Source of the DNA: Fredinandcohnia onubensis | Lineage (GTDB): Bacteria > Bacillota > Bacilli > Bacillales > Bacillaceae_L | DNA length: 64,000 nucleotides | Assembly: GCF_031181385.1 (NCBI RefSeq) | Contig: NZ_JAPSKV010000004.1 | Location: 303,380-367,379, forward strand | Direction: 5' to 3' | Shown: one piece after another, positions 1-64,000 of the stretch | Numbering within the stretch: the stretch's first letter is position 1 | Layout: the number at the start of each line of letters is the position of its first letter | Position numbers and translations under genes: made by a program | The notes under the pieces: model-generated | The model's database searches: none | Told to the model about the DNA's origin: nothing | What the model saw: only the letters and a program-made list of their open reading frames with translations

Positions 1-509
1 ATGTGTTTAATGGCGATATTGGTGAAATTGAGTCAATCTTTTATGCAAAAGAAAACACGGAAAAACAGGACATGGTTGTTATTAATTTTGAAGGCAATGA
101 AGTCACATATACAAAACAGGACTTAAACCAAATCACACACGCATATTGTTGTTCCATTCACAAATCACAGGGTAGTGAATTCCCAATCGTCATTTTACCG
201 ATTGTTAAAGGTTATTATCGCATGCTGCGTCGTAATTTAATTTACACAGCCATAACGAGAGCTAAAAATTTTCTGATCCTATGTGGCGAAGAAGACGCAT
301 TAAGGCAAGGTGTTCAACGTGCAAACGATACAAACCGTCAAACAACCTTATGCGAAAAATTGAAAACAACTTTTGGTACAAGAGCGGAAGCACCAGTTCC
401 TGTAGCAATCCCTGAAGAGGCAAAGACATATCAAGAGGTAATTTTCCAAACCGACCCAAATATTGGCATGGAAGGAATTACTCCATACGATTATATGGAA
501 GTTGAATAA
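1..509 (+). CDS. recD2: RecD2-type ATP-dependent DNA helicase, C-terminal end (5' truncated by window)
   Basis: Only the last ~168 residues lie in the window. They contain the C-terminal part of a superfamily 1B helicase: the run ITHAYCCSIHKSQGSEF followed by YTAITRAKNFLILCG, the late helicase motifs (V/VI) of RecD-like enzymes. RecD2 (YrrC in B. subtilis) is a 5'-3' helicase acting in DNA repair and mismatch processing without RecBC. Position just before yrrD matches B. subtilis order. The start is outside the window, so length and N-terminal domains cannot be judged. Confidence 0.9.
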   Translation, partial: VFNGDIGEIESIFYAKENTEKQDMVVINFEGNEVTYTKQDLNQITHAYCCSIHKSQGSEFPIVILPIVKGYYRMLRRNLIYTAITRAKNFLILCGEEDALRQGVQRANDTNRQTTLCEKLKTTFGTRAEAPVPVAIPEEAKTYQEVIFQTDPNIGMEGITPYDYMEVE

Positions 510-533
510 AAGCTGGGGATACCAGCTTTTTTC
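508..533 (+). terminator. Intrinsic terminator of recD2
   Basis: Stem AAAGCTGG / CCAGCTTT with a short loop and a T-run, starting at the recD2 stop codon. Confidence 0.85.
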
Positions 534-611
534 TTTTGGAAACTCTTGTACAGTATGACACCTTACCTGAAAGTGAATGATAAGTAATGTTCGGAGAGGT
601 GGCGATTATCT

Positions 612-1088
612 TTGCGGACGTTCTCACTACTCAAGGATTTACCGGTCTATGATGAAAAGTCTGCCGAAGAACTCGGCCGAGTTTCAGATCTTTGTATCAC
701 ATCAGATGGCAAGGTTAATGCCCTGATTATGAAAGGAAAAGGACTATTTGAACGAGATAGAGTAGTCCCTATCGAAAGCATCTCCTCCATTGGAGATGAT
801 GGTGTCATGGTTTCGGACAGAACGCTATTGGAGCTTCTTGACAACGAAGCCGATACACCCACATATTTTTTGCACACCCATCATGGATTATTCCGAAAGC
901 CACTTTTGTCCTCAGAAGGTCAAAAATTAGGCTTACTTGAAGATGTATATTTTACAGAAGAAGTGGGCACTATTATAGGGTATGAAGTAACGGATGGCTT
1001 TTTTGCTGATATAACAGAAGGAAAAAAGGTAATCAAAACCAATGAGCCTTTAAAAATCGGTGAAGATGTCATCGTCGTATCTATATAA
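612..1088 (+). CDS. yrrD: PRC-barrel domain protein YrrD
   Basis: 158 residues with two PRC-barrel-like halves: an N-terminal unit (residues ~1-75, LKDLPVYDEKSAEELGRVSD) and a second one (from ~90, RKPLLSSEGQKLGLLEDVYF). PRC barrels are small beta-barrels found in RimM, photosynthetic reaction centres and sporulation proteins; the function of YrrD is not known. The TTG start is chosen because GGAGAGGTGG lies just upstream. It sits between recD2 and a small zinc-ribbon gene, as in Bacillus. Confidence 0.82.
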   Translation: MRTFSLLKDLPVYDEKSAEELGRVSDLCITSDGKVNALIMKGKGLFERDRVVPIESISSIGDDGVMVSDRTLLELLDNEADTPTYFLHTHHGLFRKPLLSSEGQKLGLLEDVYFTEEVGTIIGYEVTDGFFADITEGKKVIKTNEPLKIGEDVIVVSI

Positions 1089-1119
1089 AATAGGAATTCC
1101 ATGATGTGAGGTGTACCCT

Positions 1120-1308
1120 GTGAAGTGCCCAAACTGTAAAAGTAAAGATATCGGTAAAATTGGTGTCAACCAATATTACTGCTGGGGATGTTTTATCGAA
1201 CTATCTGTAAACAAAGGACAAATATTCACACATCAGGTAGAGGAAGATGGCACACTCAGTTCATTGGATGATCTGTTTGCTGAGGACGACAGAAGGATCA
1301 GTATGTAA
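1120..1308 (+). CDS. Small zinc-ribbon protein (YrzR-like)
   Basis: 62 residues from a GTG start at 1120, preferred over the in-frame GTG at 1111 because GAGGTG at 1107-1112 is then correctly spaced. The N-terminus has CPNC and, 15 residues on, CWGC: a four-cysteine zinc ribbon. The acidic C-terminus (LDDLFAEDDRR) has no recognisable domain. In B. subtilis the small gene yrzR lies at the same place; equivalence is inferred from position and size. Function unknown. Confidence 0.7.
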   Translation: MKCPNCKSKDIGKIGVNQYYCWGCFIELSVNKGQIFTHQVEEDGTLSSLDDLFAEDDRRISM

Positions 1309-1332
1309 TCCTAAACAAGGAGTGAAGAGGAT

Positions 1333-1464
1333 ATGAATAAAGCAATGACTTCTCTAATCACTATGGGTCTAGGTGCTGCGGCATACGGAATTATGCAAAG
1401 AACAGATGTAATGTCTGCCCGCAACATGAAAAAAATGCGCAAACGCATTACAAAAATGTTTTAA
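1333..1464 (+). CDS. yrzQ: YrzQ-like small protein (DUF3918 type)
   Basis: 43 residues beginning MNKAMTSLITMGLGAAAYG: a short hydrophobic segment followed by a very basic tail (KKMRKRITKMF). Such one-helix basic micro-proteins of the DUF3918/YrzQ family are common in Bacillus and have no known role. The start follows GAAGAGG and the gene ends just before a strong terminator, so it closes the yrrD transcription unit. Confidence 0.75.
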   Translation: MNKAMTSLITMGLGAAAYGIMQRTDVMSARNMKKMRKRITKMF

Positions 1465-1480
1465 AATGTGATGAAATGGA

Positions 1481-1507
1481 AAAACCCCACGGATGTGGGG
1501 TTTTTTT
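1481..1507 (+). terminator. Intrinsic terminator after yrzQ
   Basis: AACCCCAC / GTGGGGTT stem followed by a T-run of seven. Confidence 0.92.
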
Positions 1508-1512
1508 GCATC

Positions 1513-1830
1513 TGTCCAAAGAGGTTCGCAACTGGATAAAACTAGGAGCTACCGAACCAGTAAAGTGTCCAAAGAGGTTCCCAACTGGATAAAATTAGGA
1601 ACTAACGAACCAGTAAAGTGTCCAAAGAGGTTCGAAACTGGATAAAATTAGGAGTTAGCGAACCAGTAAAGTGGAGAAAGAGGTTCGCAACTGGATAAAA
1701 CTAGGAGCTACCGAACCAGTAAAGTGTCCAAAAAGGTTCGTAACTGGATAAAACTAGGAGCTACCGAACCAGTAAAGTAATGAAAGTGGACCGCAACTGG
1801 ATAAAACTGGGTATCGCCATACCAGCTATT
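1513..1830. repeat. 53-bp tandem repeat array, six units
   Basis: Six head-to-tail units of exactly 53 bp begin at 1513, 1566, 1619, 1672, 1725 and 1778; the last is degenerate. Each of the first five contains GGTTC(G/C) and, about 24 bp later, CGAACC, so each can form a hairpin; an ACTGG/CCAGT pair within the unit offers an alternative fold. Units differ mainly in the central part and in the 4 bases after the initial TG. 53 is not a multiple of three and each unit has stops, so the array is not coding. It lies between the yrzQ terminator and the end of the minus-strand NERD gene. Confidence 0.9.
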
Positions 1831-1886
1831 AGGTTTTAATAAATCATCCAAAAAAATATCCACCCAAAAACTGTCTCGGAACACCT

Positions 1887-2813
1887 TTACATCCTTTTAT
1901 ACACATAATATGATCCTCTACCAAATGATATTAAATCAAAATTCTTAGATAGTATTTTTTGTATTGTCTTTTTAGACCTTATAACCTTACACCAATTATA
2001 AATAACATCCACAGTTATTCGTTTATCAGGAAAAAGGAACCTAAACTCCTCTACACTCCTAAGTACCGCTGATTCTTTGTCCTCCACAAAGCCACATTTT
2101 TTACAAACCAAAGTTTGTCTATTTGTATCTTCATATTCCAAGCACCCACACTTACAAACTATCCCTTTGTCCAATTCCTCAAAAGTATATTTAGGCAGTC
2201 TCGAATAGGGATTTTTCGTTATATGCAAAGAAGCCAATTTTTTCGCTAAGTCAATATGACCCCCGGAAACCCCGGAAACCGCACCTGCATCTATTTTTTT
2301 CAAAAATCGACCAAGTTGAGAATGAAATACAAAGGGGCTATTAACCGGTGCCTCATATAAATAAAACTCTGGGTTAATGAATATTACATGAGATTCAACA
2401 GGTACATTAAACCTCAATTCTTGGAGGAGTTGCCGAAATAATGATTCGCTACGAGAGATTTGGATTAGGGGGTTTTTGATTTCTTTCCCATGAATCATGT
2501 GCAAGCGGCCATCTTTGATGTAATAGTCTCCTTCGTAGTTTTTTACTTCAAAGATGAATATTTTCTTTTGTGTGATAAGCAGGGAATCGATTTGGAATAG
2601 GGTGTTGTTCACTTTAAGGAGAAGGTCGTTTAATATGAGGCTTTCATTTGTGAGGCCTAAAAGCAACTGGTCAAACTGTTTTTCACCTATCCAACCTTTT
2701 TCGAGGGATACAAAATTGTTTTCGTCTTCTTCTGCTAGTTTCTTATGAACTCGTAGAGAGCGTAGTAACTCTAGTTCAATTTTCTCACCACGTGGTTTAA
2801 TAACTATAACCAA
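1887..2813 (-). CDS. NERD domain protein with C-terminal zinc ribbon
   Basis: 308 residues. Residues ~38-150 match the nuclease-related (NERD) domain: GWIGEKQFD, then FQIDSLLI and IFIFEVKNYEGDYY, the D and E-x-K pattern of restriction-like nucleases. Near residues 217-240 CKCGC...CKKCG forms a four-cysteine zinc ribbon; the rest is a helical tail. TTG start after AAGGATGTGG. NERD proteins are widespread in Bacilli; activity is generally unproven. It stands alone on the minus strand between yrzQ and yrrI, so it is probably an accessory gene. A role in DNA processing is inference. Confidence 0.85.
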   Translation of the reverse strand: MVIVIKPRGEKIELELLRSLRVHKKLAEEDENNFVSLEKGWIGEKQFDQLLLGLTNESLILNDLLLKVNNTLFQIDSLLITQKKIFIFEVKNYEGDYYIKDGRLHMIHGKEIKNPLIQISRSESLFRQLLQELRFNVPVESHVIFINPEFYLYEAPVNSPFVFHSQLGRFLKKIDAGAVSGVSGGHIDLAKKLASLHITKNPYSRLPKYTFEELDKGIVCKCGCLEYEDTNRQTLVCKKCGFVEDKESAVLRSVEEFRFLFPDKRITVDVIYNWCKVIRSKKTIQKILSKNFDLISFGRGSYYVYKRM

Positions 2814-2937
2814 TCTACCACATCCTTTCAGCTATATTTTACAAAACAATCTGTATTTTTACAATATTTTCTGTTGCATTCTCGACCTGTATAAAACCGC
2901 ATAGACTCCAAAAACTACTAATAAGGGAGTGAATGAG

Positions 2938-4011
2938 ATGAGTGAAAATAGAATCAAATGGATCTTCAGAATATCACTATTATTACTAGCATTTTTGACA
3001 ATCTATATCTTCTTAAAATTGGATCCAGTCTGGCTCCCGATTGTGTTACTCTTAAAAACATTTCTAGTTCCTTTTGTGGTCTCTATTTTTATTGCTTACT
3101 TACTGCATCCTATTATCGAAAAAATCAGCAATCGTGGAGTACCAAGAGCACTAGCGATTTTACTGATATATTTGTTTTTTTTCGGTGGGATTGGTTTTGC
3201 TATATACAAAGGAATTCCGGTGATTCTTGCTCAACTCAAGGACCTTGCTGAGAGCTTCCCAGAATTTAGTAAGACCTACAGAGTCTGGTTAATAGAAATT
3301 GAATCAGGAAGTTCAAAGCTTCCTGCTTTTGTTCACGCACAGCTTGATGATTTGCTTAATTCCTTAGAAAATTATGTAGATTATCTACTATCAAGGACAA
3401 TTGAATTTTTGAAAGCATTGCTTAATTCTATTTTTATCATTGCCATTATTCCATTCATCGTTTTTTATCTGTTAAAGGACCACGACCAAATGATGAAAGC
3501 ACTTTGGTATATAACGCCTCGAAAGCTTAGAAAAGCAGGTCAGCTTTTTTTTCGAGATGTGGATGAGTCATTGGGGAATTATATTAGAGGGCAGTTGATT
3601 GTTTGTTTGCTTGTTGGAACAACAGCCTCAGTGGCATTTTGGATTTCAGGTATGAAATATCCCTTATTATTTGGAAGCATAGTGGGCATAACGAATATCA
3701 TTCCATACTTTGGTCCGATTATTGGTGCAATACCTGCCGCCATAATTGCTGCAACAATTTCAATCAAAATGCTAATTATCGTAGTTCTTGTTGTGTTTGG
3801 CCTTCAGTTTATCGAAGGGAACCTGCTTTCACCAATTATTGTCGGAAAAAGTTTACGTTTACATCCGATTGTAATTATAGCGGCGTTATTAGTAGGAGGA
3901 GAAGTTGGAGGAGTGGTAGGCCTTATTGTTGCTGTTCCAGTTGTGGCAATATTAAAGGTGTCTATCGTTCACGCGAAACAGCATTTTACAGTTGCTCGTA
4001 GGGAACAATAA
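2938..4011 (+). CDS. yrrI: AI-2E family transporter (YrrI)
   Basis: 357-residue polytopic membrane protein of the AI-2E/YdiK-YtvI family with about seven to eight membrane segments. The conserved C-terminal region, including NIIPYFGPIIGAIPA and the glycine-rich VGGEVGGVVG run, is typical. Family members export small molecules or exchange ions; the substrate here is unknown. ATG at 2938 is preferred over GTG 2929 because AAGGGAGTGA overlaps that GTG. It lies directly before the alaS leader, as in Bacillus. Confidence 0.87.
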   Translation: MSENRIKWIFRISLLLLAFLTIYIFLKLDPVWLPIVLLLKTFLVPFVVSIFIAYLLHPIIEKISNRGVPRALAILLIYLFFFGGIGFAIYKGIPVILAQLKDLAESFPEFSKTYRVWLIEIESGSSKLPAFVHAQLDDLLNSLENYVDYLLSRTIEFLKALLNSIFIIAIIPFIVFYLLKDHDQMMKALWYITPRKLRKAGQLFFRDVDESLGNYIRGQLIVCLLVGTTASVAFWISGMKYPLLFGSIVGITNIIPYFGPIIGAIPAAIIAATISIKMLIIVVLVVFGLQFIEGNLLSPIIVGKSLRLHPIVIIAALLVGGEVGGVVGLIVAVPVVAILKVSIVHAKQHFTVARREQ

Positions 4012-4028
4012 CACATTGAACGCCGACA

Positions 4029-4057
4029 TTGACAAACATTTTTGACTTGAATATAAT
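4029..4057 (+). promoter_or_regulatory. Sigma-A promoter of alaS
   Basis: Perfect consensus TTGACA (4029-4034) and TATAAT (4052-4057) with a 17-bp spacer, placing the start of the T-box leader near 4064. Confidence 0.88.
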
Positions 4058-4109
4058 TGACAAGAAACTAGGCAATACATAATGTGACAATTTAATCACG
4101 ATTAGTGAA

Positions 4110-4346
4110 AACTATGAAGGAATCAGTATGTTACAGTACCATCAAACCAGAGAGAAATTTCCAAGGCTGAGAGGAATTTCGGATGAAGGGTAACAGAAAG
4201 CTACTCCTGAGTGTAGGTAAACCTACCGGTGAATACCGTTATCAATATACGAAGGTGATGGGCACTATTTCTTTGTGTCCATAATCAGGGTGGTACCGCG
4301 AGCATACTCTCGTCCCTGTTTTTTAGGGGATTAGAGTATTTTTTTA
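4110..4346 (+). promoter_or_regulatory. T-box riboswitch leader of alaS (tRNA-Ala)
   Basis: The T-box sequence AGGGTGGTACCGCG is at 4287-4300. It is followed by a terminator in which ATACTCT and AGAGTAT pair around CCCT/AGGG, then a T-run (4304-4346). Upstream is a Stem I-like region (about 4130-4210) with the paired GAAATTT/AATTTC arms; GCT at 4200-4202 in the GAAAGCTACTCC context is the likely alanine specifier codon. Uncharged tRNA-Ala binding would stabilise the antiterminator and allow alaS expression. The 5' boundary is approximate. Confidence 0.92.
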
Positions 4347-4374
4347 TGTCTAAAATGAAATTGGAGGTAATGAA

Positions 4375-7008
4375 ATGAAACAATTAACATCAGCTCAAGT
4401 TCGCCAAATGTTTTTGGATTTTTTCCAATCTAAGGGGCATGCAATAGAACCAAGTGCTTCCTTAGTTCCACATGAAGATCCATCTTTACTATGGATCAAT
4501 AGTGGTGTTGCTACTTTAAAAAAATATTTTGATGGACGTGTAATCCCTCAGAATCCAAGAATTTGTAATGCACAAAAATCGATTCGTACAAATGATATTG
4601 AAAATGTAGGAAAAACAGCACGCCACCATACTTTCTTTGAAATGCTTGGAAATTTCTCCATTGGTGATTATTTCAAAGAAGAATCAATTGAATGGGCATG
4701 GGAATTCTTAACAAGTAAAGAATGGATTGGTTTTGACCCAGAGAAGCTTTCTGTTACGATCCATCCTGAAGATGATGAAGCATTTGAGCTTTGGAATAAA
4801 AAGATTGGAATTCCTGAGGAGCGAATCATTCGTCTAGAAGGAAACTTCTGGGATATTGGTGAAGGTCCAAGTGGTCCAAATACAGAAATCTTCTTTGATC
4901 GAGGCGAGGAATTTGGAAATGACCCGAATGATCCAGAATTATATCCAGGTGGAGAAAATGAACGTTATCTAGAAATATGGAACCTTGTGTTCTCGCAATT
5001 TAACCATAACCCAGACGGATCTTATACGCCACTTCCTAAAAAGAATATTGATACTGGAATGGGTCTAGAAAGAATGTGCTCGGTTATCCAAAACGTGCCT
5101 ACAAACTTTGACACAGATCTTTTTATCCCGATTATTGAGGCAACTGAATCCATTTCAGGTGAAAAATATCGTCAAGCAAAAGAAAAGGATGAAGCATTTA
5201 AGGTTATTGCTGACCACATCCGTACAGTTACATTTGCAGTAGGAGATGGGGCGCTTCCTTCCAATGAAGGTCGTGGCTATGTTCTTAGACGTCTATTAAG
5301 ACGCGCTGTACGATATGCAAAACAAATCTCAATCAACCGTCCGTTCATGTATGAACTTGTTCCAGTTGTAGGGGAGATTATGGTTGATTTTTATCCGGAA
5401 GTAAAAGAGAAGACTGAATTTATTCAGAAAGTCGTGAAAACAGAAGAGGAACGCTTCCATGAAACGTTACATGATGGACTAGCAATCCTATCAACTGTTA
5501 TTCAAAAGGAAAAAGCAAAAGGCAGTGACACGATTCCAGGGGCAGATGTCTTCCGCTTATATGATACGTATGGTTTCCCTGTTGAACTAACAGAGGAATA
5601 CGCAGAAGAAGAAGGTATGAGAGTCGACCACGATGGCTTTGAGCGTGAAATGGAAAGTCAACGTGAAAGAGCAAGATCTGCTCGTCAGGATGTTGATTCC
5701 ATGCAGGTCCAAAGCGGGGTTCTTGGTGAAATTAAAGTTGAGAGTACGTTCGTTGGCTATGATGAACTTGAAGCTGATTCAACTGTTCTTGTAATTGTAA
5801 AAGACGGGGAATTAGTAGAAAGCGCAAACGAAGGTGACGAAATTCAGCTTATTTTAGACAAAACACCTTTCTATGCTGAAAGTGGTGGACAAATTGCTGA
5901 TCAAGGTACAATTGAAAGCGAAAGTACAAAACTAGTTGTAAAAGACGTTCAAAAAGCGCCTAATGGACAAAACCTTCATCGAGTAGTTGTTGAACAAGGA
6001 AGTTTAACACAAGGTGACAAACTTCATGCGAAGGTTGACCAAGAGAATCGTGCTGGGGTTATTAAGAACCACACTGCAACTCACCTATTACATCAAGCAT
6101 TAAAAGATGTGCTCGGTGCACACGTAAACCAAGCGGGTTCACTAGTAACATCAAATCGTTTACGTTTCGACTTCTCTCATTTTGGTCAAATTAAGCAAGA
6201 CGAGATTGAGCAAATTGAAGCGATTGTGAATGAAAAAGTTTGGAGCAGCATCCCGGTTAATATTGACTATAAATCGCTATCTGAGGCAAAAGAGATGGGG
6301 GCAATGGCCCTTTTCGGTGAAAAATATGGCAACATCGTTCGTGTTGTTCAAGTTGGTGACTATAGTTTAGAGCTATGTGGTGGATGTCATGTACCAAATA
6401 CATCAACGATTGGGTTATTCAAAATAGTTTCTGAGTCCGGAATAGGCGCAGGTACTCGTCGTATTGAAGCTGTAACTGGTGAAGCTGCATACCATGTAAT
6501 CAATGATCAAGTAAAAATGCTCCAGGAAGTTGCTAACCTTTTAAAAACAAAACCGGCAGAAGTTCCAAGTCGCATTGAAGCATTACAACATGAAATTCGT
6601 AATTTACAACGCGAAAATGAATCACTTTCAGCGAAACTTGGCAATATAGAAGCTGGTAGCCTTGTAGAAAAAGCGAAAGAAATTAATGGGGCAACTGTTT
6701 TATATAGTAAGGTAAATGCCCAAGATATGAATAATCTTCGTGCAATGGTTGATGACTTAAAGCAGAAGCTTGGCTCAGCAGTAATTGTCTTAGGTTCTGT
6801 TAACGAAGACAAGGTAAACTTAACGGCTGGTGTAACAAAAGACTTGATTGATAAAGGTTTCCATGCCGGAAAATTAATTAAGGAAGTAGCAACTCGTTGT
6901 GGCGGCGGCGGTGGTGGCCGTCCTGATATGGCGCAAGCGGGTGGTAAAAATCCAGAACAACTTGAATCTGCATTACAATTTGTAGAAGAATGGGTAAAAA
7001 ATATCTAA
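4375..7008 (+). CDS. alaS: Alanyl-tRNA synthetase
   Basis: 877 residues, normal length. The class II aminoacylation domain starts with [19 protein letters not shown]; the editing domain has HTATHLLHQ near residue 566 and the zinc ligand motif CGGCH near 668; the C-terminal C-Ala domain ends in [15 protein letters not shown]. It charges tRNA-Ala and clears mis-charged serine and glycine. ATG start after GGAGGTAATGAA. Controlled by the T-box leader directly upstream. Confidence 0.99.
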
Positions 7009-7013
7009 AAGAT

Positions 7014-7056
7014 GTGAATTTGTATCATTCTGTCTAAAGGAATGATACAAATTGTC
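7014..7056 (+). terminator. Long hairpin after alaS, T-poor
   Basis: AATTTGTATCATTC pairs perfectly with GAATGATACAAATT around a short loop; flanking GTGA/TCAC extends the stem. There is no true T-run (CTTCTTGTTTC follows), so it may stabilise the 3' end rather than terminate alone. Confidence 0.6.
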
Positions 7057-7154
7057 ACTTCTTGTTTCTATTTAGTTGTGATTAGTGTACAATGAGTGGT
7101 AAGATTTACATGTACGGATGCGGACACCAGAATCTAAAGAGTGAGGTGCAAAAC

Positions 7155-7421
7155 TTGAGCTCATTTGATAAAACGATGAAATTCAACTTTCCAGAGGAAC
7201 CAGTTGAAACCAATGTAAATGAAGTATTATTCAATGTTTATGATGCTCTTCAAGAAAAAGGATACAATCCAATCAATCAAATTGTAGGGTACTTGTTATC
7301 CGGAGATCCTGCATACATTCCACGCCATAATGATGCAAGGAATATCATCCGAAAGCTTGAACGAGATGAAATAATCGAGGAGTTAGTTAAGTCGTATTTA
7401 AAGATCCATCGTGAGGGGTAA
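7155..7421 (+). CDS. yrzL: IreB family regulatory phosphoprotein (YrzL)
   Basis: 88 residues ([15 protein letters not shown]... to KIHREG), matching the IreB/DUF965 family in length and sequence. In Enterococcus IreB is a phosphorylation target of the Ser/Thr kinase IreK and lowers cephalosporin resistance; in Bacillus its role is less clear. The TTG start at 7155 is chosen because GAGGTG sits 7 bases upstream; an upstream in-frame ATG at 7092 lacks a good site and would add 21 unlike residues. First gene of the yrzL-ruvX-yrzB unit. Confidence 0.9.
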
Positions 7422-7426
7422 AACGA

Positions 7427-7843
7427 ATGAGGATTCTCGGTTTGGACGTCGGCTCAAAAACAGTCGGTGTCGCCGTAAGTGATGAAATGGGCTGGACTGC
7501 TCAAGGCATTGAAACAATCAAGATAAATGAAGAACGACAGCAATTTGGCTTGGAAAGACTTGGTGAAATTATCAAGGAATATGGAGTAGAATCTGTCGTA
7601 ATTGGTTTACCTAAGAATATGAATGGAACAATTGGACCACGTGGTGAAGCGAGTCAATATTATGCTGATATGGTACGAGAGAAATTTGGTTTGCCTGTTG
7701 TATTGTGGGACGAGCGTCTCTCAACAGTAGCAGCTGAACGTGTCCTATTATCAGCGGATGTAAGTCGAAAGAAGCGAAAGCAAGTCATCGATAAAATGGC
7801 TGCAGTCATGATCCTCCAGGGGTATCTAGATAGTAAAAATTAA
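7427..7843 (+). CDS. ruvX: RuvX/YqgF, pre-16S rRNA nuclease (Holliday junction resolvase-like)
   Basis: 138 residues of RNase H fold: [17 protein letters not shown] at the start provides the first catalytic Asp, [12 protein letters not shown] the second strand, and [15 protein letters not shown] the third catalytic region. YqgF enzymes mature the 5' end of 16S rRNA; early work proposed Holliday junction cleavage. Named yrrK in B. subtilis. Begins 6 bases after yrzL and is followed at once by yrzB. Confidence 0.95.
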
Positions 7844-7857
7844 TGAGGTGGATTAAC

Positions 7858-8145
7858 ATGGAACATGGTGAAAAGCAAATAACAGTAATTGACGAGCAAG
7901 GAAATGAAATTCTTTGTGAGGTATTATTTACATTCGAATCAGAAGAATTTGGAAAGTCATACGTCCTTTACTATCCTTTAAGTGATGATAATGAAGATGA
8001 TGAAGATATCGAAATTCATGCATCAAGCTTTAGCCCTTCTGAAGACGGAGAAGATGGTGAACTAAAACCAATCGAAACTGAAGAAGAATGGGACCTTGTC
8101 GAAGAAATGCTTAATACATTCCTTGATGAAGAAGGAGAAGAATAA
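7858..8145 (+). CDS. yrzB: DUF1292 family protein YrzB
   Basis: 95 residues, strongly acidic ([17 protein letters not shown], final LDEEGEE), with the DUF1292 core [19 protein letters not shown]. Start ATG 7858 is set by GAGGTGG at 7845-7851. Function unknown; the gene nearly always follows ruvX in Firmicutes. Ends at a strong terminator. Confidence 0.9.
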
Positions 8146-8168
8146 AAACAGCCGCGAGCTGTTTTTTT
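8145..8168 (+). terminator. Intrinsic terminator after yrzB
   Basis: AAAACAGC / GCTGTTTT stem, loop CGCGA, then T-run; begins at the stop codon. Confidence 0.9.
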
Positions 8169-8273
8169 CTTTTTCATTTACTCCAACTTTTGGTTTAAAA
8201 TGATCAATAGATACCTAAAAAAACACAAAATTTTTAGAAAAAACTGCAAAAATATAGTAAATTCTCCCTAAAA

Positions 8274-8305
8274 TTGACGAATTAGATAAAAAAATGTAGT
8301 ATAAT
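8274..8305 (+). promoter_or_regulatory. Probable promoter of mltG
   Basis: TTGACG (8274-8279) with either TAGTAT after 17 bp (8297-8302) or TATAAT after 20 bp (8300-8305), in an AT-rich region just upstream of mltG. Confidence 0.55.
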
Positions 8306-8334
8306 AATTCGAGTGAGGGGAGGATTTACGATAT

Positions 8335-9471
8335 ATGTCAGATAACGAATCGAAAAAGGATATATATATAAAAAATTTGCAAGAACGGCATAGAGAAGCC
8401 AAAACAATCCGTAAAATTGTATTTATCACATTTATCGTTATATTAGTAGTTTTATCTGGAATAATTGGCGGAGGCTATTTATATATAAAATCAGCACTTG
8501 AGCCTGTTGACCCTACGAATAAAGAACCGATCGAAGTAACTATACCAATTGGTTCGTCACCAACAGCGATTGCAAGAATTCTTGAAGAAAATGATATTGT
8601 GAAACATGCAAAAGTTTTTCGTTACTACACAAAATTTAAAAATGAATCTGGTTTTCAGGCAGGCGAATATATATTTAATCAATCTATGAACTTTGATCAA
8701 ATCATTGAAAGTCTGAAATCAGGAATCCTTATGGGAGAACCAGTTTTTAAACTAGTGATACCAGAAGGAAAACAACTTGAAGAAATAGCAACTATTATTG
8801 CGGAGCAAACCGGTTATACTCAGGAAGAAATCATGAAAAAGGTAGATGACCCTACCTACGTTAAAGACTTGATTAGCAGGTTTCCTAATACTTTATCGGA
8901 AGAAATTTTAAATAAGGATATTAAACATCCACTTGAAGGTTATTTATTCCCAGCAACCTATCCATTTTATGAGAAAAAGCCTTCAATAGAATCCATAGTC
9001 GAAACAATGCTAGAGCAAACTGATAAAATCCTAGTAAAATACGTAGGGCTAATGGAAGGGAACAAATATATTGATTCTACTCATAAACTATTAACCATGG
9101 CGTCGTTAATAGAAGAAGAGGCAACGGCACAAACAGACCGTGAGCAAATTTCTAGCGTATTTTATAATCGACTAGATGATGGAATGCCACTTCAAACCGA
9201 CCCTACTGTTCTTTATGCATTAGGAGAACATAAAAAACGCGTTTTATATGATCATCTTGAAGTGAATTCGCCATATAACACATATAAAAACCAAGGTTTA
9301 ACACCTGGACCAATTGCAAATGCTGGTGAATCATCCTTATCAGCGGCTTTAAACCCTGCAGAGACGGATTATTTATATTTCTTAGCTGCTCCAACAGGAG
9401 AAGTGTATTACTCCAAGACATTGGACGAGCATAATGCTAAAAAAGCACAGTATATAACCAATCAACAATAA
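8335..9471 (+). CDS. mltG: Endolytic transglycosylase MltG (YrrL)
   Basis: 378 residues: cytoplasmic tail, one membrane helix at ~25-50 (IVFITFIVILVVLSGIIGGG), then a LysM-like region (IPIGSSPTAIARILEENDIV) and the YceG/MltG catalytic domain with the MASLIEEEA segment holding the catalytic Glu, and QTDPTVLYALG. MltG cuts nascent glycan strands outside the membrane and is proposed to release them during peptidoglycan synthesis. Monocistronic by its flanking terminators. Confidence 0.96.
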   Translation: MSDNESKKDIYIKNLQERHREAKTIRKIVFITFIVILVVLSGIIGGGYLYIKSALEPVDPTNKEPIEVTIPIGSSPTAIARILEENDIVKHAKVFRYYTKFKNESGFQAGEYIFNQSMNFDQIIESLKSGILMGEPVFKLVIPEGKQLEEIATIIAEQTGYTQEEIMKKVDDPTYVKDLISRFPNTLSEEILNKDIKHPLEGYLFPATYPFYEKKPSIESIVETMLEQTDKILVKYVGLMEGNKYIDSTHKLLTMASLIEEEATAQTDREQISSVFYNRLDDGMPLQTDPTVLYALGEHKKRVLYDHLEVNSPYNTYKNQGLTPGPIANAGESSLSAALNPAETDYLYFLAAPTGEVYYSKTLDEHNAKKAQYITNQQ

Positions 9472-9477
9472 CTTACT

Positions 9478-9507
9478 AGGGAAGCCAATATGGCGTTCCC
9501 TTTTTCT
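9478..9507 (+). terminator. Intrinsic terminator after mltG
   Basis: AGGGAA(g)CC / GG(cg)TTCCCT stem and T-run. Confidence 0.88.
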
Positions 9508-9607
9508 TTATGGTAAAATAAGTTGAAATTATTATCATACAAAAATAAAAAAGCAAAATTACTGCAACTTTAACCAATACCACCATACTGAAATGGAGGT
9601 TTTTTTC

Positions 9608-10258
9608 TTGTTATCAAGCAAAATAACCAATTATCTAGAAGGTCTCTTTCCAAAACGAGACGAAATCATTGAAGAAATTGAACATTATGCAAAAGAAAAC
9701 AATGTACCAATTATGGAACTAGTAGGCATTGAAACTATGCTTCAAATATTGCGTATTTCTGAGCCAAAGCAAATTTTAGAAATTGGAACGGCGATTGGCT
9801 ATTCTGCTATTCGGATGGCTCAGGAACTTCCAAATACGAAAATAGTCACGATTGAAAGAGATCAAGAAAGATACGAAAAAGCCCTTGAAAATATTGAACG
9901 AACTGGGACAGGCTCACAAATTGCAGTGATTTTCGGTGATGCTCTTGAAGCTGCTGAAGAAGTAAAGAAACATGGGGAATTTGATTGTATTTTTATCGAT
10001 GCTGCTAAAGGGCAATATCGACATTTTTTTGACATCTATGAAAAATGCCTTTCAAAGGATGGTCTAATTGTAACGGATAATGTACTATTTAAAGGGCTTG
10101 TTGCAGAGGAACAAATTGAGAGTAAAAGAATTCGAAATCTCGTTACAAAAATTAAAACTTACAATGAATGGCTCCTCGCACACCCAGATTATCTGACTAC
10201 TATCTTACCTGTTGGGGATGGGGTTGCATTAAGTAAAAGAAGAGGTGTAACGGAATGA
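9608..10258 (+). CDS. trmR: tRNA 5-hydroxyuridine methyltransferase TrmR (YrrM)
   Basis: 216 residues; class I SAM-dependent O-methyltransferase with ILEIGTAIGYSAIRMA as the SAM-binding motif I, IFIDAAKGQYRHFF and ITDNVLFKG-like strands. In B. subtilis YrrM methylates 5-hydroxyuridine at tRNA position 34 to 5-methoxyuridine. TTG start at 9608 after ATGGAGGT. It overlaps trhP1 by 4 bases, so modification enzyme and hydroxylases are co-expressed. Confidence 0.93.
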   Translation: MLSSKITNYLEGLFPKRDEIIEEIEHYAKENNVPIMELVGIETMLQILRISEPKQILEIGTAIGYSAIRMAQELPNTKIVTIERDQERYEKALENIERTGTGSQIAVIFGDALEAAEEVKKHGEFDCIFIDAAKGQYRHFFDIYEKCLSKDGLIVTDNVLFKGLVAEEQIESKRIRNLVTKIKTYNEWLLAHPDYLTTILPVGDGVALSKRRGVTE

Positions 10259-11184
10259 AGAAACCAGAGTTACTGGTGACTCCTACATGTGTAGAAGATA
10301 TTGAACCATTGATTAATGCTGGTGCTACAGCTTTTATTATAGGTGAACAACGATACGGTTTGCGTCTTGCTGGTGAATTTAACCGTGAGGAAATTGTAAA
10401 AGCGGTTGAGGTTGCTCATGCACATGGCGCAAAAATATATGTTGCAATGAATGCCCTTTTCCATAATGAAAAGGTCCCAGAGTTAGGAGGGTATGTTGCG
10501 TTTCTACGTGATAGTAATGTTGATGCGATTGTTTTTGGTGACCCTGCCGTACTGATGACTGTAAAAGAGGTAGCACCAGAAATGAAACTTCACTGGAATA
10601 CTGAAACAACTGCGACAAATTGGTATACATGCAATTATTGGGGCAGAAAAGGCGCAAAGCGTGCAGTTCTTGCTCGTGAGTTAAATATGGATGCTATTGT
10701 TGAAATAAAAGAAAATGCAGAAGTTGAAATTGAAGTTCAAATACATGGAATGATGTGTATGTTCCAATCAAAACGTTCATTAGTCGGAAACTATTTCGAA
10801 TATCAAGGTAATGTTATGGAAGTTGAAAATCGTAAAGAAGAAAAAGATATGTTTTTATTTGATGAAGAGCGCGGCAATAAATATCCTATCTTTGAAGATG
10901 AAAATGGCACTCATATCATGAGTCCTAATGATGTGTGTATTGTCGATGAATTGGAAGAAATGATTGATGCTGGTGTAGATAGTTTTAAAATCGAGGGAAT
11001 TTTAAAATCAACTGAGTATCTGATTGAGGTTACAAAAATCTGTCGTAAAGCAATCGACTTATGTGTCGAAAACCGTGATGAGTATGAAGATATCAAGGAT
11101 GACCTATTATCACAACTTGAAGAACTTCAACCAATTAATCGCCCACTAGATACAGGTTTCTATTTTAAAGAAACGGTTTACTAA
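10255..11184 (+). CDS. trhP1: U32 family protein TrhP1 (YrrN), tRNA U34 hydroxylation
   Basis: 309 residues of the peptidase U32 family: GYVAFLRDSNVDAIVFGDPAVLM and IHGMMCMFQSKRSLVGNY. Despite the family name, YrrN/YrrO (TrhP1/TrhP2) are needed for prephenate-dependent formation of 5-hydroxyuridine at tRNA position 34 in B. subtilis. It lacks the multi-cysteine cluster of the downstream paralogue. Start overlaps trmR (ATGA). Confidence 0.92.
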   Translation: MKKPELLVTPTCVEDIEPLINAGATAFIIGEQRYGLRLAGEFNREEIVKAVEVAHAHGAKIYVAMNALFHNEKVPELGGYVAFLRDSNVDAIVFGDPAVLMTVKEVAPEMKLHWNTETTATNWYTCNYWGRKGAKRAVLARELNMDAIVEIKENAEVEIEVQIHGMMCMFQSKRSLVGNYFEYQGNVMEVENRKEEKDMFLFDEERGNKYPIFEDENGTHIMSPNDVCIVDELEEMIDAGVDSFKIEGILKSTEYLIEVTKICRKAIDLCVENRDEYEDIKDDLLSQLEELQPINRPLDTGFYFKETVY

Positions 11185-11211
11185 CTTTATTCATAAGAAG
11201 ACTTAATAAAG

Positions 11212-11311
11212 TTAGAGCCTCCGGCGGATGCCACAGATTTTCAAAGGAAGTTTTTCGAGCAAGCTCGAAAAAATCTGGGCGCAAATACGCCAAGGCGCAT
11301 TTGATCTAAGA
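11212..11311 (+). repeat. Structured repeat-like element between trhP1 and trhP2
   Basis: A compact set of nested hairpins in an otherwise short operon gap. TTTTTCGAGC / GCTCGAAAAA is a perfect 10-bp hairpin (11251-11272), enclosed by CAGATTTT / AAAATCTG (11234-11277), followed by CAAAT...ATTTG around GGCG/CGCC. The GC-rich start GCCTCCGGCGGATG and end resemble an intergenic repeat I recall from other Bacillus genomes; that recollection was not checked. Confidence 0.7.
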
Positions 11312-11328
11312 GAAAAGGAGGATTTTGT

Positions 11329-12603
11329 ATGACAGCAGTTGTGAAAGAACCTATTTCAAAGATAGTAGACGGCAAACGTGTAATTGTTAAAAAGCCTGAA
11401 TTGCTTGCTCCAGCAGGTAACCTTGAAAAACTAAAAATTGCTGTTCATTATGGTGCGGATGCTGTTTTTATCGGTGGTCAAGAATATGGACTACGTTCAA
11501 ATGCTGATAATTTTACACTAGAAGAAATCGCAGAAGGTGTGGAATTTGCGAAAAAATATGGTGCGAAAATCTATGTTACGACAAATATATTTGCTCATAA
11601 TGAAAATATAGATGGATTAGATGAATATTTAATCGGACTAGAAAATGCCGGAGTATCTGGAATTATCGTAGCAGATCCACTTATTATTGAAACATGCAAG
11701 CGAGTGGCTCCAAAAATGGAAGTACACTTAAGTACACAGCAATCACTTTCTAACTGGAAGGCTGTTCAATTCTGGAAAGAAGAAGGCTTAGAACGTGTTG
11801 TTTTAGCGCGTGAAACAAGTGCCGAAGAAATTAAAGAAATGAAGGAAAAGGTCGATATTGAAATCGAAACTTTTGTTCATGGTGCGATGTGTATTGCCTA
11901 TTCTGGACGTTGTACATTAAGTAATCATATGACAGCTCGTGATTCGAATCGTGGTGGTTGTTGCCAATCATGTCGATGGGATTACGAATTATTTAAATTA
12001 GACGAAAATGAAAATGAAGTAGCCCTATTTGGTGACAGCGATGCTCCATTTGCAATGAGTCCAAAAGACTTAAAGCTTATCGAATCGATTCCACGCATGA
12101 TTGAATTAGGAATTGATAGTTTGAAAATTGAAGGACGAATGAAGTCAATTCACTATATTGCAACAGTAGTAAGTGTTTACCGAAAAGTGATCGATGCGTA
12201 TAGTGCTGATCCAGATAATTTCGTCATAGATGAAGAGTGGCTTAAAGAGCTCGATAAGTGTGCAAATCGTGAGACGGCTCCTGCCTTCTTTGAAGGGGTT
12301 CCTGGTGTATCAGAGCAAATGTATGGTACACATAGTAAAAAAACAACTTATGATTTTGCAGGTCTCGTGTTAGACTATGAAAAGGAATCAGGAACTGTAA
12401 CGTTACAACAACGCAATTACTTTAAAAAGGGAGACCAGGTAGAATTTTTTGGCCCTGAAATTGACAACTTCACACAAACAGTTGGGACGATTTGGGATGA
12501 GGACGGAAACGAAATAGAAGCTGCGAAACATCCATTGCAAATTGTTTCGTTTAAAGTGGACAAGCCTGTTTATCCAAACAACATGATGCGAAAGGGGAAG
12601 TAA
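11329..12603 (+). CDS. trhP2: U32 family protein TrhP2 (YrrO), tRNA U34 hydroxylation
   Basis: 424 residues; U32 core [22 protein letters not shown] at ~25-45, then the conserved cysteine-rich stretch [14 protein letters not shown]...GGCCQSCRW (residues ~182-222), likely an iron-sulphur cluster site in this family. Paralogue of the upstream gene but longer by a C-terminal beta domain. Together with TrhP1 it hydroxylates wobble uridine, the substrate of TrmR. Start preceded by AAAAGGAGG; stop is 1 base from udk. Confidence 0.94.
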
Positions 12604-12604
12604 G

Positions 12605-13240
12605 ATGAGCAGAAAGCCAATTGTCATTGGCATTGCTGGGGGCTCAGGATCTGGTAAAACAAGTGTTTCAAAAGCCATTTATGAGCATTTTAGAGGCCAT
12701 TCAATCATGATGATTGAGCAGGATTCCTATTATAAGGATCAAAGTGATATACCTTTTGAAGATAGATTAAGTACAAATTATGATCATCCACTGGCTTTTG
12801 ATAATGATTTACTCATAGAGCATATTAAAGATCTTCTTGAATATAAAGGTATAAGAAAACCAGTTTATGACTATAAATTTCATACAAGGTCTTCTGAAGT
12901 GATCAATGTTGAACCTAAAGATGTCATTATCTTAGAAGGAATTCTGGTTCTTGAGGATGAAAGATTACGCGAATTGATGGATATTAAACTATATGTTGAC
13001 ACGGACGCCGATATCCGCATCATCCGAAGAATGCTACGTGACATAAAAGACCGTGGCCGTACGTTAGAATCTGTTATTGAACAGTATGAAACAGTGGTTC
13101 GTCCGATGCATAATCAATTCATTGAACCAACGAAGAGATATGCAGACATCATTATCCCTGAAGGTGGACAAAATCACGTTGCAATAGATTTAATGGTAAC
13201 AAAAATTCAAACAATTCTTGAACAAAATGTCATTTTGTAA
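12605..13240 (+). CDS. udk: Uridine kinase
   Basis: 211 residues; P-loop [13 protein letters not shown] at ~8-20, base-recognition segment YDHPLAFD and the lid [13 protein letters not shown]. It phosphorylates uridine and cytidine to UMP/CMP in pyrimidine salvage. Begins 1 base after trhP2, probably translationally coupled. Confidence 0.97.
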
Positions 13241-13283
13241 TAACATAACAGAGAAAAAGGTGTTATGATAGTACAATCAATAA

Positions 13284-13320
13284 GGAAAGGAATGGTGGTA
13301 ATTTTCTACCATTCCTTTCC
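13284..13320 (+). terminator. Strong hairpin after udk
   Basis: GGAAAGGAATGGT / ACCATTCCTTTCC is a perfect 13-bp stem around a short loop. There is no following T-run (CTACATACAG), so termination is likely but not certain. Confidence 0.6.
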
Positions 13321-13409
13321 CTACATACAGTAAGAAAAATTCGTACTACATATTTTAACTTAAAAGCAATCACAGGGGGATTGTAACGACTACAAGGAGT
13401 GAAGGGATT

Positions 13410-13883
13410 ATGGTAGAGAAAGTATTTCCTATGACATTAGAAGGAAAGCAAAAATTAGAGCAGGAATTAGAGCATTTAAAGACAGTTAAGCGCAAAGAAG
13501 TAGTTGAGCGCATTAAAATTGCAAGAAGCTTTGGGGACCTTTCAGAGAACTCAGAGTATGACTCTGCGAAAGATGAACAAGCATTTGTTGAAGGCCGTAT
13601 TACAACAATTGAAAATATGATTCGTAATGCAAAAATCATTGAAGAAGATGCTGACAGTGCTGGTCGTGTCTCACTAGGAAAATCAGTGACGTTTATTGAA
13701 CTTCCAGATGGTGAAGAAGAAACATATACAATTGTAGGAAGTGCGGAAGCAGACCCATTTGAAGGGAAAATCTCAAATGACTCTCCAATTGCAAAAAGCC
13801 TTTTAGGCAAACATGTTGGTGATAAGGTGACTGTTCAAACACCAGGTGGAGAAATGCTTGTCGAAATCACTAAGATTGACTAA
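13410..13883 (+). CDS. greA: Transcription elongation factor GreA
   Basis: 157 residues; N-terminal coiled coil ([18 protein letters not shown] ... [16 protein letters not shown] with the acidic tip) and C-terminal FKBP-like domain ([14 protein letters not shown]). GreA stimulates transcript cleavage by backtracked RNA polymerase. ATG after AGGAGTGAAGGG. Separated from udk by a hairpin. Confidence 0.98.
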
Positions 13884-13936
13884 TATCGAAATTGCACCAG
13901 GTTTTTTAAAACATTTTAATATGTATAAATAGTGTG

Positions 13937-13970
13937 ACACCTCGTCGAAACTGTAGACGAGGTGTTTTTC
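13937..13970 (+). terminator. Terminator hairpin of greA overlapping the pbpI ribosome binding site
   Basis: ACACCTCGTC (13937-13946) pairs perfectly with GACGAGGTGT (13956-13965), followed by TTTTTC. GAGGTG in the 3' arm (13959-13964) is also the Shine-Dalgarno sequence of pbpI, 7 bases before its ATG. Confidence 0.85.
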
Positions 13971-13971
13971 T

Positions 13972-15747
13972 ATGGTTATTAAAAGACGAGCATTACTAAT
14001 TCTGGTACTAATTCTGTTAGGCTTAGCTGGATTGACTGGTAGGCTTATACAATTACAGCTAGTGAGTACAGAATCATTTACAGATAGAGATGTGAATTTA
14101 ATTGAAGCGAGTGTATCGCAACGAACCCAAGAACTTGTTATTGACCAAGGCCGTGGTAGATTTATTGACCGAAATAAAAAGGCGCTAACTCATGAATATT
14201 ATCCAACACTAGTGTTGTTTCCTTTTTTAAAAAACGTTGATTGGCCAGCTGAAGAAGTGGCGGATATCGTAAATATTCCTGCTTCAAAACTAAAAACTGA
14301 GATTAAGGAAGCGAAAAAGCCAGTTATTGTTGGTGGAGATAGACCCATAGAATTAACAGAAACGCAAATGAATAAAATCAATAACCTCCAAATTCCTGGT
14401 GTGTTTGCTGTCCATCGTCAATATGAACTCGATAGTGAAATCGCCGAGCACTTAATCGGCTTGATCCGGGAAAACAGAGAGTTGTTCGAAAATCGTTATC
14501 CAGAGAAAAACTATTTACCGAAAAATACAAAGCTAGGTATCACTGGTTTACAATCAACGTTTGATGAATTCCTATTACCAGAAGGAGAGGCGAAGCTGTT
14601 ATATCACGTAGCAGGTGATGGAGGACCATTATTCGGTATTGATGTAAAGTACACTGCACCTGCAAATCCGTATTATCCCGTTGCTATTCAAACAACACTC
14701 GATCGAGACCTCCAGATGTTGACAGAAGAGATACTTGATAAGCATGATTTGAAAAAGGGTGGAATTGTTCTTCTTGATGTTGAATCCAACGATTTGCTTG
14801 CAATGGTAAGTAAACCAGATATAAATTCATCAAACCCATTTAGGGACGGCTCTGCTGAAAATCAAATGATTATGCCACAATTCCCTGGTTCTGTGTTTAA
14901 GACCGTCATTGCGGCAGCTACAATCGAAAATCAACAAATCTCAAACGATCGTATGTTTAATTGTGACCAAGATTTGTATGGAGAAGGGCAAGCCGAATAC
15001 CCACATGGTATGCTGAATTTTCATGATAGCTTTGCAAAAAGCTGTAATTTTACCTTTGCTAAACTAGCCCAAGAATTAATACAAAAAGACCAAAATGTGA
15101 TTGAACAATATTCTGAAATGCTTGGTTTACTTGGCCCTGTAGGATGGAATGGGGATGTATTTCGTTTTCAAGATTTTAAGCAGCTGCCAAATGAATACAA
15201 TGGTCGCATTTGGACGGATGAACGCGATAAAAAAGTAGCGAAAGCAGTGGCACAAACAGCAATTGGACAAAAGGATGTTAGGGTAACTCCGTTGGGAATA
15301 GCAAATATGATGGCAACGATTGCTCGTGGCGGTTCCAAAAAGGAGGTTCGTACTGTTAGTGATGTATTATATAAAAACGGGACAACCCTATTCTCATTTT
15401 CAAAACAGGATATGGATGGACCGAAGATTGCTCCCTACACGGCAAGTAGGCTTCAGGAATTATTAAGGGGTGTGGTTACATCCGGAACGGGACAAAGGTT
15501 CGCACAACTTCCATATACGGTGGCCGGAAAATCAGGTACTGCTGAGACAGGAAAAAAACAAGGAGATGCAGTCCTTGTAAACAAATGGTTTGCGGGTTAT
15601 TTTCCATTTGAAAAACCAAAGTACGCGCTTGTCGTCGTCGATTTAGAACAGCCAGGAGCAAAGTCTGTAGCAAATACTGTTTTTTATGAAATCGTAGAAG
15701 GTATATATCAATCGGAACAGGAAAAAGGTACCAAACAAAGCAACTGA
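13972..15747 (+). CDS. pbpI: Penicillin-binding protein PbpI (PBP4b, YrrR)
   Basis: 591 residues; N-terminal membrane helix (~8-25), dimerisation/pedestal region, then transpeptidase domain with the three active-site motifs FPGSVFK (SxxK), KSCN (SxN) and AGKSGTAETG (KSGT). No glycosyltransferase domain, so class B. In B. subtilis PBP4b is made in the mother cell during sporulation. Followed closely by yrrS. Its ribosome binding site lies in the hairpin upstream. Confidence 0.93.
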   Translation: MVIKRRALLILVLILLGLAGLTGRLIQLQLVSTESFTDRDVNLIEASVSQRTQELVIDQGRGRFIDRNKKALTHEYYPTLVLFPFLKNVDWPAEEVADIVNIPASKLKTEIKEAKKPVIVGGDRPIELTETQMNKINNLQIPGVFAVHRQYELDSEIAEHLIGLIRENRELFENRYPEKNYLPKNTKLGITGLQSTFDEFLLPEGEAKLLYHVAGDGGPLFGIDVKYTAPANPYYPVAIQTTLDRDLQMLTEEILDKHDLKKGGIVLLDVESNDLLAMVSKPDINSSNPFRDGSAENQMIMPQFPGSVFKTVIAAATIENQQISNDRMFNCDQDLYGEGQAEYPHGMLNFHDSFAKSCNFTFAKLAQELIQKDQNVIEQYSEMLGLLGPVGWNGDVFRFQDFKQLPNEYNGRIWTDERDKKVAKAVAQTAIGQKDVRVTPLGIANMMATIARGGSKKEVRTVSDVLYKNGTTLFSFSKQDMDGPKIAPYTASRLQELLRGVVTSGTGQRFAQLPYTVAGKSGTAETGKKQGDAVLVNKWFAGYFPFEKPKYALVVVDLEQPGAKSVANTVFYEIVEGIYQSEQEKGTKQSN

Positions 15748-15836
15748 TTAAGAAATGTCTTCAACCTTTCTTTCACACATGCTAGAATAAGAAGATAGTT
15801 TACTGATTAATAGTTGTTTTTAGGAGGTACTATAAT

Positions 15837-16601
15837 ATGGGGTATGAGTTAGACAAACTGAATGAAGGGCCTCGATCTGAAAGAAGAGCGAAAAGAAAAA
15901 AGGTAAATCGAATTTTAAATATCTTAATTGTCCTTGTGGTCGTTATGATTGTCTTTTTTGGTGGAAAGTTAATATTTGGTGATAAAAATGTGGATGATTC
16001 TGTAGCTTCCAAGCAGACAAACCAACCGGCAAATGATAATGGAAAAGCTGCATCAGATCCGTCAGATAACAAAGAGAATGAACCAGAAGAAATTACTGAC
16101 GAAGCGAATGAACAAACAAAAGAAGATACAAAAAGTAAAAGTGAAACGCCTGAAGGAAATGAAGAGGAAAAAACAACAGAATCGGATGAATCTGAAGTGA
16201 TTACAGAAGGTGATCCTGAATCAAATATTGTGAAAACAATCGTCAATCATGCATGGAAGCCAATCGGTACTGAGCAAGCAGAACCACATACAACTAATTT
16301 CGAAACCGGTTCAGTTGACCGCAATGAAATGGAGATGGCTACAAGCTATGCCACCGGTTTTGACCGCTCAGATATGGTTGTGTGGTGGCTAGGCAGAAAC
16401 GGTGGAAATTCGATTACTGCTACTGTTTCATCGAAAACAACAAAACAAGTACTTAAAGTGTATTTAGATTGGGTACCTAACGAAGGTTGGAAACCAACAA
16501 AAATTGAAGAATTAAAAGAAAATGACAGTGAAACATATAAAAACTATAAAACTTCAGAACCTGATGAAGACGAAAACGAACCAGATGAGGATGAAGATTA
16601 A
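15837..16601 (+). CDS. yrrS: YrrS, DUF1510 membrane-anchored protein
   Basis: 254 residues: basic N-terminus (RRAKRKKVNR), one membrane helix (~24-45), a long acidic low-complexity linker rich in E, D, N, K, and a C-terminal DUF1510 domain (~135-230, IVKTIVNHAWKPIGTEQ...WWLGRNGG). Topology suggests the domain lies outside the membrane. Function unknown; the pairing with the sporulation PBP gene suggests a cell-wall role in the mother cell. ATG after TAGGAGGT. Confidence 0.9.
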   Translation: MGYELDKLNEGPRSERRAKRKKVNRILNILIVLVVVMIVFFGGKLIFGDKNVDDSVASKQTNQPANDNGKAASDPSDNKENEPEEITDEANEQTKEDTKSKSETPEGNEEEKTTESDESEVITEGDPESNIVKTIVNHAWKPIGTEQAEPHTTNFETGSVDRNEMEMATSYATGFDRSDMVVWWLGRNGGNSITATVSSKTTKQVLKVYLDWVPNEGWKPTKIEELKENDSETYKNYKTSEPDEDENEPDEDED

Positions 16602-16607
16602 TTTTAG

Positions 16608-16631
16608 CGCAGGATATTCCTGCGTTTTTTT
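16608..16631 (+). terminator. Intrinsic terminator after yrrS
   Basis: CGCAGGA / TCCTGCG stem followed by seven T. Confidence 0.92.
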
Positions 16632-16709
16632 GTGCCGTTTTCTAATCTAATAATTGATAATAGCAGTATAATATGTTAAATTTAGAACAATTCATTATTT
16701 AATTCATAG

Positions 16710-16726
16710 TATACTTATAGGAATAA
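16710..16726 (+). promoter_or_regulatory. Candidate -10 region and CymR-like operator before yrrT
   Basis: TATACT (16710-16715) can serve as a -10 element. ATAGGAAT (16717-16724) directly after it resembles the core of the CymR binding motif of Bacillus cysteine-regulated promoters. In B. subtilis this operon is repressed by CymR. The -35 element is weak. Confidence 0.4.
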
Positions 16727-16750
16727 TATATAATGTGGAGAGTGAGAAAA

Positions 16751-17395
16751 ATGGGGCGAGAATTCTTAGATGTTTTTGAAGGTTGGGCGGATTCTTATGA
16801 TTCAACTGTAACTGGTCATGATGTGGAATATAAAGAAGTGTTTTCACGATATGATGATATCTTAAATGATGTTGTACAAAAATCTGGCCACACTGTTTTG
16901 GAGTTTGGTGTGGGCACAGGAAATCTCACTCAAAAATTACTTAACAATAATAAGATAGTGTATGGAGTGGAACCATCTAAGCCGATGCGGGAAATCGCCT
17001 TAGAAAAGCTTCATAACTTTGATTTTACAATTGAAGATGGAGATTTTATCGTTTTCAATAAGCCAACTGCCCAGATTGATACCATTGTAAGTACGTATGC
17101 ATTTCACCACTTAACTGACACCGAGAAAAACCAAGCTGTTTTACAATATAGCAACTTGCTTGAAAAAGGTGGTAAAATAGTGTTTGCGGATACAATGTTT
17201 GAGAATAAACAAGAATATACAATGACGATTCATTCCGCAAAACAAAATGGCTTTCATAACCTTGCAAAAGATCTAGAAACGGAATATTACACAACCATTC
17301 CCGTATTACGTGAAATTGCAAAGCAAAATGGTTTTATTGTTGAATTCACACGTTTTAATCATTTTGTATGGGTCATGGAGGCAACGAAAAAGTAA
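16751..17395 (+). CDS. yrrT: SAM-dependent methyltransferase YrrT
   Basis: 214 residues starting [16 protein letters not shown]; motif [16 protein letters not shown] and later IVFADTMF. The start at 16751 is taken by match to the conserved YrrT N-terminus. First gene of a unit with mtnN, mccA, mccB and yrhC. The acceptor substrate is unknown; the context points to S-adenosylmethionine recycling and the methionine-to-cysteine route. Confidence 0.9.
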
Positions 17396-17417
17396 AAACG
17401 AAAGGTGATACGTACTT

Positions 17418-18122
17418 ATGAAGATAGCAATTATCGGAGCAATGGATGAAGAAGTAGGAATTTTAAGAGAGAAAATTGAAAATAGACAGGAAACCACAGT
17501 TGCCGAAAGTGTTTTTTATAATGGGACGCTGAATGGGTATGATGTTATTTTATTAAAATCAGGAATTGGAAAAGTGAATGCAGCAATATCTACAACTATT
17601 TTATTACAGCAATTTAAACCAGATTATGTTGTAAATACAGGCTCTGCAGGCGGTCATTTAAAAACGCTTAATGTAGGCGATATCGTAATTTCTTCAGAAG
17701 TAAGACATCATGATGTGGATGTGACTGCTTTTAACTATGAATATGGGCAAGTTCCTGGATTGCCAGCAGCATTTAAAGCGGATGAAAAGCTAATAAAATT
17801 AGCCGAAAAAAGTGCTGAAGGAATCACAGATATACAGGTTGTGACTGGATTGATTGCAACAGGTGACTCCTTCATGAATGATCCAGAGCGAGTATCATTT
17901 GTAAGTCAAAAGTTCGGTGATTTATATGCTGTAGAGATGGAAGCAGCGGCTGTAGCGCAAGTTTGTCATCAATTTAAAGTACCATTTGTAGTAATTCGTG
18001 CCTTATCAGATATCGCAGGTAAAGAATCTGATGTATCGTTTGAACAATTCCTACAAACTGCAGCAGCACATTCATCAGACGTAGTTGAAAAAATGGTAGA
18101 ACAAATTAATAAGTCTTTGTAA
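17418..18122 (+). CDS. mtnN: 5'-methylthioadenosine/S-adenosylhomocysteine nucleosidase
   Basis: 234 residues, full length. [14 protein letters not shown] start, VNTGSAGG, and the catalytic/substrate region [12 protein letters not shown] and RALSDIAG. It removes adenine from SAH (giving S-ribosylhomocysteine) and MTA. In this operon it feeds homocysteine production, used by MccA and MccB next. Confidence 0.98.
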
Positions 18123-18137
18123 ACGGAGTGAATTAAA

Positions 18138-19061
18138 ATGCAAGTGTATCAAAATGTTCACGGGCTTATCGGAAATACCCCGATCGTTGAGATTACGAAA
18201 TTTCCATTACCTAATGGTGTTCGTCTTTTTGCAAAGCTCGAATTCTTTAATCCAGGCGGAAGTATAAAAGATCGTTTAGGGGTTGAACTTCTTCAAGAAG
18301 CCTTTGCTACAGGTCAGTTAACCGAAGGAGGAACGATTATTGAGCCTACTGCCGGCAATACTGGGATTGGACTTGCACTTGCTGCAATTAATCGAAATGT
18401 AAATGTGATTCTTTGTGTTCCTGAAAAGTTCTCAGTTGAAAAACAAGAATTGATGAAGGCGTTAGGAGCGACTATCGTCAATACGCCAACAGAGGCAGGT
18501 ATGACGGGTGCGATTGAAAAGGCAAAAGAGCTTCTTAATGAAATTCCAAATTCCTATTGTCCACAGCAATTCGCAAACCCAGCGAACCCTGAAACCTACT
18601 ATAAAACAATTGGACCCGAGATCTGGGAACAGCTTGAAGGACAATTAGATATTTTTGTAGCGGGAGCAGGTACTGGTGGTACTTTTATGGGGACTGCTAA
18701 GTATTTAAAGGAAAAGAAAAAGTCTATAAAGACCGTTATCGTTGAACCAGAGGGCTCGATCCTAAATGGCGGTGAATCAGGTCCACATAAAACGGAAGGT
18801 ATTGGAATGGAATTTCTTCCAGGATATATGGATACATCCTATTTTGACTCGATTCATACTGTATCTGATGAGGACGCATTCCGTCGAGTGAGTGAAATAG
18901 CACGTACGGAGGGGCTTCTTGTCGGCAGTTCTTCAGGGGCAGCCCTTCATGCCGCTCTTTTAGAGTCAGAAAGGGCACAACCAGGATCACATATTCTAGT
19001 CATTTTTCCTGACAGTAGTGAACGCTATTTAAGTAAAAAAATATATCAAGGTGGGATTTAA
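18138..19061 (+). CDS. mccA: Cystathionine beta-synthase / O-acetylserine-dependent (MccA, YrhA)
   Basis: 307 residues, PLP fold type II: FFNPGGSIKDRLG carries the PLP lysine, EPTAGNTGIGLA the phosphate-side loop, and GAGTGGTFMG the PLP phosphate cradle. In B. subtilis MccA makes cystathionine from homocysteine and O-acetylserine. Ribosome binding site ACGGAGTGA. Two bases separate it from mccB. Confidence 0.95.
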   Translation: MQVYQNVHGLIGNTPIVEITKFPLPNGVRLFAKLEFFNPGGSIKDRLGVELLQEAFATGQLTEGGTIIEPTAGNTGIGLALAAINRNVNVILCVPEKFSVEKQELMKALGATIVNTPTEAGMTGAIEKAKELLNEIPNSYCPQQFANPANPETYYKTIGPEIWEQLEGQLDIFVAGAGTGGTFMGTAKYLKEKKKSIKTVIVEPEGSILNGGESGPHKTEGIGMEFLPGYMDTSYFDSIHTVSDEDAFRRVSEIARTEGLLVGSSSGAALHAALLESERAQPGSHILVIFPDSSERYLSKKIYQGGI

Positions 19062-19063
19062 GA

Positions 19064-20197
19064 ATGAAACGTAAAACATTGCTTATTCATGGGGGAGTTG
19101 GCGAGGATCCACAGACAGGTGCGGTTAATACGCCTATCTACCAGGTTAGCACTTATAAACAAGAAGGTATCGGAGGCCATAAAGGCTTTGAATATTCACG
19201 AACTGGAAATCCAACCAGACATGCACTAGAAGAATTAATCAAGGACATTGAAGGTGGAGAAAGAGGATTTGCATTTGGCTCAGGTATGGCTGCAATCACA
19301 GCTGTAATGATGTTATTTAACAGTGGAGACCATGTCATTTTAACAGACGATGTGTACGGTGGAACATATCGCATAATGACAAAGGTTCTTAACCGATTAG
19401 GTATTGATTCAACCTTTGTTGATACAAGCAATCTAGACAATATTGAAGGTGAGATTCGTGAAAATACAAGAGCAATTTACATCGAATCTCCGACAAATCC
19501 TTTATTAAAAATTACCGACATTAAAGGGGCTTCAGAAATTGCAAAGAAACATAATCTCTTAACTATTGTTGATAACACGTTTAGTACACCATATTGGCAA
19601 ACACCAATTGCTCTTGGTGCTGATATTGTCTTACACAGTGCTACCAAATATATTGGCGGTCATAGCGATGTAGTGGCTGGTCTTGCGGTTGTTAACTCTG
19701 CTAAGCTAGGTGAAGAATTGCATTTCGTTCAAAACTCAACTGGTGGTGTACTTGGTCCTCAGGATTCCTGGTTATTAATTCGTGGGATTCGTACACTTGG
19801 AGTACGGATGGAAGAGCATGAGGACAATACGAAGAAAATTGTCGAGTTCCTTCAAAACCATCCAGCAGTTAAAAAGGTATACTATCCTGGGATTGAATCA
19901 CATCCAAATCACGCCATCGCCAAAGAACAAGCAAAAGGATTTGGTGGAATGGTGTCCTTTGATGTTGGGAGTGAAGAAAATGCAGATAAGCTATTAAGTA
20001 AAGTTAAATACTTCACCTTAGCGGAAAGTTTAGGGGCAGTCGAAAGCTTAATTTCCGTGCCAGGTAAAATGACCCACGCCTCCATTCCAGCAGATCGCCG
20101 CGCGGAATTAGGCATTGGAGATGGGTTAGTACGTATTTCTGTTGGATTAGAAGATGTTGAAGACCTAATTGAAGACCTCGAACAAGGCTTACAGTAA
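19064..20197 (+). CDS. mccB: Cystathionine gamma-lyase (MccB, YrhB)
   Basis: 377 residues of the Cys/Met metabolism PLP family: EYSRTGNPTRHALE near the N-terminus, IVDNTFSTPYWQ, and the PLP-lysine motif HSATKYIGGHSDVVAG. It cleaves cystathionine to cysteine, 2-oxobutyrate and ammonia and can release H2S, completing homocysteine-to-cysteine conversion with MccA. Confidence 0.96.
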   Translation: MKRKTLLIHGGVGEDPQTGAVNTPIYQVSTYKQEGIGGHKGFEYSRTGNPTRHALEELIKDIEGGERGFAFGSGMAAITAVMMLFNSGDHVILTDDVYGGTYRIMTKVLNRLGIDSTFVDTSNLDNIEGEIRENTRAIYIESPTNPLLKITDIKGASEIAKKHNLLTIVDNTFSTPYWQTPIALGADIVLHSATKYIGGHSDVVAGLAVVNSAKLGEELHFVQNSTGGVLGPQDSWLLIRGIRTLGVRMEEHEDNTKKIVEFLQNHPAVKKVYYPGIESHPNHAIAKEQAKGFGGMVSFDVGSEENADKLLSKVKYFTLAESLGAVESLISVPGKMTHASIPADRRAELGIGDGLVRISVGLEDVEDLIEDLEQGLQ

Positions 20198-20204
20198 AAA
20201 GTAA

Positions 20205-20242
20205 ATCTCTGGCCCTTTTAATTATGGGCTAGAGGTTTTTTT
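20205..20242 (+). terminator. Intrinsic terminator after mccB
   Basis: CTCTGGCCC / GGGCTAGAG stem and seven T; yrhC downstream may be reached by read-through or its own promoter. Confidence 0.85.
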
Positions 20243-20334
20243 GAGGGAATAAAACTGCTAAAATTTACATTCCTAACAACCTATCAAGCTATGATATTAT
20301 AGGGTAGAAGTTTAATAATTTGGTAGGTGGAGAC

Positions 20335-20568
20335 ATGATGGAACAAAATAAACAAATGAATAACCTGCGTACTAAAGTTACAGACTACACAAACTTCGGA
20401 TATATCCTTCTTGTTTTAAGTGTATTTTTATATATCGGTGTTATCATTCCGGAGGGACGTTCTCCGTTTCAACTATATACAATAATGGGTTCTACACTCA
20501 TTCTCTTAAGCTTGTCATTTACATTTTTTATCTTAGTTATTAAATATAAAAAACAACTTGAAGATTAA
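20335..20568 (+). CDS. yrhC: YrhC-like small membrane protein
   Basis: 77 residues with two membrane helices (FGYILLVLSVFLYIGVII and MGSTLILLSLSFTFFILVI) and a basic tail. Matches YrhC in size, topology and position after mccB. GTAGGTGGAG lies just upstream; either ATG 20335 or 20338 may be the start. Function unknown. Confidence 0.82.
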   Translation: MMEQNKQMNNLRTKVTDYTNFGYILLVLSVFLYIGVIIPEGRSPFQLYTIMGSTLILLSLSFTFFILVIKYKKQLED

Positions 20569-20570
20569 TA

Positions 20571-20607
20571 GTCCTTCACCTAAATTTTTGGTGAAGGAAT
20601 TTTTTTG
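20571..20607 (+). terminator. Intrinsic terminator after yrhC
   Basis: CCTTCACC / GGTGAAGG stem followed by AA and seven T. Confidence 0.92.
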
Positions 20608-20617
20608 CAAAAAAGTG

Positions 20618-20646
20618 TTTACATGTATACCTGAATTGGTTATAAT
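20618..20646 (+). promoter_or_regulatory. Strong sigma-A-type promoter of the tiny-ORF locus
   Basis: TTTACA (20618-20623) and TATAAT (20641-20646) with a 17-bp spacer; it drives the short ORF at 20691 and possibly yrzI. Confidence 0.85.
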
Positions 20647-20690
20647 TACCACAGTAGGAAAAAATTAATGATAAAAGGAGGTCGAATAAA

Positions 20691-20774
20691 ATGATTAAAT
20701 CTAAAGCTATTGCTGCAAATATGACAACTTCATATGAAAAAGTCTATTCGACCAAACCGGTGATTAATTTTTAA
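20691..20774 (+). CDS. 27-residue ORF with strong ribosome binding site, unknown
   Basis: Encodes MIKSKAIAANMTTSY... ending KPVINF. AAAAGGAGGTCG lies at optimal distance and a near-consensus promoter is 45 bp upstream, so translation is likely. GGTCGAATA (20680-20688), overlapping the Shine-Dalgarno, is perfectly complementary to TATTCGACC (20745-20753) inside the ORF. No recognised family. It may be a leader peptide or a micro-protein. Confidence 0.6.
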   Translation: MIKSKAIAANMTTSYEKVYSTKPVINF

Positions 20775-20796
20775 TTTTATTTGATACGTTAATTAT

Positions 20797-20871
20797 GCCA
20801 CAGGTGGAATAGTACGCCTGTGGCTTTGTTATGCCTTTAACGCCACAGGACTCGTATGCCTGTGGCCTTTT
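20797..20871 (+). terminator. Two tandem hairpins with identical stems
   Basis: GCCACAGG / CCTGTGGC occurs twice: 20797-20804 with 20817-20824, and 20842-20849 with 20859-20866. Each is followed by a T-rich stretch (TTTGTT; CTTTTTG). The four arms are interchangeable, so alternative pairings exist. Either a double terminator or a switch before yrzI. Confidence 0.8.
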
Positions 20872-20936
20872 TGTGTCAATTTTTCCTACACAAATTTTTA
20901 GATGTATAGCTAACAAACAAAGGAGGTGAGTAAATA

Positions 20937-21077
20937 ATGACCATCAATCTATTCTTTTTAACAATCTCAATTTCAAAACGTCAAAAATCTATCGAAGAAT
21001 ATGTACATGAGGAAAAAGTCAATAAACATATGGAAGAAATGAAGGAACGCCAATATTCAATGATGCGCTTATTTTAA
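20937..21077 (+). CDS. yrzI: YrzI family small protein
   Basis: 46 residues: hydrophobic start TINLFFLTISIS, then a charged helix ending in MKERQYSMMRLF. This matches the YrzI family of Bacillus micro-proteins. Perfect AAGGAGGTGAG ribosome binding site 7 bases before the ATG. Function unknown. It is the second of several tiny ORFs in this interval. Confidence 0.8.
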   Translation: MTINLFFLTISISKRQKSIEEYVHEEKVNKHMEEMKERQYSMMRLF

Positions 21078-21104
21078 TCAACAAAACAAAAATAGGAAAG
21101 GGGA

Positions 21105-21173
21105 ATGATGAAAATGTTAATGAGAATTTGTCCGATTGTAGCTTGGTTATCTGTGGAGAAGGATTCCACCTAA
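21105..21173 (+). CDS. 22-residue ORF, unknown
   Basis: Begins MMKMLMRICPIVAWLS and ends EKDST. AGGAAAGGGG lies just upstream of a double ATG. Hydrophobic centre with one Cys. No family recognised; support is the ribosome binding site and its place in a row of similar tiny ORFs. Confidence 0.45.
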   Translation: MMKMLMRICPIVAWLSVEKDST

Positions 21174-21202
21174 CGTACTAAAAATCATAGGAGGAGTTTC
21201 GG

Positions 21203-21262
21203 ATGCTTTCGGTACATGTACTGATATTTACCATTTTATTTTCAAAGAAAAATAAACAATAA
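21203..21262 (+). CDS. 19-residue hydrophobic ORF, unknown
   Basis: MLSVHVLIFTILFSKKNKQ: a short hydrophobic helix with a basic tail, similar in plan to the N-terminus of YrzI. Ribosome binding site AGGAGG at good distance. It ends just before a strong terminator, supporting that it is in the transcribed unit. Confidence 0.5.
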   Translation: MLSVHVLIFTILFSKKNKQ

Positions 21263-21268
21263 ATTGAA

Positions 21269-21297
21269 AGGAGCGCCCATGCTAGGCGCTCCTTTTT
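21269..21297 (+). terminator. Intrinsic terminator closing the tiny-ORF locus
   Basis: GGAGCGCC / GGCGCTCC stem, 7-base loop, then five T. Confidence 0.92.
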
Positions 21298-21415
21298 CCT
21301 GCCTTAATTTTGTCAAATTTCTTTAACACAATGTTCAAAACTGGATAACGTTTACACAGTTCGTAAGTGATAAAGTAAAAGTAAGAAATACATCTCTTTA
21401 TGGAGGTTGATGGAT

Positions 21416-21496
21416 ATGTTTATGATCGTTATGGGTCTTGTTATTACAGCTGTTATTGCTATTATTATTGGAACAGAGGTAAGTGTAGAGTTATAG
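21416..21496 (+). CDS. 26-residue single-helix membrane peptide ORF, unknown
   Basis: Almost entirely one membrane helix (MIVMGLVITAVIAIIIG) with a short TEVSVEL tail. GGAGGT lies 8 bases before the ATG, and a terminator follows, so it looks like a separate small gene. The plan resembles small hydrophobic Bacillus peptides such as SpoVM-class or type I toxin-like peptides, but no specific match is claimed. Confidence 0.5.
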   Translation: MFMIVMGLVITAVIAIIIGTEVSVEL

Positions 21497-21517
21497 GATA
21501 ATAAATAAGATAAGAAA

Positions 21518-21548
21518 AGGGTGAACTGCATGACCAGCAGTCCACCCT
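21518..21548. terminator. Terminator shared by the tiny ORF (+) and sigK (-)
   Basis: AGGGTG(a)ACTGC / GCAGT(c)CACCCT stem between convergent genes, followed by ATTTTTAT on the plus strand and preceded by A-rich sequence that gives T on the minus strand. Confidence 0.85.
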
Positions 21549-21552
21549 ATTT

Positions 21553-22266
21553 TTATGTCCTTCTTTTTTCTTTTTCTGCGCGATAAAATTCATGGAACAT
21601 TTTCATTAACGCACGTTTTTCAATTCGTGAGACATAGCTTCTTGAGATACCAAGCTCTTTTGCAATTTCACGCTGTGTTTTTTCCTTCTTTAAATCAAGT
21701 CCGAACCTACCCACAATTACTTCCTTTTCCCGGTCATCGAGGACATCAATGTATTCTTTGATCTTCTCAAGCTCCATATTTAATTGAATGGTTTCAATCA
21801 CATCTTCCGTTTCAGACTTCAACACATCAATTAGACTAATTTCATTTCCTTCTTTATCCTGGCCAATTGGATCATGAAGGGAAACATCCTTTTTTGTCTT
21901 TTTTAGAGCTCGCAAATGCATTAGAATTTCATTTTCAATACATCTTGCTGCATACGTAGCAAGTTTTGTTCCTTTTCCTTGTGAATAGCTTTCGATTGCC
22001 TTAATCAAACCGATCGTCCCAATTGAAATAAGATCCTCTGTGTCCTCACCTGTGTTTTCGAATTTTTTTACTATATGAGCAACTAACCGTAGATTATGTT
22101 CAATTAACACATTCCGAGCATGTTCATTTCCCTCGGCCAACAATTGTAAGTATTTCTTCTCTTCAGAAGATGATAACGGTTGAGGAAAAGCATTGTTTTT
22201 TACATAGGATACTAAAAATAATAATTCTTTTACAAAATAGCCTAATGCTGCTAAAAGTCCAGACAT
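21553..22266 (-). CDS. sigK: RNA polymerase sporulation sigma factor sigma-K (pro-form, intact gene)
   Basis: 237 residues. The first 20 ([19 protein letters not shown]) form the membrane-associated pro-sequence; SpoIVFB is expected to cut before [10 protein letters not shown]. Region 2 ([32 protein letters not shown], quoted in part) and region 4 with helix-turn-helix [23 protein letters not shown] are complete. Sigma-K directs late mother-cell transcription. In B. subtilis the gene is split by the skin element; here it is continuous, so no excision is needed. Confidence 0.98.
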
Positions 22267-22291
22267 TCGCTCACCTCCACATATATCGTAG

Positions 22292-22304
22292 TGTATGTAT
22301 GCAT
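22292..22304 (-). promoter_or_regulatory. Candidate sigma-E/sigma-K -10 element of sigK
   Basis: On the minus strand GCATACATACAC holds CATACATA, close to the CATACAnT -10 of sigma-E promoters, about 30 bp before the GGAGGTGAG ribosome binding site. No clear -35 was seen, in line with activator (SpoIIID) dependence known in B. subtilis. Confidence 0.4.
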
Positions 22305-22384
22305 ATCCATTACACTACTACCCTAGGCATTTGCCCATTACTTAATGTTATGTAGGAAGTAGCTTCCTTGTGTCTGTCCAATGT

Positions 22385-22432
22385 AAAAAAGCTGATGATA
22401 GTACAAAAGACGATCTTTTATACACCAACAGC
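22385..22432 (-). terminator. Terminator of the ger operon (minus strand)
   Basis: Read on the minus strand GCTG...CAGC encloses GGTGTA/TACTATC-like and AAAGA/TCTTT pairs and is followed by six T. Confidence 0.8.
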
Positions 22433-22450
22433 CCTAACAATAAATTTAAT

Positions 22451-22609
22451 TTATTTTAAGATTGTAAAAAAAGGTCCAATAGCTATGATAATAGCTAATC
22501 CAAATACAAGAATGGAACCCGATTTGTTTTTATCCTTCCAGAGGGAAACGGAAAACAATACTGTATAGAGAAACATCATTATCAACAACAAATATGTTAT
22601 TGCGGTCAT
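22451..22609 (-). CDS. Small two-helix protein, germination receptor D-type subunit
   Basis: 52 residues with two membrane helices (YLLLIMMFLYTVLFSVSL and ILVFGLAIIIAIGPFF) joined by a charged loop WKDKNKSG. ATG lies 3 bases after the gerC-type gene stop, with AAGGG inside that gene's end as ribosome binding site. Small ORFs of this kind beside ger operons are the D proteins reported to modulate spore germination in B. subtilis and B. megaterium. Assignment is by position, size and topology. Confidence 0.7.
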   Translation of the reverse strand: MTAITYLLLIMMFLYTVLFSVSLWKDKNKSGSILVFGLAIIIAIGPFFTILK

Positions 22610-22612
22610 ACG

Positions 22613-23869
22613 TTAGTCCCTTATCCTTTCGTATGTTGGTAATTCAGATTGTCGCCCAAATTCTCCAAATGTGATATCGACACTAACCCTAATATCTGCT
22701 TCAGGATAAGATTTCATCCAATCGTAGTTCTCCCACTCTGGTATGGTTAAGAATTGTTTTCTTGCTGTAAGTGAAAAGCCAAAGAGGTCTGCTTTAAACT
22801 CCTCTTGGCTACGTTTAACTAGATCATTTATTCTTGTTTCGAAGCCTTTAATGATATGTTCTTTCAATTCATTTCTTTTCTCTTCTTCATCTGCATAATT
22901 GACCATACTGTGATCTGTTAGAATCTCAGCTTGTATTGGAACCTTCACCATAATCTTTGGAGCACTCTTCGATACATCAATATTAATTTGTGGTGCTTTT
23001 AGCTGTGAAAATCGTGCAGTGATAAAAAAGTCTTTCAAAAAAGGATCAGGCATAGAAACTAAAAAGCTTGGTTTATCCCTCCACTTGTTTAACATTTTAG
23101 AAATCCGAGTCTCTTGCACAGATAATTTTCCAATCATTTGTCCCTCTTTAAAGACTGCTGAACCAAGAAATTGGGCAGGATTCGTATTTCCGGTTACCTT
23201 CATCTTTCCAGCAATTAATTCTTCATCAATATTTTTCTGTGCTATATTTTCATCCTCATCAGTTGTAGCATAGGCAGTAGAAAATAGCTCTGCATCTCCT
23301 TCGGTTATTCTAAAGAAGTTGTGCATTTCTGAATCTGGAATTAAGCCGATTTCAGTTGCGTTATCAAAGATTACTTCAAAGTATTCATGCCTTCTTGTTT
23401 CTAGTTTCGGTTTATTGTTTTCAATAAATGTACTTGCATCTTCCTTCGTAACGATGATTTTTGTATCACGTCTAATTTCACGGTCTTTTGTAGCATCATA
23501 GATCCAGCGAACAAATTTTTCATCTTTCGCTAGTTTCTCTGAAACTGCAAAGAAGTCCAATATGTCATATGTAATGGACTTTGCTATCACAGCGTTTGCG
23601 ATGTCTTGAGATTCAATGAAACTTGATGAAGTAAACGAAATAATTTCATGAGTTGGTTCATTTCCACCACCACCTTGTTGTGTTGAACCCGCTTCTGGAT
23701 TTGATATTAAATAAGTAACTTTTAAAAAACCTTCAGTTTCTGACTTGTCTAAACCTATCCCTAATACATAAGCCCTTTGATCAATCTCCTGCAAATCCCA
23801 GCATCCAACTAGGAATAATAAAGTAGAAAATATAAATAAAAATCTACTTATTTTGGCTCGTTTTTTCAT
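22613..23869 (-). CDS. Spore germination receptor C subunit (GerAC family lipoprotein)
   Basis: 418 residues; lipoprotein signal peptide with lipobox LFLVGC (Cys ~23) followed by WDLQEIDQRAYVLGIGLD, the classic GerAC N-terminus. The rest is the three-domain Ger(x)C fold, anchored outside the spore inner membrane. Overlaps the B subunit gene by 26 bases. Germinant specificity cannot be read from sequence. Confidence 0.95.
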   Translation of the reverse strand: MKKRAKISRFLFIFSTLLFLVGCWDLQEIDQRAYVLGIGLDKSETEGFLKVTYLISNPEAGSTQQGGGGNEPTHEIISFTSSSFIESQDIANAVIAKSITYDILDFFAVSEKLAKDEKFVRWIYDATKDREIRRDTKIIVTKEDASTFIENNKPKLETRRHEYFEVIFDNATEIGLIPDSEMHNFFRITEGDAELFSTAYATTDEDENIAQKNIDEELIAGKMKVTGNTNPAQFLGSAVFKEGQMIGKLSVQETRISKMLNKWRDKPSFLVSMPDPFLKDFFITARFSQLKAPQINIDVSKSAPKIMVKVPIQAEILTDHSMVNYADEEEKRNELKEHIIKGFETRINDLVKRSQEEFKADLFGFSLTARKQFLTIPEWENYDWMKSYPEADIRVSVDITFGEFGRQSELPTYERIRD

Positions 23870-24953
23870 ACTTTAAATCCCCTCTTAGTTTTGCAAGTAA
23901 CCACATAAGGCAAGGAACGAACACAAACATAGGACTTATACTATTTAGTAAAATCTCTCTCATTTTAAAGATTGTAAAGGTTGGTGCCTCAGGAGCCATT
24001 CCAAAAATAACAACAATTGTCGCAATTACGGGTGCCATATATTCAAAATTTTTGATATTAAAAATGCCTCCCAAAAAAATTGAAATTAAATATAAATAGA
24101 AAGAAAAACGAATAAAGGAGGCAATAATCCAAAATGGAAAGAAAAAGGTTTCAATATTTGTTATAAATCCAAGCCTAATCAATCGTATTAACTCTTGATA
24201 TGGATAATCAAGATACTTTAAACCCTCAAAGTCGAAGACAAACAAATAGACTAGAAATGAAATGGTAATTTCAATAACGACTATTATTAGGGCAATCCAA
24301 GTCCCCTTCTTAAATGCTTTTACAGTTGCAATATAGGGAGCAATTAATCCTATATAAAAAAATTCTGCGAAAATCGATACATGGGTACTACTCCTTTTTA
24401 CCACTTCCCAAGGACCAGGACCTAAAATAGGGAAAATATGAGCTACTCTGCTTTCTTGTAGTGCTAATATCAGGGCAATTAATAGCGAAAATTTAATATA
24501 GAAAAGAACTAGCCACGAAACGGATCCAATATGTTCAAGTCCTTTTTTTGCACTATAAGCACAGACAACCATAAATACTATGTAAATGAGTAAAATTGGT
24601 GTTTCAGTAAAATACATCGTACCAATAATATCTACATATACAGCAGAATCCAAAATGAGCGCTATTAGACCGCCTAGTAATAGAATACATGATAAAAAAT
24701 TACCTATATATCTGCCAAATAAATGGAGGATTACATCATGTAAATTTTTATTTTTGTAAGCTGTAATGACTTTTATCGTGAAATAAATAGGAATGATCGA
24801 TAATAATCCGATCAAGATAGGCGCCATCCATAATGCATTTTTGAGGAAATAAGCAAAAATAGCAGGTGTATCATCCGATAGCTTAACACCGACAACTAAG
24901 ATGACAATGGCTACATATTCTCTTATCCCAATTTTCCCTCTAGATTGCTCCAT
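23844..24953 (-). CDS. Spore germination receptor B subunit (GerAB family, APC superfamily)
   Basis: 369 residues with about ten membrane helices; N-terminal IGIREYVAIVILVVGVKLSD is typical of endospore germination permeases. B subunits are thought to bind the germinant in the inner spore membrane. Begins 3 bases after the A subunit gene. The exact receptor (A, B, K or another type) is not assigned. Confidence 0.94.
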   Translation of the reverse strand: MEQSRGKIGIREYVAIVILVVGVKLSDDTPAIFAYFLKNALWMAPILIGLLSIIPIYFTIKVITAYKNKNLHDVILHLFGRYIGNFLSCILLLGGLIALILDSAVYVDIIGTMYFTETPILLIYIVFMVVCAYSAKKGLEHIGSVSWLVLFYIKFSLLIALILALQESRVAHIFPILGPGPWEVVKRSSTHVSIFAEFFYIGLIAPYIATVKAFKKGTWIALIIVVIEITISFLVYLFVFDFEGLKYLDYPYQELIRLIRLGFITNIETFFFPFWIIASFIRFSFYLYLISIFLGGIFNIKNFEYMAPVIATIVVIFGMAPEAPTFTIFKMREILLNSISPMFVFVPCLMWLLAKLRGDLKYEKTSQNK

Positions 24954-24956
24954 ATC

Positions 24957-26510
24957 CTATTCCTCTGCCTTTTTAGTCATGTCCTTTGGTTTTAGATAGC
25001 CAGGACGTAATTTTTCATTCTTGAGTATTTTTCGAATGATAGTATCTTCAGAAGATTTATATTTAGGCGACATTGGTGATAAATAAGGAACACCAAACGA
25101 TTTAATGGACACCATGTAAAACAATCCGATGGTAAACATGGCAGTCATACCATAAATTCCAAAAAAACCTGCTGATAAAATAAACATAAAACGAATGATT
25201 CTTATCGCAAAATTCATACTCACATCACTAATCGTAAAGGAACACAATCCGCTTAATGCTACAACAATTACGACAATCGGACTGACAATATTCGCCTGTA
25301 CGGCTGCTTGACCTAATATCAGAGCACCAACAATACCAATTGTTGGGCCGATTGGGTTAGGGACTCGGAGTCCGGCCTCCCGAATTAACTCAAATGCAAT
25401 TTCCATCATAATAATTTCAATTAGGGATGGAAAGGGAACCTTTTCGCGTGTGGCAGATATAGCTAATAAAAGGTCGGTTGGAACCATTTCTGAGTGATAA
25501 TTGGTGACTGAAACATAAATTGCAGATCCAAAAAGGGTAATAAATAAGGCAAATACCCGCATTATTCGTATAAAGTTCCCATAAATAAACCGTAAATAAT
25601 GATCTTCAGGGTTATGAATAAAAGACCAAAATGTTGCTGGTAATATTAATGCTGAAGGTGAGTTATTCATTAATAAGGCTATATATCCGTCTTCTAAGAA
25701 GGAAGAAGTACGATCAGGTCTTTCAGTATACAAGAGACTAGGGAATATTGATTTCGGCCTTTCTTCGATATATTGTTCTAATAGAGAAAGATTTTGGATT
25801 GCATCTACATCCAAAGCACTTACTCTCTCTTTAATATTTTTGATCATTTTTTCGTTTGCAAGATCCTTGATATATAGAATATACAGTTCATTATGTGAAC
25901 GTTTAGATATAGTAGTTTGCTCAACAACTAAGTTTTCACTTCTAATTTTTTTTCGAATCAGTGAAATATTTGTATCTACTTTTTCGTTAAATGCTTCTTT
26001 TGGGCCTTTAATTACTACTTCGTTTTCGGCTTTTTCAACGGATCTACTTTGAAAATTAGAAGTTCCGAAAACAAATGCAAATTGCTCACCATCAATTAGT
26101 AATATTGAGTTTCCTTGATTTGCACTGTTGACAACATCCTGTATTTGTTGTGCCTTTGAAAAGGATTGGACTTCAATAAGGTTTTGGATTTCCTTTGATT
26201 GATCTTCATTTTTTAGCAACGGATCAAGTATATGTCCATTAATCATGTCTACATCAGTAATAGTTGAAATAAACAATATTGCAGCTTTTTTATTTAATCC
26301 GCCGATTGTAAAGTTATGAATCTTAACATCATTGTTCTCAGGTATTGTATATAATTCCTTTAAAATGGAAATGTTTCTCTGAAGATCTAGGTCAATTTCT
26401 TGCTTTTTTAATTGTATTTCTTCTGCAGCAGATTCTTCCGGATATTGTTCGGGGTCTAGATTAGCGTTTTTAAACTTTTCTATATAGTTTTGAATTAAAT
26501 TCTTCTTCAT
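24957..26510 (-). CDS. Spore germination receptor A subunit (GerAA family)
   Basis: 517 residues: large N-terminal soluble domain (residues ~30-290, with DVDMINGHILDPLL and the QEGNSILL-like NQGNSILLIDG) and a C-terminal membrane part including RVPNPIGPTIGIVGALILGQA. ATG 26510 is preferred over an in-frame TTG at 26519 because GGAG is then 9 bases away. First gene of an A-B-C-D operon, normally transcribed by sigma-G in the forespore. Confidence 0.95.
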   Translation of the reverse strand: MKKNLIQNYIEKFKNANLDPEQYPEESAAEEIQLKKQEIDLDLQRNISILKELYTIPENNDVKIHNFTIGGLNKKAAILFISTITDVDMINGHILDPLLKNEDQSKEIQNLIEVQSFSKAQQIQDVVNSANQGNSILLIDGEQFAFVFGTSNFQSRSVEKAENEVVIKGPKEAFNEKVDTNISLIRKKIRSENLVVEQTTISKRSHNELYILYIKDLANEKMIKNIKERVSALDVDAIQNLSLLEQYIEERPKSIFPSLLYTERPDRTSSFLEDGYIALLMNNSPSALILPATFWSFIHNPEDHYLRFIYGNFIRIMRVFALFITLFGSAIYVSVTNYHSEMVPTDLLLAISATREKVPFPSLIEIIMMEIAFELIREAGLRVPNPIGPTIGIVGALILGQAAVQANIVSPIVVIVVALSGLCSFTISDVSMNFAIRIIRFMFILSAGFFGIYGMTAMFTIGLFYMVSIKSFGVPYLSPMSPKYKSSEDTIIRKILKNEKLRPGYLKPKDMTKKAEE

Positions 26511-26541
26511 TACAAACAACTCCGGGTTTTTCCTAAGTTTG

Positions 26542-26570
26542 CCACTAAAGGTATATTTTAATTCAGAGAG
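26542..26570 (-). promoter_or_regulatory. Weak candidate sigma-G promoter of the ger operon
   Basis: On the minus strand TGAATT and, about 18 bp later, CAAACTTA resemble the sigma-G pattern (TGAATA / CATACTA), some 25 bp before the ribosome binding site. Two mismatches in the -10. Confidence 0.35.
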
Positions 26571-26610
26571 ACCAAAAAGCTTAAGAAAAGGTAAAAACTT
26601 CCCGAAAAGA

Positions 26611-26639
26611 TAGAAATTTTATAAGAATCCCTTTATAAT
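26611..26639 (+). promoter_or_regulatory. Probable promoter of pepF
   Basis: TATAAT at 26634-26639 with TAGAAA 17 bp upstream (two mismatches to TTGACA), about 50 bp before the pepF start. Confidence 0.45.
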
Positions 26640-26691
26640 AAATCATATAAATTATTTAGGGAGACTAAATAATTAGAAGGGGGAAATAAAT

Positions 26692-28485
26692 TTGAACACG
26701 AGTACATATGAACAAAAATGGGATTTAGATGTATTTTTCGAAGGGGGGAGCAGTTCCCCTGCATTTCACTCCTTTTTGGAAGCGCTACATAAGGAACTTT
26801 TTGAATTCGATGCTTTAGTTGACGCTTATCAAGTACCAACAAATGAGAAAGCTAAAGATGAATTATTAAACATACTAAATGCTTTCCAATCATCTTTTAA
26901 AAAGCTTCGCCAAGCAGGTGCCTTTGTTAGCTGTTTGACAGCACAGGATACTACAGATCGTGGAGCTACTCTTTTACAAGGAAAAACAACACAGTTAAGT
27001 GCACAACTTCAATCCGTCCTTACTGCTTTTGATCAAAAGCTAGTTGCAATAGAAGAATCTGTTTGGAATAACCTTTTATCAGAGGAACCATTAAATGAGC
27101 TTTCGTATGTATTAGAGGAAAGAAGAGCGAGAGCAAAAGAAAAGCTATCTCTTGAGCAAGAAAACCTAATTAATGCTTTAGGTGTTGATGGCTATCATGC
27201 TTGGGGACAACTTTATAATATGGTAGTTGGAAACATCAAAGTTCCATTTGAGGAAAATGGTGAGGAAAAACAACTTTCTGTTGGACAAGCATTTAACAAA
27301 TTTTCAAGCTCAGACCGCAATGTTCGCAAGACGATGTTTGAGCAATGGGAAAAAGCCTGGGCTGAACATTCAGATTATATTAGTGAATCGCTAAATCATC
27401 TTGGCGGGTTCCGATTAAATGTATATAAAGCGCGAGGTTGGGAAAATGTGCTCCAAGAACCGCTGGATATAAACAGAATGTCTAAGGAAACTCTTGAAAC
27501 CATGTGGTCTGTCATTACGGAATACAAAGCTCCATTTGTTGAGTATTTGAACCGTAAAGCAAAGGTATTAGGTCTAAATAAACTTAGTTGGTATGATCTG
27601 GATGCACCCGTTGGGCAAACTGAAACTAAGGTTTCCTATCAAGAAGGTGCAGAATTTATTTTAGAACAATTTAGTAAGTTTGGCACTGAGCTTACTGAAT
27701 TTACCAAAAGAGCATTTGAAGATAGCTGGATCGAGGCTGAAGATCGTCCTGGTAAGCGACCAGGCGGGTTCTGCACAAGCTTCCCTGAAAGCAATCAATC
27801 TAGAATCTTTATGACGTTCTCAGGAACACCTTCTAATGTATCAACTCTTGCTCATGAGCTTGGACATGCATTTCATCAGCATGCAATGGCAGGGGTTCAC
27901 ACGTTAAACCGTAGTTATGCTATGAACGTTGCAGAAACTGCATCCACGTTCGCAGAAATGATTGTCGCTGATGCATCAGTAAAGAATGCAAAATCAGAAG
28001 ATGAAAAGCGCGCACTTCTAGAGGATAAAATTCAAAGAAGTGTTGCATTTTATATGAATATTCATGCTCGTTTCCTATTTGAGACAAGATTTTATGAGGA
28101 GCGTAAACAGGGAATTGTAAGCACAGAACGTCTTAATGAACTCATGCTTGAAGCGCAGAAGGAAGCATACTGTGGAGCCTTAGAGGAATACCATCCACAA
28201 TTTTGGGCGTCAAAAATGCATTTCTATATAACTGGAGTACCTTTTTATAACTTCCCATATACATTTGGTTATTTATTCTCTTTAGGTATTTACGCGAAAG
28301 CATTAGAAGAGGGTACAGATTATGAAGAGAAGTACATTGCACTGTTAAAGGATACAGCAAGCATGAAAGTGGAAGACCTTGCTGCAAAACACTTAGGTGT
28401 TGATTTAACAAAGCGCGACTTCTGGGAAAAGGCAGTAAAGCTTTCAATAAAAGATGTTGAGGAATTTTTAGAACTAACAAAGTAA
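26692..28485 (+). CDS. pepF: Oligoendopeptidase F (M3 family)
   Basis: 597 residues; zinc metallopeptidase with active-site motif LAHELGHAFHQHAM (HExxH) near residues 386-398 and downstream NVAETASTFAEM supplying the third ligand Glu. PepF cleaves oligopeptides in the cytoplasm. TTG start after AGAAGGGGG. Divergent from the ger operon. Confidence 0.95.
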   Translation: MNTSTYEQKWDLDVFFEGGSSSPAFHSFLEALHKELFEFDALVDAYQVPTNEKAKDELLNILNAFQSSFKKLRQAGAFVSCLTAQDTTDRGATLLQGKTTQLSAQLQSVLTAFDQKLVAIEESVWNNLLSEEPLNELSYVLEERRARAKEKLSLEQENLINALGVDGYHAWGQLYNMVVGNIKVPFEENGEEKQLSVGQAFNKFSSSDRNVRKTMFEQWEKAWAEHSDYISESLNHLGGFRLNVYKARGWENVLQEPLDINRMSKETLETMWSVITEYKAPFVEYLNRKAKVLGLNKLSWYDLDAPVGQTETKVSYQEGAEFILEQFSKFGTELTEFTKRAFEDSWIEAEDRPGKRPGGFCTSFPESNQSRIFMTFSGTPSNVSTLAHELGHAFHQHAMAGVHTLNRSYAMNVAETASTFAEMIVADASVKNAKSEDEKRALLEDKIQRSVAFYMNIHARFLFETRFYEERKQGIVSTERLNELMLEAQKEAYCGALEEYHPQFWASKMHFYITGVPFYNFPYTFGYLFSLGIYAKALEEGTDYEEKYIALLKDTASMKVEDLAAKHLGVDLTKRDFWEKAVKLSIKDVEEFLELTK

Positions 28486-28499
28486 TAAAGAAAAACAAA

Positions 28500-28521
28500 G
28501 GCGCTTGGAGTTAGACAAGAC
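28500..28521 (+). repeat. Remnant of a foldback repeat element after pepF
   Basis: GGCGCTTGGAGTTAGAC resembles the right end of the element after lepA (GGCGCCTGGAACTAGAC at 47339) and lies likewise between stop codon and terminator. Only this end is present. Confidence 0.5.
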
Positions 28522-28522
28522 A

Positions 28523-28560
28523 AAACACCTATCTACTGTTAAAAGTGGATAGGTGTTTTT
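28523..28560. terminator. Terminator between pepF and pssA
   Basis: AACACCTATC(t)ACT / AGT(g)GATAGGTGTT stem with T-run on the plus strand; the A-rich left side gives some T on the minus strand, so it can serve both convergent genes. Confidence 0.88.
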
Positions 28561-28569
28561 GAATTTGAA

Positions 28570-29109
28570 TTAAACTTTCCTTAATTTAAATGTACCAACC
28601 ATCAGGAAGGACAGAATAATCATGAGGTAGATAAAAAATTGAGGAGAAACATAAGGGATTGCTAAGAAGCTTAATGTCAAAAGACAGCCAGCAGCTGTAA
28701 TTGGTAAGCCAACGAAGAAGCCTTTATTGTCGCTAATATTGAATTTTGCTAAACGAAATGCCCCGCATCCGATATAAAAAACGGTGAAAAACATTCCTGG
28801 TGCTCCGAATTCATGAATAATTCCTTGGTATAATAATAGTGCAGGTGCGACTCCAAATGAGATAATATCACACATCGAGTCAAGCTGTTTTCCAAGCTCT
28901 GATTCAATTTGAAATTTTCTTGCTACCATTCCATCAAATCGATCAGCAAGAGCAGCTAAAAAGATCAATAATAATCCTAAATTTAATTCGTTTTTAAGAA
29001 TAAATAATATTGAAAAACCACCTAGGCTTAAGTTAATTAAAGTAAGAATATTAGCTGTGTGTGCTTTAAGCTTTTTGAAAGTTGAATCTAAATATTCTAA
29101 TAAAAACAT
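28570..29109 (-). CDS. pssA: CDP-diacylglycerol-serine O-phosphatidyltransferase
   Basis: 179 residues; CDP-alcohol phosphotransferase motif DRFDGMVARKFQ...GKQLDSMCD (D-G-x2-A-R-x8-G-x3-D-x3-D) at ~50-76, with several membrane helices. It makes phosphatidylserine from CDP-diacylglycerol and serine. ATG at 29109 follows AAAGGAGTGATG; an upstream in-frame ATG at 29178 lacks a site. Divergent from psd, its pathway partner. Confidence 0.95.
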   Translation of the reverse strand: MFLLEYLDSTFKKLKAHTANILTLINLSLGGFSILFILKNELNLGLLLIFLAALADRFDGMVARKFQIESELGKQLDSMCDIISFGVAPALLLYQGIIHEFGAPGMFFTVFYIGCGAFRLAKFNISDNKGFFVGLPITAAGCLLTLSFLAIPYVSPQFFIYLMIILSFLMVGTFKLRKV

Positions 29110-29250
29110 CTCATCACTCCTTTCTTGGAAAAGTCTTTGTAAAAAGGACCAAAAATCAATAAAATAGTATAGTATCACATTATTAATCTTATTTTATTCG
29201 TTCTATTTTGCTTTTGTAAAGAGAATTGTTATATCCTAGGAGGAATTGGT

Positions 29251-30051
29251 TTGCAAAAATGGCTTTATCGCTTTTTTATAGAATTAACAAATCATCGTTT
29301 TTCATCTGCGATTTTAAAAAAATTTTCACAATCAAGAGTTAGTGCTATACTTATTCCGAGTTATGCGAAAATATACAATATTAACCAAGCAGAAATGGAA
29401 AAAAACTTGACTGAGTTCTCAACCCTACATGACCTTTTTATAAGAAGGCTTAGAAAAGAAAGTAGGCAAATCGATCAAACAGAAAATACAGTTATTAGTC
29501 CTGTTGATGCTGTTATTGAAGAAACAGGAATTATTACTGCTTCAAAAGAAATGATTGTAAAGGGTAAACACTACCGGGTTGCGGAAATGCTCGGTGATGA
29601 AGAGTCGCTTTCAAAATACATAGGTGGTACCTTCCTTATTCTTTATTTAAGTCCAAGCCACTATCACCGAATTCATAGTCCAATTTCTGGGGTCGTAACG
29701 AAGCAATGGGATTTAGGTCGGAAATCGTATCCGGTTAATCGACTAGGGTTAAAATATGGTAGAGATCCTTTATCCAAAAACTTTAGAAAAATTACTGAAA
29801 TAAAGGGTAATGATTCATATGTTGCGATGGTAAAGGTTGGTGCGATGTTTGTAAATAGTATAGAAACTACATATACAAGTGATACTGTGGAAAAAGGAGA
29901 AGAAATTGCGTACTTTTCATTTGGCTCAACCGTCATATTGTTATTTGAAAAAGACAGATTTATGCTTAGCCCTGAAATTAATGCCTCGACAAATATTAAA
30001 GTAGGTGAAGTTTTAGGGGTAATGAATAATAAAGAAAAAAAGAGCCACTAA
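29251..30051 (+). CDS. psd: Phosphatidylserine decarboxylase proenzyme
   Basis: 266 residues. FSFGSTVILLFE near the C-terminus holds the GS self-cleavage site giving the pyruvoyl prosthetic group; SPSHYHRIHSPISG is the conserved catalytic His region. It turns phosphatidylserine into phosphatidylethanolamine at the membrane. TTG start after GGAGGAATT. Length fits the short bacterial PSD type. Confidence 0.95.
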   Translation: MQKWLYRFFIELTNHRFSSAILKKFSQSRVSAILIPSYAKIYNINQAEMEKNLTEFSTLHDLFIRRLRKESRQIDQTENTVISPVDAVIEETGIITASKEMIVKGKHYRVAEMLGDEESLSKYIGGTFLILYLSPSHYHRIHSPISGVVTKQWDLGRKSYPVNRLGLKYGRDPLSKNFRKITEIKGNDSYVAMVKVGAMFVNSIETTYTSDTVEKGEEIAYFSFGSTVILLFEKDRFMLSPEINASTNIKVGEVLGVMNNKEKKSH

Positions 30052-30062
30052 ATGGCTCTTTA
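30039..30062. terminator. Terminator between psd and sda
   Basis: AAAGAGCCA / TGGCTCTTT stem overlapping the psd stop; sda ends a few bases on from the other side, so it can serve both genes. Confidence 0.8.
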
Positions 30063-30068
30063 AATAAA

Positions 30069-30233
30069 TTATGATATATTTCTAATTTTATGTCCCAATG
30101 ATCTGCGCATAATTTCAGTTTCAATAAGGTGAATAAAATCAGGACTTAGCTTTAATTTTATTGCTTTAAAATAAGATTCAACTAACAAGTCATCTGATAA
30201 TTTTTTCATATCATACTGCCAATAGTTGGCCAT
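30069..30233 (-). CDS. sda: Sporulation histidine kinase inhibitor Sda
   Basis: 54 residues as given from ATG 30233; the conserved Sda helical hairpin is [19 protein letters not shown] and [15 protein letters not shown]. Sda binds KinA/KinB and blocks phosphorelay signalling, halting sporulation when replication is perturbed. AGGAGGTGA lies very close to ATG 30233; the internal ATG at codon 9, where many homologues begin, has no good site. DnaA boxes lie upstream. Confidence 0.93.
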
Positions 30234-30356
30234 TCACCTCCTAAATTATTTACGTGTATGATGTTCTAATGTATCTCATGTTGTCATATACTATTATGTT
30301 ATTCTTTGTTGTTAAATTAACTCTATCACGAAAAAAATAATAGAACAACCGTTCTG

Positions 30357-30455
30357 TTATCCACAGGAAATGGTGGATAACCTGTGGGTATTTTGTTTAT
30401 AAAATTTGGAAATCTATGTATATCGCTGTGTAAAATGTGCATAAGATTATCCACA
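30357..30455. promoter_or_regulatory. DnaA-box cluster between sda and yqeG
   Basis: Matches to TTWTNCACA: TTATCCACA at 30357-30365 (+), TTTTACACA at 30427-30435 (-), TTATGCACA at 30436-30444 (-) and TTATCCACA at 30447-30455 (+); a one-mismatch box TTATCCACC is at 30372-30380 (-). In B. subtilis DnaA controls sda through such boxes. Confidence 0.85.
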
Positions 30456-30616
30456 GGTGTTGAAATTTACTGACTTTTGTCGAAAACTTTTTATTTTTTT
30501 TATGGAAAATGAAATATTATCATGCATTTTGTCAACTTTTTGCTTTGTGGAAATCATATTAATTCGTTATGATAGGATGGGTATAAAAAGGGTAGTCCAA
30601 GAGAGGTGTAAACAAA

Positions 30617-31132
30617 TTGTTAAATGTTTTTTTACCAAATGAACATGTGAAATCAGTTTTTGAGATTTCACCAAGCAAATTAAAAGAACTAGGCATCAAA
30701 GGTGTCATTACCGATTTAGATAATACTTTGGTAGAATGGGATCGCCCAAGTGCAACCCCGGAACTTGTTGAATGGTTTAAGGAGATTAAGGAGCAAGGTA
30801 TTATCGTAACAATTGTCTCAAATAATAATGAAAAACGAGTGAAAGAATTTGCAGATCCACTAGGTATCCCGTTTATTTTTGAGGCGAGAAAACCATTGGT
30901 ACGTGCTTTTAAGCGTGCAGTAAAGGAAATGGGTCTTCAAAAGGATGAAGTTGTTGTAATCGGTGATCAACTTTTAACAGATGTCTTCGGTGGGAACCGG
31001 AGTGGCTTGCATACTATTCTAGTTGTTCCAGTTGCCCAAACAGACGGTTTTTTTACTAAATTTAACCGTCTAGTCGAAAGAAGAATATTAACTTGGATGA
31101 AGCGTCGTGGAATGCTTTATTGGGAGGATTAA
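30617..31132 (+). CDS. yqeG: YqeG family HAD-IIIA phosphatase
   Basis: 171 residues; HAD motif I ITDLDNTLVEW at ~28, motif II VTIVSNNNE, and motif III/IV KPLVRAF...VVIGDQLLTDVFGGNRSG. Substrate unknown. TTG start with GAGAGGTG 8 bases upstream. First gene of the yqeG-yqeM run; yqeH follows 5 bases after its stop. Confidence 0.93.
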   Translation: MLNVFLPNEHVKSVFEISPSKLKELGIKGVITDLDNTLVEWDRPSATPELVEWFKEIKEQGIIVTIVSNNNEKRVKEFADPLGIPFIFEARKPLVRAFKRAVKEMGLQKDEVVVIGDQLLTDVFGGNRSGLHTILVVPVAQTDGFFTKFNRLVERRILTWMKRRGMLYWED

Positions 31133-31137
31133 ATAGA

Positions 31138-32247
31138 GTGGAACAAGAAAAAATTAGCTGTATTGGCTGTGGAGTAGAAATCCAAACAGCTGACGAAACA
31201 AAATTAGGATATGCACCAGCATCTGCTTTAGAAAAGGATAAAGTTATATGCCAACGATGCTTTAAACTAAAGCATTATAATGAAGTACAAGATGTTTCTT
31301 TAACGGATGATGACTTTTTAAAAATCCTACACGGGATCGGCTCTACAAATGCATTAATCGTAAAAATTGTTGATATATTCGACTTTAACGGCAGCTGGTT
31401 ACCAGGTCTTCATCGATTTGTGGGGAACAATAATATACTATTAGTCGGTAATAAAGTGGATTTGCTACCAAAATCGGTGAAACCAAAAAAACTAGTAAAT
31501 TGGATGAAAGAATCATCTCGAGAACTTGGCTTAAAACCTGTAGATGTCTTTTTAATTAGTGCAGAAAAAGGTACAGGCATCAAGGAGGTAGCTGAAGCAA
31601 TTGAGCATTACCGCTCAGGAAAAGATGTATATGTAGTAGGGTGTACGAATGTCGGAAAGTCTACATTCATCAATCGTCTGATTAAGGAATTTAGTGGAGA
31701 GAAAGAGGACATCATCACTACTTCTCACTTCCCAGGTACAACATTAGATATTATTGATATTCCTCTTGATGAGGAGCATTCCTTATTTGATACTCCAGGA
31801 ATAATCAATCACCATCAAATGGCACACTTTGTATCAAAACAAGACTTAAAAGTTATTACACCTAAGAAAGAAATTAAACCGAAAGTCTTTCAGTTAAATG
31901 AAGGACAAACCTTGTTTTTTGGTGGTTTAGCAAGGTTTGATTTTGTAAGTGGTGGCAGACAGTCTTTCGTTTGTCATTTCTCAAATTTGCTCAATATCCA
32001 TCGCACAAAACTTGAAAATGCCGATGAATTATATGAAAAACATCAGGGTGAGCTCTTGCAGCCTCCTGGCCAAAATGAATTAAATGATTTTCCACCACTG
32101 GTTGCCCATGAATTCATGGTCAAAGAAGCGAAAACAGATATTGTTTTCTCTGGATTGGGTTGGGTAACGATTAATGAACCACATACGAAGGTAGTAGCTC
32201 ATGTTCCAAAGGGCGTTGGGGTTATGATTAGAAAATCATTAATCTAA
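31138..32247 (+). CDS. yqeH: Ribosome biogenesis GTPase YqeH
   Basis: 369 residues; N-terminal zinc finger CIGCG...CQRCF, then a circularly permuted GTPase with NKVD (G4) and SAEKG before the P-loop GCTNVGKST (G1) and DTPG (G3). Needed for 30S subunit assembly. GTG start at 31138 gives the conserved N-terminus and follows GGAGG; an in-frame ATG at 31093 lies inside yqeG. Confidence 0.97.
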   Translation: MEQEKISCIGCGVEIQTADETKLGYAPASALEKDKVICQRCFKLKHYNEVQDVSLTDDDFLKILHGIGSTNALIVKIVDIFDFNGSWLPGLHRFVGNNNILLVGNKVDLLPKSVKPKKLVNWMKESSRELGLKPVDVFLISAEKGTGIKEVAEAIEHYRSGKDVYVVGCTNVGKSTFINRLIKEFSGEKEDIITTSHFPGTTLDIIDIPLDEEHSLFDTPGIINHHQMAHFVSKQDLKVITPKKEIKPKVFQLNEGQTLFFGGLARFDFVSGGRQSFVCHFSNLLNIHRTKLENADELYEKHQGELLQPPGQNELNDFPPLVAHEFMVKEAKTDIVFSGLGWVTINEPHTKVVAHVPKGVGVMIRKSLI

Positions 32248-32268
32248 AAAGAGATAGTAGTAAAATTA

Positions 32269-33132
32269 ATGGTAATGGGTGAGGAAATGGAAAATGTATA
32301 TGGGGTAATTGGAAGTCCCATTTCACATTCGATGTCACCAATGATGCACAATGATATTTTTGAACATTATAAGCTTAATGCAAGATACCATGCTTTTCAT
32401 GTGGGACAAGGCCAGGTGAAAGCTGCAATTGAAGGAATAAGGGCACTGGGGGTATCGGGCATTAATGTTACAATTCCACATAAATTAGAAGTAATCGACT
32501 ATTTAGATGAAATTGAAGAGGTTACTAAGAATATCGGTGCAGTGAATACGATTGTAAATGAAAATGGGAAGTTAGTAGGCTATAACACGGACGGAAATGG
32601 ATTTATCCGTTCATTAAATCGTGTCATCAGTAATGAGGAATTGCGTTCTTCAAATGTATTGATAATAGGAGCTGGTGGTGCAGCTAGAGGGATATTTATT
32701 TCATTAGCAGCAATGGGTGTGAAAAGAATTGATATTGTAAATCGTACGGTAGACCGAGCAAAAGCCATTATTGATGATTGTAAATTCGAGGTTGACTCGC
32801 ATGCACTCGCTTTTGCGCATGCAGAGAGTGATCTAGGTAAATATAAAGTCATTATCAATACAACTTCAGTTGGTATGCATCCCAAGGTTGATGACGTTCC
32901 GCTTAGACTGGAGAATTTGGCTCCAAAGACAATCGTAAGTGATATCATTTATAATCCATTTGAAACTAAGCTCTTGCGTGAAGCTCGTAAACTTGGTGCA
33001 ATTACGCAAAATGGAATTGGAATGTTTATTTATCAGGGTGCTTTAGCATTCGAAAAGTGGACAGGAATATTTCCAGATACGGATAGAATGGAAAGACTAG
33101 TTACAAAGCTATTAGGAGGTAAGACATGCTAA
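32269..33132 (+). CDS. aroE: Shikimate dehydrogenase
   Basis: 287 residues from ATG 32269. YGVIGSPISHSMSP is the substrate-binding start; NVTIPHK has the catalytic Lys, GAVNT follows, and GAGGAARG is the NADP-binding loop. Reduces dehydroshikimate in chorismate synthesis. Start is uncertain: ATG 32275 and 32287 are in frame and 32287 fits homologues best, but no candidate has a strong site. Overlaps yqeI by 7 bases. Confidence 0.96.
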   Translation: MVMGEEMENVYGVIGSPISHSMSPMMHNDIFEHYKLNARYHAFHVGQGQVKAAIEGIRALGVSGINVTIPHKLEVIDYLDEIEEVTKNIGAVNTIVNENGKLVGYNTDGNGFIRSLNRVISNEELRSSNVLIIGAGGAARGIFISLAAMGVKRIDIVNRTVDRAKAIIDDCKFEVDSHALAFAHAESDLGKYKVIINTTSVGMHPKVDDVPLRLENLAPKTIVSDIIYNPFETKLLREARKLGAITQNGIGMFIYQGALAFEKWTGIFPDTDRMERLVTKLLGGKTC

Positions 33133-33428
33133 CAGGTAAACAAAAACGATTTTTGCGATCCAAAGCCCATCATTTAGATCCGATCTTTCAGGTTGGAAAA
33201 GGTGGGGTAAATGACAACATGGTTAAACAAATCAGCAATGCGCTAGAAGCTCGTGAACTATTGAAGGTAAGTGTCCTTCAAAACTGCGAGGATGACCGTG
33301 ATACGGTAGCGCAAGAGCTGAGCAAAGGTGCAAAAGCTGAACTGGTTCAAATCATTGGTAATACAATTGTGCTGTACAAAGAGTCTAAAGAAAACAAGCA
33401 ATTGGAGCTACCAAAGGCTAACAAGTAA
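33126..33428 (+). CDS. yqeI: YhbY/CRM-type RNA-binding protein YqeI
   Basis: 100 residues with the CRM fold: [26 protein letters not shown], ending in basic and charged residues. YhbY proteins bind pre-50S particles. Overlaps the end of aroE; AGGAGGTAAG is its ribosome binding site. Confidence 0.94.
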
Positions 33429-33454
33429 GCATCCAACCGACGAGGAGGGAAAAA

Positions 33455-34024
33455 GTGAACCATATCGGAATCATAGGTGGTACATTTGATCCGCCCCATA
33501 TTGGTCATTTGTTCATTGCATCAGAGGTATTAACCCAGCTAAATCTTTCGGAGATTTGGTTTATGCCCAATCGTATACCTCCACACAAAGAACGGAAAAG
33601 TTATGTGACTGATGAGGAGCGGGTTGAAATGCTCTCTTTAGCCATTTCAGGCCAACCAAAATTCAAGTTAGAGCTAATTGAACTGGATAGAGAAGGACCC
33701 TCATTTACATATGACACAATCCTATTGTTACGTGAAAAATATCGTGATACAAAGTTTTATTTTATCATTGGTGGGGACATGGTTGAATATTTGCCACATT
33801 GGCATAAAATTGATGAACTCATTGATATGATTACGTTTGTTGGGGTGAAAAGACCAGGATATTCCTTTCCGACTCAATATCCAATCGTTGAAGTAGATGT
33901 TCCTCAATTAGATATCTCTTCTTCAATGATAAGAAAAAGGCTGAGGGAAAATAGAAATACAATGTATTTAGTTCCTGAAAAAGTACGAAACTATATAGAG
34001 GAGAAGCATTTATATGGAACGTGA
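33455..34024 (+). CDS. nadD: Nicotinate-nucleotide adenylyltransferase
   Basis: 189 residues; nucleotidyltransferase motif [12 protein letters not shown] near the start and [12 protein letters not shown] near the end. Makes NaAD from NaMN and ATP in NAD synthesis. GTG start after GAGGAGGG. Overlaps yqeK by 11 bases. Confidence 0.97.
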
Positions 34025-34586
34025 TAGGGCCCTAGAGCTTGTTAAAGAACAGTTAACGGAGCACCGTTATCAGCATACACTTGGTGTTATGGAGACAGCA
34101 ATTGAACTGGCAAACCAATATAATGCTGATGTAAAAAAGGCCGAAACGGCTGCCATATTCCATGACTATGCGAAATTTAGATCAAAGGAAGAGATGAAGC
34201 AGATCATCATCGACCAACATATGCCAAACGATTTACTAATTCATAATACAGAACTTTGGCATGCACCGGTTGGAGCCTATCTTGTTAAGACAGAGGTAGG
34301 GATTCATGATGAAGAAATCCTTGATGCAATCCGGTTCCATACATCTGGACGTGAAAAAATGACTTTGCTTGAAAAGGTTATTTTTGTCGCAGATTACATA
34401 GAGCCAGGTCGACATTTTCCAGGTGTAGAGGAAGTTAGAGAAATCGCAAAACAGGATTTAGACACAGCCCTCATCTATTCATTAAGAAACACCATCATGT
34501 TTTTGGCAAAAAAAAATCAAGCAATTTATCCCGATACTTTGCAAACATACAATGCTTTAATCTTAAATAAAAAGGGGGAATCCTAG
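34014..34586 (+). CDS. yqeK: HD-domain hydrolase YqeK (Ap4A hydrolase type)
   Basis: 190 residues; metal ligands in [13 protein letters not shown] and IFHDYAK (HD), later HAPVGAYL and RFHTSG. Recent work on this family shows symmetrical diadenosine tetraphosphate hydrolysis; the assignment here is by family. Tightly packed between nadD and rsfS. Confidence 0.92.
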
Positions 34587-34587
34587 G

Positions 34588-34944
34588 GTGAATGAAAGAG
34601 ACATCTTAACATTTGCAGTTCAAGCTGCTGACGATAAGCGTGCTGAAAATATTGTTGCATTAAATATGAAGGGGCTATCCCTTGTTGCCGATTATTTTTT
34701 AATCTGCCATGGAAATTCTGAAAAACAAGTACAAGCAATTGCACGTGAAATTAAAGACAAAGCGGATGAAAAAGGTATTCAAATTAAACGTCTTGAGGGC
34801 TTTGACGAAGCAAGATGGGTTCTTGTTGATCTAGGAGATGTAATTGCTCATGTATTTCATAAAGACGAGCGTACCTACTATAATTTAGAACGTCTTTGGG
34901 GAGATGCGCCTACTGAAACAGTAGAAGACGTGCTAAGTTTATGA
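34588..34944 (+). CDS. rsfS: Ribosomal silencing factor RsfS
   Basis: 118 residues; family motifs DYFLICHGNSEKQVQAI and EGFDEARWVLVDLGDVIAHVF. Binds L14 and prevents subunit joining on starvation. GTG start right after yqeK; overlaps yqeM (ATGA). Confidence 0.96.
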   Translation: MNERDILTFAVQAADDKRAENIVALNMKGLSLVADYFLICHGNSEKQVQAIAREIKDKADEKGIQIKRLEGFDEARWVLVDLGDVIAHVFHKDERTYYNLERLWGDAPTETVEDVLSL

Positions 34945-35684
34945 GCTATGGAGAATTTGCCTATATCTACGATGAGCTAATGCGTGATGTGGATTATGAG
35001 CAATGGATATCGTTCTTTAAAGAGAGAGTTTCACATTATAATAAAAAACATCCTTTACGTATTCTTGATCTAGGCTGCGGAACAGGTGAAATTACCATTC
35101 GACTAGCAAAAGAGGGGTATGAGGTTGTTGGAGTAGATCTTTCTGAAGACATGCTGGCAGTAGCGAATAACAAAGCAATGGAAGCCGGTGTGAGGGTTGA
35201 GTTTTACCAACAGGATATGGTGGAAATCTCGGGGTTAGACCCATTTGATATAATTGTCATTTTCTGTGATTCACTTAATTATCTACGTACAGAAGAAGCC
35301 GTGCAAAAAACTTTTCAAAATGTATTCAGGCTTTTGAAACAAGATGGACTTTTATTGTTTGATGTTCATTCCGTTTATAAAATGGAATCCATTTTTATGG
35401 ATGGTCCATTTGTAAGCAGTGATGATGAGGTTAGTTTTATTTGGAATTGTTTTGAGGGGGAACATCCACACAGTGTGGAACATGAATTGTCGTTTTTTGT
35501 GAAAAATGAACATAATGGTGATTATACGAGATTTGACGAATTTCATGAACAGAGAACCTTTCCGATTCAAACGTTTCAAAATTGGCTTGAGGAAATTGGT
35601 TTTGAAGTTGTTGATGTGCTTGCTGATTTTAGTAATCCAGTTCAGGAGACTTCTGAACGGATTTTATTTACCGCAAAAAGATAG
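34941..35684 (+). CDS. yqeM: Class I SAM-dependent methyltransferase YqeM
   Basis: 247 residues; motif I ILDLGCGTGEITIRLA at ~41-56, VVGVDLSEDML, and a DSLNYL post-motif. Substrate unknown. Last gene of the yqeG-yqeM run; a hairpin follows. Confidence 0.9.
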   Translation: MSYGEFAYIYDELMRDVDYEQWISFFKERVSHYNKKHPLRILDLGCGTGEITIRLAKEGYEVVGVDLSEDMLAVANNKAMEAGVRVEFYQQDMVEISGLDPFDIIVIFCDSLNYLRTEEAVQKTFQNVFRLLKQDGLLLFDVHSVYKMESIFMDGPFVSSDDEVSFIWNCFEGEHPHSVEHELSFFVKNEHNGDYTRFDEFHEQRTFPIQTFQNWLEEIGFEVVDVLADFSNPVQETSERILFTAKR

Positions 35685-35713
35685 AGGGTCAGACGATGTC
35701 TGACCTCTTATTA
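35684..35713. terminator. Hairpin between yqeM and comER
   Basis: GAGGGTCAGAC / GTCTGACCTC stem with ATTATTTTG after it on the plus strand; lies between convergent genes. Confidence 0.75.
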
Positions 35714-35763
35714 TTTTGTCGTGAAAAAATGAGTATTCCTATTTAGGAAGTAACATGGTATAT

Positions 35764-36597
35764 TTATCGAGATGGAGTCTCGTTAAATTGTTTATTCACT
35801 TCGTAAATGTCCTCATCAAATTTTCGATGGGTACTCTTAAATAGTTCTTCAAATAACTCACCGATATTTTCTTCCATTGCCTTAATCCCTTCCCCAGTGA
35901 CACCACCTTTTACACATACCTTTTCCTGGAGAGTAGGTAACGTATAAATTTCCTTTTCAAGCAATTTTCCCATTCCGACAATCATTTCACTAGCTAATAT
36001 TGTTGCCTGCTCCTCTGTAATTTTTGTTTCCTTCACTGCTGCATTTATAAACTTTCTCACAAGATAAGTAAAAAACGCAGGACCACAGCTTACAATATCA
36101 GAAGCGACTCTTGTAATGTCGTTATTTATGTGAACCGGAGCAGAAATTTGCTCAAATAGAAATTCTAAATAATCCTTAAATCTGCTGCTTATGCTACTTC
36201 CAAAAGTAAATAAGGATACGCCTGTTAGTGCGCGATTTGTAATACTTGGAATAATACGTGCGACCTGACAATTTACAATTGATTCGATCTGTTCAACAGA
36301 AATCGGACTCGTAATCGAAACGATACATTTACTACTCGTTAGGCAAGGAGATAATTGGTGTAAAAGGGGGTGAATTTCCAAAGGCTTTACACAAAAGAAA
36401 ATTAAATCAGAGCCTTTTACAACATCTTCATTTGTCTCTACAACTGTGATATCTGGCAAGGAGTTTTTTATGGCTATTGCCTTTTCAATCGTACGATTGG
36501 TTATCGTTAATTTTGAAGGCGGAACAGCAAGAGACTCTACAAAGGACTCTATTAAAATTTTCCCCATATTTCCTGTACCAATAAACCCTATATTCAA
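35764..36597 (-). CDS. comER: ComER, pyrroline-5-carboxylate reductase-like protein
   Basis: 277 residues; Rossmann motif IGFIGTGNMGKIL at the start and the P5CR C-terminal region CVKGGVTGEGIKAMEE. Divergent from comEA as in B. subtilis. ComER is dispensable for competence; a link to sporulation/biofilm has been proposed in some Bacillus. Its reaction is unproven. TTG start after AAAGGAGGG on the minus strand. Confidence 0.92.
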   Translation of the reverse strand: MNIGFIGTGNMGKILIESFVESLAVPPSKLTITNRTIEKAIAIKNSLPDITVVETNEDVVKGSDLIFFCVKPLEIHPLLHQLSPCLTSSKCIVSITSPISVEQIESIVNCQVARIIPSITNRALTGVSLFTFGSSISSRFKDYLEFLFEQISAPVHINNDITRVASDIVSCGPAFFTYLVRKFINAAVKETKITEEQATILASEMIVGMGKLLEKEIYTLPTLQEKVCVKGGVTGEGIKAMEENIGELFEELFKSTHRKFDEDIYEVNKQFNETPSR

Positions 36598-36699
36598 GTT
36601 CGTCCCTCCTTTACAGACTATTCTCCTAAAACAATATGTTTTCCTGTATAAAATTATGAATGATTTTACTTAAAGTATAAAAACAAAGGAGACCAAACC

Positions 36700-37302
36700 A
36701 TGAATTTTAGAGAAAAAAAGATTAAGTTAATTTTTATGAGTTGTGGAATTTGTCTAGTTATCTTTATTGTCTTTTATAATATTTTTGATCATGGAACAAA
36801 AGCAGAACCTTACGAGGTAGAAGAGGATTTGTTCCTTGAACCGAACGTTGAGGATGAGCCCGTTGCAGAGGAAGAGATTAAGGTAATTCTTGTTGATATC
36901 AAGGGTGCGGTACATAATGAGGATGTATTTGAGGCTGAGGCTGGGATGAGGATTAAGGACGTTATAGAGATGGCAGGGGGGGTTACTGAAGATGCAAACA
37001 TTAAGCAAGTGAATTTAGCACAGCGCGTGGAGGATGAAATGGTTATTTACGTTCCAAGCATTGGTGAGGATTTCGAAATGGAAAACAGTTTGTCCCCAAA
37101 AAGCGGTGGAAAGATTTCTTTAAATAAGGGAACACAGGCAGATTTTGAAACATTATCAGGAATCGGCCCATCTAAAGCGGCAGCGATTATTACATTCCGT
37201 GAAGAAAATGGACCGTTTAAACAACTTGAGGACCTGATGGAAGTTAGCGGAATTGGGGAAAAATCCTTTGAGAAAATAAAAGACGAGCTCAAATTAAATT
37301 GA
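36700..37302 (+). CDS. comEA: ComEA competence DNA receptor
   Basis: 200 residues: N-terminal membrane helix (~8-28), acidic linker, SLBB-like region (VDIKGAVHNEDVFEAEAGMRI) and a C-terminal helix-hairpin-helix pair (LNKGTQADFETLSGIGPSKAAAI). Binds incoming double-stranded DNA outside the membrane during transformation and passes it to ComEC. Confidence 0.96.
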   Translation: MNFREKKIKLIFMSCGICLVIFIVFYNIFDHGTKAEPYEVEEDLFLEPNVEDEPVAEEEIKVILVDIKGAVHNEDVFEAEAGMRIKDVIEMAGGVTEDANIKQVNLAQRVEDEMVIYVPSIGEDFEMENSLSPKSGGKISLNKGTQADFETLSGIGPSKAAAIITFREENGPFKQLEDLMEVSGIGEKSFEKIKDELKLN

Positions 37303-37363
37303 CGATACGTACAAATAACCGATAAAATAATTGTAAGATTTTGTTGAAGGGATGGGGGAAGTT

Positions 37364-37933
37364 TTGAATCGAATCAAATGGGATCAATATTTTATGGCAC
37401 AAAGCCATTTACTTGCATTGAGAAGTACATGTACACGACTAACAGTTGGGGCAACAATTGTACGAGATAAGCGAATTATTGCAGGGGGCTATAATGGCTC
37501 CGTGTCTGGCGGTACACACTGTTCAGATGAAGGGTGTTATGTAGTTGAAAATCACTGTATAAGAACCGTTCACGCCGAAATTAATGCATTACTGCAATGT
37601 GCCAAGTTTGGAGTCCCTACAGAAAATGCAGAAATCTATGTTACTCATTTTCCATGCCTGCAATGCACAAAAGCAATTATTCAAGCAGGGATTAAGGTTG
37701 TCTATTATGCGGAAGATTATAAAAATCATCCTTATGCAATAGAATTACTTGAGAAATCAAATGTAAGAATTGAAAAAGTTCCTCTTCAAGAAATGGTGAT
37801 TGACTTAAAATCCAAGGAGAAATTAGCATTTGTTAATGATTTAATAGAAAAATTAACAGAGTCAGGTGCGGATGATAGAGAAATAGAGAAATTGCATGAG
37901 AAAACTGCTACACTTTTTTCAAATATCGGTTAG
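37364..37933 (+). CDS. comEB: dCMP deaminase-type protein ComEB
   Basis: 189 residues; zinc motifs VHAEINALLQ (HAE) and FPCLQCTKAI (PCxxC). Converts dCMP to dUMP by family; also required for DNA uptake machinery localisation in B. subtilis. TTG 37364 is preferred (GGGGGAAG upstream, conserved NRIKWDQYFMAQSHLL N-terminus) over ATG 37352. Overlaps comEC by 38 bases. Confidence 0.95.
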   Translation: MNRIKWDQYFMAQSHLLALRSTCTRLTVGATIVRDKRIIAGGYNGSVSGGTHCSDEGCYVVENHCIRTVHAEINALLQCAKFGVPTENAEIYVTHFPCLQCTKAIIQAGIKVVYYAEDYKNHPYAIELLEKSNVRIEKVPLQEMVIDLKSKEKLAFVNDLIEKLTESGADDREIEKLHEKTATLFSNIG

Positions 37934-40265
37934 TTTGCTGAGTAAGTATGGGGACTATGTAAAAGGAAAGCTTGTTTTTCTTGCATCCTTTGCAATATTG
38001 GGAATACTAGTCCCCTATACATCTTTTTCATGGTTAAGTATAATCCTCACACTACTCTTATTAGCATTCATCATAATCCGTCACCATTTCTCACTTGTTA
38101 TCCTCAGTATTTTTACTCTTTTTACTTTTATGTGTATTTTTACCATCATCGACTCCAACAATCACACAAAATTGATTCCTACCACAGAAAGGATAGAAGC
38201 GGAAATAGTTGAAGCACCAGATATTAATGGTGATAAGCTATCCGTTATCGTTAATACTTCAAGGGATGAAAAACTACTGTTAGTTTATTACATCAAAACC
38301 GAAATCGAGAAAAAGCAACTAAACTCTTCTGTTCGTATAGGGTTAGTTTGTACTTTCAATGGAAGTCTAAAAGAACCCCAAGTCGCACGAAATCCCAATT
38401 CCTTTAGCTATAAACAATATTTGTATACACAAAAAATCCATTGGATTTTTGAAGCGAATGAAATGAAGGCAGAAAAATGTTTTTCAAACGAAAAGTGGAC
38501 GATAAATCACTTGCTGCTAAATATAAGAGATGATGGAATCCGACATATTGATTCTTATTTTGATGGCTCAACTGCAGGGATTATCCAGGCGTTGATATAT
38601 GGGGAACGAACCAATATCGCAAGTGAAATAGAAAATTCTTATCAATCATTAGGATTGATACATTTATTGGCAATATCAGGACTTCATGTAAGTCTCATGA
38701 CAGGTATGTTTTACTATTTATGTATCCGTTTCGGCATGACACGTGAAATAACCGCAATTTCACTGTTATGTTTATTACCAGCATATATCATAATTGCCGG
38801 AGGCTCCCCCTCAGTTATTCGCTCAGTTTTAATGAGTATGCTTTTATTAGCAAGCATTATGTGGTGGGAAAAAGGCAGTATCCTTGATGTTATTAGTTTT
38901 GCCTGCATGATCATGCTGCTGTTTAATCCGTACTATATCGTAAATATCGGTTTTCAATTGTCCTTTTTAGTTAGTGCATCCTTAATCCTTTCTTCAAGAG
39001 CCATTTTTAAATATTATCCAACAACGATTGCTTCTTTATTTGTCGTTTCATTGTTATCGCAAATTACTTCAATGCCAGTTCTACTCCTCCACTTTTATGA
39101 GTTCTCGTTATTGAGCTTACCTCTAAATATGCTTTATGTCCCATTATATTCAGTTGTGATTTTACCATTTGCCTTACTCACTGTATTTTTGCTGAGCATA
39201 TTCGATCCGATTGGCCAAATCTTTGCTGCGATGCTTTCGTGGATGCTAGAAATTTTAAATGACGTGACAGTTTTGGTATCCCAATTCACATTCTCTTTAT
39301 TGACACCAGGTAAACCAGGGTTATTCTTAATGATCCTGTATTGGGCATCTGTTCTATACTTTTTAATTTGTTGGGAAAAGAGAAAAACCTTATTCCAAAG
39401 GGCACTTTTCGCGCCAATTGCAGTCTTGATTTTTCATTTACTATCACCCTATCTAAATCCATATGGTGAAATTACCATGCTTGATGTTGGGCAAGGCGAT
39501 AGTATATTTATTGAGCTGCCATATCGAAAAGGAACGTATCTCATTGATACGGGAGGAAACATTCAGTTTGATCAAGAGAAATGGCGACAAAAAAGGAAAG
39601 AGTTCTCGACTGCCGATATTGTCATTCCATTCTTAAAATCAAAAGGGGTACAAAGTTTAGATAAGCTAATCATTACCCATGGTGACCAAGATCATATCGG
39701 TGGTGCGAAGGAAATTGTTGAAAAAGTGAGGATTAATGAAATCGTCTTAGGTAAAAACAAGAAGGATACTAAACAGGAAACAGAGTTGAAGAAAATAGCT
39801 ACTAAAGAAGGGATTCCCATACATTTAGTTGAACGTGGACAAAAATGGAAGGAAAGAGGAACTACATTTTATATTCTTGCCCCAAAAGGAAATGAAATGG
39901 TGGAAAATGATAATTCAATCGTTATTCTTACGAGTCTTGGTGGTCTAACTTGGTTATTTACAGGTGATATCGAAAAAGATGTGGAGCTTGATCTTATCAA
40001 AACATATAAAAACATGAAGATTGATGTTTTAAAGGTGGGGCATCATGGAAGCAAGACATCGTCTACGGAGAGCTTTATCCAACACTTAAATCCCAAAATT
40101 GCTCTAATTCCTGTGGGTGTAAATAATCGATTTAATCATCCACATCCAGATGTGATTAATCGATTAAAACAAGAAAAAGTAAAGGTATATAGAACGGACA
40201 CAAATGGTGCTATACAATACCGTTTTTTCAAAAATTCAGGAACCTTTATAACCACAATTCCATAA
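37896..40265 (+). CDS. comEC: ComEC DNA uptake channel with metallo-beta-lactamase domain
   Basis: 789 residues. Membrane region with competence-domain motif LGLIHLLAISGLHVSLMTG, then a C-terminal metallo-beta-lactamase-like domain: MLDVGQGDSIFIELP, LIITHGDQDHIGG and KVGHHGSKTS. It imports single-stranded DNA; the soluble domain is the likely nuclease. Start is weakly supported: ATG 37896 lies inside comEB, and an in-frame TTG at 37935 is an alternative. Confidence 0.95.
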   Translation: MRKLLHFFQISVSLLSKYGDYVKGKLVFLASFAILGILVPYTSFSWLSIILTLLLLAFIIIRHHFSLVILSIFTLFTFMCIFTIIDSNNHTKLIPTTERIEAEIVEAPDINGDKLSVIVNTSRDEKLLLVYYIKTEIEKKQLNSSVRIGLVCTFNGSLKEPQVARNPNSFSYKQYLYTQKIHWIFEANEMKAEKCFSNEKWTINHLLLNIRDDGIRHIDSYFDGSTAGIIQALIYGERTNIASEIENSYQSLGLIHLLAISGLHVSLMTGMFYYLCIRFGMTREITAISLLCLLPAYIIIAGGSPSVIRSVLMSMLLLASIMWWEKGSILDVISFACMIMLLFNPYYIVNIGFQLSFLVSASLILSSRAIFKYYPTTIASLFVVSLLSQITSMPVLLLHFYEFSLLSLPLNMLYVPLYSVVILPFALLTVFLLSIFDPIGQIFAAMLSWMLEILNDVTVLVSQFTFSLLTPGKPGLFLMILYWASVLYFLICWEKRKTLFQRALFAPIAVLIFHLLSPYLNPYGEITMLDVGQGDSIFIELPYRKGTYLIDTGGNIQFDQEKWRQKRKEFSTADIVIPFLKSKGVQSLDKLIITHGDQDHIGGAKEIVEKVRINEIVLGKNKKDTKQETELKKIATKEGIPIHLVERGQKWKERGTTFYILAPKGNEMVENDNSIVILTSLGGLTWLFTGDIEKDVELDLIKTYKNMKIDVLKVGHHGSKTSSTESFIQHLNPKIALIPVGVNNRFNHPHPDVINRLKQEKVKVYRTDTNGAIQYRFFKNSGTFITTIP

Positions 40266-40289
40266 GATACAGTAAAGGCAAGGAACGCA

Positions 40290-40320
40290 AAAAGACTGCC
40301 ATATAAAGGCAGTCTTGGTT
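40290..40320 (-). terminator. Terminator of yqzM, also after comEC
   Basis: AAGACTGCC / GGCAGTCTT stem; on the minus strand it runs into TCTTTTTGCG, on the plus strand only into TTGGTTTT. A small GACAG/CTGTC hairpin lies between it and yqzM. Confidence 0.85.
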
Positions 40321-40344
40321 TTGACAGTATGTATGCTGTCGGTA

Positions 40345-40479
40345 TTAAGCTCCGATAACTTTAATTAAAGTTGCGATAATGAAAATTGTAGCGAAGAAGC
40401 CAAATGATACAACGAAAGCTACTCCAGCATCGATAACGTCATTTCGTGTGTTTTTTATATTCTTTTCAAATTCGTTCAC
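40345..40479 (-). CDS. yqzM: YqzM small membrane protein
   Basis: 44 residues: NEFEKNIKNTRNDVIDAG then one membrane helix (FVVSFGFFATIFIIATLIKVI). Matches YqzM of Bacillus, located here between comEC and holA. GTG start after AGGAGGGG. Function unknown. Confidence 0.88.
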   Translation of the reverse strand: MNEFEKNIKNTRNDVIDAGVAFVVSFGFFATIFIIATLIKVIGA

Positions 40480-40905
40480 GCCTAACCCCTCCTAAACAGT
40501 TATAGTATAGCCTAACTAGTCAAAAAAATCTATAATTCCTTTAAAAAGTTGGTTTTGTTTTACAAATCAAAAGTTAAAAACCTCAGGTAAATAAAACAAA
40601 GCCAAAAAAGATAGAATCCTTTTTCCCCTATTATCCGATACTCTTCCTTTATTAACAACACTTGTCACAAATAGTTCAAAAAAACAATGTAAATTCTAAT
40701 AGTACATAAGAAAAACATCACTGCAAAGGACAGCTTACAAATAATCATTACTCGACAAGATACCCGGGGCTTGTTTGGTAATGTTTCTATAGATAGGGAA
40801 TTGGCTAAAACCAATTCCCTTTGAATTATTATGAAGGTTGAAAAATTTTTGTTTTACCGATACGATTAGATAAGAATTGAAGGCTTAAAGTGGAGAGGAA
40901 TATGT
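40480..40905. other. 426-bp non-coding interval with an orphan hairpin
   Basis: No ORF with a plausible start was found on either strand. AGGGAATTGG / CCAATTCCCT (40795-40820) is a perfect 10-bp hairpin followed by TTTGAATTATT, although no gene ends before it. The yqzM leader occupies the left end; the holA ribosome binding site (GGAGAGGAA) the right end. The middle could hold a small RNA ending at the hairpin. Confidence 0.6.
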
Positions 40906-41922
40906 ATGAATTTAGAGCTTTGGAAAAAAATTAAGAAAAGGCAATTTGCGCCTGTCTATTTATTACATGGTTCAGAAACCTTTTTAATACAGGAAACAAA
41001 GGAGTTACTGATCAAACATAGCATTGAAGAAGAAGAAAAAGATTTTAACTTATCTATTTTTGATTTAGAGGAAACGCCCGTTGAAATTGCCTTGGCTGAT
41101 GCCGAGACCCTTCCTTTCATGGGAGAAAGACGCCTGGTTATCTTACAAAATCCACATTTTTTAACAGCTGAAAAGAGTAAGGAAAAGGTTGAGCATAATG
41201 TAACGGTACTTGAACAATATTTAAAAGAGCCTGCTCCTTTTACGATTCTTGTCATTACTGCTCCGTATGAGAAGTTAGATGAGCGGAAGAAAATTGTTAA
41301 ACAGTTAAAGAAAAATGCCGAAGTGTTGACTGTTAATACATTATCTGAAAAGGATTTACATAGCTGGATAGATGAAAGAACAAACCAGTATCAGGTTACT
41401 ATTTCACCTTCTGCGATTCAGGAGCTGTTACATGTGGCAGGGACGAATCTTATGAATATAACCCAAGAAATCGATAAAATGTGTTTATATCTTGGGGAAA
41501 ATGGAGAGATAACAGAGGAAACCGTGAAATTGCTCGTACCCAGGTCATTGGAGCAAAATGTTTTTTCGTTAATTGATAAGGTAGTTAACAGGAAACTCGA
41601 TGAGGCACTAAGAATATTTTATGACCTTCTGCAAAATAATGAAGAGCCCATCAAAATATTATCTTTGCTTGCTACACAGTTTAGATTGATTTTTCAGGTG
41701 AAGGAGCTTTCTAGACAAGGCTACGGACAACAACAGATTGCTGGAAATCTTAAAGTTCATCCGTTTCGGGTCAAGCTTGCGGGTGGACAATCAAATTTAT
41801 TTACACAGGAAGAGTTACTTGGAATATTGAGCCAGCTTGCTGAAGCTGACTATGAAATGAAGAACGGAAAAATGGATAAGAAATTAATTTTGGAATTATT
41901 TATCATGAAGTTAGGTAAGTAA
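40906..41922 (+). CDS. holA: DNA polymerase III delta subunit
   Basis: 338 residues; AAA+ clamp-loader subunit with PVYLLHGSETFLIQE at the start, LPFMGERRLVIL, and the C-terminal helical domain (ILSLLATQFRLIFQVKEL). HolA opens the beta clamp during loading. Named yqeN in B. subtilis. Convergent with rpsT. Confidence 0.96.
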   Translation: MNLELWKKIKKRQFAPVYLLHGSETFLIQETKELLIKHSIEEEEKDFNLSIFDLEETPVEIALADAETLPFMGERRLVILQNPHFLTAEKSKEKVEHNVTVLEQYLKEPAPFTILVITAPYEKLDERKKIVKQLKKNAEVLTVNTLSEKDLHSWIDERTNQYQVTISPSAIQELLHVAGTNLMNITQEIDKMCLYLGENGEITEETVKLLVPRSLEQNVFSLIDKVVNRKLDEALRIFYDLLQNNEEPIKILSLLATQFRLIFQVKELSRQGYGQQQIAGNLKVHPFRVKLAGGQSNLFTQEELLGILSQLAEADYEMKNGKMDKKLILELFIMKLGK

Positions 41923-41936
41923 AAAAACGCAAAAAA

Positions 41937-41960
41937 AACGACTCAAATCGAGTCGTTTAT
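41937..41960 (-). terminator. Terminator of rpsT, shared with holA
   Basis: AAACGACTC / GAGTCGTTT stem; on the minus strand followed by a run of eight T. Confidence 0.9.
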
Positions 41961-41963
41961 TTA

Positions 41964-42230
41964 TTATGCGTTAACCTCGTTAAGTTTTTTTGCTAGACGA
42001 GATTTTTGACGGTCAGCAACATTTTTATGGATAAGACCTTTACGAGCCGCTTTGTCAAGCTTGCTTGAAGCAGTAAGAAAAGCTGCTTTTGCGTTTTCAA
42101 CGTCATTGTTAGCAACTGAAGCTTCGAAGTTTTTTACAGCAGTACGCATTGCAGACTTAACAGTTGCATTATGAGCACGGCTTTCATCACTTGTTTTTAC
42201 ACGTTTGATAGCTGATTTAATATTTGGCAT
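41964..42230 (-). CDS. rpsT: 30S ribosomal protein S20
   Basis: 88 residues starting [15 protein letters not shown], very basic helical protein of the expected length. ATG 42230 follows GGAGGTGAAAGT on the minus strand. Binds 16S rRNA early in 30S assembly. Divergent from gpr. Confidence 0.98.
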
Positions 42231-42253
42231 ACTTTCACCTCCTGCGAATATCA

Positions 42254-42277
42254 AGATGATCTAACATGCAATCATCT
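42254..42277 (-). promoter_or_regulatory. Hairpin in the rpsT leader
   Basis: AGATGATT and AATCATCT-like arms pair around GCATGTTAG about 25 bp before the rpsT start; a candidate for autoregulation or transcript stability. Confidence 0.45.
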
Positions 42278-42429
42278 ACGAAAATTAACGAAAACCTTCT
42301 CTTATAAAGTTTTCCTTCGCTTAATGATTTCTTATACATTCATTGATACTCTGATGTTACAACAAAAGTTATTCTATCAAATTGGCTGTGAGAATGCAAT
42401 ACCAATCTATTTCCTACTTGATAAAAATT

Positions 42430-42459
42430 GCATGAACCACATTTTAACAGGTAAAGCTA
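42430..42459 (+). promoter_or_regulatory. Candidate sigma-F/sigma-G promoter of gpr
   Basis: GCATG (42430-42434) and GGTAAAGCTA (42450-42459) with 15 bp between them match the forespore pattern GYATA / GGNRANAMTR with one mismatch in each. In B. subtilis gpr is read by sigma-F and sigma-G. Confidence 0.65.
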
Positions 42460-42491
42460 TAGATACTATGTAAAAATTGGAGGTCATTGGA

Positions 42492-43619
42492 ATGGGAGAA
42501 CAACTAGACTTAACAAAATACTCTGTTCGTACTGACTTAGCGCTAGAAGCAAGCGCAATGGCAGTCGAGGAACGAAATAAAACACTAAAAGAAGATCAAC
42601 AGCCTGTATCAGAAATTGAAGGTGTCATCATAAAAGAGAGACAAGAGGATGGAATTACCATCTCCACAGTCGAAATTACCGAGGAAGGCGCTAATGCAAT
42701 CGGAAAGAAAAAAGGTAATTATCTAACGCTAGAAGTTCAGGGTATACGGCAAAAGGATTCAGAACTCCAGCAAAAGGTGCAAGAAGTATTCGCAAAGGAA
42801 TTTAATCATTTTTTATCTAAACTAAATATCGGAAAAGATGCTAGCTGCCTAGTTGTTGGTTTAGGGAATTGGAATGTAACACCAGATGCGCTAGGGCCGT
42901 TGGCGGTTGAAAACCTGGTCATTACAAGACATCTCTTTGAGCTGCAGCCTGAAAATGTGCAAGATGGCTTTCGCTCTGTTAGCGCAATTGCACCAGGGGT
43001 GATGGGATTAACAGGAATCGAAACAAGTGACATCATCTACGGAGTCATTGAAAAATCAAAGCCTGATTTCATTATTGCCATCGATGCATTGGCAGCACGT
43101 TCTGTAGAACGGGTGAATTCAACGATTCAAATATCAGACACTGGTATCCATCCAGGTTCTGGGGTTGGAAACAAACGCAAAGAACTAAGTAAGGATTCTT
43201 TGGGTATTCCCGTAATCGCAATTGGAATTCCAACAGTTGTTGATGCTGTTTCTATTACAAGTGATGCGTTTGATTTTATTTTAAAACATTTTGGTAGAGA
43301 GCTTAAAGAAGGGGATAAGCCTTCACGTTCTCTAATTCCTGCAGGTATGACTTTTGGAGAGAAAAAAGTATTAACAGACGATGACTTGCCTGGTGACCAA
43401 GAAAGAAATACCTTCTTAGGAATTGTCGGAACTCTACCAGAGGATGAGAAAAGGAAATTAATTCATGAAGTGTTGTCCCCTCTTGGTCATAACTTAATGG
43501 TTACACCAAAAGAGGTCGATGTCTTCATTGAAGACATGGCAAATGTGATAGCGGGTGGCCTTAATACTGCGTTGCATGGTGAGATTGGCCAAGATAATTC
43601 AGGTTCATATACTCATTAA
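42492..43619 (+). CDS. gpr: Germination protease GPR
   Basis: 375 residues of peptidase family A25. [15 protein letters not shown] is the propeptide and cleavage zone; [16 protein letters not shown] and [19 protein letters not shown] are conserved core segments. GPR degrades small acid-soluble spore proteins on germination. ATG 42492 is set by GGAGGT 7 bases upstream; in-frame TTG 42477 precedes that site. Followed by spoIIP, as in B. subtilis. Confidence 0.97.
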
Positions 43620-43707
43620 TAAAATTGAATAGATTCTATCATTTCGGTTCTACTAACTCTTGTTTGCTCATATCAATATGATAGACAAACCATTGAGGAG
43701 GTAGAAT

Positions 43708-44904
43708 ATGAAGGGTTTTCGGTCTCAAGGAATGATGATCTCAATTCAAGGAACCAGCGTTGTAAAAGGGATTCTATTCCTCATATTCAGCTTTATTTTA
43801 TTGTTTACGATTACGGGAGCGATTGTCTCTCTTAAACCAGAGTTTAGAATAAGTTCTTCGTCCATAAGTAATGTCGCAACAAATCTTTCAGGGGAAGCAC
43901 TTGTTCATTTATTAGGGTATGAAAATCATTATTTCGTTCAAGGCTTACCTGAGTCTACTACGAAACCAGATTATTTAGGAGCTGTTTTTAAAGCAGCAAC
44001 AAATCTTACATTAGATGACCCACGGAGCTTCTTAGGCAGAGAGCTCCCAGGGTTCTCGATTTTTGACGGGAAGATAATTGTAGCAGGTGAAGGCACCAAC
44101 TATACGAATATGCCGATAGAGTCTCCGCCACCATTAGATGTTTTACTAAATGAAAGAAAAGTGGCTACCCAAAATGTTGAACAGGCAGATAAAAAGTCAG
44201 AACCTGTACCGCCTCCTACCGTGACAACAGGTGATAAAAAGGTTGCCTATATTTATCATACTCATTCGTCTGAGTCATTTTTCCCACACTTAAAAGGAGT
44301 AGATACAACAAATGCTGATAATGCGAGACATTCCAAAGTTAATGTGACTCAAGTGGGGAAAATGCTTAGCGAAGAATTAGAGGCTCGAGGAATTGGAACC
44401 GAATTGAATACAACAAATATGGATCAATATTTAAAAGGAAAAGGGTACAATTGGTATCAATCATATAAAGCTTCTGGTGAGTTAGTGGCTAGTGCGATGG
44501 CAAATAATCAAGATATCCAATACTTAATTGATATTCATCGAGATGCACGTCGAAAGGATACAACTACAGCCACAATCAATGGAAAAACGTATGCAAAAGT
44601 GGCATTTGTTGTTGGAACAGAAAATAAAAAGCTTGAGCAAAATATCGAAATTGCCTCTAATTTACATAAATTGTTGGAGGAGAAATATCCAGGCTTAAGC
44701 CGGGGGGTATTACAACAAGGTGGACCTGGCAATAATGGAGTATATAACCAAGATAAATCAGGAAATGCCATGTTAATTGAATTTGGTGGTGTCGATAATA
44801 ATTTCGAAGAACTCCGCCGAACCGCAGCAGCGGTAGCCGATGTCTTAGCAGAATACTACTGGCAGGCTGAAAAAGTGAATGCGAATGAAACGAATAAAGA
44901 ATAG
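43708..44904 (+). CDS. spoIIP: Stage II sporulation protein P (SpoIIP)
   Basis: 398 residues; N-terminal membrane helix (~20-42) and extracytoplasmic amidase/endopeptidase domain from ~175, with metal-site region YIYHTHSSESFFPH and later YLIDIHRDARR and MLIEFGGVDNN. With SpoIID and SpoIIM it remodels septal peptidoglycan in engulfment. ATG after GAGGAGGTAG. Confidence 0.97.
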   Translation: MKGFRSQGMMISIQGTSVVKGILFLIFSFILLFTITGAIVSLKPEFRISSSSISNVATNLSGEALVHLLGYENHYFVQGLPESTTKPDYLGAVFKAATNLTLDDPRSFLGRELPGFSIFDGKIIVAGEGTNYTNMPIESPPPLDVLLNERKVATQNVEQADKKSEPVPPPTVTTGDKKVAYIYHTHSSESFFPHLKGVDTTNADNARHSKVNVTQVGKMLSEELEARGIGTELNTTNMDQYLKGKGYNWYQSYKASGELVASAMANNQDIQYLIDIHRDARRKDTTTATINGKTYAKVAFVVGTENKKLEQNIEIASNLHKLLEEKYPGLSRGVLQQGGPGNNGVYNQDKSGNAMLIEFGGVDNNFEELRRTAAAVADVLAEYYWQAEKVNANETNKE

Positions 44905-44925
44905 GCAATAAAGGGAGTAATTCCA

Positions 44926-45279
44926 ATGGTTAAGTTCATGATGAAATGTTTTTTAATAGTAACCGTGCTTCTTCTGGGTGTGTTGATCGGCATGCAGCAG
45001 GCGAATGAAGGGATGAAGAAAATGAGGGGCTATAATGACCCCTCCCTTCAAGGTGCCTTTCATATTACCGACAATAACGGTGAAGTTGAAGCATCTGTCT
45101 TAGGTAGAAAGGTAACAAGCCATGACCTAGAAGAAAAACAGAAACAACTTGAAAATGTTGAATCGTTTAACTTTTTTTCCAGTATTGGTGAAAAACTAGG
45201 AAATGGAATCAGTGCTATTTTTGAAAAAATCATGATTGCTATTGGAAATGGAATTGGGAATTTACTTGATAAAATTTAG
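44926..45279 (+). CDS. yqxA: YqxA, DUF3679 family protein
   Basis: 117 residues: membrane helix or signal anchor (~5-22), conserved GYNDPSLQGAF segment and an amphipathic C-terminus (IFEKIMIAIGNGIGNLLDKI). Always beside spoIIP in Bacillus; function unknown. Confidence 0.88.
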   Translation: MVKFMMKCFLIVTVLLLGVLIGMQQANEGMKKMRGYNDPSLQGAFHITDNNGEVEASVLGRKVTSHDLEEKQKQLENVESFNFFSSIGEKLGNGISAIFEKIMIAIGNGIGNLLDKI

Positions 45280-45324
45280 AAGAGAGCATGCTATGAAATA
45301 TAAAGCAGGCTCTCTTTGTTTTAT
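45280..45324 (+). terminator. Terminator after yqxA
   Basis: AGAGAGC(atgct) / (agcag)GCTCTCT arms around an AT-rich loop, then TTGTTTT. Confidence 0.78.
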
Positions 45325-45342
45325 AGTCGTTTTTTTTCGTAA

Positions 45343-45371
45343 TTGAATGTGACAAAATAGTTCTGTATAAT
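45343..45371 (+). promoter_or_regulatory. Promoter of lepA
   Basis: TTGAAT (45343-45348) and TATAAT (45366-45371) with a 17-bp spacer. Confidence 0.8.
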
Positions 45372-45409
45372 CTAATCTAGTGTAGTTGTTCCATACAGGA
45401 GGATTTTTA

Positions 45410-47233
45410 ATGAACCAAGAAGAGAGACGTAATAGACAATCTAGAATTCGAAATTTTTCAATTATTGCTCATATAGACCATGGTAAATCAACTTTGGCTG
45501 ACCGCATACTTGAAAAAACAAATGCGTTAACCCATCGTGAAATGAAAGAACAATTGCTAGATTCCATGGACCTAGAAAGAGAACGTGGCATAACGATTAA
45601 ATTAAACGCGGTACAATTAAAATACAAGGCAAAAGATGGTGAGGAATATATTTTCCATCTTATTGACACCCCAGGACATGTTGACTTTACATATGAAGTT
45701 TCACGGAGTTTAGCAGCATGTGAGGGTGCAGTGCTCGTTGTCGATGCAGCACAGGGGATTGAGGCACAAACACTAGCAAATGTGTACCTCGCTTTAGACA
45801 ATGACTTAGAAATATTACCGGTAATTAATAAAATCGACCTACCAAGTGCGGACCCAGAGCGCGTTAGACAAGAAGTTGAAGATGTTATCGGACTTGATGC
45901 GTCAGAAGCTGTTTTAGCCTCTGCGAAAGCGGGTATTGGAATTGAAGAGATATTAGAGCAGGTTGTCGAAAAAGTACCTGCACCGCAGGGTGACCCTGAG
46001 GCACCTCTAAAAGCTCTTATTTTTGACTCTTTATATGACCCTTACCGTGGTGTAGTTGCTTACATTCGTGTTATAGAAGGTAGAGTCAGACCAGGTGATA
46101 AAATAAAAATGATGGCAACAGGTAAGGAGTTTGAAGTGATTGAAGCGGGCGTATTTACACCTCGCGCAACCCTTCAGGAAGAATTAACTGTTGGGGATGT
46201 TGGATTTTTAACAGCAGCAATCAAAAATGTAGGGGATACACGTGTGGGTGATACGATTACTAACGCGAAAAACGGTGCTACTGAGCCCCTACCAGGATAT
46301 AGACGCTTAAACCCTATGGTGTACTGTGGTTTATATCCAATCGATACAGCAAAATATAATGATTTACGTGAAGCATTAGAAAAACTTGAATTAAATGATG
46401 CAGCCCTTCAATTCGAACCAGAGACTTCGCAGGCGCTAGGCTTTGGTTTCCGATGTGGATTTTTAGGTCTGTTGCATATGGAAATCATTCAAGAAAGAAT
46501 CGAAAGAGAATTTAAAATTGACTTAATTACCACTGCACCAAGCGTTATTTACGATGTGTTTCTAACGGATGATACAAACGTACGAATCGATAATCCATCA
46601 GCTATGCCGGATCCGCAGAAAATCGACAGAATTGAAGAGCCTTACGTAAAAGCAACCATGATGGTACCAAATGATTATGTCGGGGCTGTTATGGAGCTAT
46701 GTCAAGGAAAACGTGGTATCTTCATTGATATGCAGTATCTTGATGAAAGACGAGTAAGTATCGTCTATGAAATTCCACTTGCAGAAATTGTTTATGATTT
46801 CTTTGATCAATTAAAATCAAGCACAAAAGGCTATGCGTCATTTGACTATGAATTAATAGGTTACAAGCCTTCAAAGCTTGTGAAGATGGATATTTTATTA
46901 AATGCTGAAAAAGTAGATGCGCTGTCCTTCATTGTCCACAAGGATTCAGCATATGATCGTGGAAAAGTGATTGTAGAAAAGCTAAAGGAATTAATTCCAA
47001 GGCAGCATTTTGAAGTACCTATTCAAGCAGCTGTGGGTCAAAAGATTATCGCTCGTTCAACTATTAAAGCAATGCGTAAAAATGTATTAGCAAAATGTTA
47101 CGGTGGGGACATTTCCCGTAAACGTAAGCTTCTTGAAAAACAAAAAGAAGGTAAGAAACGAATGAAGCAAGTCGGCTCAGTCGAAGTACCTCAAGAGGCA
47201 TTCATGGCAGTATTGAAAATGGATGATAAATAA
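45410..47233 (+). CDS. lepA: Elongation factor 4 (LepA)
   Basis: 607 residues; translational GTPase with G1 [17 protein letters not shown] (G3), NKIDLP (G4), and the LepA-specific C-terminal domain ([20 protein letters not shown]). ATG 45410 follows CAGGAGGAT; the in-frame TTG at 45386 precedes it. EF4 acts in ribosome assembly or translocation under stress. A foldback element follows before the terminator. Confidence 0.98.
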
Positions 47234-47239
47234 GAAAAG

Positions 47240-47358
47240 TGCAAGGTGCGTAGCCTTAGGTGACAAGCATAAGACAAGCGCTGACAGAAGGTGCCTTTTA
47301 CCTTCCGAAGCGATTGGCTTATGACCTCGAGCCGATGGCGCCTGGAACTAGACATATA
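47240..47358 (+). repeat. Foldback repeat element after lepA
   Basis: A long imperfect palindrome: left arm GGTGCGTAGCCTTAGGTGACAAG..., right arm ending GAGCCGATGGCGCC TGGAACTAGAC, with AGCATAAG / GGCTTATG pairing and an inner hairpin GAAGGT / ACCTTC (about 47288-47309). It lies between the lepA stop and its terminator. Closely similar sequences are, from memory, dispersed in Bacillus-group genomes. Confidence 0.75.
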
Positions 47359-47368
47359 AAGTAAGAGG

Positions 47369-47392
47369 CCGCAGACTTTTCTGCGGTTTTCT
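47369..47392 (+). terminator. Intrinsic terminator of lepA
   Basis: CCGCAG / CTGCGG stem, loop ACTTTT, followed by TTTTC. Confidence 0.85.
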
Positions 47393-47440
47393 TTATTCTA
47401 CTAATCGCGACATCCGCTTATAGAAAGAAGTGATTATTTT

Positions 47441-48577
47441 TTGGTACAAGCAGCATACCTTCACATCCCCTTTTGTGAACAAATTTGTCACTATTGTGAT
47501 TTCAATAAAGTATTTCTAAAAGGACAACCCGTTGATGAATATCTTCAATACATGGATACTGAAATGAAAAATACAGTCGAGGCTCATCCGCCTTCTACTC
47601 TCAAATCCATCTTCGTTGGTGGGGGAACGCCAACCGTTCTTTCCGCAAACCAGTTAGAGACATTCCTAACGAGTATCAATCAATATTTAAAGCCCCAAAG
47701 CAATACAATCGAATTCACCTTTGAAGCAAACCCAGGTGATCTTACAGAGGATAAATTAAAAGTATTGCTTGATTCAGGTGTCAATCGAATTAGTTTTGGA
47801 GTACAAACCTTCGATGATGAGCTCCTCAAAGCGATTGGTAGAACACATCGTCGTGAAGATGTTTTTCACACAATTGAACTGGCGAAACATGTTGGTTTTA
47901 AAAACATTAGTATTGATTTAATGTACGCTTTACCCCAACAAACGATAGAAAGTTTTCAAGAATCACTTAACTTAGCTTTTTCACTTGATGTAGAGCATGT
48001 ATCAGCATACTCTTTAATTATTGAACCAAAAACAGTGTTCTATAATTTGATGAGAAAAGGAAAGCTGAATCTGCCAAGTCAGGAAAATGAAGCAAGAATG
48101 TATGAAATTTTAATGGCTGAAATGGAAAAGCATGGTTTCCATCAATATGAAATTAGTAATTTCTCAAAGGATGGCTATGAAAGCCGCCATAATCTAACGT
48201 ATTGGCACAATGAAGAATACTATGGAATTGGTGCAGGCGCCCATAGTTATGTGGCAGGAAGAAGAATTTCAAATGCCGGCCCAATTAAAAAATATATGCA
48301 AGCCATAGACGAACATCGCTTTCCTTATGTCGAAACGCATGAAGTAACTAAACAAGAAAAAATGGAAGAAGAGCTGTTTTTAGGTTTACGTAAAACAAAA
48401 GGAGTTTCGATTCCTCATTTTTCGGAAAAATTTTCAACCAGTATTTTTGATGTTTTTGCGGAACAAATTAAAGAACAAAAAGAAAAAGGTTTGTTAGAAG
48501 AAAAAGATGATTATATTCGGTTAACACAAGCTGGAAAGTTTCTTGGAAATGAAGTTTTTCAAGCGTTTTTGCTGTAG
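47441..48577 (+). CDS. hemW: Heme chaperone HemW-type radical SAM protein
   Basis: 378 residues; radical SAM cluster C-E-Q-I-C-H-Y-C at residues 12-19 and FVGGGTPTVLS. The cysteine preceding F in true coproporphyrinogen dehydrogenases (CxxxCxxCxC) is absent, which places it in HemW rather than HemN. Formerly annotated hemN/yqeR. TTG start. Inserts heme into respiratory proteins by family evidence. Confidence 0.94.
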   Translation: MVQAAYLHIPFCEQICHYCDFNKVFLKGQPVDEYLQYMDTEMKNTVEAHPPSTLKSIFVGGGTPTVLSANQLETFLTSINQYLKPQSNTIEFTFEANPGDLTEDKLKVLLDSGVNRISFGVQTFDDELLKAIGRTHRREDVFHTIELAKHVGFKNISIDLMYALPQQTIESFQESLNLAFSLDVEHVSAYSLIIEPKTVFYNLMRKGKLNLPSQENEARMYEILMAEMEKHGFHQYEISNFSKDGYESRHNLTYWHNEEYYGIGAGAHSYVAGRRISNAGPIKKYMQAIDEHRFPYVETHEVTKQEKMEEELFLGLRKTKGVSIPHFSEKFSTSIFDVFAEQIKEQKEKGLLEEKDDYIRLTQAGKFLGNEVFQAFLL

Positions 48578-48598
48578 ATAAAGAAGGAGTTTAAATCG

Positions 48599-48627
48599 TT
48601 GACAATGGCACTCGTATTTGGTAATTT
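48599..48627 (+). promoter_or_regulatory. Sigma-A promoter of the hrcA operon
   Basis: TTGACA (48599-48604) and TAATTT (48622-48627), 17-bp spacer, just upstream of CIRCE. Confidence 0.85.
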
Positions 48628-48637
48628 AATTATAGAA

Positions 48638-48664
48638 TTAGCACTCACGGATTAGGAGTGCTAA
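48638..48664 (+). promoter_or_regulatory. CIRCE operator (HrcA binding site)
   Basis: Perfect TTAGCACTC-N9-GAGTGCTAA inverted repeat located between the promoter and hrcA. Confidence 0.98.
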
Positions 48665-48679
48665 CAGAGGTGATGTTCC

Positions 48680-49711
48680 TTGCTAACAGATCGTCAACTA
48701 TTGATTCTTCAAGTAATAATTGATGACTTTATTAGATCTGCACAGCCAGTAGGGTCAAGAACATTGTCGAAAAAGGATGGGATTGTGTTTAGCTCAGCAA
48801 CTATTCGCAATGAGATGGCAGATCTAGAAGAACTAGGATTTATTGAGAAAACTCATAGCTCATCTGGTAGAGTCCCATCTGAACAAGGCTATCGATACTA
48901 TGTGGATCATTTATTATCTCCGAGTCGATTAACTTTAAAGGAAAAGCATGAGATAAAGTCAATTTTTGCAGAGAAGATTTACGAGCTTGAAAAAATCGTT
49001 CAAAAATCTGCACAGATTTTATCAGATCTAACAAACTATACTTCAATTGTTTTAGGTCCCGCCTTTAAAGAAAATAAAGTAAAAAGGCTGCAAATTGTTC
49101 CAATTAACAATGAAACAGCTGTTGCAATTATCGTTACAGATAATGGACATGTGGAAAATCGAACAATTTCATTTCCGGAGTCCATCGATCCTAGCGATAT
49201 TGAAAAAATGGTAAACATCCTAAATGAGCGACTTGTTGGTGTTCCACTGACTGATTTAAAAAACAAAATTTATAAAGAAGTTGCTTCTCTGTTAAAAACA
49301 AATATTCGTAACTATGATACGGTTATCAATGTTTTAGACAAAACACTTACACTATCAACCGAAGAAAAAGTGTTTATTGGTGGAAAAACAAAGATGTTAA
49401 GTCAACCAGAATTCCATGACATTGAAAAAATTCGTTCTTTATTAACCATGATTGAAAGTGAACACGAATTTTCTCGATTGTTACGAACAGATAAAGCGGG
49501 AATCAATATCAAAATCGGTCATGAAAACAATAATATCGCAATGAATGATTGCAGCCTAATAACTGCAACTTATTCGGTTGGGAATGAACACCTAGGGTCT
49601 ATCGCGATTTTGGGCCCGACCAGAATGGAATATTCACGTGTTATTACATTGTTGCAGCATATCAGTTATGATTTTTCAAAGGTGCTGACAAAACTGTATC
49701 AAAACGAATAG
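48680..49711 (+). CDS. hrcA: Heat-inducible transcription repressor HrcA
   Basis: 343 residues; N-terminal winged helix ([28 protein letters not shown]... [22 protein letters not shown], quoted in part) and C-terminal dimer/GAF-like domain. Binds CIRCE and represses its own operon. TTG start after GAGGTGAT, 15 bp past CIRCE. Confidence 0.98.
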
Positions 49712-49805
49712 CCGTGGCTATATTTAGTAGAGGGTGGTATTACCCTCTAATACATATACTAGTTACTATGATGATAGGGACTTCACTTTAAGGGAGGTGA
49801 GTGTA

Positions 49806-52267
<2,462 letters not shown>

Positions 52268-52269
52268 AA

Positions 52270-52445
52270 AGGCGTAAGTGCCTTGCACAGAAACGAGAAA
52301 ACTGGCCGACTAAAACGCCACGTCCTGTGGCGAAGTCGGCACTAGCACGTCCTGTGCGTCGGAGGCTCCGACAAAGAGGCGTAGTTTGCATCTGCAGGAG
52401 GAGTTGAAGTTTCTCGAGTTTCTAGGCACTGAAACCAGACAGACA
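52270..52445 (+). repeat. Foldback repeat element after dnaK
   Basis: Outer arms GTGCCTTG / CTAGGCAC, then AAACGAGAAA / TTTCTCGAGTTT, enclose a GC-rich core: GCCGACT / AGTCGGC around the hairpin GCCACGTCCTGTGGC, a second hairpin GCACGTCCTGTGC with the same loop, and TCGGAGGCTCCGA. It sits between the dnaK stop and its terminator, ends GAAACCAGACAGAC, and resembles the lepA element in plan. Confidence 0.78.
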
Positions 52446-52467
52446 CCGTTAAAAGAATTAAATGCAA

Positions 52468-52509
52468 AAAAAGTCGAAGTCAGGCCTGTCTTGGCTTTGG
52501 CTTTTTTTG
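52468..52509 (+). terminator. Terminator after dnaK
   Basis: AAAGTCGAAGTCAGG pairs with CCTGTCTTGGCTTTGGCTTT using G-U pairs, then T-run; likely partial, since dnaJ and later genes follow. Confidence 0.72.
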
Positions 52510-52634
52510 TTTAAAGTGATTACCTTTTAAAAGTTAGACAATTTTGAACTTAATGCTTAAAACAAGTATTATTGCCTTTTCATAAAATTAAGTGATACAA
52601 TATTCTTTATGTGAATGATGCGGGAGTGGATTCA

Positions 52635-53765
52635 ATGAGTAAAAGAGATTATTATGAGGTACTCGGGGTTTCGAAAAATGCTAGTAAAGACGAAATTAAA
52701 AAAGCATATCGAAAATTATCAAAAAAATATCACCCCGATATTAATAAAGAAGCAGATGCTGCAGATAAATTTAAGGAAATTACAGAGGCTTACGATGCCT
52801 TAACAGACGATAACAAACGTGCTCACTATGACCAATTTGGTCATGCAGATCCAAATCAAGGCTTTGGTGGCTTTGGTGGAGGTGCGGACTTTGGTGGTGG
52901 CTTTGGTTTCGAAGATATCTTCAGCTCAATCTTTGGTGGCGGAACTAGAAGAAGAGACCCTAATGCACCACGTCAAGGAGCTGATTTACAATATACAATG
53001 ACACTTAAGTTTGAAGAGGCTGTTTTTGGTAAGGAAACAGACATTGAAATTCCGAGAGAGGAAGAATGTTCAACCTGTCATGGGTCAGGTGCAAAGCCTG
53101 GAACAACCCCACAAGAATGTTCACACTGTGGAGGTTCGGGTCAAATCAATGTTGAACAAAACACAGCATTCGGAAGAATTGTAAACAGACGTGTCTGTCA
53201 CCACTGTAGTGGAACAGGTAAATTCATTAAGGATAAATGTTCTACATGTAGTGGAGCTGGTAAGGTGAAAAAACGCAAGAAAATTCATGTGAAAATTCCT
53301 GCTGGTATTGATGACGGTCAACAGCTTCGCGTATCCGGTCAAGGTGAACCAGGTGTAAATGGAGGACCTCCAGGGGATTTATACGTTGTGTTCCATGTTC
53401 GATCTCACGAATTTTTCGAGCGTGACGGAGACGATATTTTCTGTGAAATGCCACTAACCTTTGCGCAAGCTGCATTAGGTGATGAAATTGAAGTGCCTAC
53501 TCTTCATGGGAAGGTAAAGCTAAAGATACCTGCTGGTACTCAGACTGGAACAAAATTCCGCCTTCGAGGCAAGGGTGTGCCAAATGTTCGTGGTTATGGT
53601 CAAGGAGACCAACATATTCGAGTTCGGGTTATTACCCCAACAAAGCTGTCTGAAAAGCAAAAACAATTGCTTCGTGAATTTACGGAAATAAGTGGTAATG
53701 AAGCTCCGGATGAACAACATGATAATTTTTTCGCGAAAGTAAAACGAGCTTTTAAAGGCGAATGA
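52635..53765 (+). CDS. dnaJ: Chaperone protein DnaJ (Hsp40)
   Basis: 376 residues; J-domain with YHPDIN (HPD) at ~33, Gly/Phe-rich linker, four CxxCxGxG zinc repeats ([32 protein letters not shown]) and C-terminal client domain. Stimulates DnaK ATPase. ATG 52635 follows GCGGGAGTGG. Confidence 0.98.
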
Positions 53766-53814
53766 TACAAAAAGGTCAAGCAACTTTTTAACTAATGGAT
53801 TGGAGTTGGTAGTA

Positions 53815-54759
53815 ATGAAATGGTCTGAAATTAGTATTCACACTACACAAGAGGCGGTGGAGCCGGTATCAAATATACTTCATGAAGCAGGTGCAAGTGG
53901 AGTTGTCATTGAAGATCCATTTGACTTAACAAAAGAACGTGAAAATGTGTTTGGTGAGATCTACCAACTCAATCCAGATGACTATCCTGAAGAAGGAGTT
54001 ATCGTTAAGGCGTACCTCCCAGTAAATAGCTTTTTAGGTGAAACGGTTGAAGAGATAAAAGAAGCAATTAACAACCTTTTGCTTTTTGATATTGACTTGG
54101 GCCATAATAAAGTCACCATTAGTGAAGTACATGAGGAAGAATGGGCTACAGCGTGGAAGAAGTATTATCATCCAGTGAAAATCTCTGAGAAATTTACAAT
54201 CGTGCCTACTTGGGAAATGTACGAGCCTGTTCATAGTGATGAATTAATAATTGAATTAGACCCAGGCATGGCTTTCGGAACGGGTACACATCCAACTACT
54301 GTGATGAGTATTCAAGCATTAGAACGAACAGTTAAGAACGGAGATACAATCATCGATGTCGGGACTGGTTCTGGTGTGTTAAGTATTGCAGCAGCAATGC
54401 TTGGTGCAGGTTCTGTCAAAGCACTTGATTTAGACATAGTTGCAGTTGAAAGTGCAAAACTCAATATTAAATTAAACAAGGTTCATGATCAAGTTACCGT
54501 GTCTCAAAATAATCTACTTGATGATATTGAGGGACCTGTGGATGTCATTGTAGCGAATATCCTAGCTGAAATTATTGTCCGTTTCACAGATGATGCAGCA
54601 AAAATCCTAAAACCGAATGGAGCATTCATCGTTTCTGGGATTATTAATACGAAAAAACAAGAAGTAAAGGACAGTCTTTTAGCATCTGGCTTCGAGATCG
54701 AGGAAGTACTCGTTATGGAAGACTGGGTATCGATGATTGCTAGAAAGAAAAGCGAATAA
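53815..54759 (+). CDS. prmA: Ribosomal protein L11 methyltransferase PrmA
   Basis: 314 residues; N-terminal L11-recognition domain and SAM domain with [27 protein letters not shown] and VANILAEII. Methylates L11 lysines and N-terminus. ATG 53815 after TTGGAGTTGG. Within the dnaK operon as in B. subtilis (yqeT). Confidence 0.96.
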
Positions 54760-54787
54760 GGGTTATTTGCAGGTGGTGGAAAAATAG

Positions 54788-55531
54788 ATGCAAAGATATT
54801 TCGTCGATCATATAAGCGAAACACAAGCCACAATTACAGGTGAAGATGTACACCATATAACACGAGTTATGAGAATGTCAGTTGGAGACTCTATTTTTTG
54901 TTGTTATAATGGTAGAGTAGCTATTTGTGCAATTACTGAAATTACCAATGATACAGTTTTGGCAAATGTTGTAGAATTGGTAGAGAACTCGAGTGAGCTC
55001 CCCATTAAGGTATGTATTGCAAGCGGACTACCAAAAGGGGATAAGCTTGAATATGTAATCCAAAAAGGGACGGAGCTTGGGGCATCTGAGTTTGTCCCTT
55101 TTGTTGCGGCACGTTCAATTGTCAAATGGGATGAAAAAAAAGGACAAAAAAAGGTAGAACGGTGGGCGAAAATTGCAAAGGAAGCAGCTGAGCAATCCCA
55201 TCGCGCAATGGTTCCCAACGTAAACAAACCATTATCATTTCGAGACTTATTGTCCTTTAGTCAATCTTATACTTATAAGGTAGTGGCTTATGAAGAAGAT
55301 GCAAAGCGCGGTGAAAGCTCTAATCTAGCACGTGTTTTATCAAAAATGAAAAATGGTGAATCTCTTTTTGTTGTGATCGGGCCTGAAGGAGGTCTAACCG
55401 AAAAAGAGGTTTCTTCATTAATCGAAAATGAGTTTATTTCCTGCAGCTTTGGACCACGAATTTTACGTGCCGAAACAGCACCATTATATGTTTTATCAGC
55501 TGTATCATATCATTTTGAATTGGCGAGGTGA
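54788..55531 (+). CDS. rsmE: 16S rRNA m3U1498 methyltransferase RsmE
   Basis: 247 residues; N-terminal PUA-like domain (HHITRVMRMSVGDSIFCC) and SPOUT knot domain with VIGPEGGLTEKEV and GPRILRAETAPLYVLSA. Overlaps mtaB start region by 4 bases when its GTG is counted. Confidence 0.96.
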   Translation: MQRYFVDHISETQATITGEDVHHITRVMRMSVGDSIFCCYNGRVAICAITEITNDTVLANVVELVENSSELPIKVCIASGLPKGDKLEYVIQKGTELGASEFVPFVAARSIVKWDEKKGQKKVERWAKIAKEAAEQSHRAMVPNVNKPLSFRDLLSFSQSYTYKVVAYEEDAKRGESSNLARVLSKMKNGESLFVVIGPEGGLTEKEVSSLIENEFISCSFGPRILRAETAPLYVLSAVSYHFELAR

Positions 55532-55536
55532 CAATC

Positions 55537-56895
55537 ATGTCATTAGTTGCATTCCATACATTAGGATGTAAAGTAAATCATTATGAAACAGAAGCCATAT
55601 GGCAGCTTTTTAAAGAGTCTGGCTATGAGCGTACTGAGTTTGAAAGTACTGCAGATGTATATGTAATTAACACTTGTACTGTTACAAATACAGGGGACAA
55701 AAAGAGTAGACAGGTCATTCGCAGAGCGATCCGTAAGAATCCTGATGCTGTTATTTGTGTTACAGGCTGTTATGCACAAACATCACCAGCGGAAATCATG
55801 GCGATTCCTGGCGTTGATATTGTCGTTGGTACACAGGATCGTAAGAAGATGCTTGAATATATCGAGCAATACAAAGAAGAACGACAACCGATAAATGGTG
55901 TCGGTAATATAATGAAAACACGTGAGTATGAAGAACTTGATGTACCTTCATTTACTGATCGTACCCGTGCTTCATTAAAAATCCAAGAAGGTTGTAATAA
56001 TTTCTGTACGTTCTGTATCATTCCGTGGGCACGTGGTTTAATGCGCTCTCGTGACCCACAAGAGGTCATCAAACAAGCACAACAGCTTGTGAATGCAGGC
56101 TATAAAGAAATTGTTTTAACTGGAATCCACACAGGTGGATATGGAGAAGATATGAAAGATTACAACCTGGCAGCTCTTTTACGAGACCTAGAATCAAAGG
56201 TTATAGGTCTTAAGAGAATTCGTATCTCTTCCATCGAAGCTAGTCAAATTACAGATGAAATTATTGAAGTGCTAGATAAATCCAAAAAAGTGGTTAGACA
56301 TTTACACGTTCCATTACAATCAGGTTCAAACACCGTGTTAAAGCGTATGAGGCGTAAATACACAATGGAGTTCTTTGCTGAACGACTAACAAAGTTGCGT
56401 CAGGCATTACCAGGATTGGCGATTACATCAGATGTTATTGTTGGTTTCCCTGGGGAAACGGAAGAAGAGTTTATGGAAACCTACAATTTTATTAACGAAC
56501 ATAAATTCTCAGAATTGCACGTTTTCCCATATTCAAAGCGTACTGGAACACCAGCAGCTAGAATGGAAGACCAAATTGATGAAGAAGTGAAAAATGAGCG
56601 TGTACACCGATTAATTTCACTATCTGACCAATTAGCGAAGGAGTATGCGTCTAATTACGAAGGTGAAGTATTAGAGGTAATTCCAGAGGAAATCGACAAA
56701 GACGATCCGACAAGCGGTCTATATATCGGGTATACCGATAACTATTTAAAAGTAAAGTTCGATGCCACTGAAGATATGATCGGAAAAATCGTAAAAGTGA
56801 AAATTACAAAAGCCGGTTATCCATATAATGAAGGTAAATTTGTAAAAGTCGAAGAAGAACTAACGACTGAACAAGAACAAAGAACAACCGCATAA
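55537..56895 (+). CDS. mtaB: tRNA t6A37 methylthiotransferase MtaB
   Basis: 452 residues: UPF0004 domain (FHTLGCKVNHYETEAIW with three cluster cysteines), radical SAM domain with C-N-N-F-C-T-F-C, and C-terminal TRAM domain. Converts t6A37 to ms2t6A37. ATG 55537 is set by GAGGTG at 55525; named yqeV in B. subtilis. Confidence 0.97.
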   Translation: MSLVAFHTLGCKVNHYETEAIWQLFKESGYERTEFESTADVYVINTCTVTNTGDKKSRQVIRRAIRKNPDAVICVTGCYAQTSPAEIMAIPGVDIVVGTQDRKKMLEYIEQYKEERQPINGVGNIMKTREYEELDVPSFTDRTRASLKIQEGCNNFCTFCIIPWARGLMRSRDPQEVIKQAQQLVNAGYKEIVLTGIHTGGYGEDMKDYNLAALLRDLESKVIGLKRIRISSIEASQITDEIIEVLDKSKKVVRHLHVPLQSGSNTVLKRMRRKYTMEFFAERLTKLRQALPGLAITSDVIVGFPGETEEEFMETYNFINEHKFSELHVFPYSKRTGTPAARMEDQIDEEVKNERVHRLISLSDQLAKEYASNYEGEVLEVIPEEIDKDDPTSGLYIGYTDNYLKVKFDATEDMIGKIVKVKITKAGYPYNEGKFVKVEEELTTEQEQRTTA

Positions 56896-56911
56896 GAAAT
56901 AGAGTAACGTA

Positions 56912-56946
56912 AAGAAGTTAATCATTGGATTAGCTTCTTTTTTTTA
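56912..56946 (+). terminator. Terminator at the end of the dnaK operon
   Basis: AAGAAGTTAAT / ATTAGCTTCTT stem and a T-run of eight or more. Confidence 0.92.
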
Positions 56947-57042
56947 TCGCATAATATGACAGAGAAGTGCTAGTCAAGCTGTTGCAACAATGATATGATG
57001 TTAGAGGTACGTACAACTGAAAGTTGAAGGGAGTAATACATA

Positions 57043-57711
57043 ATGACGAATATTGCAAAAATGATTGATCATACAGCATTAAAAGCGGATACAACGAAAG
57101 CGCAAATTGAAACCCTTTGTGCAGAAGCAAAAGAATATGGGTTTATGTCTGTTTGTGTAAATCCAACATGGGTAGAAACGGCAGCAACATTGTTAAATGG
57201 TTCAGATGTAAAGGTTTGTACGGTTATTGGTTTTCCATTAGGAGCTAGTACTTCTGAAACAAAGGCATTTGAAACAAAGGATGCAATTGAAAAAGGAGCT
57301 ACTGAAGTGGATATGGTAATCAATATCGGTGCTCTTAAGGATAAAAATGACGAATTAGTTGAAAAAGACATTCGTATGGTTGTTGAAGCAGCGAAAGGAA
57401 AGGCGCTAACTAAAGTTATTATCGAGACATCCTTGCTAACTGATGAGGAAAAGGTAAGAGCTTGTGAACTCTCCGTTAAAGCTGGAGCTGATTTTGTTAA
57501 AACATCCACTGGTTTCGGGGCAGCTGGTGCTACTGTGGAAGATATTCGCTTAATGCGTAAAACAGTAGGTCCTGATATTGGAGTAAAGGCATCTGGTGGT
57601 GTTCGTGATGTAAAGGGAACTCAAGATATGATTGATGCTGGGGCAACAAGAATTGGGGCGAGTGCTGGTGTCGCTATCGTTAATGGATTAACTGGTTCTT
57701 CAGATTACTAA
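57043..57711 (+). CDS. deoC: Deoxyribose-phosphate aldolase
   Basis: 222 residues; class I aldolase with catalytic DFVKTSTGF (Schiff-base Lys) and [10 protein letters not shown], and [12 protein letters not shown] at the start. Splits 2-deoxyribose-5-phosphate to acetaldehyde and glyceraldehyde-3-phosphate. Here a single gene, not with pdp/nupC. Confidence 0.97.
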
Positions 57712-57721
57712 AAAAGAAATT

Positions 57722-57748
57722 AAGCTGGCCAAAAATGGCCAGCTTTTT
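57722..57748. terminator. Terminator between deoC and the Na/Pi symporter
   Basis: AAGCTGGCC / GGCCAGCTT stem with T7 on the plus strand; usable in both directions. Confidence 0.9.
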
Positions 57749-58675
57749 TTATGCAGTTCTATGCACTTTCGTAATAAAATCTGTTAAGACTCCAGCAAAT
57801 GGTAAAAACAGGAGTGAACTGAGGACATTAAAGATCAAACTAACGTGTGCAATTTGCACATCTGGATGTGATGTGAGTATCATGGCGATTTGACCAAGTA
57901 CATTAATAAACGGGAAGAATAACGCTACCCCGATTACATTCACCCAAATATGAGCATATGCCGCTAATTTTGCTTCATGTTTACTTCCAATACTTGCAAT
58001 ATATGCAGTAATACAAGTCCCTATATTCGCACCAAGTAAGACGGCGATCCCTGCATTTAAAGTTAATAGCTGTTCATTCATAAAACCCATAATAATTCCA
58101 GTTGTAGCTGTACTTGATTGAATAATTGAAGTTAATATGGTTCCAACCCCTACACCAAAAAGATTACTTTGATTTGTATGTTGAAAAAAAGTATAGATCG
58201 AAGGGAAATCGCCGATAGGTCTAGCGAGTTGTTCGAATCCATTCATTGCCACAAACATGCATCCTAACCCAAATAAAAAGGCGCCAAAGCTAAAAACCTG
58301 CTGATTTCGAACAAATAAACATAAAAATCCTATGATTAATATAGGGACAATCCATTCAAATAGATCAATAGTAATCATTTCTGCAGTAAATGTCGTGCCT
58401 ATATTTGTCCCAAGAATAATTCCAATCGATTGTTTAAAGGTTAAATATCCAGTCGAAATTAATCCAACAACAAGTACCATAACAGCAGAACTGCTGTGGA
58501 TAATTGCTGTAATGATCATCCCAGTTAATAAACCTTTTATCGGATTATTTGTAAAACGAATTAGCCATACCCTTAATTTATCGCCGGTCAGATTATACAA
58601 GCCTGTCCTCATAACAGTCATACCAAATAAAAAAATAGCGATAAATACAGCAAATAATGAAATAAGTTCAATCAT
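57749..58675 (-). CDS. yqeW: Na/Pi-cotransporter family protein (YqeW)
   Basis: 308 residues, eight or so membrane helices with two inverted PF02690 repeats: GLLTGMIITAIIHSSSAVMVL and TILTSIIQSSTATTGIIMG (QSS motif), and GTNIGTT / GANIGTC. Predicted sodium-phosphate symporter; no C-terminal PhoU part is present. Confidence 0.9.
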   Translation of the reverse strand: MIELISLFAVFIAIFLFGMTVMRTGLYNLTGDKLRVWLIRFTNNPIKGLLTGMIITAIIHSSSAVMVLVVGLISTGYLTFKQSIGIILGTNIGTTFTAEMITIDLFEWIVPILIIGFLCLFVRNQQVFSFGAFLFGLGCMFVAMNGFEQLARPIGDFPSIYTFFQHTNQSNLFGVGVGTILTSIIQSSTATTGIIMGFMNEQLLTLNAGIAVLLGANIGTCITAYIASIGSKHEAKLAAYAHIWVNVIGVALFFPFINVLGQIAMILTSHPDVQIAHVSLIFNVLSSLLFLPFAGVLTDFITKVHRTA

Positions 58676-58874
58676 GCATCTTCACCCCTATCACATTGTA
58701 TGGACAAGGCTGCTTGAAAATGACTACTTCGATTTATTTAACTTTTTACTTGTTAATTTTTTTGATATAAGTAATAAACTGTAAAAAGTATGGATTTAGT
58801 AGGAATAACAGGATTAAACTTAATCAAAACTACTGAATATGAACTACTTTCTAGTGTTCAATTATGATAAATAG

Positions 58875-58903
58875 TTGACCAAAAAACATGCATATATTAT
58901 AAT
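58875..58903 (+). promoter_or_regulatory. Promoter of rpsU-yqeY
   Basis: TTGACC (58875-58880) and TATAAT (58898-58903), 17-bp spacer. It leaves an untranslated leader of about 105 bases before rpsU. Confidence 0.85.
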
Positions 58904-59017
58904 TGCAAAGTACATGTTTATTTTTTAGACGATATTTAGCTATCGACACTAAGAGAACCAATGGAACATGTATCTTAATTAGATGTTAGTGGTTGTTTTC
59001 GGAGGGAGGGAATTAGA

Positions 59018-59191
59018 ATGTCAAAAACGGTCGTTCGTAAAAACGAATCGCTTGAAGATGCTCTTCGCCGCTTCAAACGTACTGTATCTAAATCAGGTAC
59101 TATTCAAGAAGCTAGAAAGCGCGAATTCTATGAAAAGCCTAGCGTAAAGCGTAAGAAGAAATCTGAAGCTGCTAGAAAGCGTAAATTCTAA
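59018..59191 (+). CDS. rpsU: 30S ribosomal protein S21
   Basis: 57 residues, [19 protein letters not shown] and a very basic C-terminus ([15 protein letters not shown]). Full length for Bacilli. Ribosome binding site GGAGGGAGGG. yqeY follows 16 bases later. Confidence 0.98.
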
Positions 59192-59207
59192 AAGAGGGTG
59201 TAGTTTT

Positions 59208-59654
59208 ATGAGTCTTCTCGAGCGTTTAAATAATGATATGAAAACAGCGATGAAGAATAAAGAGAAAGATAGGCTATCTGTTATTCGAATGGTTAAGGCT
59301 GCTCTTCAAAATGAAGGCATTAAGCTTGGTACTAATGAATTATCAGAGGACGCAGAACTAACTGTTCTTACTCGTGAATTAAAACAACGAAAAGATTCCC
59401 TCCGCGAATTTAGTAACGCTGGTCGTGAAGATCTTGTTAATAAAATTCAAACTGAAATTGAGATATTAGAGGTATACCTTCCAAAACAATTATCCGAAGA
59501 GGAACTTGTTGAGATTGTGAAAGAAACAGTACAAGAGGTCAATGCTTCTTCAAAGGCTGAAATGGGCAAAGTGATGGCTGCAATTATGCCAAAAGTTAAA
59601 GGGAAGGCTGATGGCAGTCTCATTAACAAACTTGTTCAACAGCAACTATCTTAA
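59208..59654 (+). CDS. yqeY: GatB/YqeY domain protein
   Basis: 148 residues; helical YqeY domain ([31 protein letters not shown], quoted in part; [23 protein letters not shown]). Related to the tRNA-binding tail of GatB; no active site of its own. Role unproven, but constant linkage to rpsU suggests translation. Confidence 0.94.
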
Positions 59655-59659
59655 ACAAA

Positions 59660-59686
59660 GCACCTTACATTGTGTAAGGTGTTTTT
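59660..59686 (+). terminator. Terminator after yqeY
   Basis: CACCTTAC / GTAAGGTG stem and TTTTTC. Confidence 0.9.
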
Positions 59687-59869
59687 CTTATATGAGGGAA
59701 ATTTAATCGCTTGTTTCGCTAATAATACGTCATATCAATACATACATAAATCCAAGAAATACCAACAAAAATATTGTATGAAACACACAAAATATTGAAA
59801 CCTCACTTACATCTCAATCGTATTACATACTATCAAGTCGTAAAAATGAATAGAAAGGGGGGGAACGCC

Positions 59870-61201
59870 TTGAAAAAATTGAGAATATTTTTGTATCTAT
59901 CCATTATTCTTCTACCTTTGCTCCTTACATTAACGCCTAATAAAAGCCTTAGTGCAACAGATCAGGTAGTTTACATCATTCCTTTAGAAGAAACGGTTGA
60001 AAAAGGCTTACATGCTTTTATTGATCGTACGATTACAGATGCCGAGGAAAAAGGAGCTGATGTCATCATTCTCGAGATAAATACTCCCGGTGGGGCCGTT
60101 GATGCTGCAACTCAAATTGGAAAACGAATTCAGGAATCAACAATTCCTACAGTTGCTTTTGTAAATAACGATGCCATTTCTGCAGGTGCATTTATCGCAT
60201 TAAATGCCAATGAGATTTATATGTCTGAGAATGGAAGAATGGGGGCAGCAGGAATAATCGATCAGGCAGGGAATACAGCAGATGAAAAAGCTATTTCATA
60301 CTGGCTTTCAGCGATGAAAGGCGCTGCCGAAAACAATGGTCGAAATCCGATTTACGCATTAGCAATGGCGGACAAAGAGATAGACCTGCCAGAACTAGGT
60401 GCTGAAAAAGGTAAATTTCTGACATTAACGGCCAATCAGGCCCTTGAGGTTGGGTATGCTGAAGGCGTTGTAAAGAATAGAGCAGACTTACTAAAGACAA
60501 TTGGTTACGAAAAAGCTGCTATTGAAGAAGCCCAACTTAGCTTTGCCGAAAAGATTGCACGCTTTATTACGAATCCGGTTGTCGTTTCAATTTTATTAAC
60601 AATTGGAAGCTTAGGTTTAGTAGTTGAACTTTATTCACCGGGATTTGGTATACCGGGTATAATGGGAATATCATCTTTACTACTCTTTTTCTATGGACAT
60701 TTAGTAGCAGGACTAGCTGGAATGGAGTCCATTATCCTTTTTGTAATAGGAATTGTTTTAGTTTTATTGGAGTTTATATTGCCTGGGGGGATTATAGGCT
60801 TGATAGGTTTAGGAGCAATTTTAACGAGCTTTTTTTTGGCAGGAAGTAGTGTTATGGTTATTGGTGTTTCACTATTAGTTGCTTTAGTAGCTACTGTCAT
60901 CGTTTCAATTATTTTGGTTAAAGTATTCGGTAAGAAATTACACGCCTTTAAAAAGATTATTCTCCTCGATTCTACAAACACCGAAAGCGGATATGTATCA
61001 AATAAGAACCGCGAAGATTTAATAGGAAAACGAGGAATAGCCTTAACAACCTTAAGACCTTCTGGTACAGCAATCATTGATGAAGAAAGACTAGATGTTG
61101 TCTCACAAGGGAATTACATTGAGAAAAACACAAAAATTGAAGTGATCAAAACAGAAGGTTCTCGAATTGTCGTTCGAGAGGTTACTGATATTGATAAATA
61201 A
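59870..61201 (+). CDS. yqeZ: NfeD family membrane protein with ClpP-like domain (YqeZ)
   Basis: 443 residues: signal peptide (~1-30), ClpP/crotonase-like serine protease-type domain (VIILEINTPGGAVDAATQI, FVNNDAISAGAFIAL), 3-4 membrane helices (~240-360) and a C-terminal OB-fold NfeD domain. TTG 59870 is chosen by AAAGGGGGGGAA; an in-frame ATG at 59774 would place 32 odd residues before the signal. Partner of FloA, next gene. Confidence 0.94.
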   Translation: MKKLRIFLYLSIILLPLLLTLTPNKSLSATDQVVYIIPLEETVEKGLHAFIDRTITDAEEKGADVIILEINTPGGAVDAATQIGKRIQESTIPTVAFVNNDAISAGAFIALNANEIYMSENGRMGAAGIIDQAGNTADEKAISYWLSAMKGAAENNGRNPIYALAMADKEIDLPELGAEKGKFLTLTANQALEVGYAEGVVKNRADLLKTIGYEKAAIEEAQLSFAEKIARFITNPVVVSILLTIGSLGLVVELYSPGFGIPGIMGISSLLLFFYGHLVAGLAGMESIILFVIGIVLVLLEFILPGGIIGLIGLGAILTSFFLAGSSVMVIGVSLLVALVATVIVSIILVKVFGKKLHAFKKIILLDSTNTESGYVSNKNREDLIGKRGIALTTLRPSGTAIIDEERLDVVSQGNYIEKNTKIEVIKTEGSRIVVREVTDIDK

Positions 61202-61225
61202 ATTTATTCTAGGAGGAAAATTAGA

Positions 61226-62212
61226 ATGCCAACAGGTATGATTACAATTCTAATATTAGTTGCACTTGGTATTATTTTATTAGCTGTACTATTTACATTT
61301 GTGCCAGTTGCACTATGGATTTCTGCACTTGCTGCGGGTGTCCGTGTAAGTATCTTTACATTGATTGGGATGAGACTACGTCGGGTTATTCCAAACCGTG
61401 TTATTATCCCGTTAATTAAGGCTCAAAAAGCGGGATTAAATCTTAATACAAACCAACTGGAGAGTCACTATTTGGCGGGTGGTAATGTTGACCGCGTCGT
61501 AAACGCCTTAATCGCTGCACAACGTGCGAACATTGAATTAACCTTTGAAAGGGCAGCTGCAATCGATTTAGCGGGTCGTGACGTGTTAGAGGCCGTTCAA
61601 ATGAGTGTTAATCCAAAGGTTATTGAAACACCATTTATCTCTGGTGTGGCAATGGATGGTATTGAAGTAAAAGCGAAAGCGCGTATTACTGTACGTGCGA
61701 ACATCGACCGCCTAGTCGGGGGTGCAGGAGAAGAAACTGTTATTGCCCGTGTAGGTGAAGGTATCGTTAGTACAATTGGTTCACAAAAAGACCATAAAAA
61801 AGTACTCGAAAATCCAGATATGATTTCTCAAACCGTACTTGCAAAAGGACTTGACGCAGGTACTGCATTCGAAATCCTTTCCATTGATATTGCTGATATT
61901 GATATTGGTAAAAACATTGGTGCTGTGCTTCAAACAGACCAAGCCGAAGCAGATAAGAAAATTGCTCAAGCGAAAGCTGAAGAACGTCGCGCGATGGCAG
62001 TTGCAAGTGAACAAGAAATGCGCGCTCGCGTAGAAGAAATGAAAGCGAAGGTTGTGGAAGCTGAAGCTGAAGTACCTCTTGCTATGGCAGAAGCATTACG
62101 TTCAGGTAACTTAGGAGTACTCGATTATACGAACCTTAAAAATATCATGGCTGATACTGATATGAGAAATTCAATTGGTAAAAGCACACACCCAGAGGAT
62201 GAAGATAAATAA
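61226..62212 (+). CDS. floA: Flotillin-like protein FloA (YqfA)
   Basis: 328 residues: hydrophobic N-terminal segment inserted in the membrane, SPFH-like domain (~40-200) and EA-rich coiled coil ([20 protein letters not shown]). FloA scaffolds functional membrane microdomains. Ribosome binding site AGGAGGAAAA; 24 bases after yqeZ. Confidence 0.97.
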
Positions 62213-62248
62213 TAATTAAACCTCAAAATTTGAAGGGAGGTTTACATT

Positions 62249-62725
62249 GTGGAATCACCTTTGCAAGACTTGATTAATTTTGTAATGGGAAATGCTTGGA
62301 TTCTAATCATTATCATTGGATTTGTTTTTAATACGTTTAAGCGATTTAACAGTGGGGAGTCAGAACCTACAACCCCGGTACCAATGCCAAAACAGTTTAA
62401 TCCGTTTGACCAAGAACGTAAACCTGAAAAAGATGAATATCAGGTAGAAACAAAATATGAAGCTGATTTAGAACCAGAAGAGATTCCCAATACTCAGATT
62501 CCAAATACGTTTTATGATCGTTATCTCGAGCTTCAACAGCAGGGAACCTATACGGAAACGATAACTGAGGAAGAAGAGCCAGTCCTAACGGTTATCAAAC
62601 CAACTGTTTCTAGAGAAACGAGTCCTGCGAAAACCTACTCGAAAAACAAGGTTGTAGAAGGTATTATTTGGTCTGAAATTCTGGGTCCACCTAGAGCAAA
62701 AAAACCATACCAAATCCGTCGCTAA
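62249..62725 (+). CDS. yqfB: YqfB-like membrane-anchored protein
   Basis: 158 residues: one N-terminal membrane helix (AWILIIIIGFVFNTF), then a hydrophilic, acidic and Pro-rich region of low complexity and a basic end. GTG start after GGGAGG. Follows floA, as yqfB in B. subtilis; function unknown. Confidence 0.82.
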   Translation: MESPLQDLINFVMGNAWILIIIIGFVFNTFKRFNSGESEPTTPVPMPKQFNPFDQERKPEKDEYQVETKYEADLEPEEIPNTQIPNTFYDRYLELQQQGTYTETITEEEEPVLTVIKPTVSRETSPAKTYSKNKVVEGIIWSEILGPPRAKKPYQIRR

Positions 62726-62756
62726 GTGTCCGTTTATGGATTTTAAAATATGTACT

Positions 62757-62801
62757 AAGAACCCCTTTTCACTCATAAACATGAGATGAAAGGGGGTTCT
62801 T
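62757..62801 (+). terminator. Hairpin before yqfC carrying its ribosome binding site
   Basis: AAGAACCCC-TTTTCA-CTCAT pairs with ATGAGATGAAAGGGGGTTCTT (one mismatch and one bulge) around AAAC. The AAAGGGGG of the 3' arm (62789-62796) is the Shine-Dalgarno of yqfC, 9 bases before its ATG. Only a weak T-run follows. Confidence 0.8.
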
Positions 62802-62805
62802 TGTT

Positions 62806-63090
62806 ATGCCTAAAAACCTAAGTCAACGAATGAAGAGTTGGATTACAAACAAGATGGAACTTCCTGCTGACGTCATGATGGATCTTCCAAGAATAACCAT
62901 GATTGGACAATTACATATTTACATAGAAAATCATCGAGGATTATTAACCTTTTCAGATAAAGAGGTACGGCTATTACTGAAACAAGGACAACTTCTGATA
63001 AAGGGAAATGCATTTGTGATTAAAACAATTTTACCAGAAGAAATAATGCTCGAAGGGAAAATTGAACATGTGCAATATATTGAGAATTGA
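62806..63090 (+). CDS. yqfC: Sporulation protein YqfC
   Basis: 94 residues of the YabP/YqfC family: PADVMMDLPRITMIGQLHIYIENHRG (quoted in part) and a beta-rich remainder. Expressed in the mother cell under sigma-E in B. subtilis. Followed by yqfD. Confidence 0.93.
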   Translation: MPKNLSQRMKSWITNKMELPADVMMDLPRITMIGQLHIYIENHRGLLTFSDKEVRLLLKQGQLLIKGNAFVIKTILPEEIMLEGKIEHVQYIEN

Positions 63091-63116
63091 ATCATTGAAT
63101 CAGTAGGGGGATAAGC

Positions 63117-64000
63117 ATGAAAAACCATTGGATGCACTTTTTTAGCGGGAGCGTCAAAGCTGTTATTACTGGAAAAGGTACAGAGAGATTCATAAATGAA
63201 TGTGTAAGACAAGGAATTGTCGTATGGGATGTAAAGAAGCCAGGAACCCATGCCCTGAGCTTCTCTATGTATTTAAAGGATATAAAAAAAATTCGACGGG
63301 TTGTCCGTAAAAATGATTGTAAGCTTCGCTTTATTGGAAAAAAAGGATTGCCTTTTCTCGTTCAAAAGGCGATTTACAATAGTGGATTTCTAATTGGAGC
63401 TTTTTTATTTCTTATCATTGTTACTTTGTTATCAAATATGGTGTGGGGCATTAAAGTAGAAGGTGCCAAGCCAGAAACAGAGCATTTAATTATTAAAGAG
63501 CTGAAGAAACTTGGAGTTGAAAAAGGGAAGCTTCAATTTTTTATTGAGGATAATGAGTCCTTACAAAGGCATCTAGAAGAAGCGATTAACGATATTACTT
63601 GGATTGGTGTGGAGTTAAATGGGACGACCTATCATTTTGAGGTTGTTGAAAAGAACCAACCTGACCCGCCAGAACAGTACAGTCCAAGAGATCTTGTTGC
63701 AAATAAGACAGCTATTATCAAAAAATTAATCGTCGAGGAAGGAAAACCAGTTAAAGCAGTAAATGATCTTGTTAAAAAGGGAGATATCTTAGTTTCGGGC
63801 AAAATTGGAAAAGAAGGAGAAGAAGTCTATGTACCTGCTCGTGGGAAGATTTATGGTGAGACTTGGTACAAGTCTGCAGTAGAGGTAGAAATTACAACGA
63901 AACTTAATGTCATGACAGGAGAAAATAAGCAAAAACATTATATCTCGATAGGGGATTTACGTATCCCAGTATGGGGATATGGTAATGTTGAATATAAGGA
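63117..64000 (+). CDS. yqfD: Sporulation protein YqfD (3' truncated by window)
   Basis: The first ~294 codons are present; the frame is open to the end of the window. N-terminal KNHWMHFFSGSVKAVITGKG, a membrane helix near ~92-113 (GFLIGAFLFLIIVTLLSNMVWG) and an extracytoplasmic POTRA-like/beta region. Family sporulation protein YqfD, co-transcribed with yqfC. Ribosome binding site TAGGGGG. Confidence 0.93.
   Translation, partial: MKNHWMHFFSGSVKAVITGKGTERFINECVRQGIVVWDVKKPGTHALSFSMYLKDIKKIRRVVRKNDCKLRFIGKKGLPFLVQKAIYNSGFLIGAFLFLIIVTLLSNMVWGIKVEGAKPETEHLIIKELKKLGVEKGKLQFFIEDNESLQRHLEEAINDITWIGVELNGTTYHFEVVEKNQPDPPEQYSPRDLVANKTAIIKKLIVEEGKPVKAVNDLVKKGDILVSGKIGKEGEEVYVPARGKIYGETWYKSAVEVEITTKLNVMTGENKQKHYISIGDLRIPVWGYGNVEYK

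Follow-up and report, generated by a model that had tools for sequence, protein, structure and literature searches.

A predicted ribosome-sensing RNA leader ahead of the yrzI small-ORF cluster in Fredinandcohnia onubensis and its relatives

The four small ORFs clustered around yrzI in Fredinandcohnia onubensis are real and conserved, yet they are not four equal micro-proteins. We consider it fairly probable that the first of them, ORF1, is translated as the leader of a conserved RNA switch, a predicted ribosome-sensing transcription attenuator that would stand before a micro-protein operon of yrzI, an S1025-like ORF (ORF3) and a YrzI-like ORF (ORF4). An earlier note on the window (the whole stretch of DNA analysed, 64,000 nucleotides) had left three options side by side: the ORFs might encode micro-proteins of a single membrane-associated system or small toxins, or a regulatory leader might precede effectors. 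The last of these fits best, given the pN/pS of ORF1, the three reading frames in which its conserved letters occur and the covariation in the RNA. If this reading is right, the yrzI operon would be part of the cell's stalled-ribosome response and would share its switch with drug pumps; Pfam names YrzI a probable sporulation protein, and the operon is known as a Rae1 target.

In B. subtilis, the yrzI/spyTA operon and its link to Rae1 are already known. Neither the leader class nor its loop that copies the Shine-Dalgarno (SD) sequence, its occurrence before exporters or the ending common to the tag ORFs was encountered in the literature searched, which was mostly non-subscription, and the leader class has no counterpart in Rfam. 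Gilet 2025 and Deves 2023 may contain part of the leader and tag-ORF findings.

The small ORFs and their coding constraint

The ORFs of 27, 46, 22 and 19 codons described earlier are all present, and the locus reads, in order, yrhC (PF14143), promoter, ORF1, two hairpins with T runs, yrzI, ORF3, ORF4 and a hairpin with T runs (Table 1). The near-consensus promoter that had been proposed is the top match of the promoter scan (11/12, spacer 17). Promoter-like matches overall were at shuffle level (10 found against a mean of 10.0), and a similar promoter lies at most 75 nt upstream of the SD of ORF1 (SD1) in 65 of 70 unique leaders. A promoter of its own for yrzI was rejected, the best candidate matching 9/12 and overlapping the start codon. 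Strong SD sequences had been ascribed to every ORF; they precede three of the four, the 22-codon ORF having the weak AAAGGGG. SD-led ORFs of at least 15 codons number three in the stretch, compared with a mean of 0.05 and a maximum of 2 in 2000 dinucleotide shuffles.

The terminator reported behind the cluster is seen in the sequence as a hairpin followed by TTTTT on the plus strand, with the T run starting within the stem; the terminator scan gave only the minus-strand reading of this hairpin. Absent from the earlier note are two tandem hairpins with T runs (T1 and T2), which separate ORF1 from yrzI. Just beyond its range lies a fifth conserved small ORF (21416-21496; pN/pS 0.07, six loci).

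The view that the 46-residue ORF alone belongs to a recognised family agrees with the profile searches, from which ORF4 was left out as too short: YrzI scores 61.1 bits against Pfam PF09501 (cut-off 23) and 47.2 against NCBIfam TIGR02413 (cut-off 47.05). The cluster was to be doubted if the ORFs other than yrzI lacked conservation in close relatives; they are kept in nine loci of the genus. Across nine loci of the genus, pN/pS is 0.21 for YrzI, 0.23 for ORF4, 0.68 for ORF3 and 1.24 for ORF1. Being under coding constraint, YrzI and ORF4 are probably genuine micro-proteins, as far as the sequences tell. An ORF4-like ORF occurs at 73 of 170 loci, compared with 0.2% of shuffles, by a pattern that, like those used below for ORF3 and the exporter ORFs, was composed after inspecting the sequences. 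Conservation of ORF3 lies mostly in its final residues, the last nine codons having a pN of 0.03 and a pS of 0.14.

The ORF1 peptide, by contrast with YrzI and ORF4, is unconstrained, as its ratio indicates. The conserved letters in it, ATTCGACC and variants, fall within ORF1 in all 70 leaders and, counted from the ORF1 start, occupy each of the three frames (53, 9 and 8 of the 70). Together with the pN/pS value, this rules out ORF1 as a conserved micro-protein. The same figures bear on the idea that all four ORFs encode micro-proteins of one membrane-associated system, which we regard as very improbable. YrzI and ORF4 would suit such a system, since each has by eye a hydrophobic start and a basic stretch and each is constrained. 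However, a peptide such as that of ORF1 has no evident place in it, ORF3 is conserved mostly at its end, and two T-run hairpins set ORF1 apart.

Table 1. Features of the yrzI locus in window coordinates
Feature	Position	Strand	Remarks
Promoter, TTTACA-N17-TATAAT	20618..20646	+	11/12 match; similar promoter at 65/70 leaders
SD1, Shine-Dalgarno sequence of ORF1, AAAGGAGGTCGAATA	20674..20688	+	part 20680-20688 pairs with anti-SD
ORF1, 27 codons, probable leader ORF	20691..20774	+	peptide unconstrained, pN/pS 1.24, 9 sequences
Anti-SD CTATTCGACC within ORF1	20744..20753	+	partner is SD1 or T1 loop
T1, first hairpin, then T-rich stretch	20797..20824	+	SD1 mimic GGTGGAATAG at 20803-20812
T2, second hairpin with T run	20842..20866	+	arms resemble T1; T1 3' arm can pair with T2 5' arm
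yrzI, 46 aa	20937..21077	+	PF09501, TIGR02413, pN/pS 0.21
ORF3, 22 codons	21105..21173	+	likely counterpart of B. subtilis S1025
Conserved ORF3 end, V-E-K-D-S-T-stop	21153..21173	+	Rae1 predicted to cut at Lys codon 21159-21161
ORF4, 19 codons	21203..21262	+	by eye like YrzI N-terminus; pN/pS 0.23
Hairpin, likely operon end	21267..21295	.	T-rich on either side

Alternative pairings in the leader RNA

The conserved segment of ORF1 is the reverse complement of the SD context of the same ORF, GGTCGAAT. This anti-SD starts 40-72 nt downstream of the ORF1 start codon in most leaders, and the letters covary. The SD context is copied in the T1 loop, not in the T2 loop. The leader fold has a z of -4.89, and none of 200 shuffles folds equally well. 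Among 34 aligned leaders, 94.4% of the cells are paired for SD1:anti-SD, 97.1% for T1 and 87.1% for anti-SD:T1 loop, whereas shifting the whole structures by 1-3 columns leaves 31-54% paired. Eight of nine SD1:anti-SD pairs are changed on both sides in 36 leaders, diverged ones included, and a three-way covariation can be followed by eye in locus L016 (SD GGTTGAAC, anti-SD GTTCAACC, loop GGTTGAACG). A further helix, joining the sequence that follows the anti-SD to that preceding T1, appears in the fold and, in a shifting register, by eye; it was not counted.

Because the anti-SD was picked by its match to SD1, the energies of that pairing are biased; the T1-loop tests are free of this bias. 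These used the 70 unique leaders among 91 with two terminators, drawn from the 112 of 182 loci that have an SD1/anti-SD match (the 182 include some genomes twice; 170 are unique). The anti-SD:T1-loop energy was -9.43 for cognate and -7.25 (sd 0.23) for exchanged partners, with 0 of 5000 permutations as good, a count that here and below overstates significance and is not a probability, since the leader rows are related by descent. With the T2 loop as control, cognate pairing was worse than exchanged (-3.24 vs -3.87). The arms of the two hairpins are coupled as well, the T1 3' arm and the T2 5' arm giving -13.70 for cognate and -11.97 (sd 0.22) for exchanged partners, again with 0 of 5000 permutations.

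We propose that the ribosome decides between these pairings. With ORF1 untranslated, the anti-SD would hold SD1, T1 and T2 would form, and transcription would halt before yrzI. A ribosome on SD1, or one stalled in the first half of ORF1 by a ribosome-targeting antibiotic or a shortage of charged tRNA, would mask SD1. The anti-SD could then capture the nascent T1 loop, the freed T1 3' arm would pair with the T2 5' arm, and read-through to yrzI would follow. Unhindered translation of ORF1 would cover the anti-SD as well, and the terminators would form.

When the transcript was folded up to the T1 loop, anti-SD:T1 pairing (at least four expected pairs) was obtained in 66 of 70 leaders with SD1 masked, as against 23 of 70 when SD1 was free, over a high baseline: 272 of 700 shuffled anti-SDs (39%) still pair with T1 when SD1 is masked. 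T1 and T2 exceed the antiterminating pairs in stability, and the minimum-energy fold of the window's leader through T2 retains both terminators with SD1 masked. As the finished terminators outweigh the alternative pairs, antitermination would have to rely on co-transcriptional kinetics. Alternatively, the T1 loop might pair as a pseudoknot while T1 stays folded.

The persistence of T1 and T2 in that fold would equally suit a leader that is a translational or stability element only, in which SD1:anti-SD tunes ORF1 translation and mRNA life and the two hairpins are plain terminators without regulated antitermination. The likely 5' end of the transcript, GTAGGAAAAA, is complementary to TTTTTCCTAC behind T2 in this genus and several relatives, which would fit such a role. 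One study of B. subtilis describes an altered stability of the yrzI mRNA (PMC10100781), in which case attenuation would not be needed. However, this explanation leaves unaccounted for an SD1 copy that covaries in the T1 loop and not in the T2 loop, the coupling of the T1 and T2 arms and the company of drug exporters described below, and we think it unlikely, though it is the chief competitor of the attenuator reading.

The attenuator reading has a precedent in bmrCD of B. subtilis. There, attenuation through the leader ORF bmrB, with a terminator, an antiterminator and an anti-antiterminator, has been proven to respond to antibiotics: polymerase reads through only if the leader is translated, and ribosome-targeting antibiotics induce this (PMC4191407). 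Since bmrCD is switched in this manner, the yrzI leader most likely attenuates too. Here also, an SD-led small ORF, presumed translated, lies upstream of the genes, followed by a terminator and mutually exclusive alternative pairings, with an antiterminator and an anti-antiterminator that are predicted and supported by covariation. Moreover, leaders of the same class precede BmrC/YheI-like genes. Compared with bmrB as described, three differences stand out. The bmrB terminator lies inside the ORF, whereas here it is doubled, and T1 starts 22 nt behind the ORF1 stop; the T1 loop resembles the leader ORF's own SD; and the anti-antiterminator is the SD itself. The position of T1 makes this leader a variant, not a bmrB leader. 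If our reading holds, the unexplained anti-antiterminator of bmrB would gain a possible role, that of hiding the leader's own SD. Trp-type attenuators and erm/cat leader peptides likewise have exclusive pairings set by ribosome position; unlike in those, no conserved leader peptide is seen here, and the sensed element appears to be SD occupancy.

Depletion of RNase P/Z, under which tRNA maturation fails, raises the yrzI and bmrCD mRNAs of B. subtilis jointly (PMC10100781), and both are also elevated in a whiA mutant (PMC10714963). The yrzI operon of this species goes with S1024, S1025 and S1026, the last being placed upstream of yrzI (PMC3498285).

The terminated leader might also work in trans as a small RNA. 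A 234-nt Hfq-associated RNA between yrzI and yrhG in B. subtilis (PMC3574147) and a short yrzI-yrhG transcript of FZB42, earlier termed an sRNA (PMC4634765), would be consistent with this. Nevertheless, the conserved pairs fall inside the leader itself, and the published RNA may lie on either side of yrzI; we hold a role in trans to be very improbable. Membership of a known Rfam family was likewise rejected: with Rfam 15, positions 18000-23000 of the window gave three matches, all under the gathering scores.

Leaders before yrzI and before other genes

The covariance model R1 was trained on 34 yrzI leaders only, and the window's leader, itself a training row, is matched at 20674-20831 with 126.2 bits (E 5.4e-24). 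R1 matches 99 of 198 relatives' genomes (44 of 96 genera), and R2, whose training included L217, L219, L220, L221 and L237 among others, matches 225 of 396 genomes of the order (74 of 135 genera); both genome sets include the window's own genome and those that supplied training leaders. YrzI was detected in 99 of the 198 genomes. In the window's own draft genome, only the yrzI leader was matched, the next match having an E of 0.7. When R1 was run on 95 yrzI loci, of which 19 were training rows and from which L111-L116 and L117-L196 were excluded, 84 matched at E 0.01 and 11 gave no match.

Two loci, L023 and L028, presumably belong to the B. subtilis group. R1 matches L023 at E 0.0027 and finds nothing at 0.01 in L028. 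The SD1:anti-SD match is present in both, but no SD mimic, unlike in the window, was seen in the loop of the first hairpin. The best-studied species may thus lack the switch.

R1, trained on yrzI leaders alone, also matched leaders preceding other genes. We examined 26 leaders among the 60 matches listed, in addition to 25 earlier stretches, which comprise seven exporter loci, the unclear L223 and otherwise YrzI-type loci. In 32 examined leaders, the ORF behind is not YrzI-like (L224, with only an ORF3-like ORF, is outside the 32), and an ABC exporter follows in 22: ten BmrC-like exporters from eight genera, nine ABC-2 type ATPase plus permeases, and three other ABC exporters from one genus. 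The remaining genes are three MFS transporters (that of L242 lying 1.8 kb further downstream), one ABC-F protein behind a poor leader (L266), four GNAT-domain ORFs from one genus and one RsgA GTPase; one locus has nothing clear. BmrC-like genes were assigned by library search in L237 and in L251, whose gene matches BmrC/YheI at 1.4e-255, and by a common N-terminal sequence in the other eight. Library or PDB searches covered L217, L220, L221, L237, L238, L242, L246, L251, L257 and L266; the other exporters were assigned by shared sequence. If the class is real, a covariance model would pick out such leaders ahead of transporter and GNAT genes, and possibly of ABC-F genes. For five of the 32 genes (GNAT, RsgA), a part in resistance is not obvious.

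The SD letters diverge widely among these leaders, for example GGTCACGTAA in L221, GGTTACGTTGA in L253 and GTAGGTGAAGTCAT in L257. The complement of the SD changes along with it, as does the T1-loop copy in many leaders by eye. In 29 of these leaders, the anti-SD:T1 energy was -8.58 for cognate and -6.07 for exchanged partners (0 of 5000 permutations). The test was entered with 31 leaders, L223 being left out; L262 and L263 are YrzI loci. L246 and L253 had no T1 by rule, the poor L266 was counted, and rule-picked T1 hairpins that look dubious by eye, such as those of L221, L256 and L267, were kept.

The end of ORF3 and the nuclease Rae1

As in the B. subtilis yrzI (spyTA) operon, a short ORF whose C-terminal end recurs follows yrzI. 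An ORF ending in [KR]D[STGQ]x-stop lies at most 250 nt behind the last YrzI in 112 of 170 unique loci, compared with 0.4% of shuffles (pattern composed after inspection), and 109 of the 112 have Lys at residue -4. The codons of this end vary (AAA/AAG, GAT/GAC), and the length and start of ORF3 vary freely. A hairpin alone (GTGGAG...TCCAC) was rejected as the cause of the conserved end: 23 loci fit, and the others vary (KDTA, KDTG, KDQV) with K-D constant. Because K-D stays while the neighbouring residues vary, a coding signal is more likely than a hairpin.

Judged by its position, ORF3 is likely the counterpart of the B. subtilis ORF S1025. Rae1 cuts at a Lys codon, and ORF3 has one at the predicted site. 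Translation of ORF3 would present this codon to Rae1 in the ribosomal A site, and the mRNA would be cut during translation. A C-terminal codon signature would then be predicted for Rae1 targets. The first substrate of the ribosome-associated nuclease Rae1 to be characterised was S1025, which lies next to yrzI in B. subtilis (PMC11780869), and S1025, yrzI, bmrC and bmrD are among seven candidates for direct degradation by this nuclease (PMC10632193).

Rae1/YacP was matched in 59 of 60 genomes of a set that includes the window's own, and not in that draft itself (0/1). SigH is likewise without a match over the cut-off in the draft; a gap in the draft is therefore the likely cause, and loss of Rae1 in this organism is unsupported.

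The B. subtilis mRNA is reportedly called yrzI (spyTA), a name that suggests a toxin/antitoxin reading in which YrzI would be the toxin. That the locus is a peptide toxin/antitoxin operon of this type, with YrzI as toxin, the S1025-type ORF3 as antidote and the leader as a detail of its control, seems to us possible, at somewhat less than an even chance, and is compatible with attenuation. YrzI is present in 2-5 copies at 45 of 170 unique loci, and the ORF3-type ORF follows the last copy in 36 of the 45, as would suit an antidote. However, apart from its final residues ORF3 varies from one locus to the next, as would be expected of a nuclease or stalling signal more than of an antidote binding YrzI, and 58 of the 170 loci have no ORF with the ORF3-type end. 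Combined with the attenuator, a toxin and its antidote would make a ribosome-stress-induced operon with a built-in shut-off.

A similar short ORF accompanies the exporters. Rae1 is reported to cleave a cryptic ORF in bmrCD (Deves 2023), bmrX, which the exporter ORFs resemble by position only. Their [DE][SGD]G-stop is akin to the K-D-[ST]-x-stop of ORF3; this likeness is observed, and from it we infer a role as a Rae1 signal. We give an even chance to the wider proposal that an order-wide class of SD-decoy attenuators, reading bare, busy or stalled ribosomes, forms with a Rae1 tag ORF ([K/x]-[DE]-[STG]-[TAG]-stop) a portable ribosome-stress module driving multidrug exporters and YrzI peptides. 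An SD-led short ORF ending in [DE][STGD][GTASD]-stop, in practice [DE][SGD]G, lies between leader and gene in 10 of 19 loci, compared with 0.2% of shuffles (pattern again composed after inspection); the 19 are those of the 32 non-yrzI loci that remain once the nine ABC-2 loci, L242, L257, L266 and L223 are set aside. By class, an ORF of the [DE]-x-G-stop type is found in none of the four GNAT loci and in 10 of the 15 exporter loci, namely 8 of 10 BmrC-like, 2 of 2 MFS and 0 of 3 other ABC.

Possible base pairing within the leader

The stretch behind T2, the second of the tandem hairpins, is TTTTTCCTAC, a perfect complement of GTAGGAAAAA at the likely transcript 5' end, and this complementarity is also conserved in several relatives of the same genus. 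The pairing possibly serves 5' protection or represents an additional switch state. In many leaders, the segment directly 3' of the anti-SD is able to pair with the segment directly 5' of T1, the first hairpin, either as GGAATGGA with TCCAT or as GTGATTAAT with GTTAATTAT; the register shifts among leaders.

Features in and behind the leader
Feature	Positions	Observation
Likely transcript 5' end, GTAGGAAAAA	20654-20663	complementarity to 20880-20889
Candidate pairing, segment after anti-SD with segment before T1	20754-20796	seen across many leaders
TTTTTCCTAC, 3' of T2	20880-20889	complementarity to likely transcript 5' end
Fifth small ORF, 26 codons, MFMIVMGLVITAVIAIIIGTEVSVEL	21416-21496	pN/pS, resemblance of peptides elsewhere

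Small ORFs of the yrzI locus

The pN/pS of the fifth small ORF is 0.07 (six loci), and similar peptides occur at about the equivalent position in other families. Its peptide, which is hydrophobic, had no match in Pfam or NCBIfam. Tandem yrzI repeats occupy the same locus in L072, L073, L077, L084 and L169, reaching five copies in L073.

Rae1, SigH and genes behind diverged leaders

In the draft genome G000, from which the window derives, YacP/Rae1 was not found and SigH had no match exceeding its cut-off. Both results likely reflect an assembly gap around the genes rlmB, yacP and sigH, which lie in this order. Diverged leaders occur at L246, L248, L250, L255, L257 and L266, among other loci. 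A long GNAT-domain ORF lies downstream at four of these six (domain search: L246 only); at the other two, the gene behind the leader encodes an RsgA-type GTPase in one case and an ABC-F protein in the other. All three kinds may be additional ribosome-stress genes.
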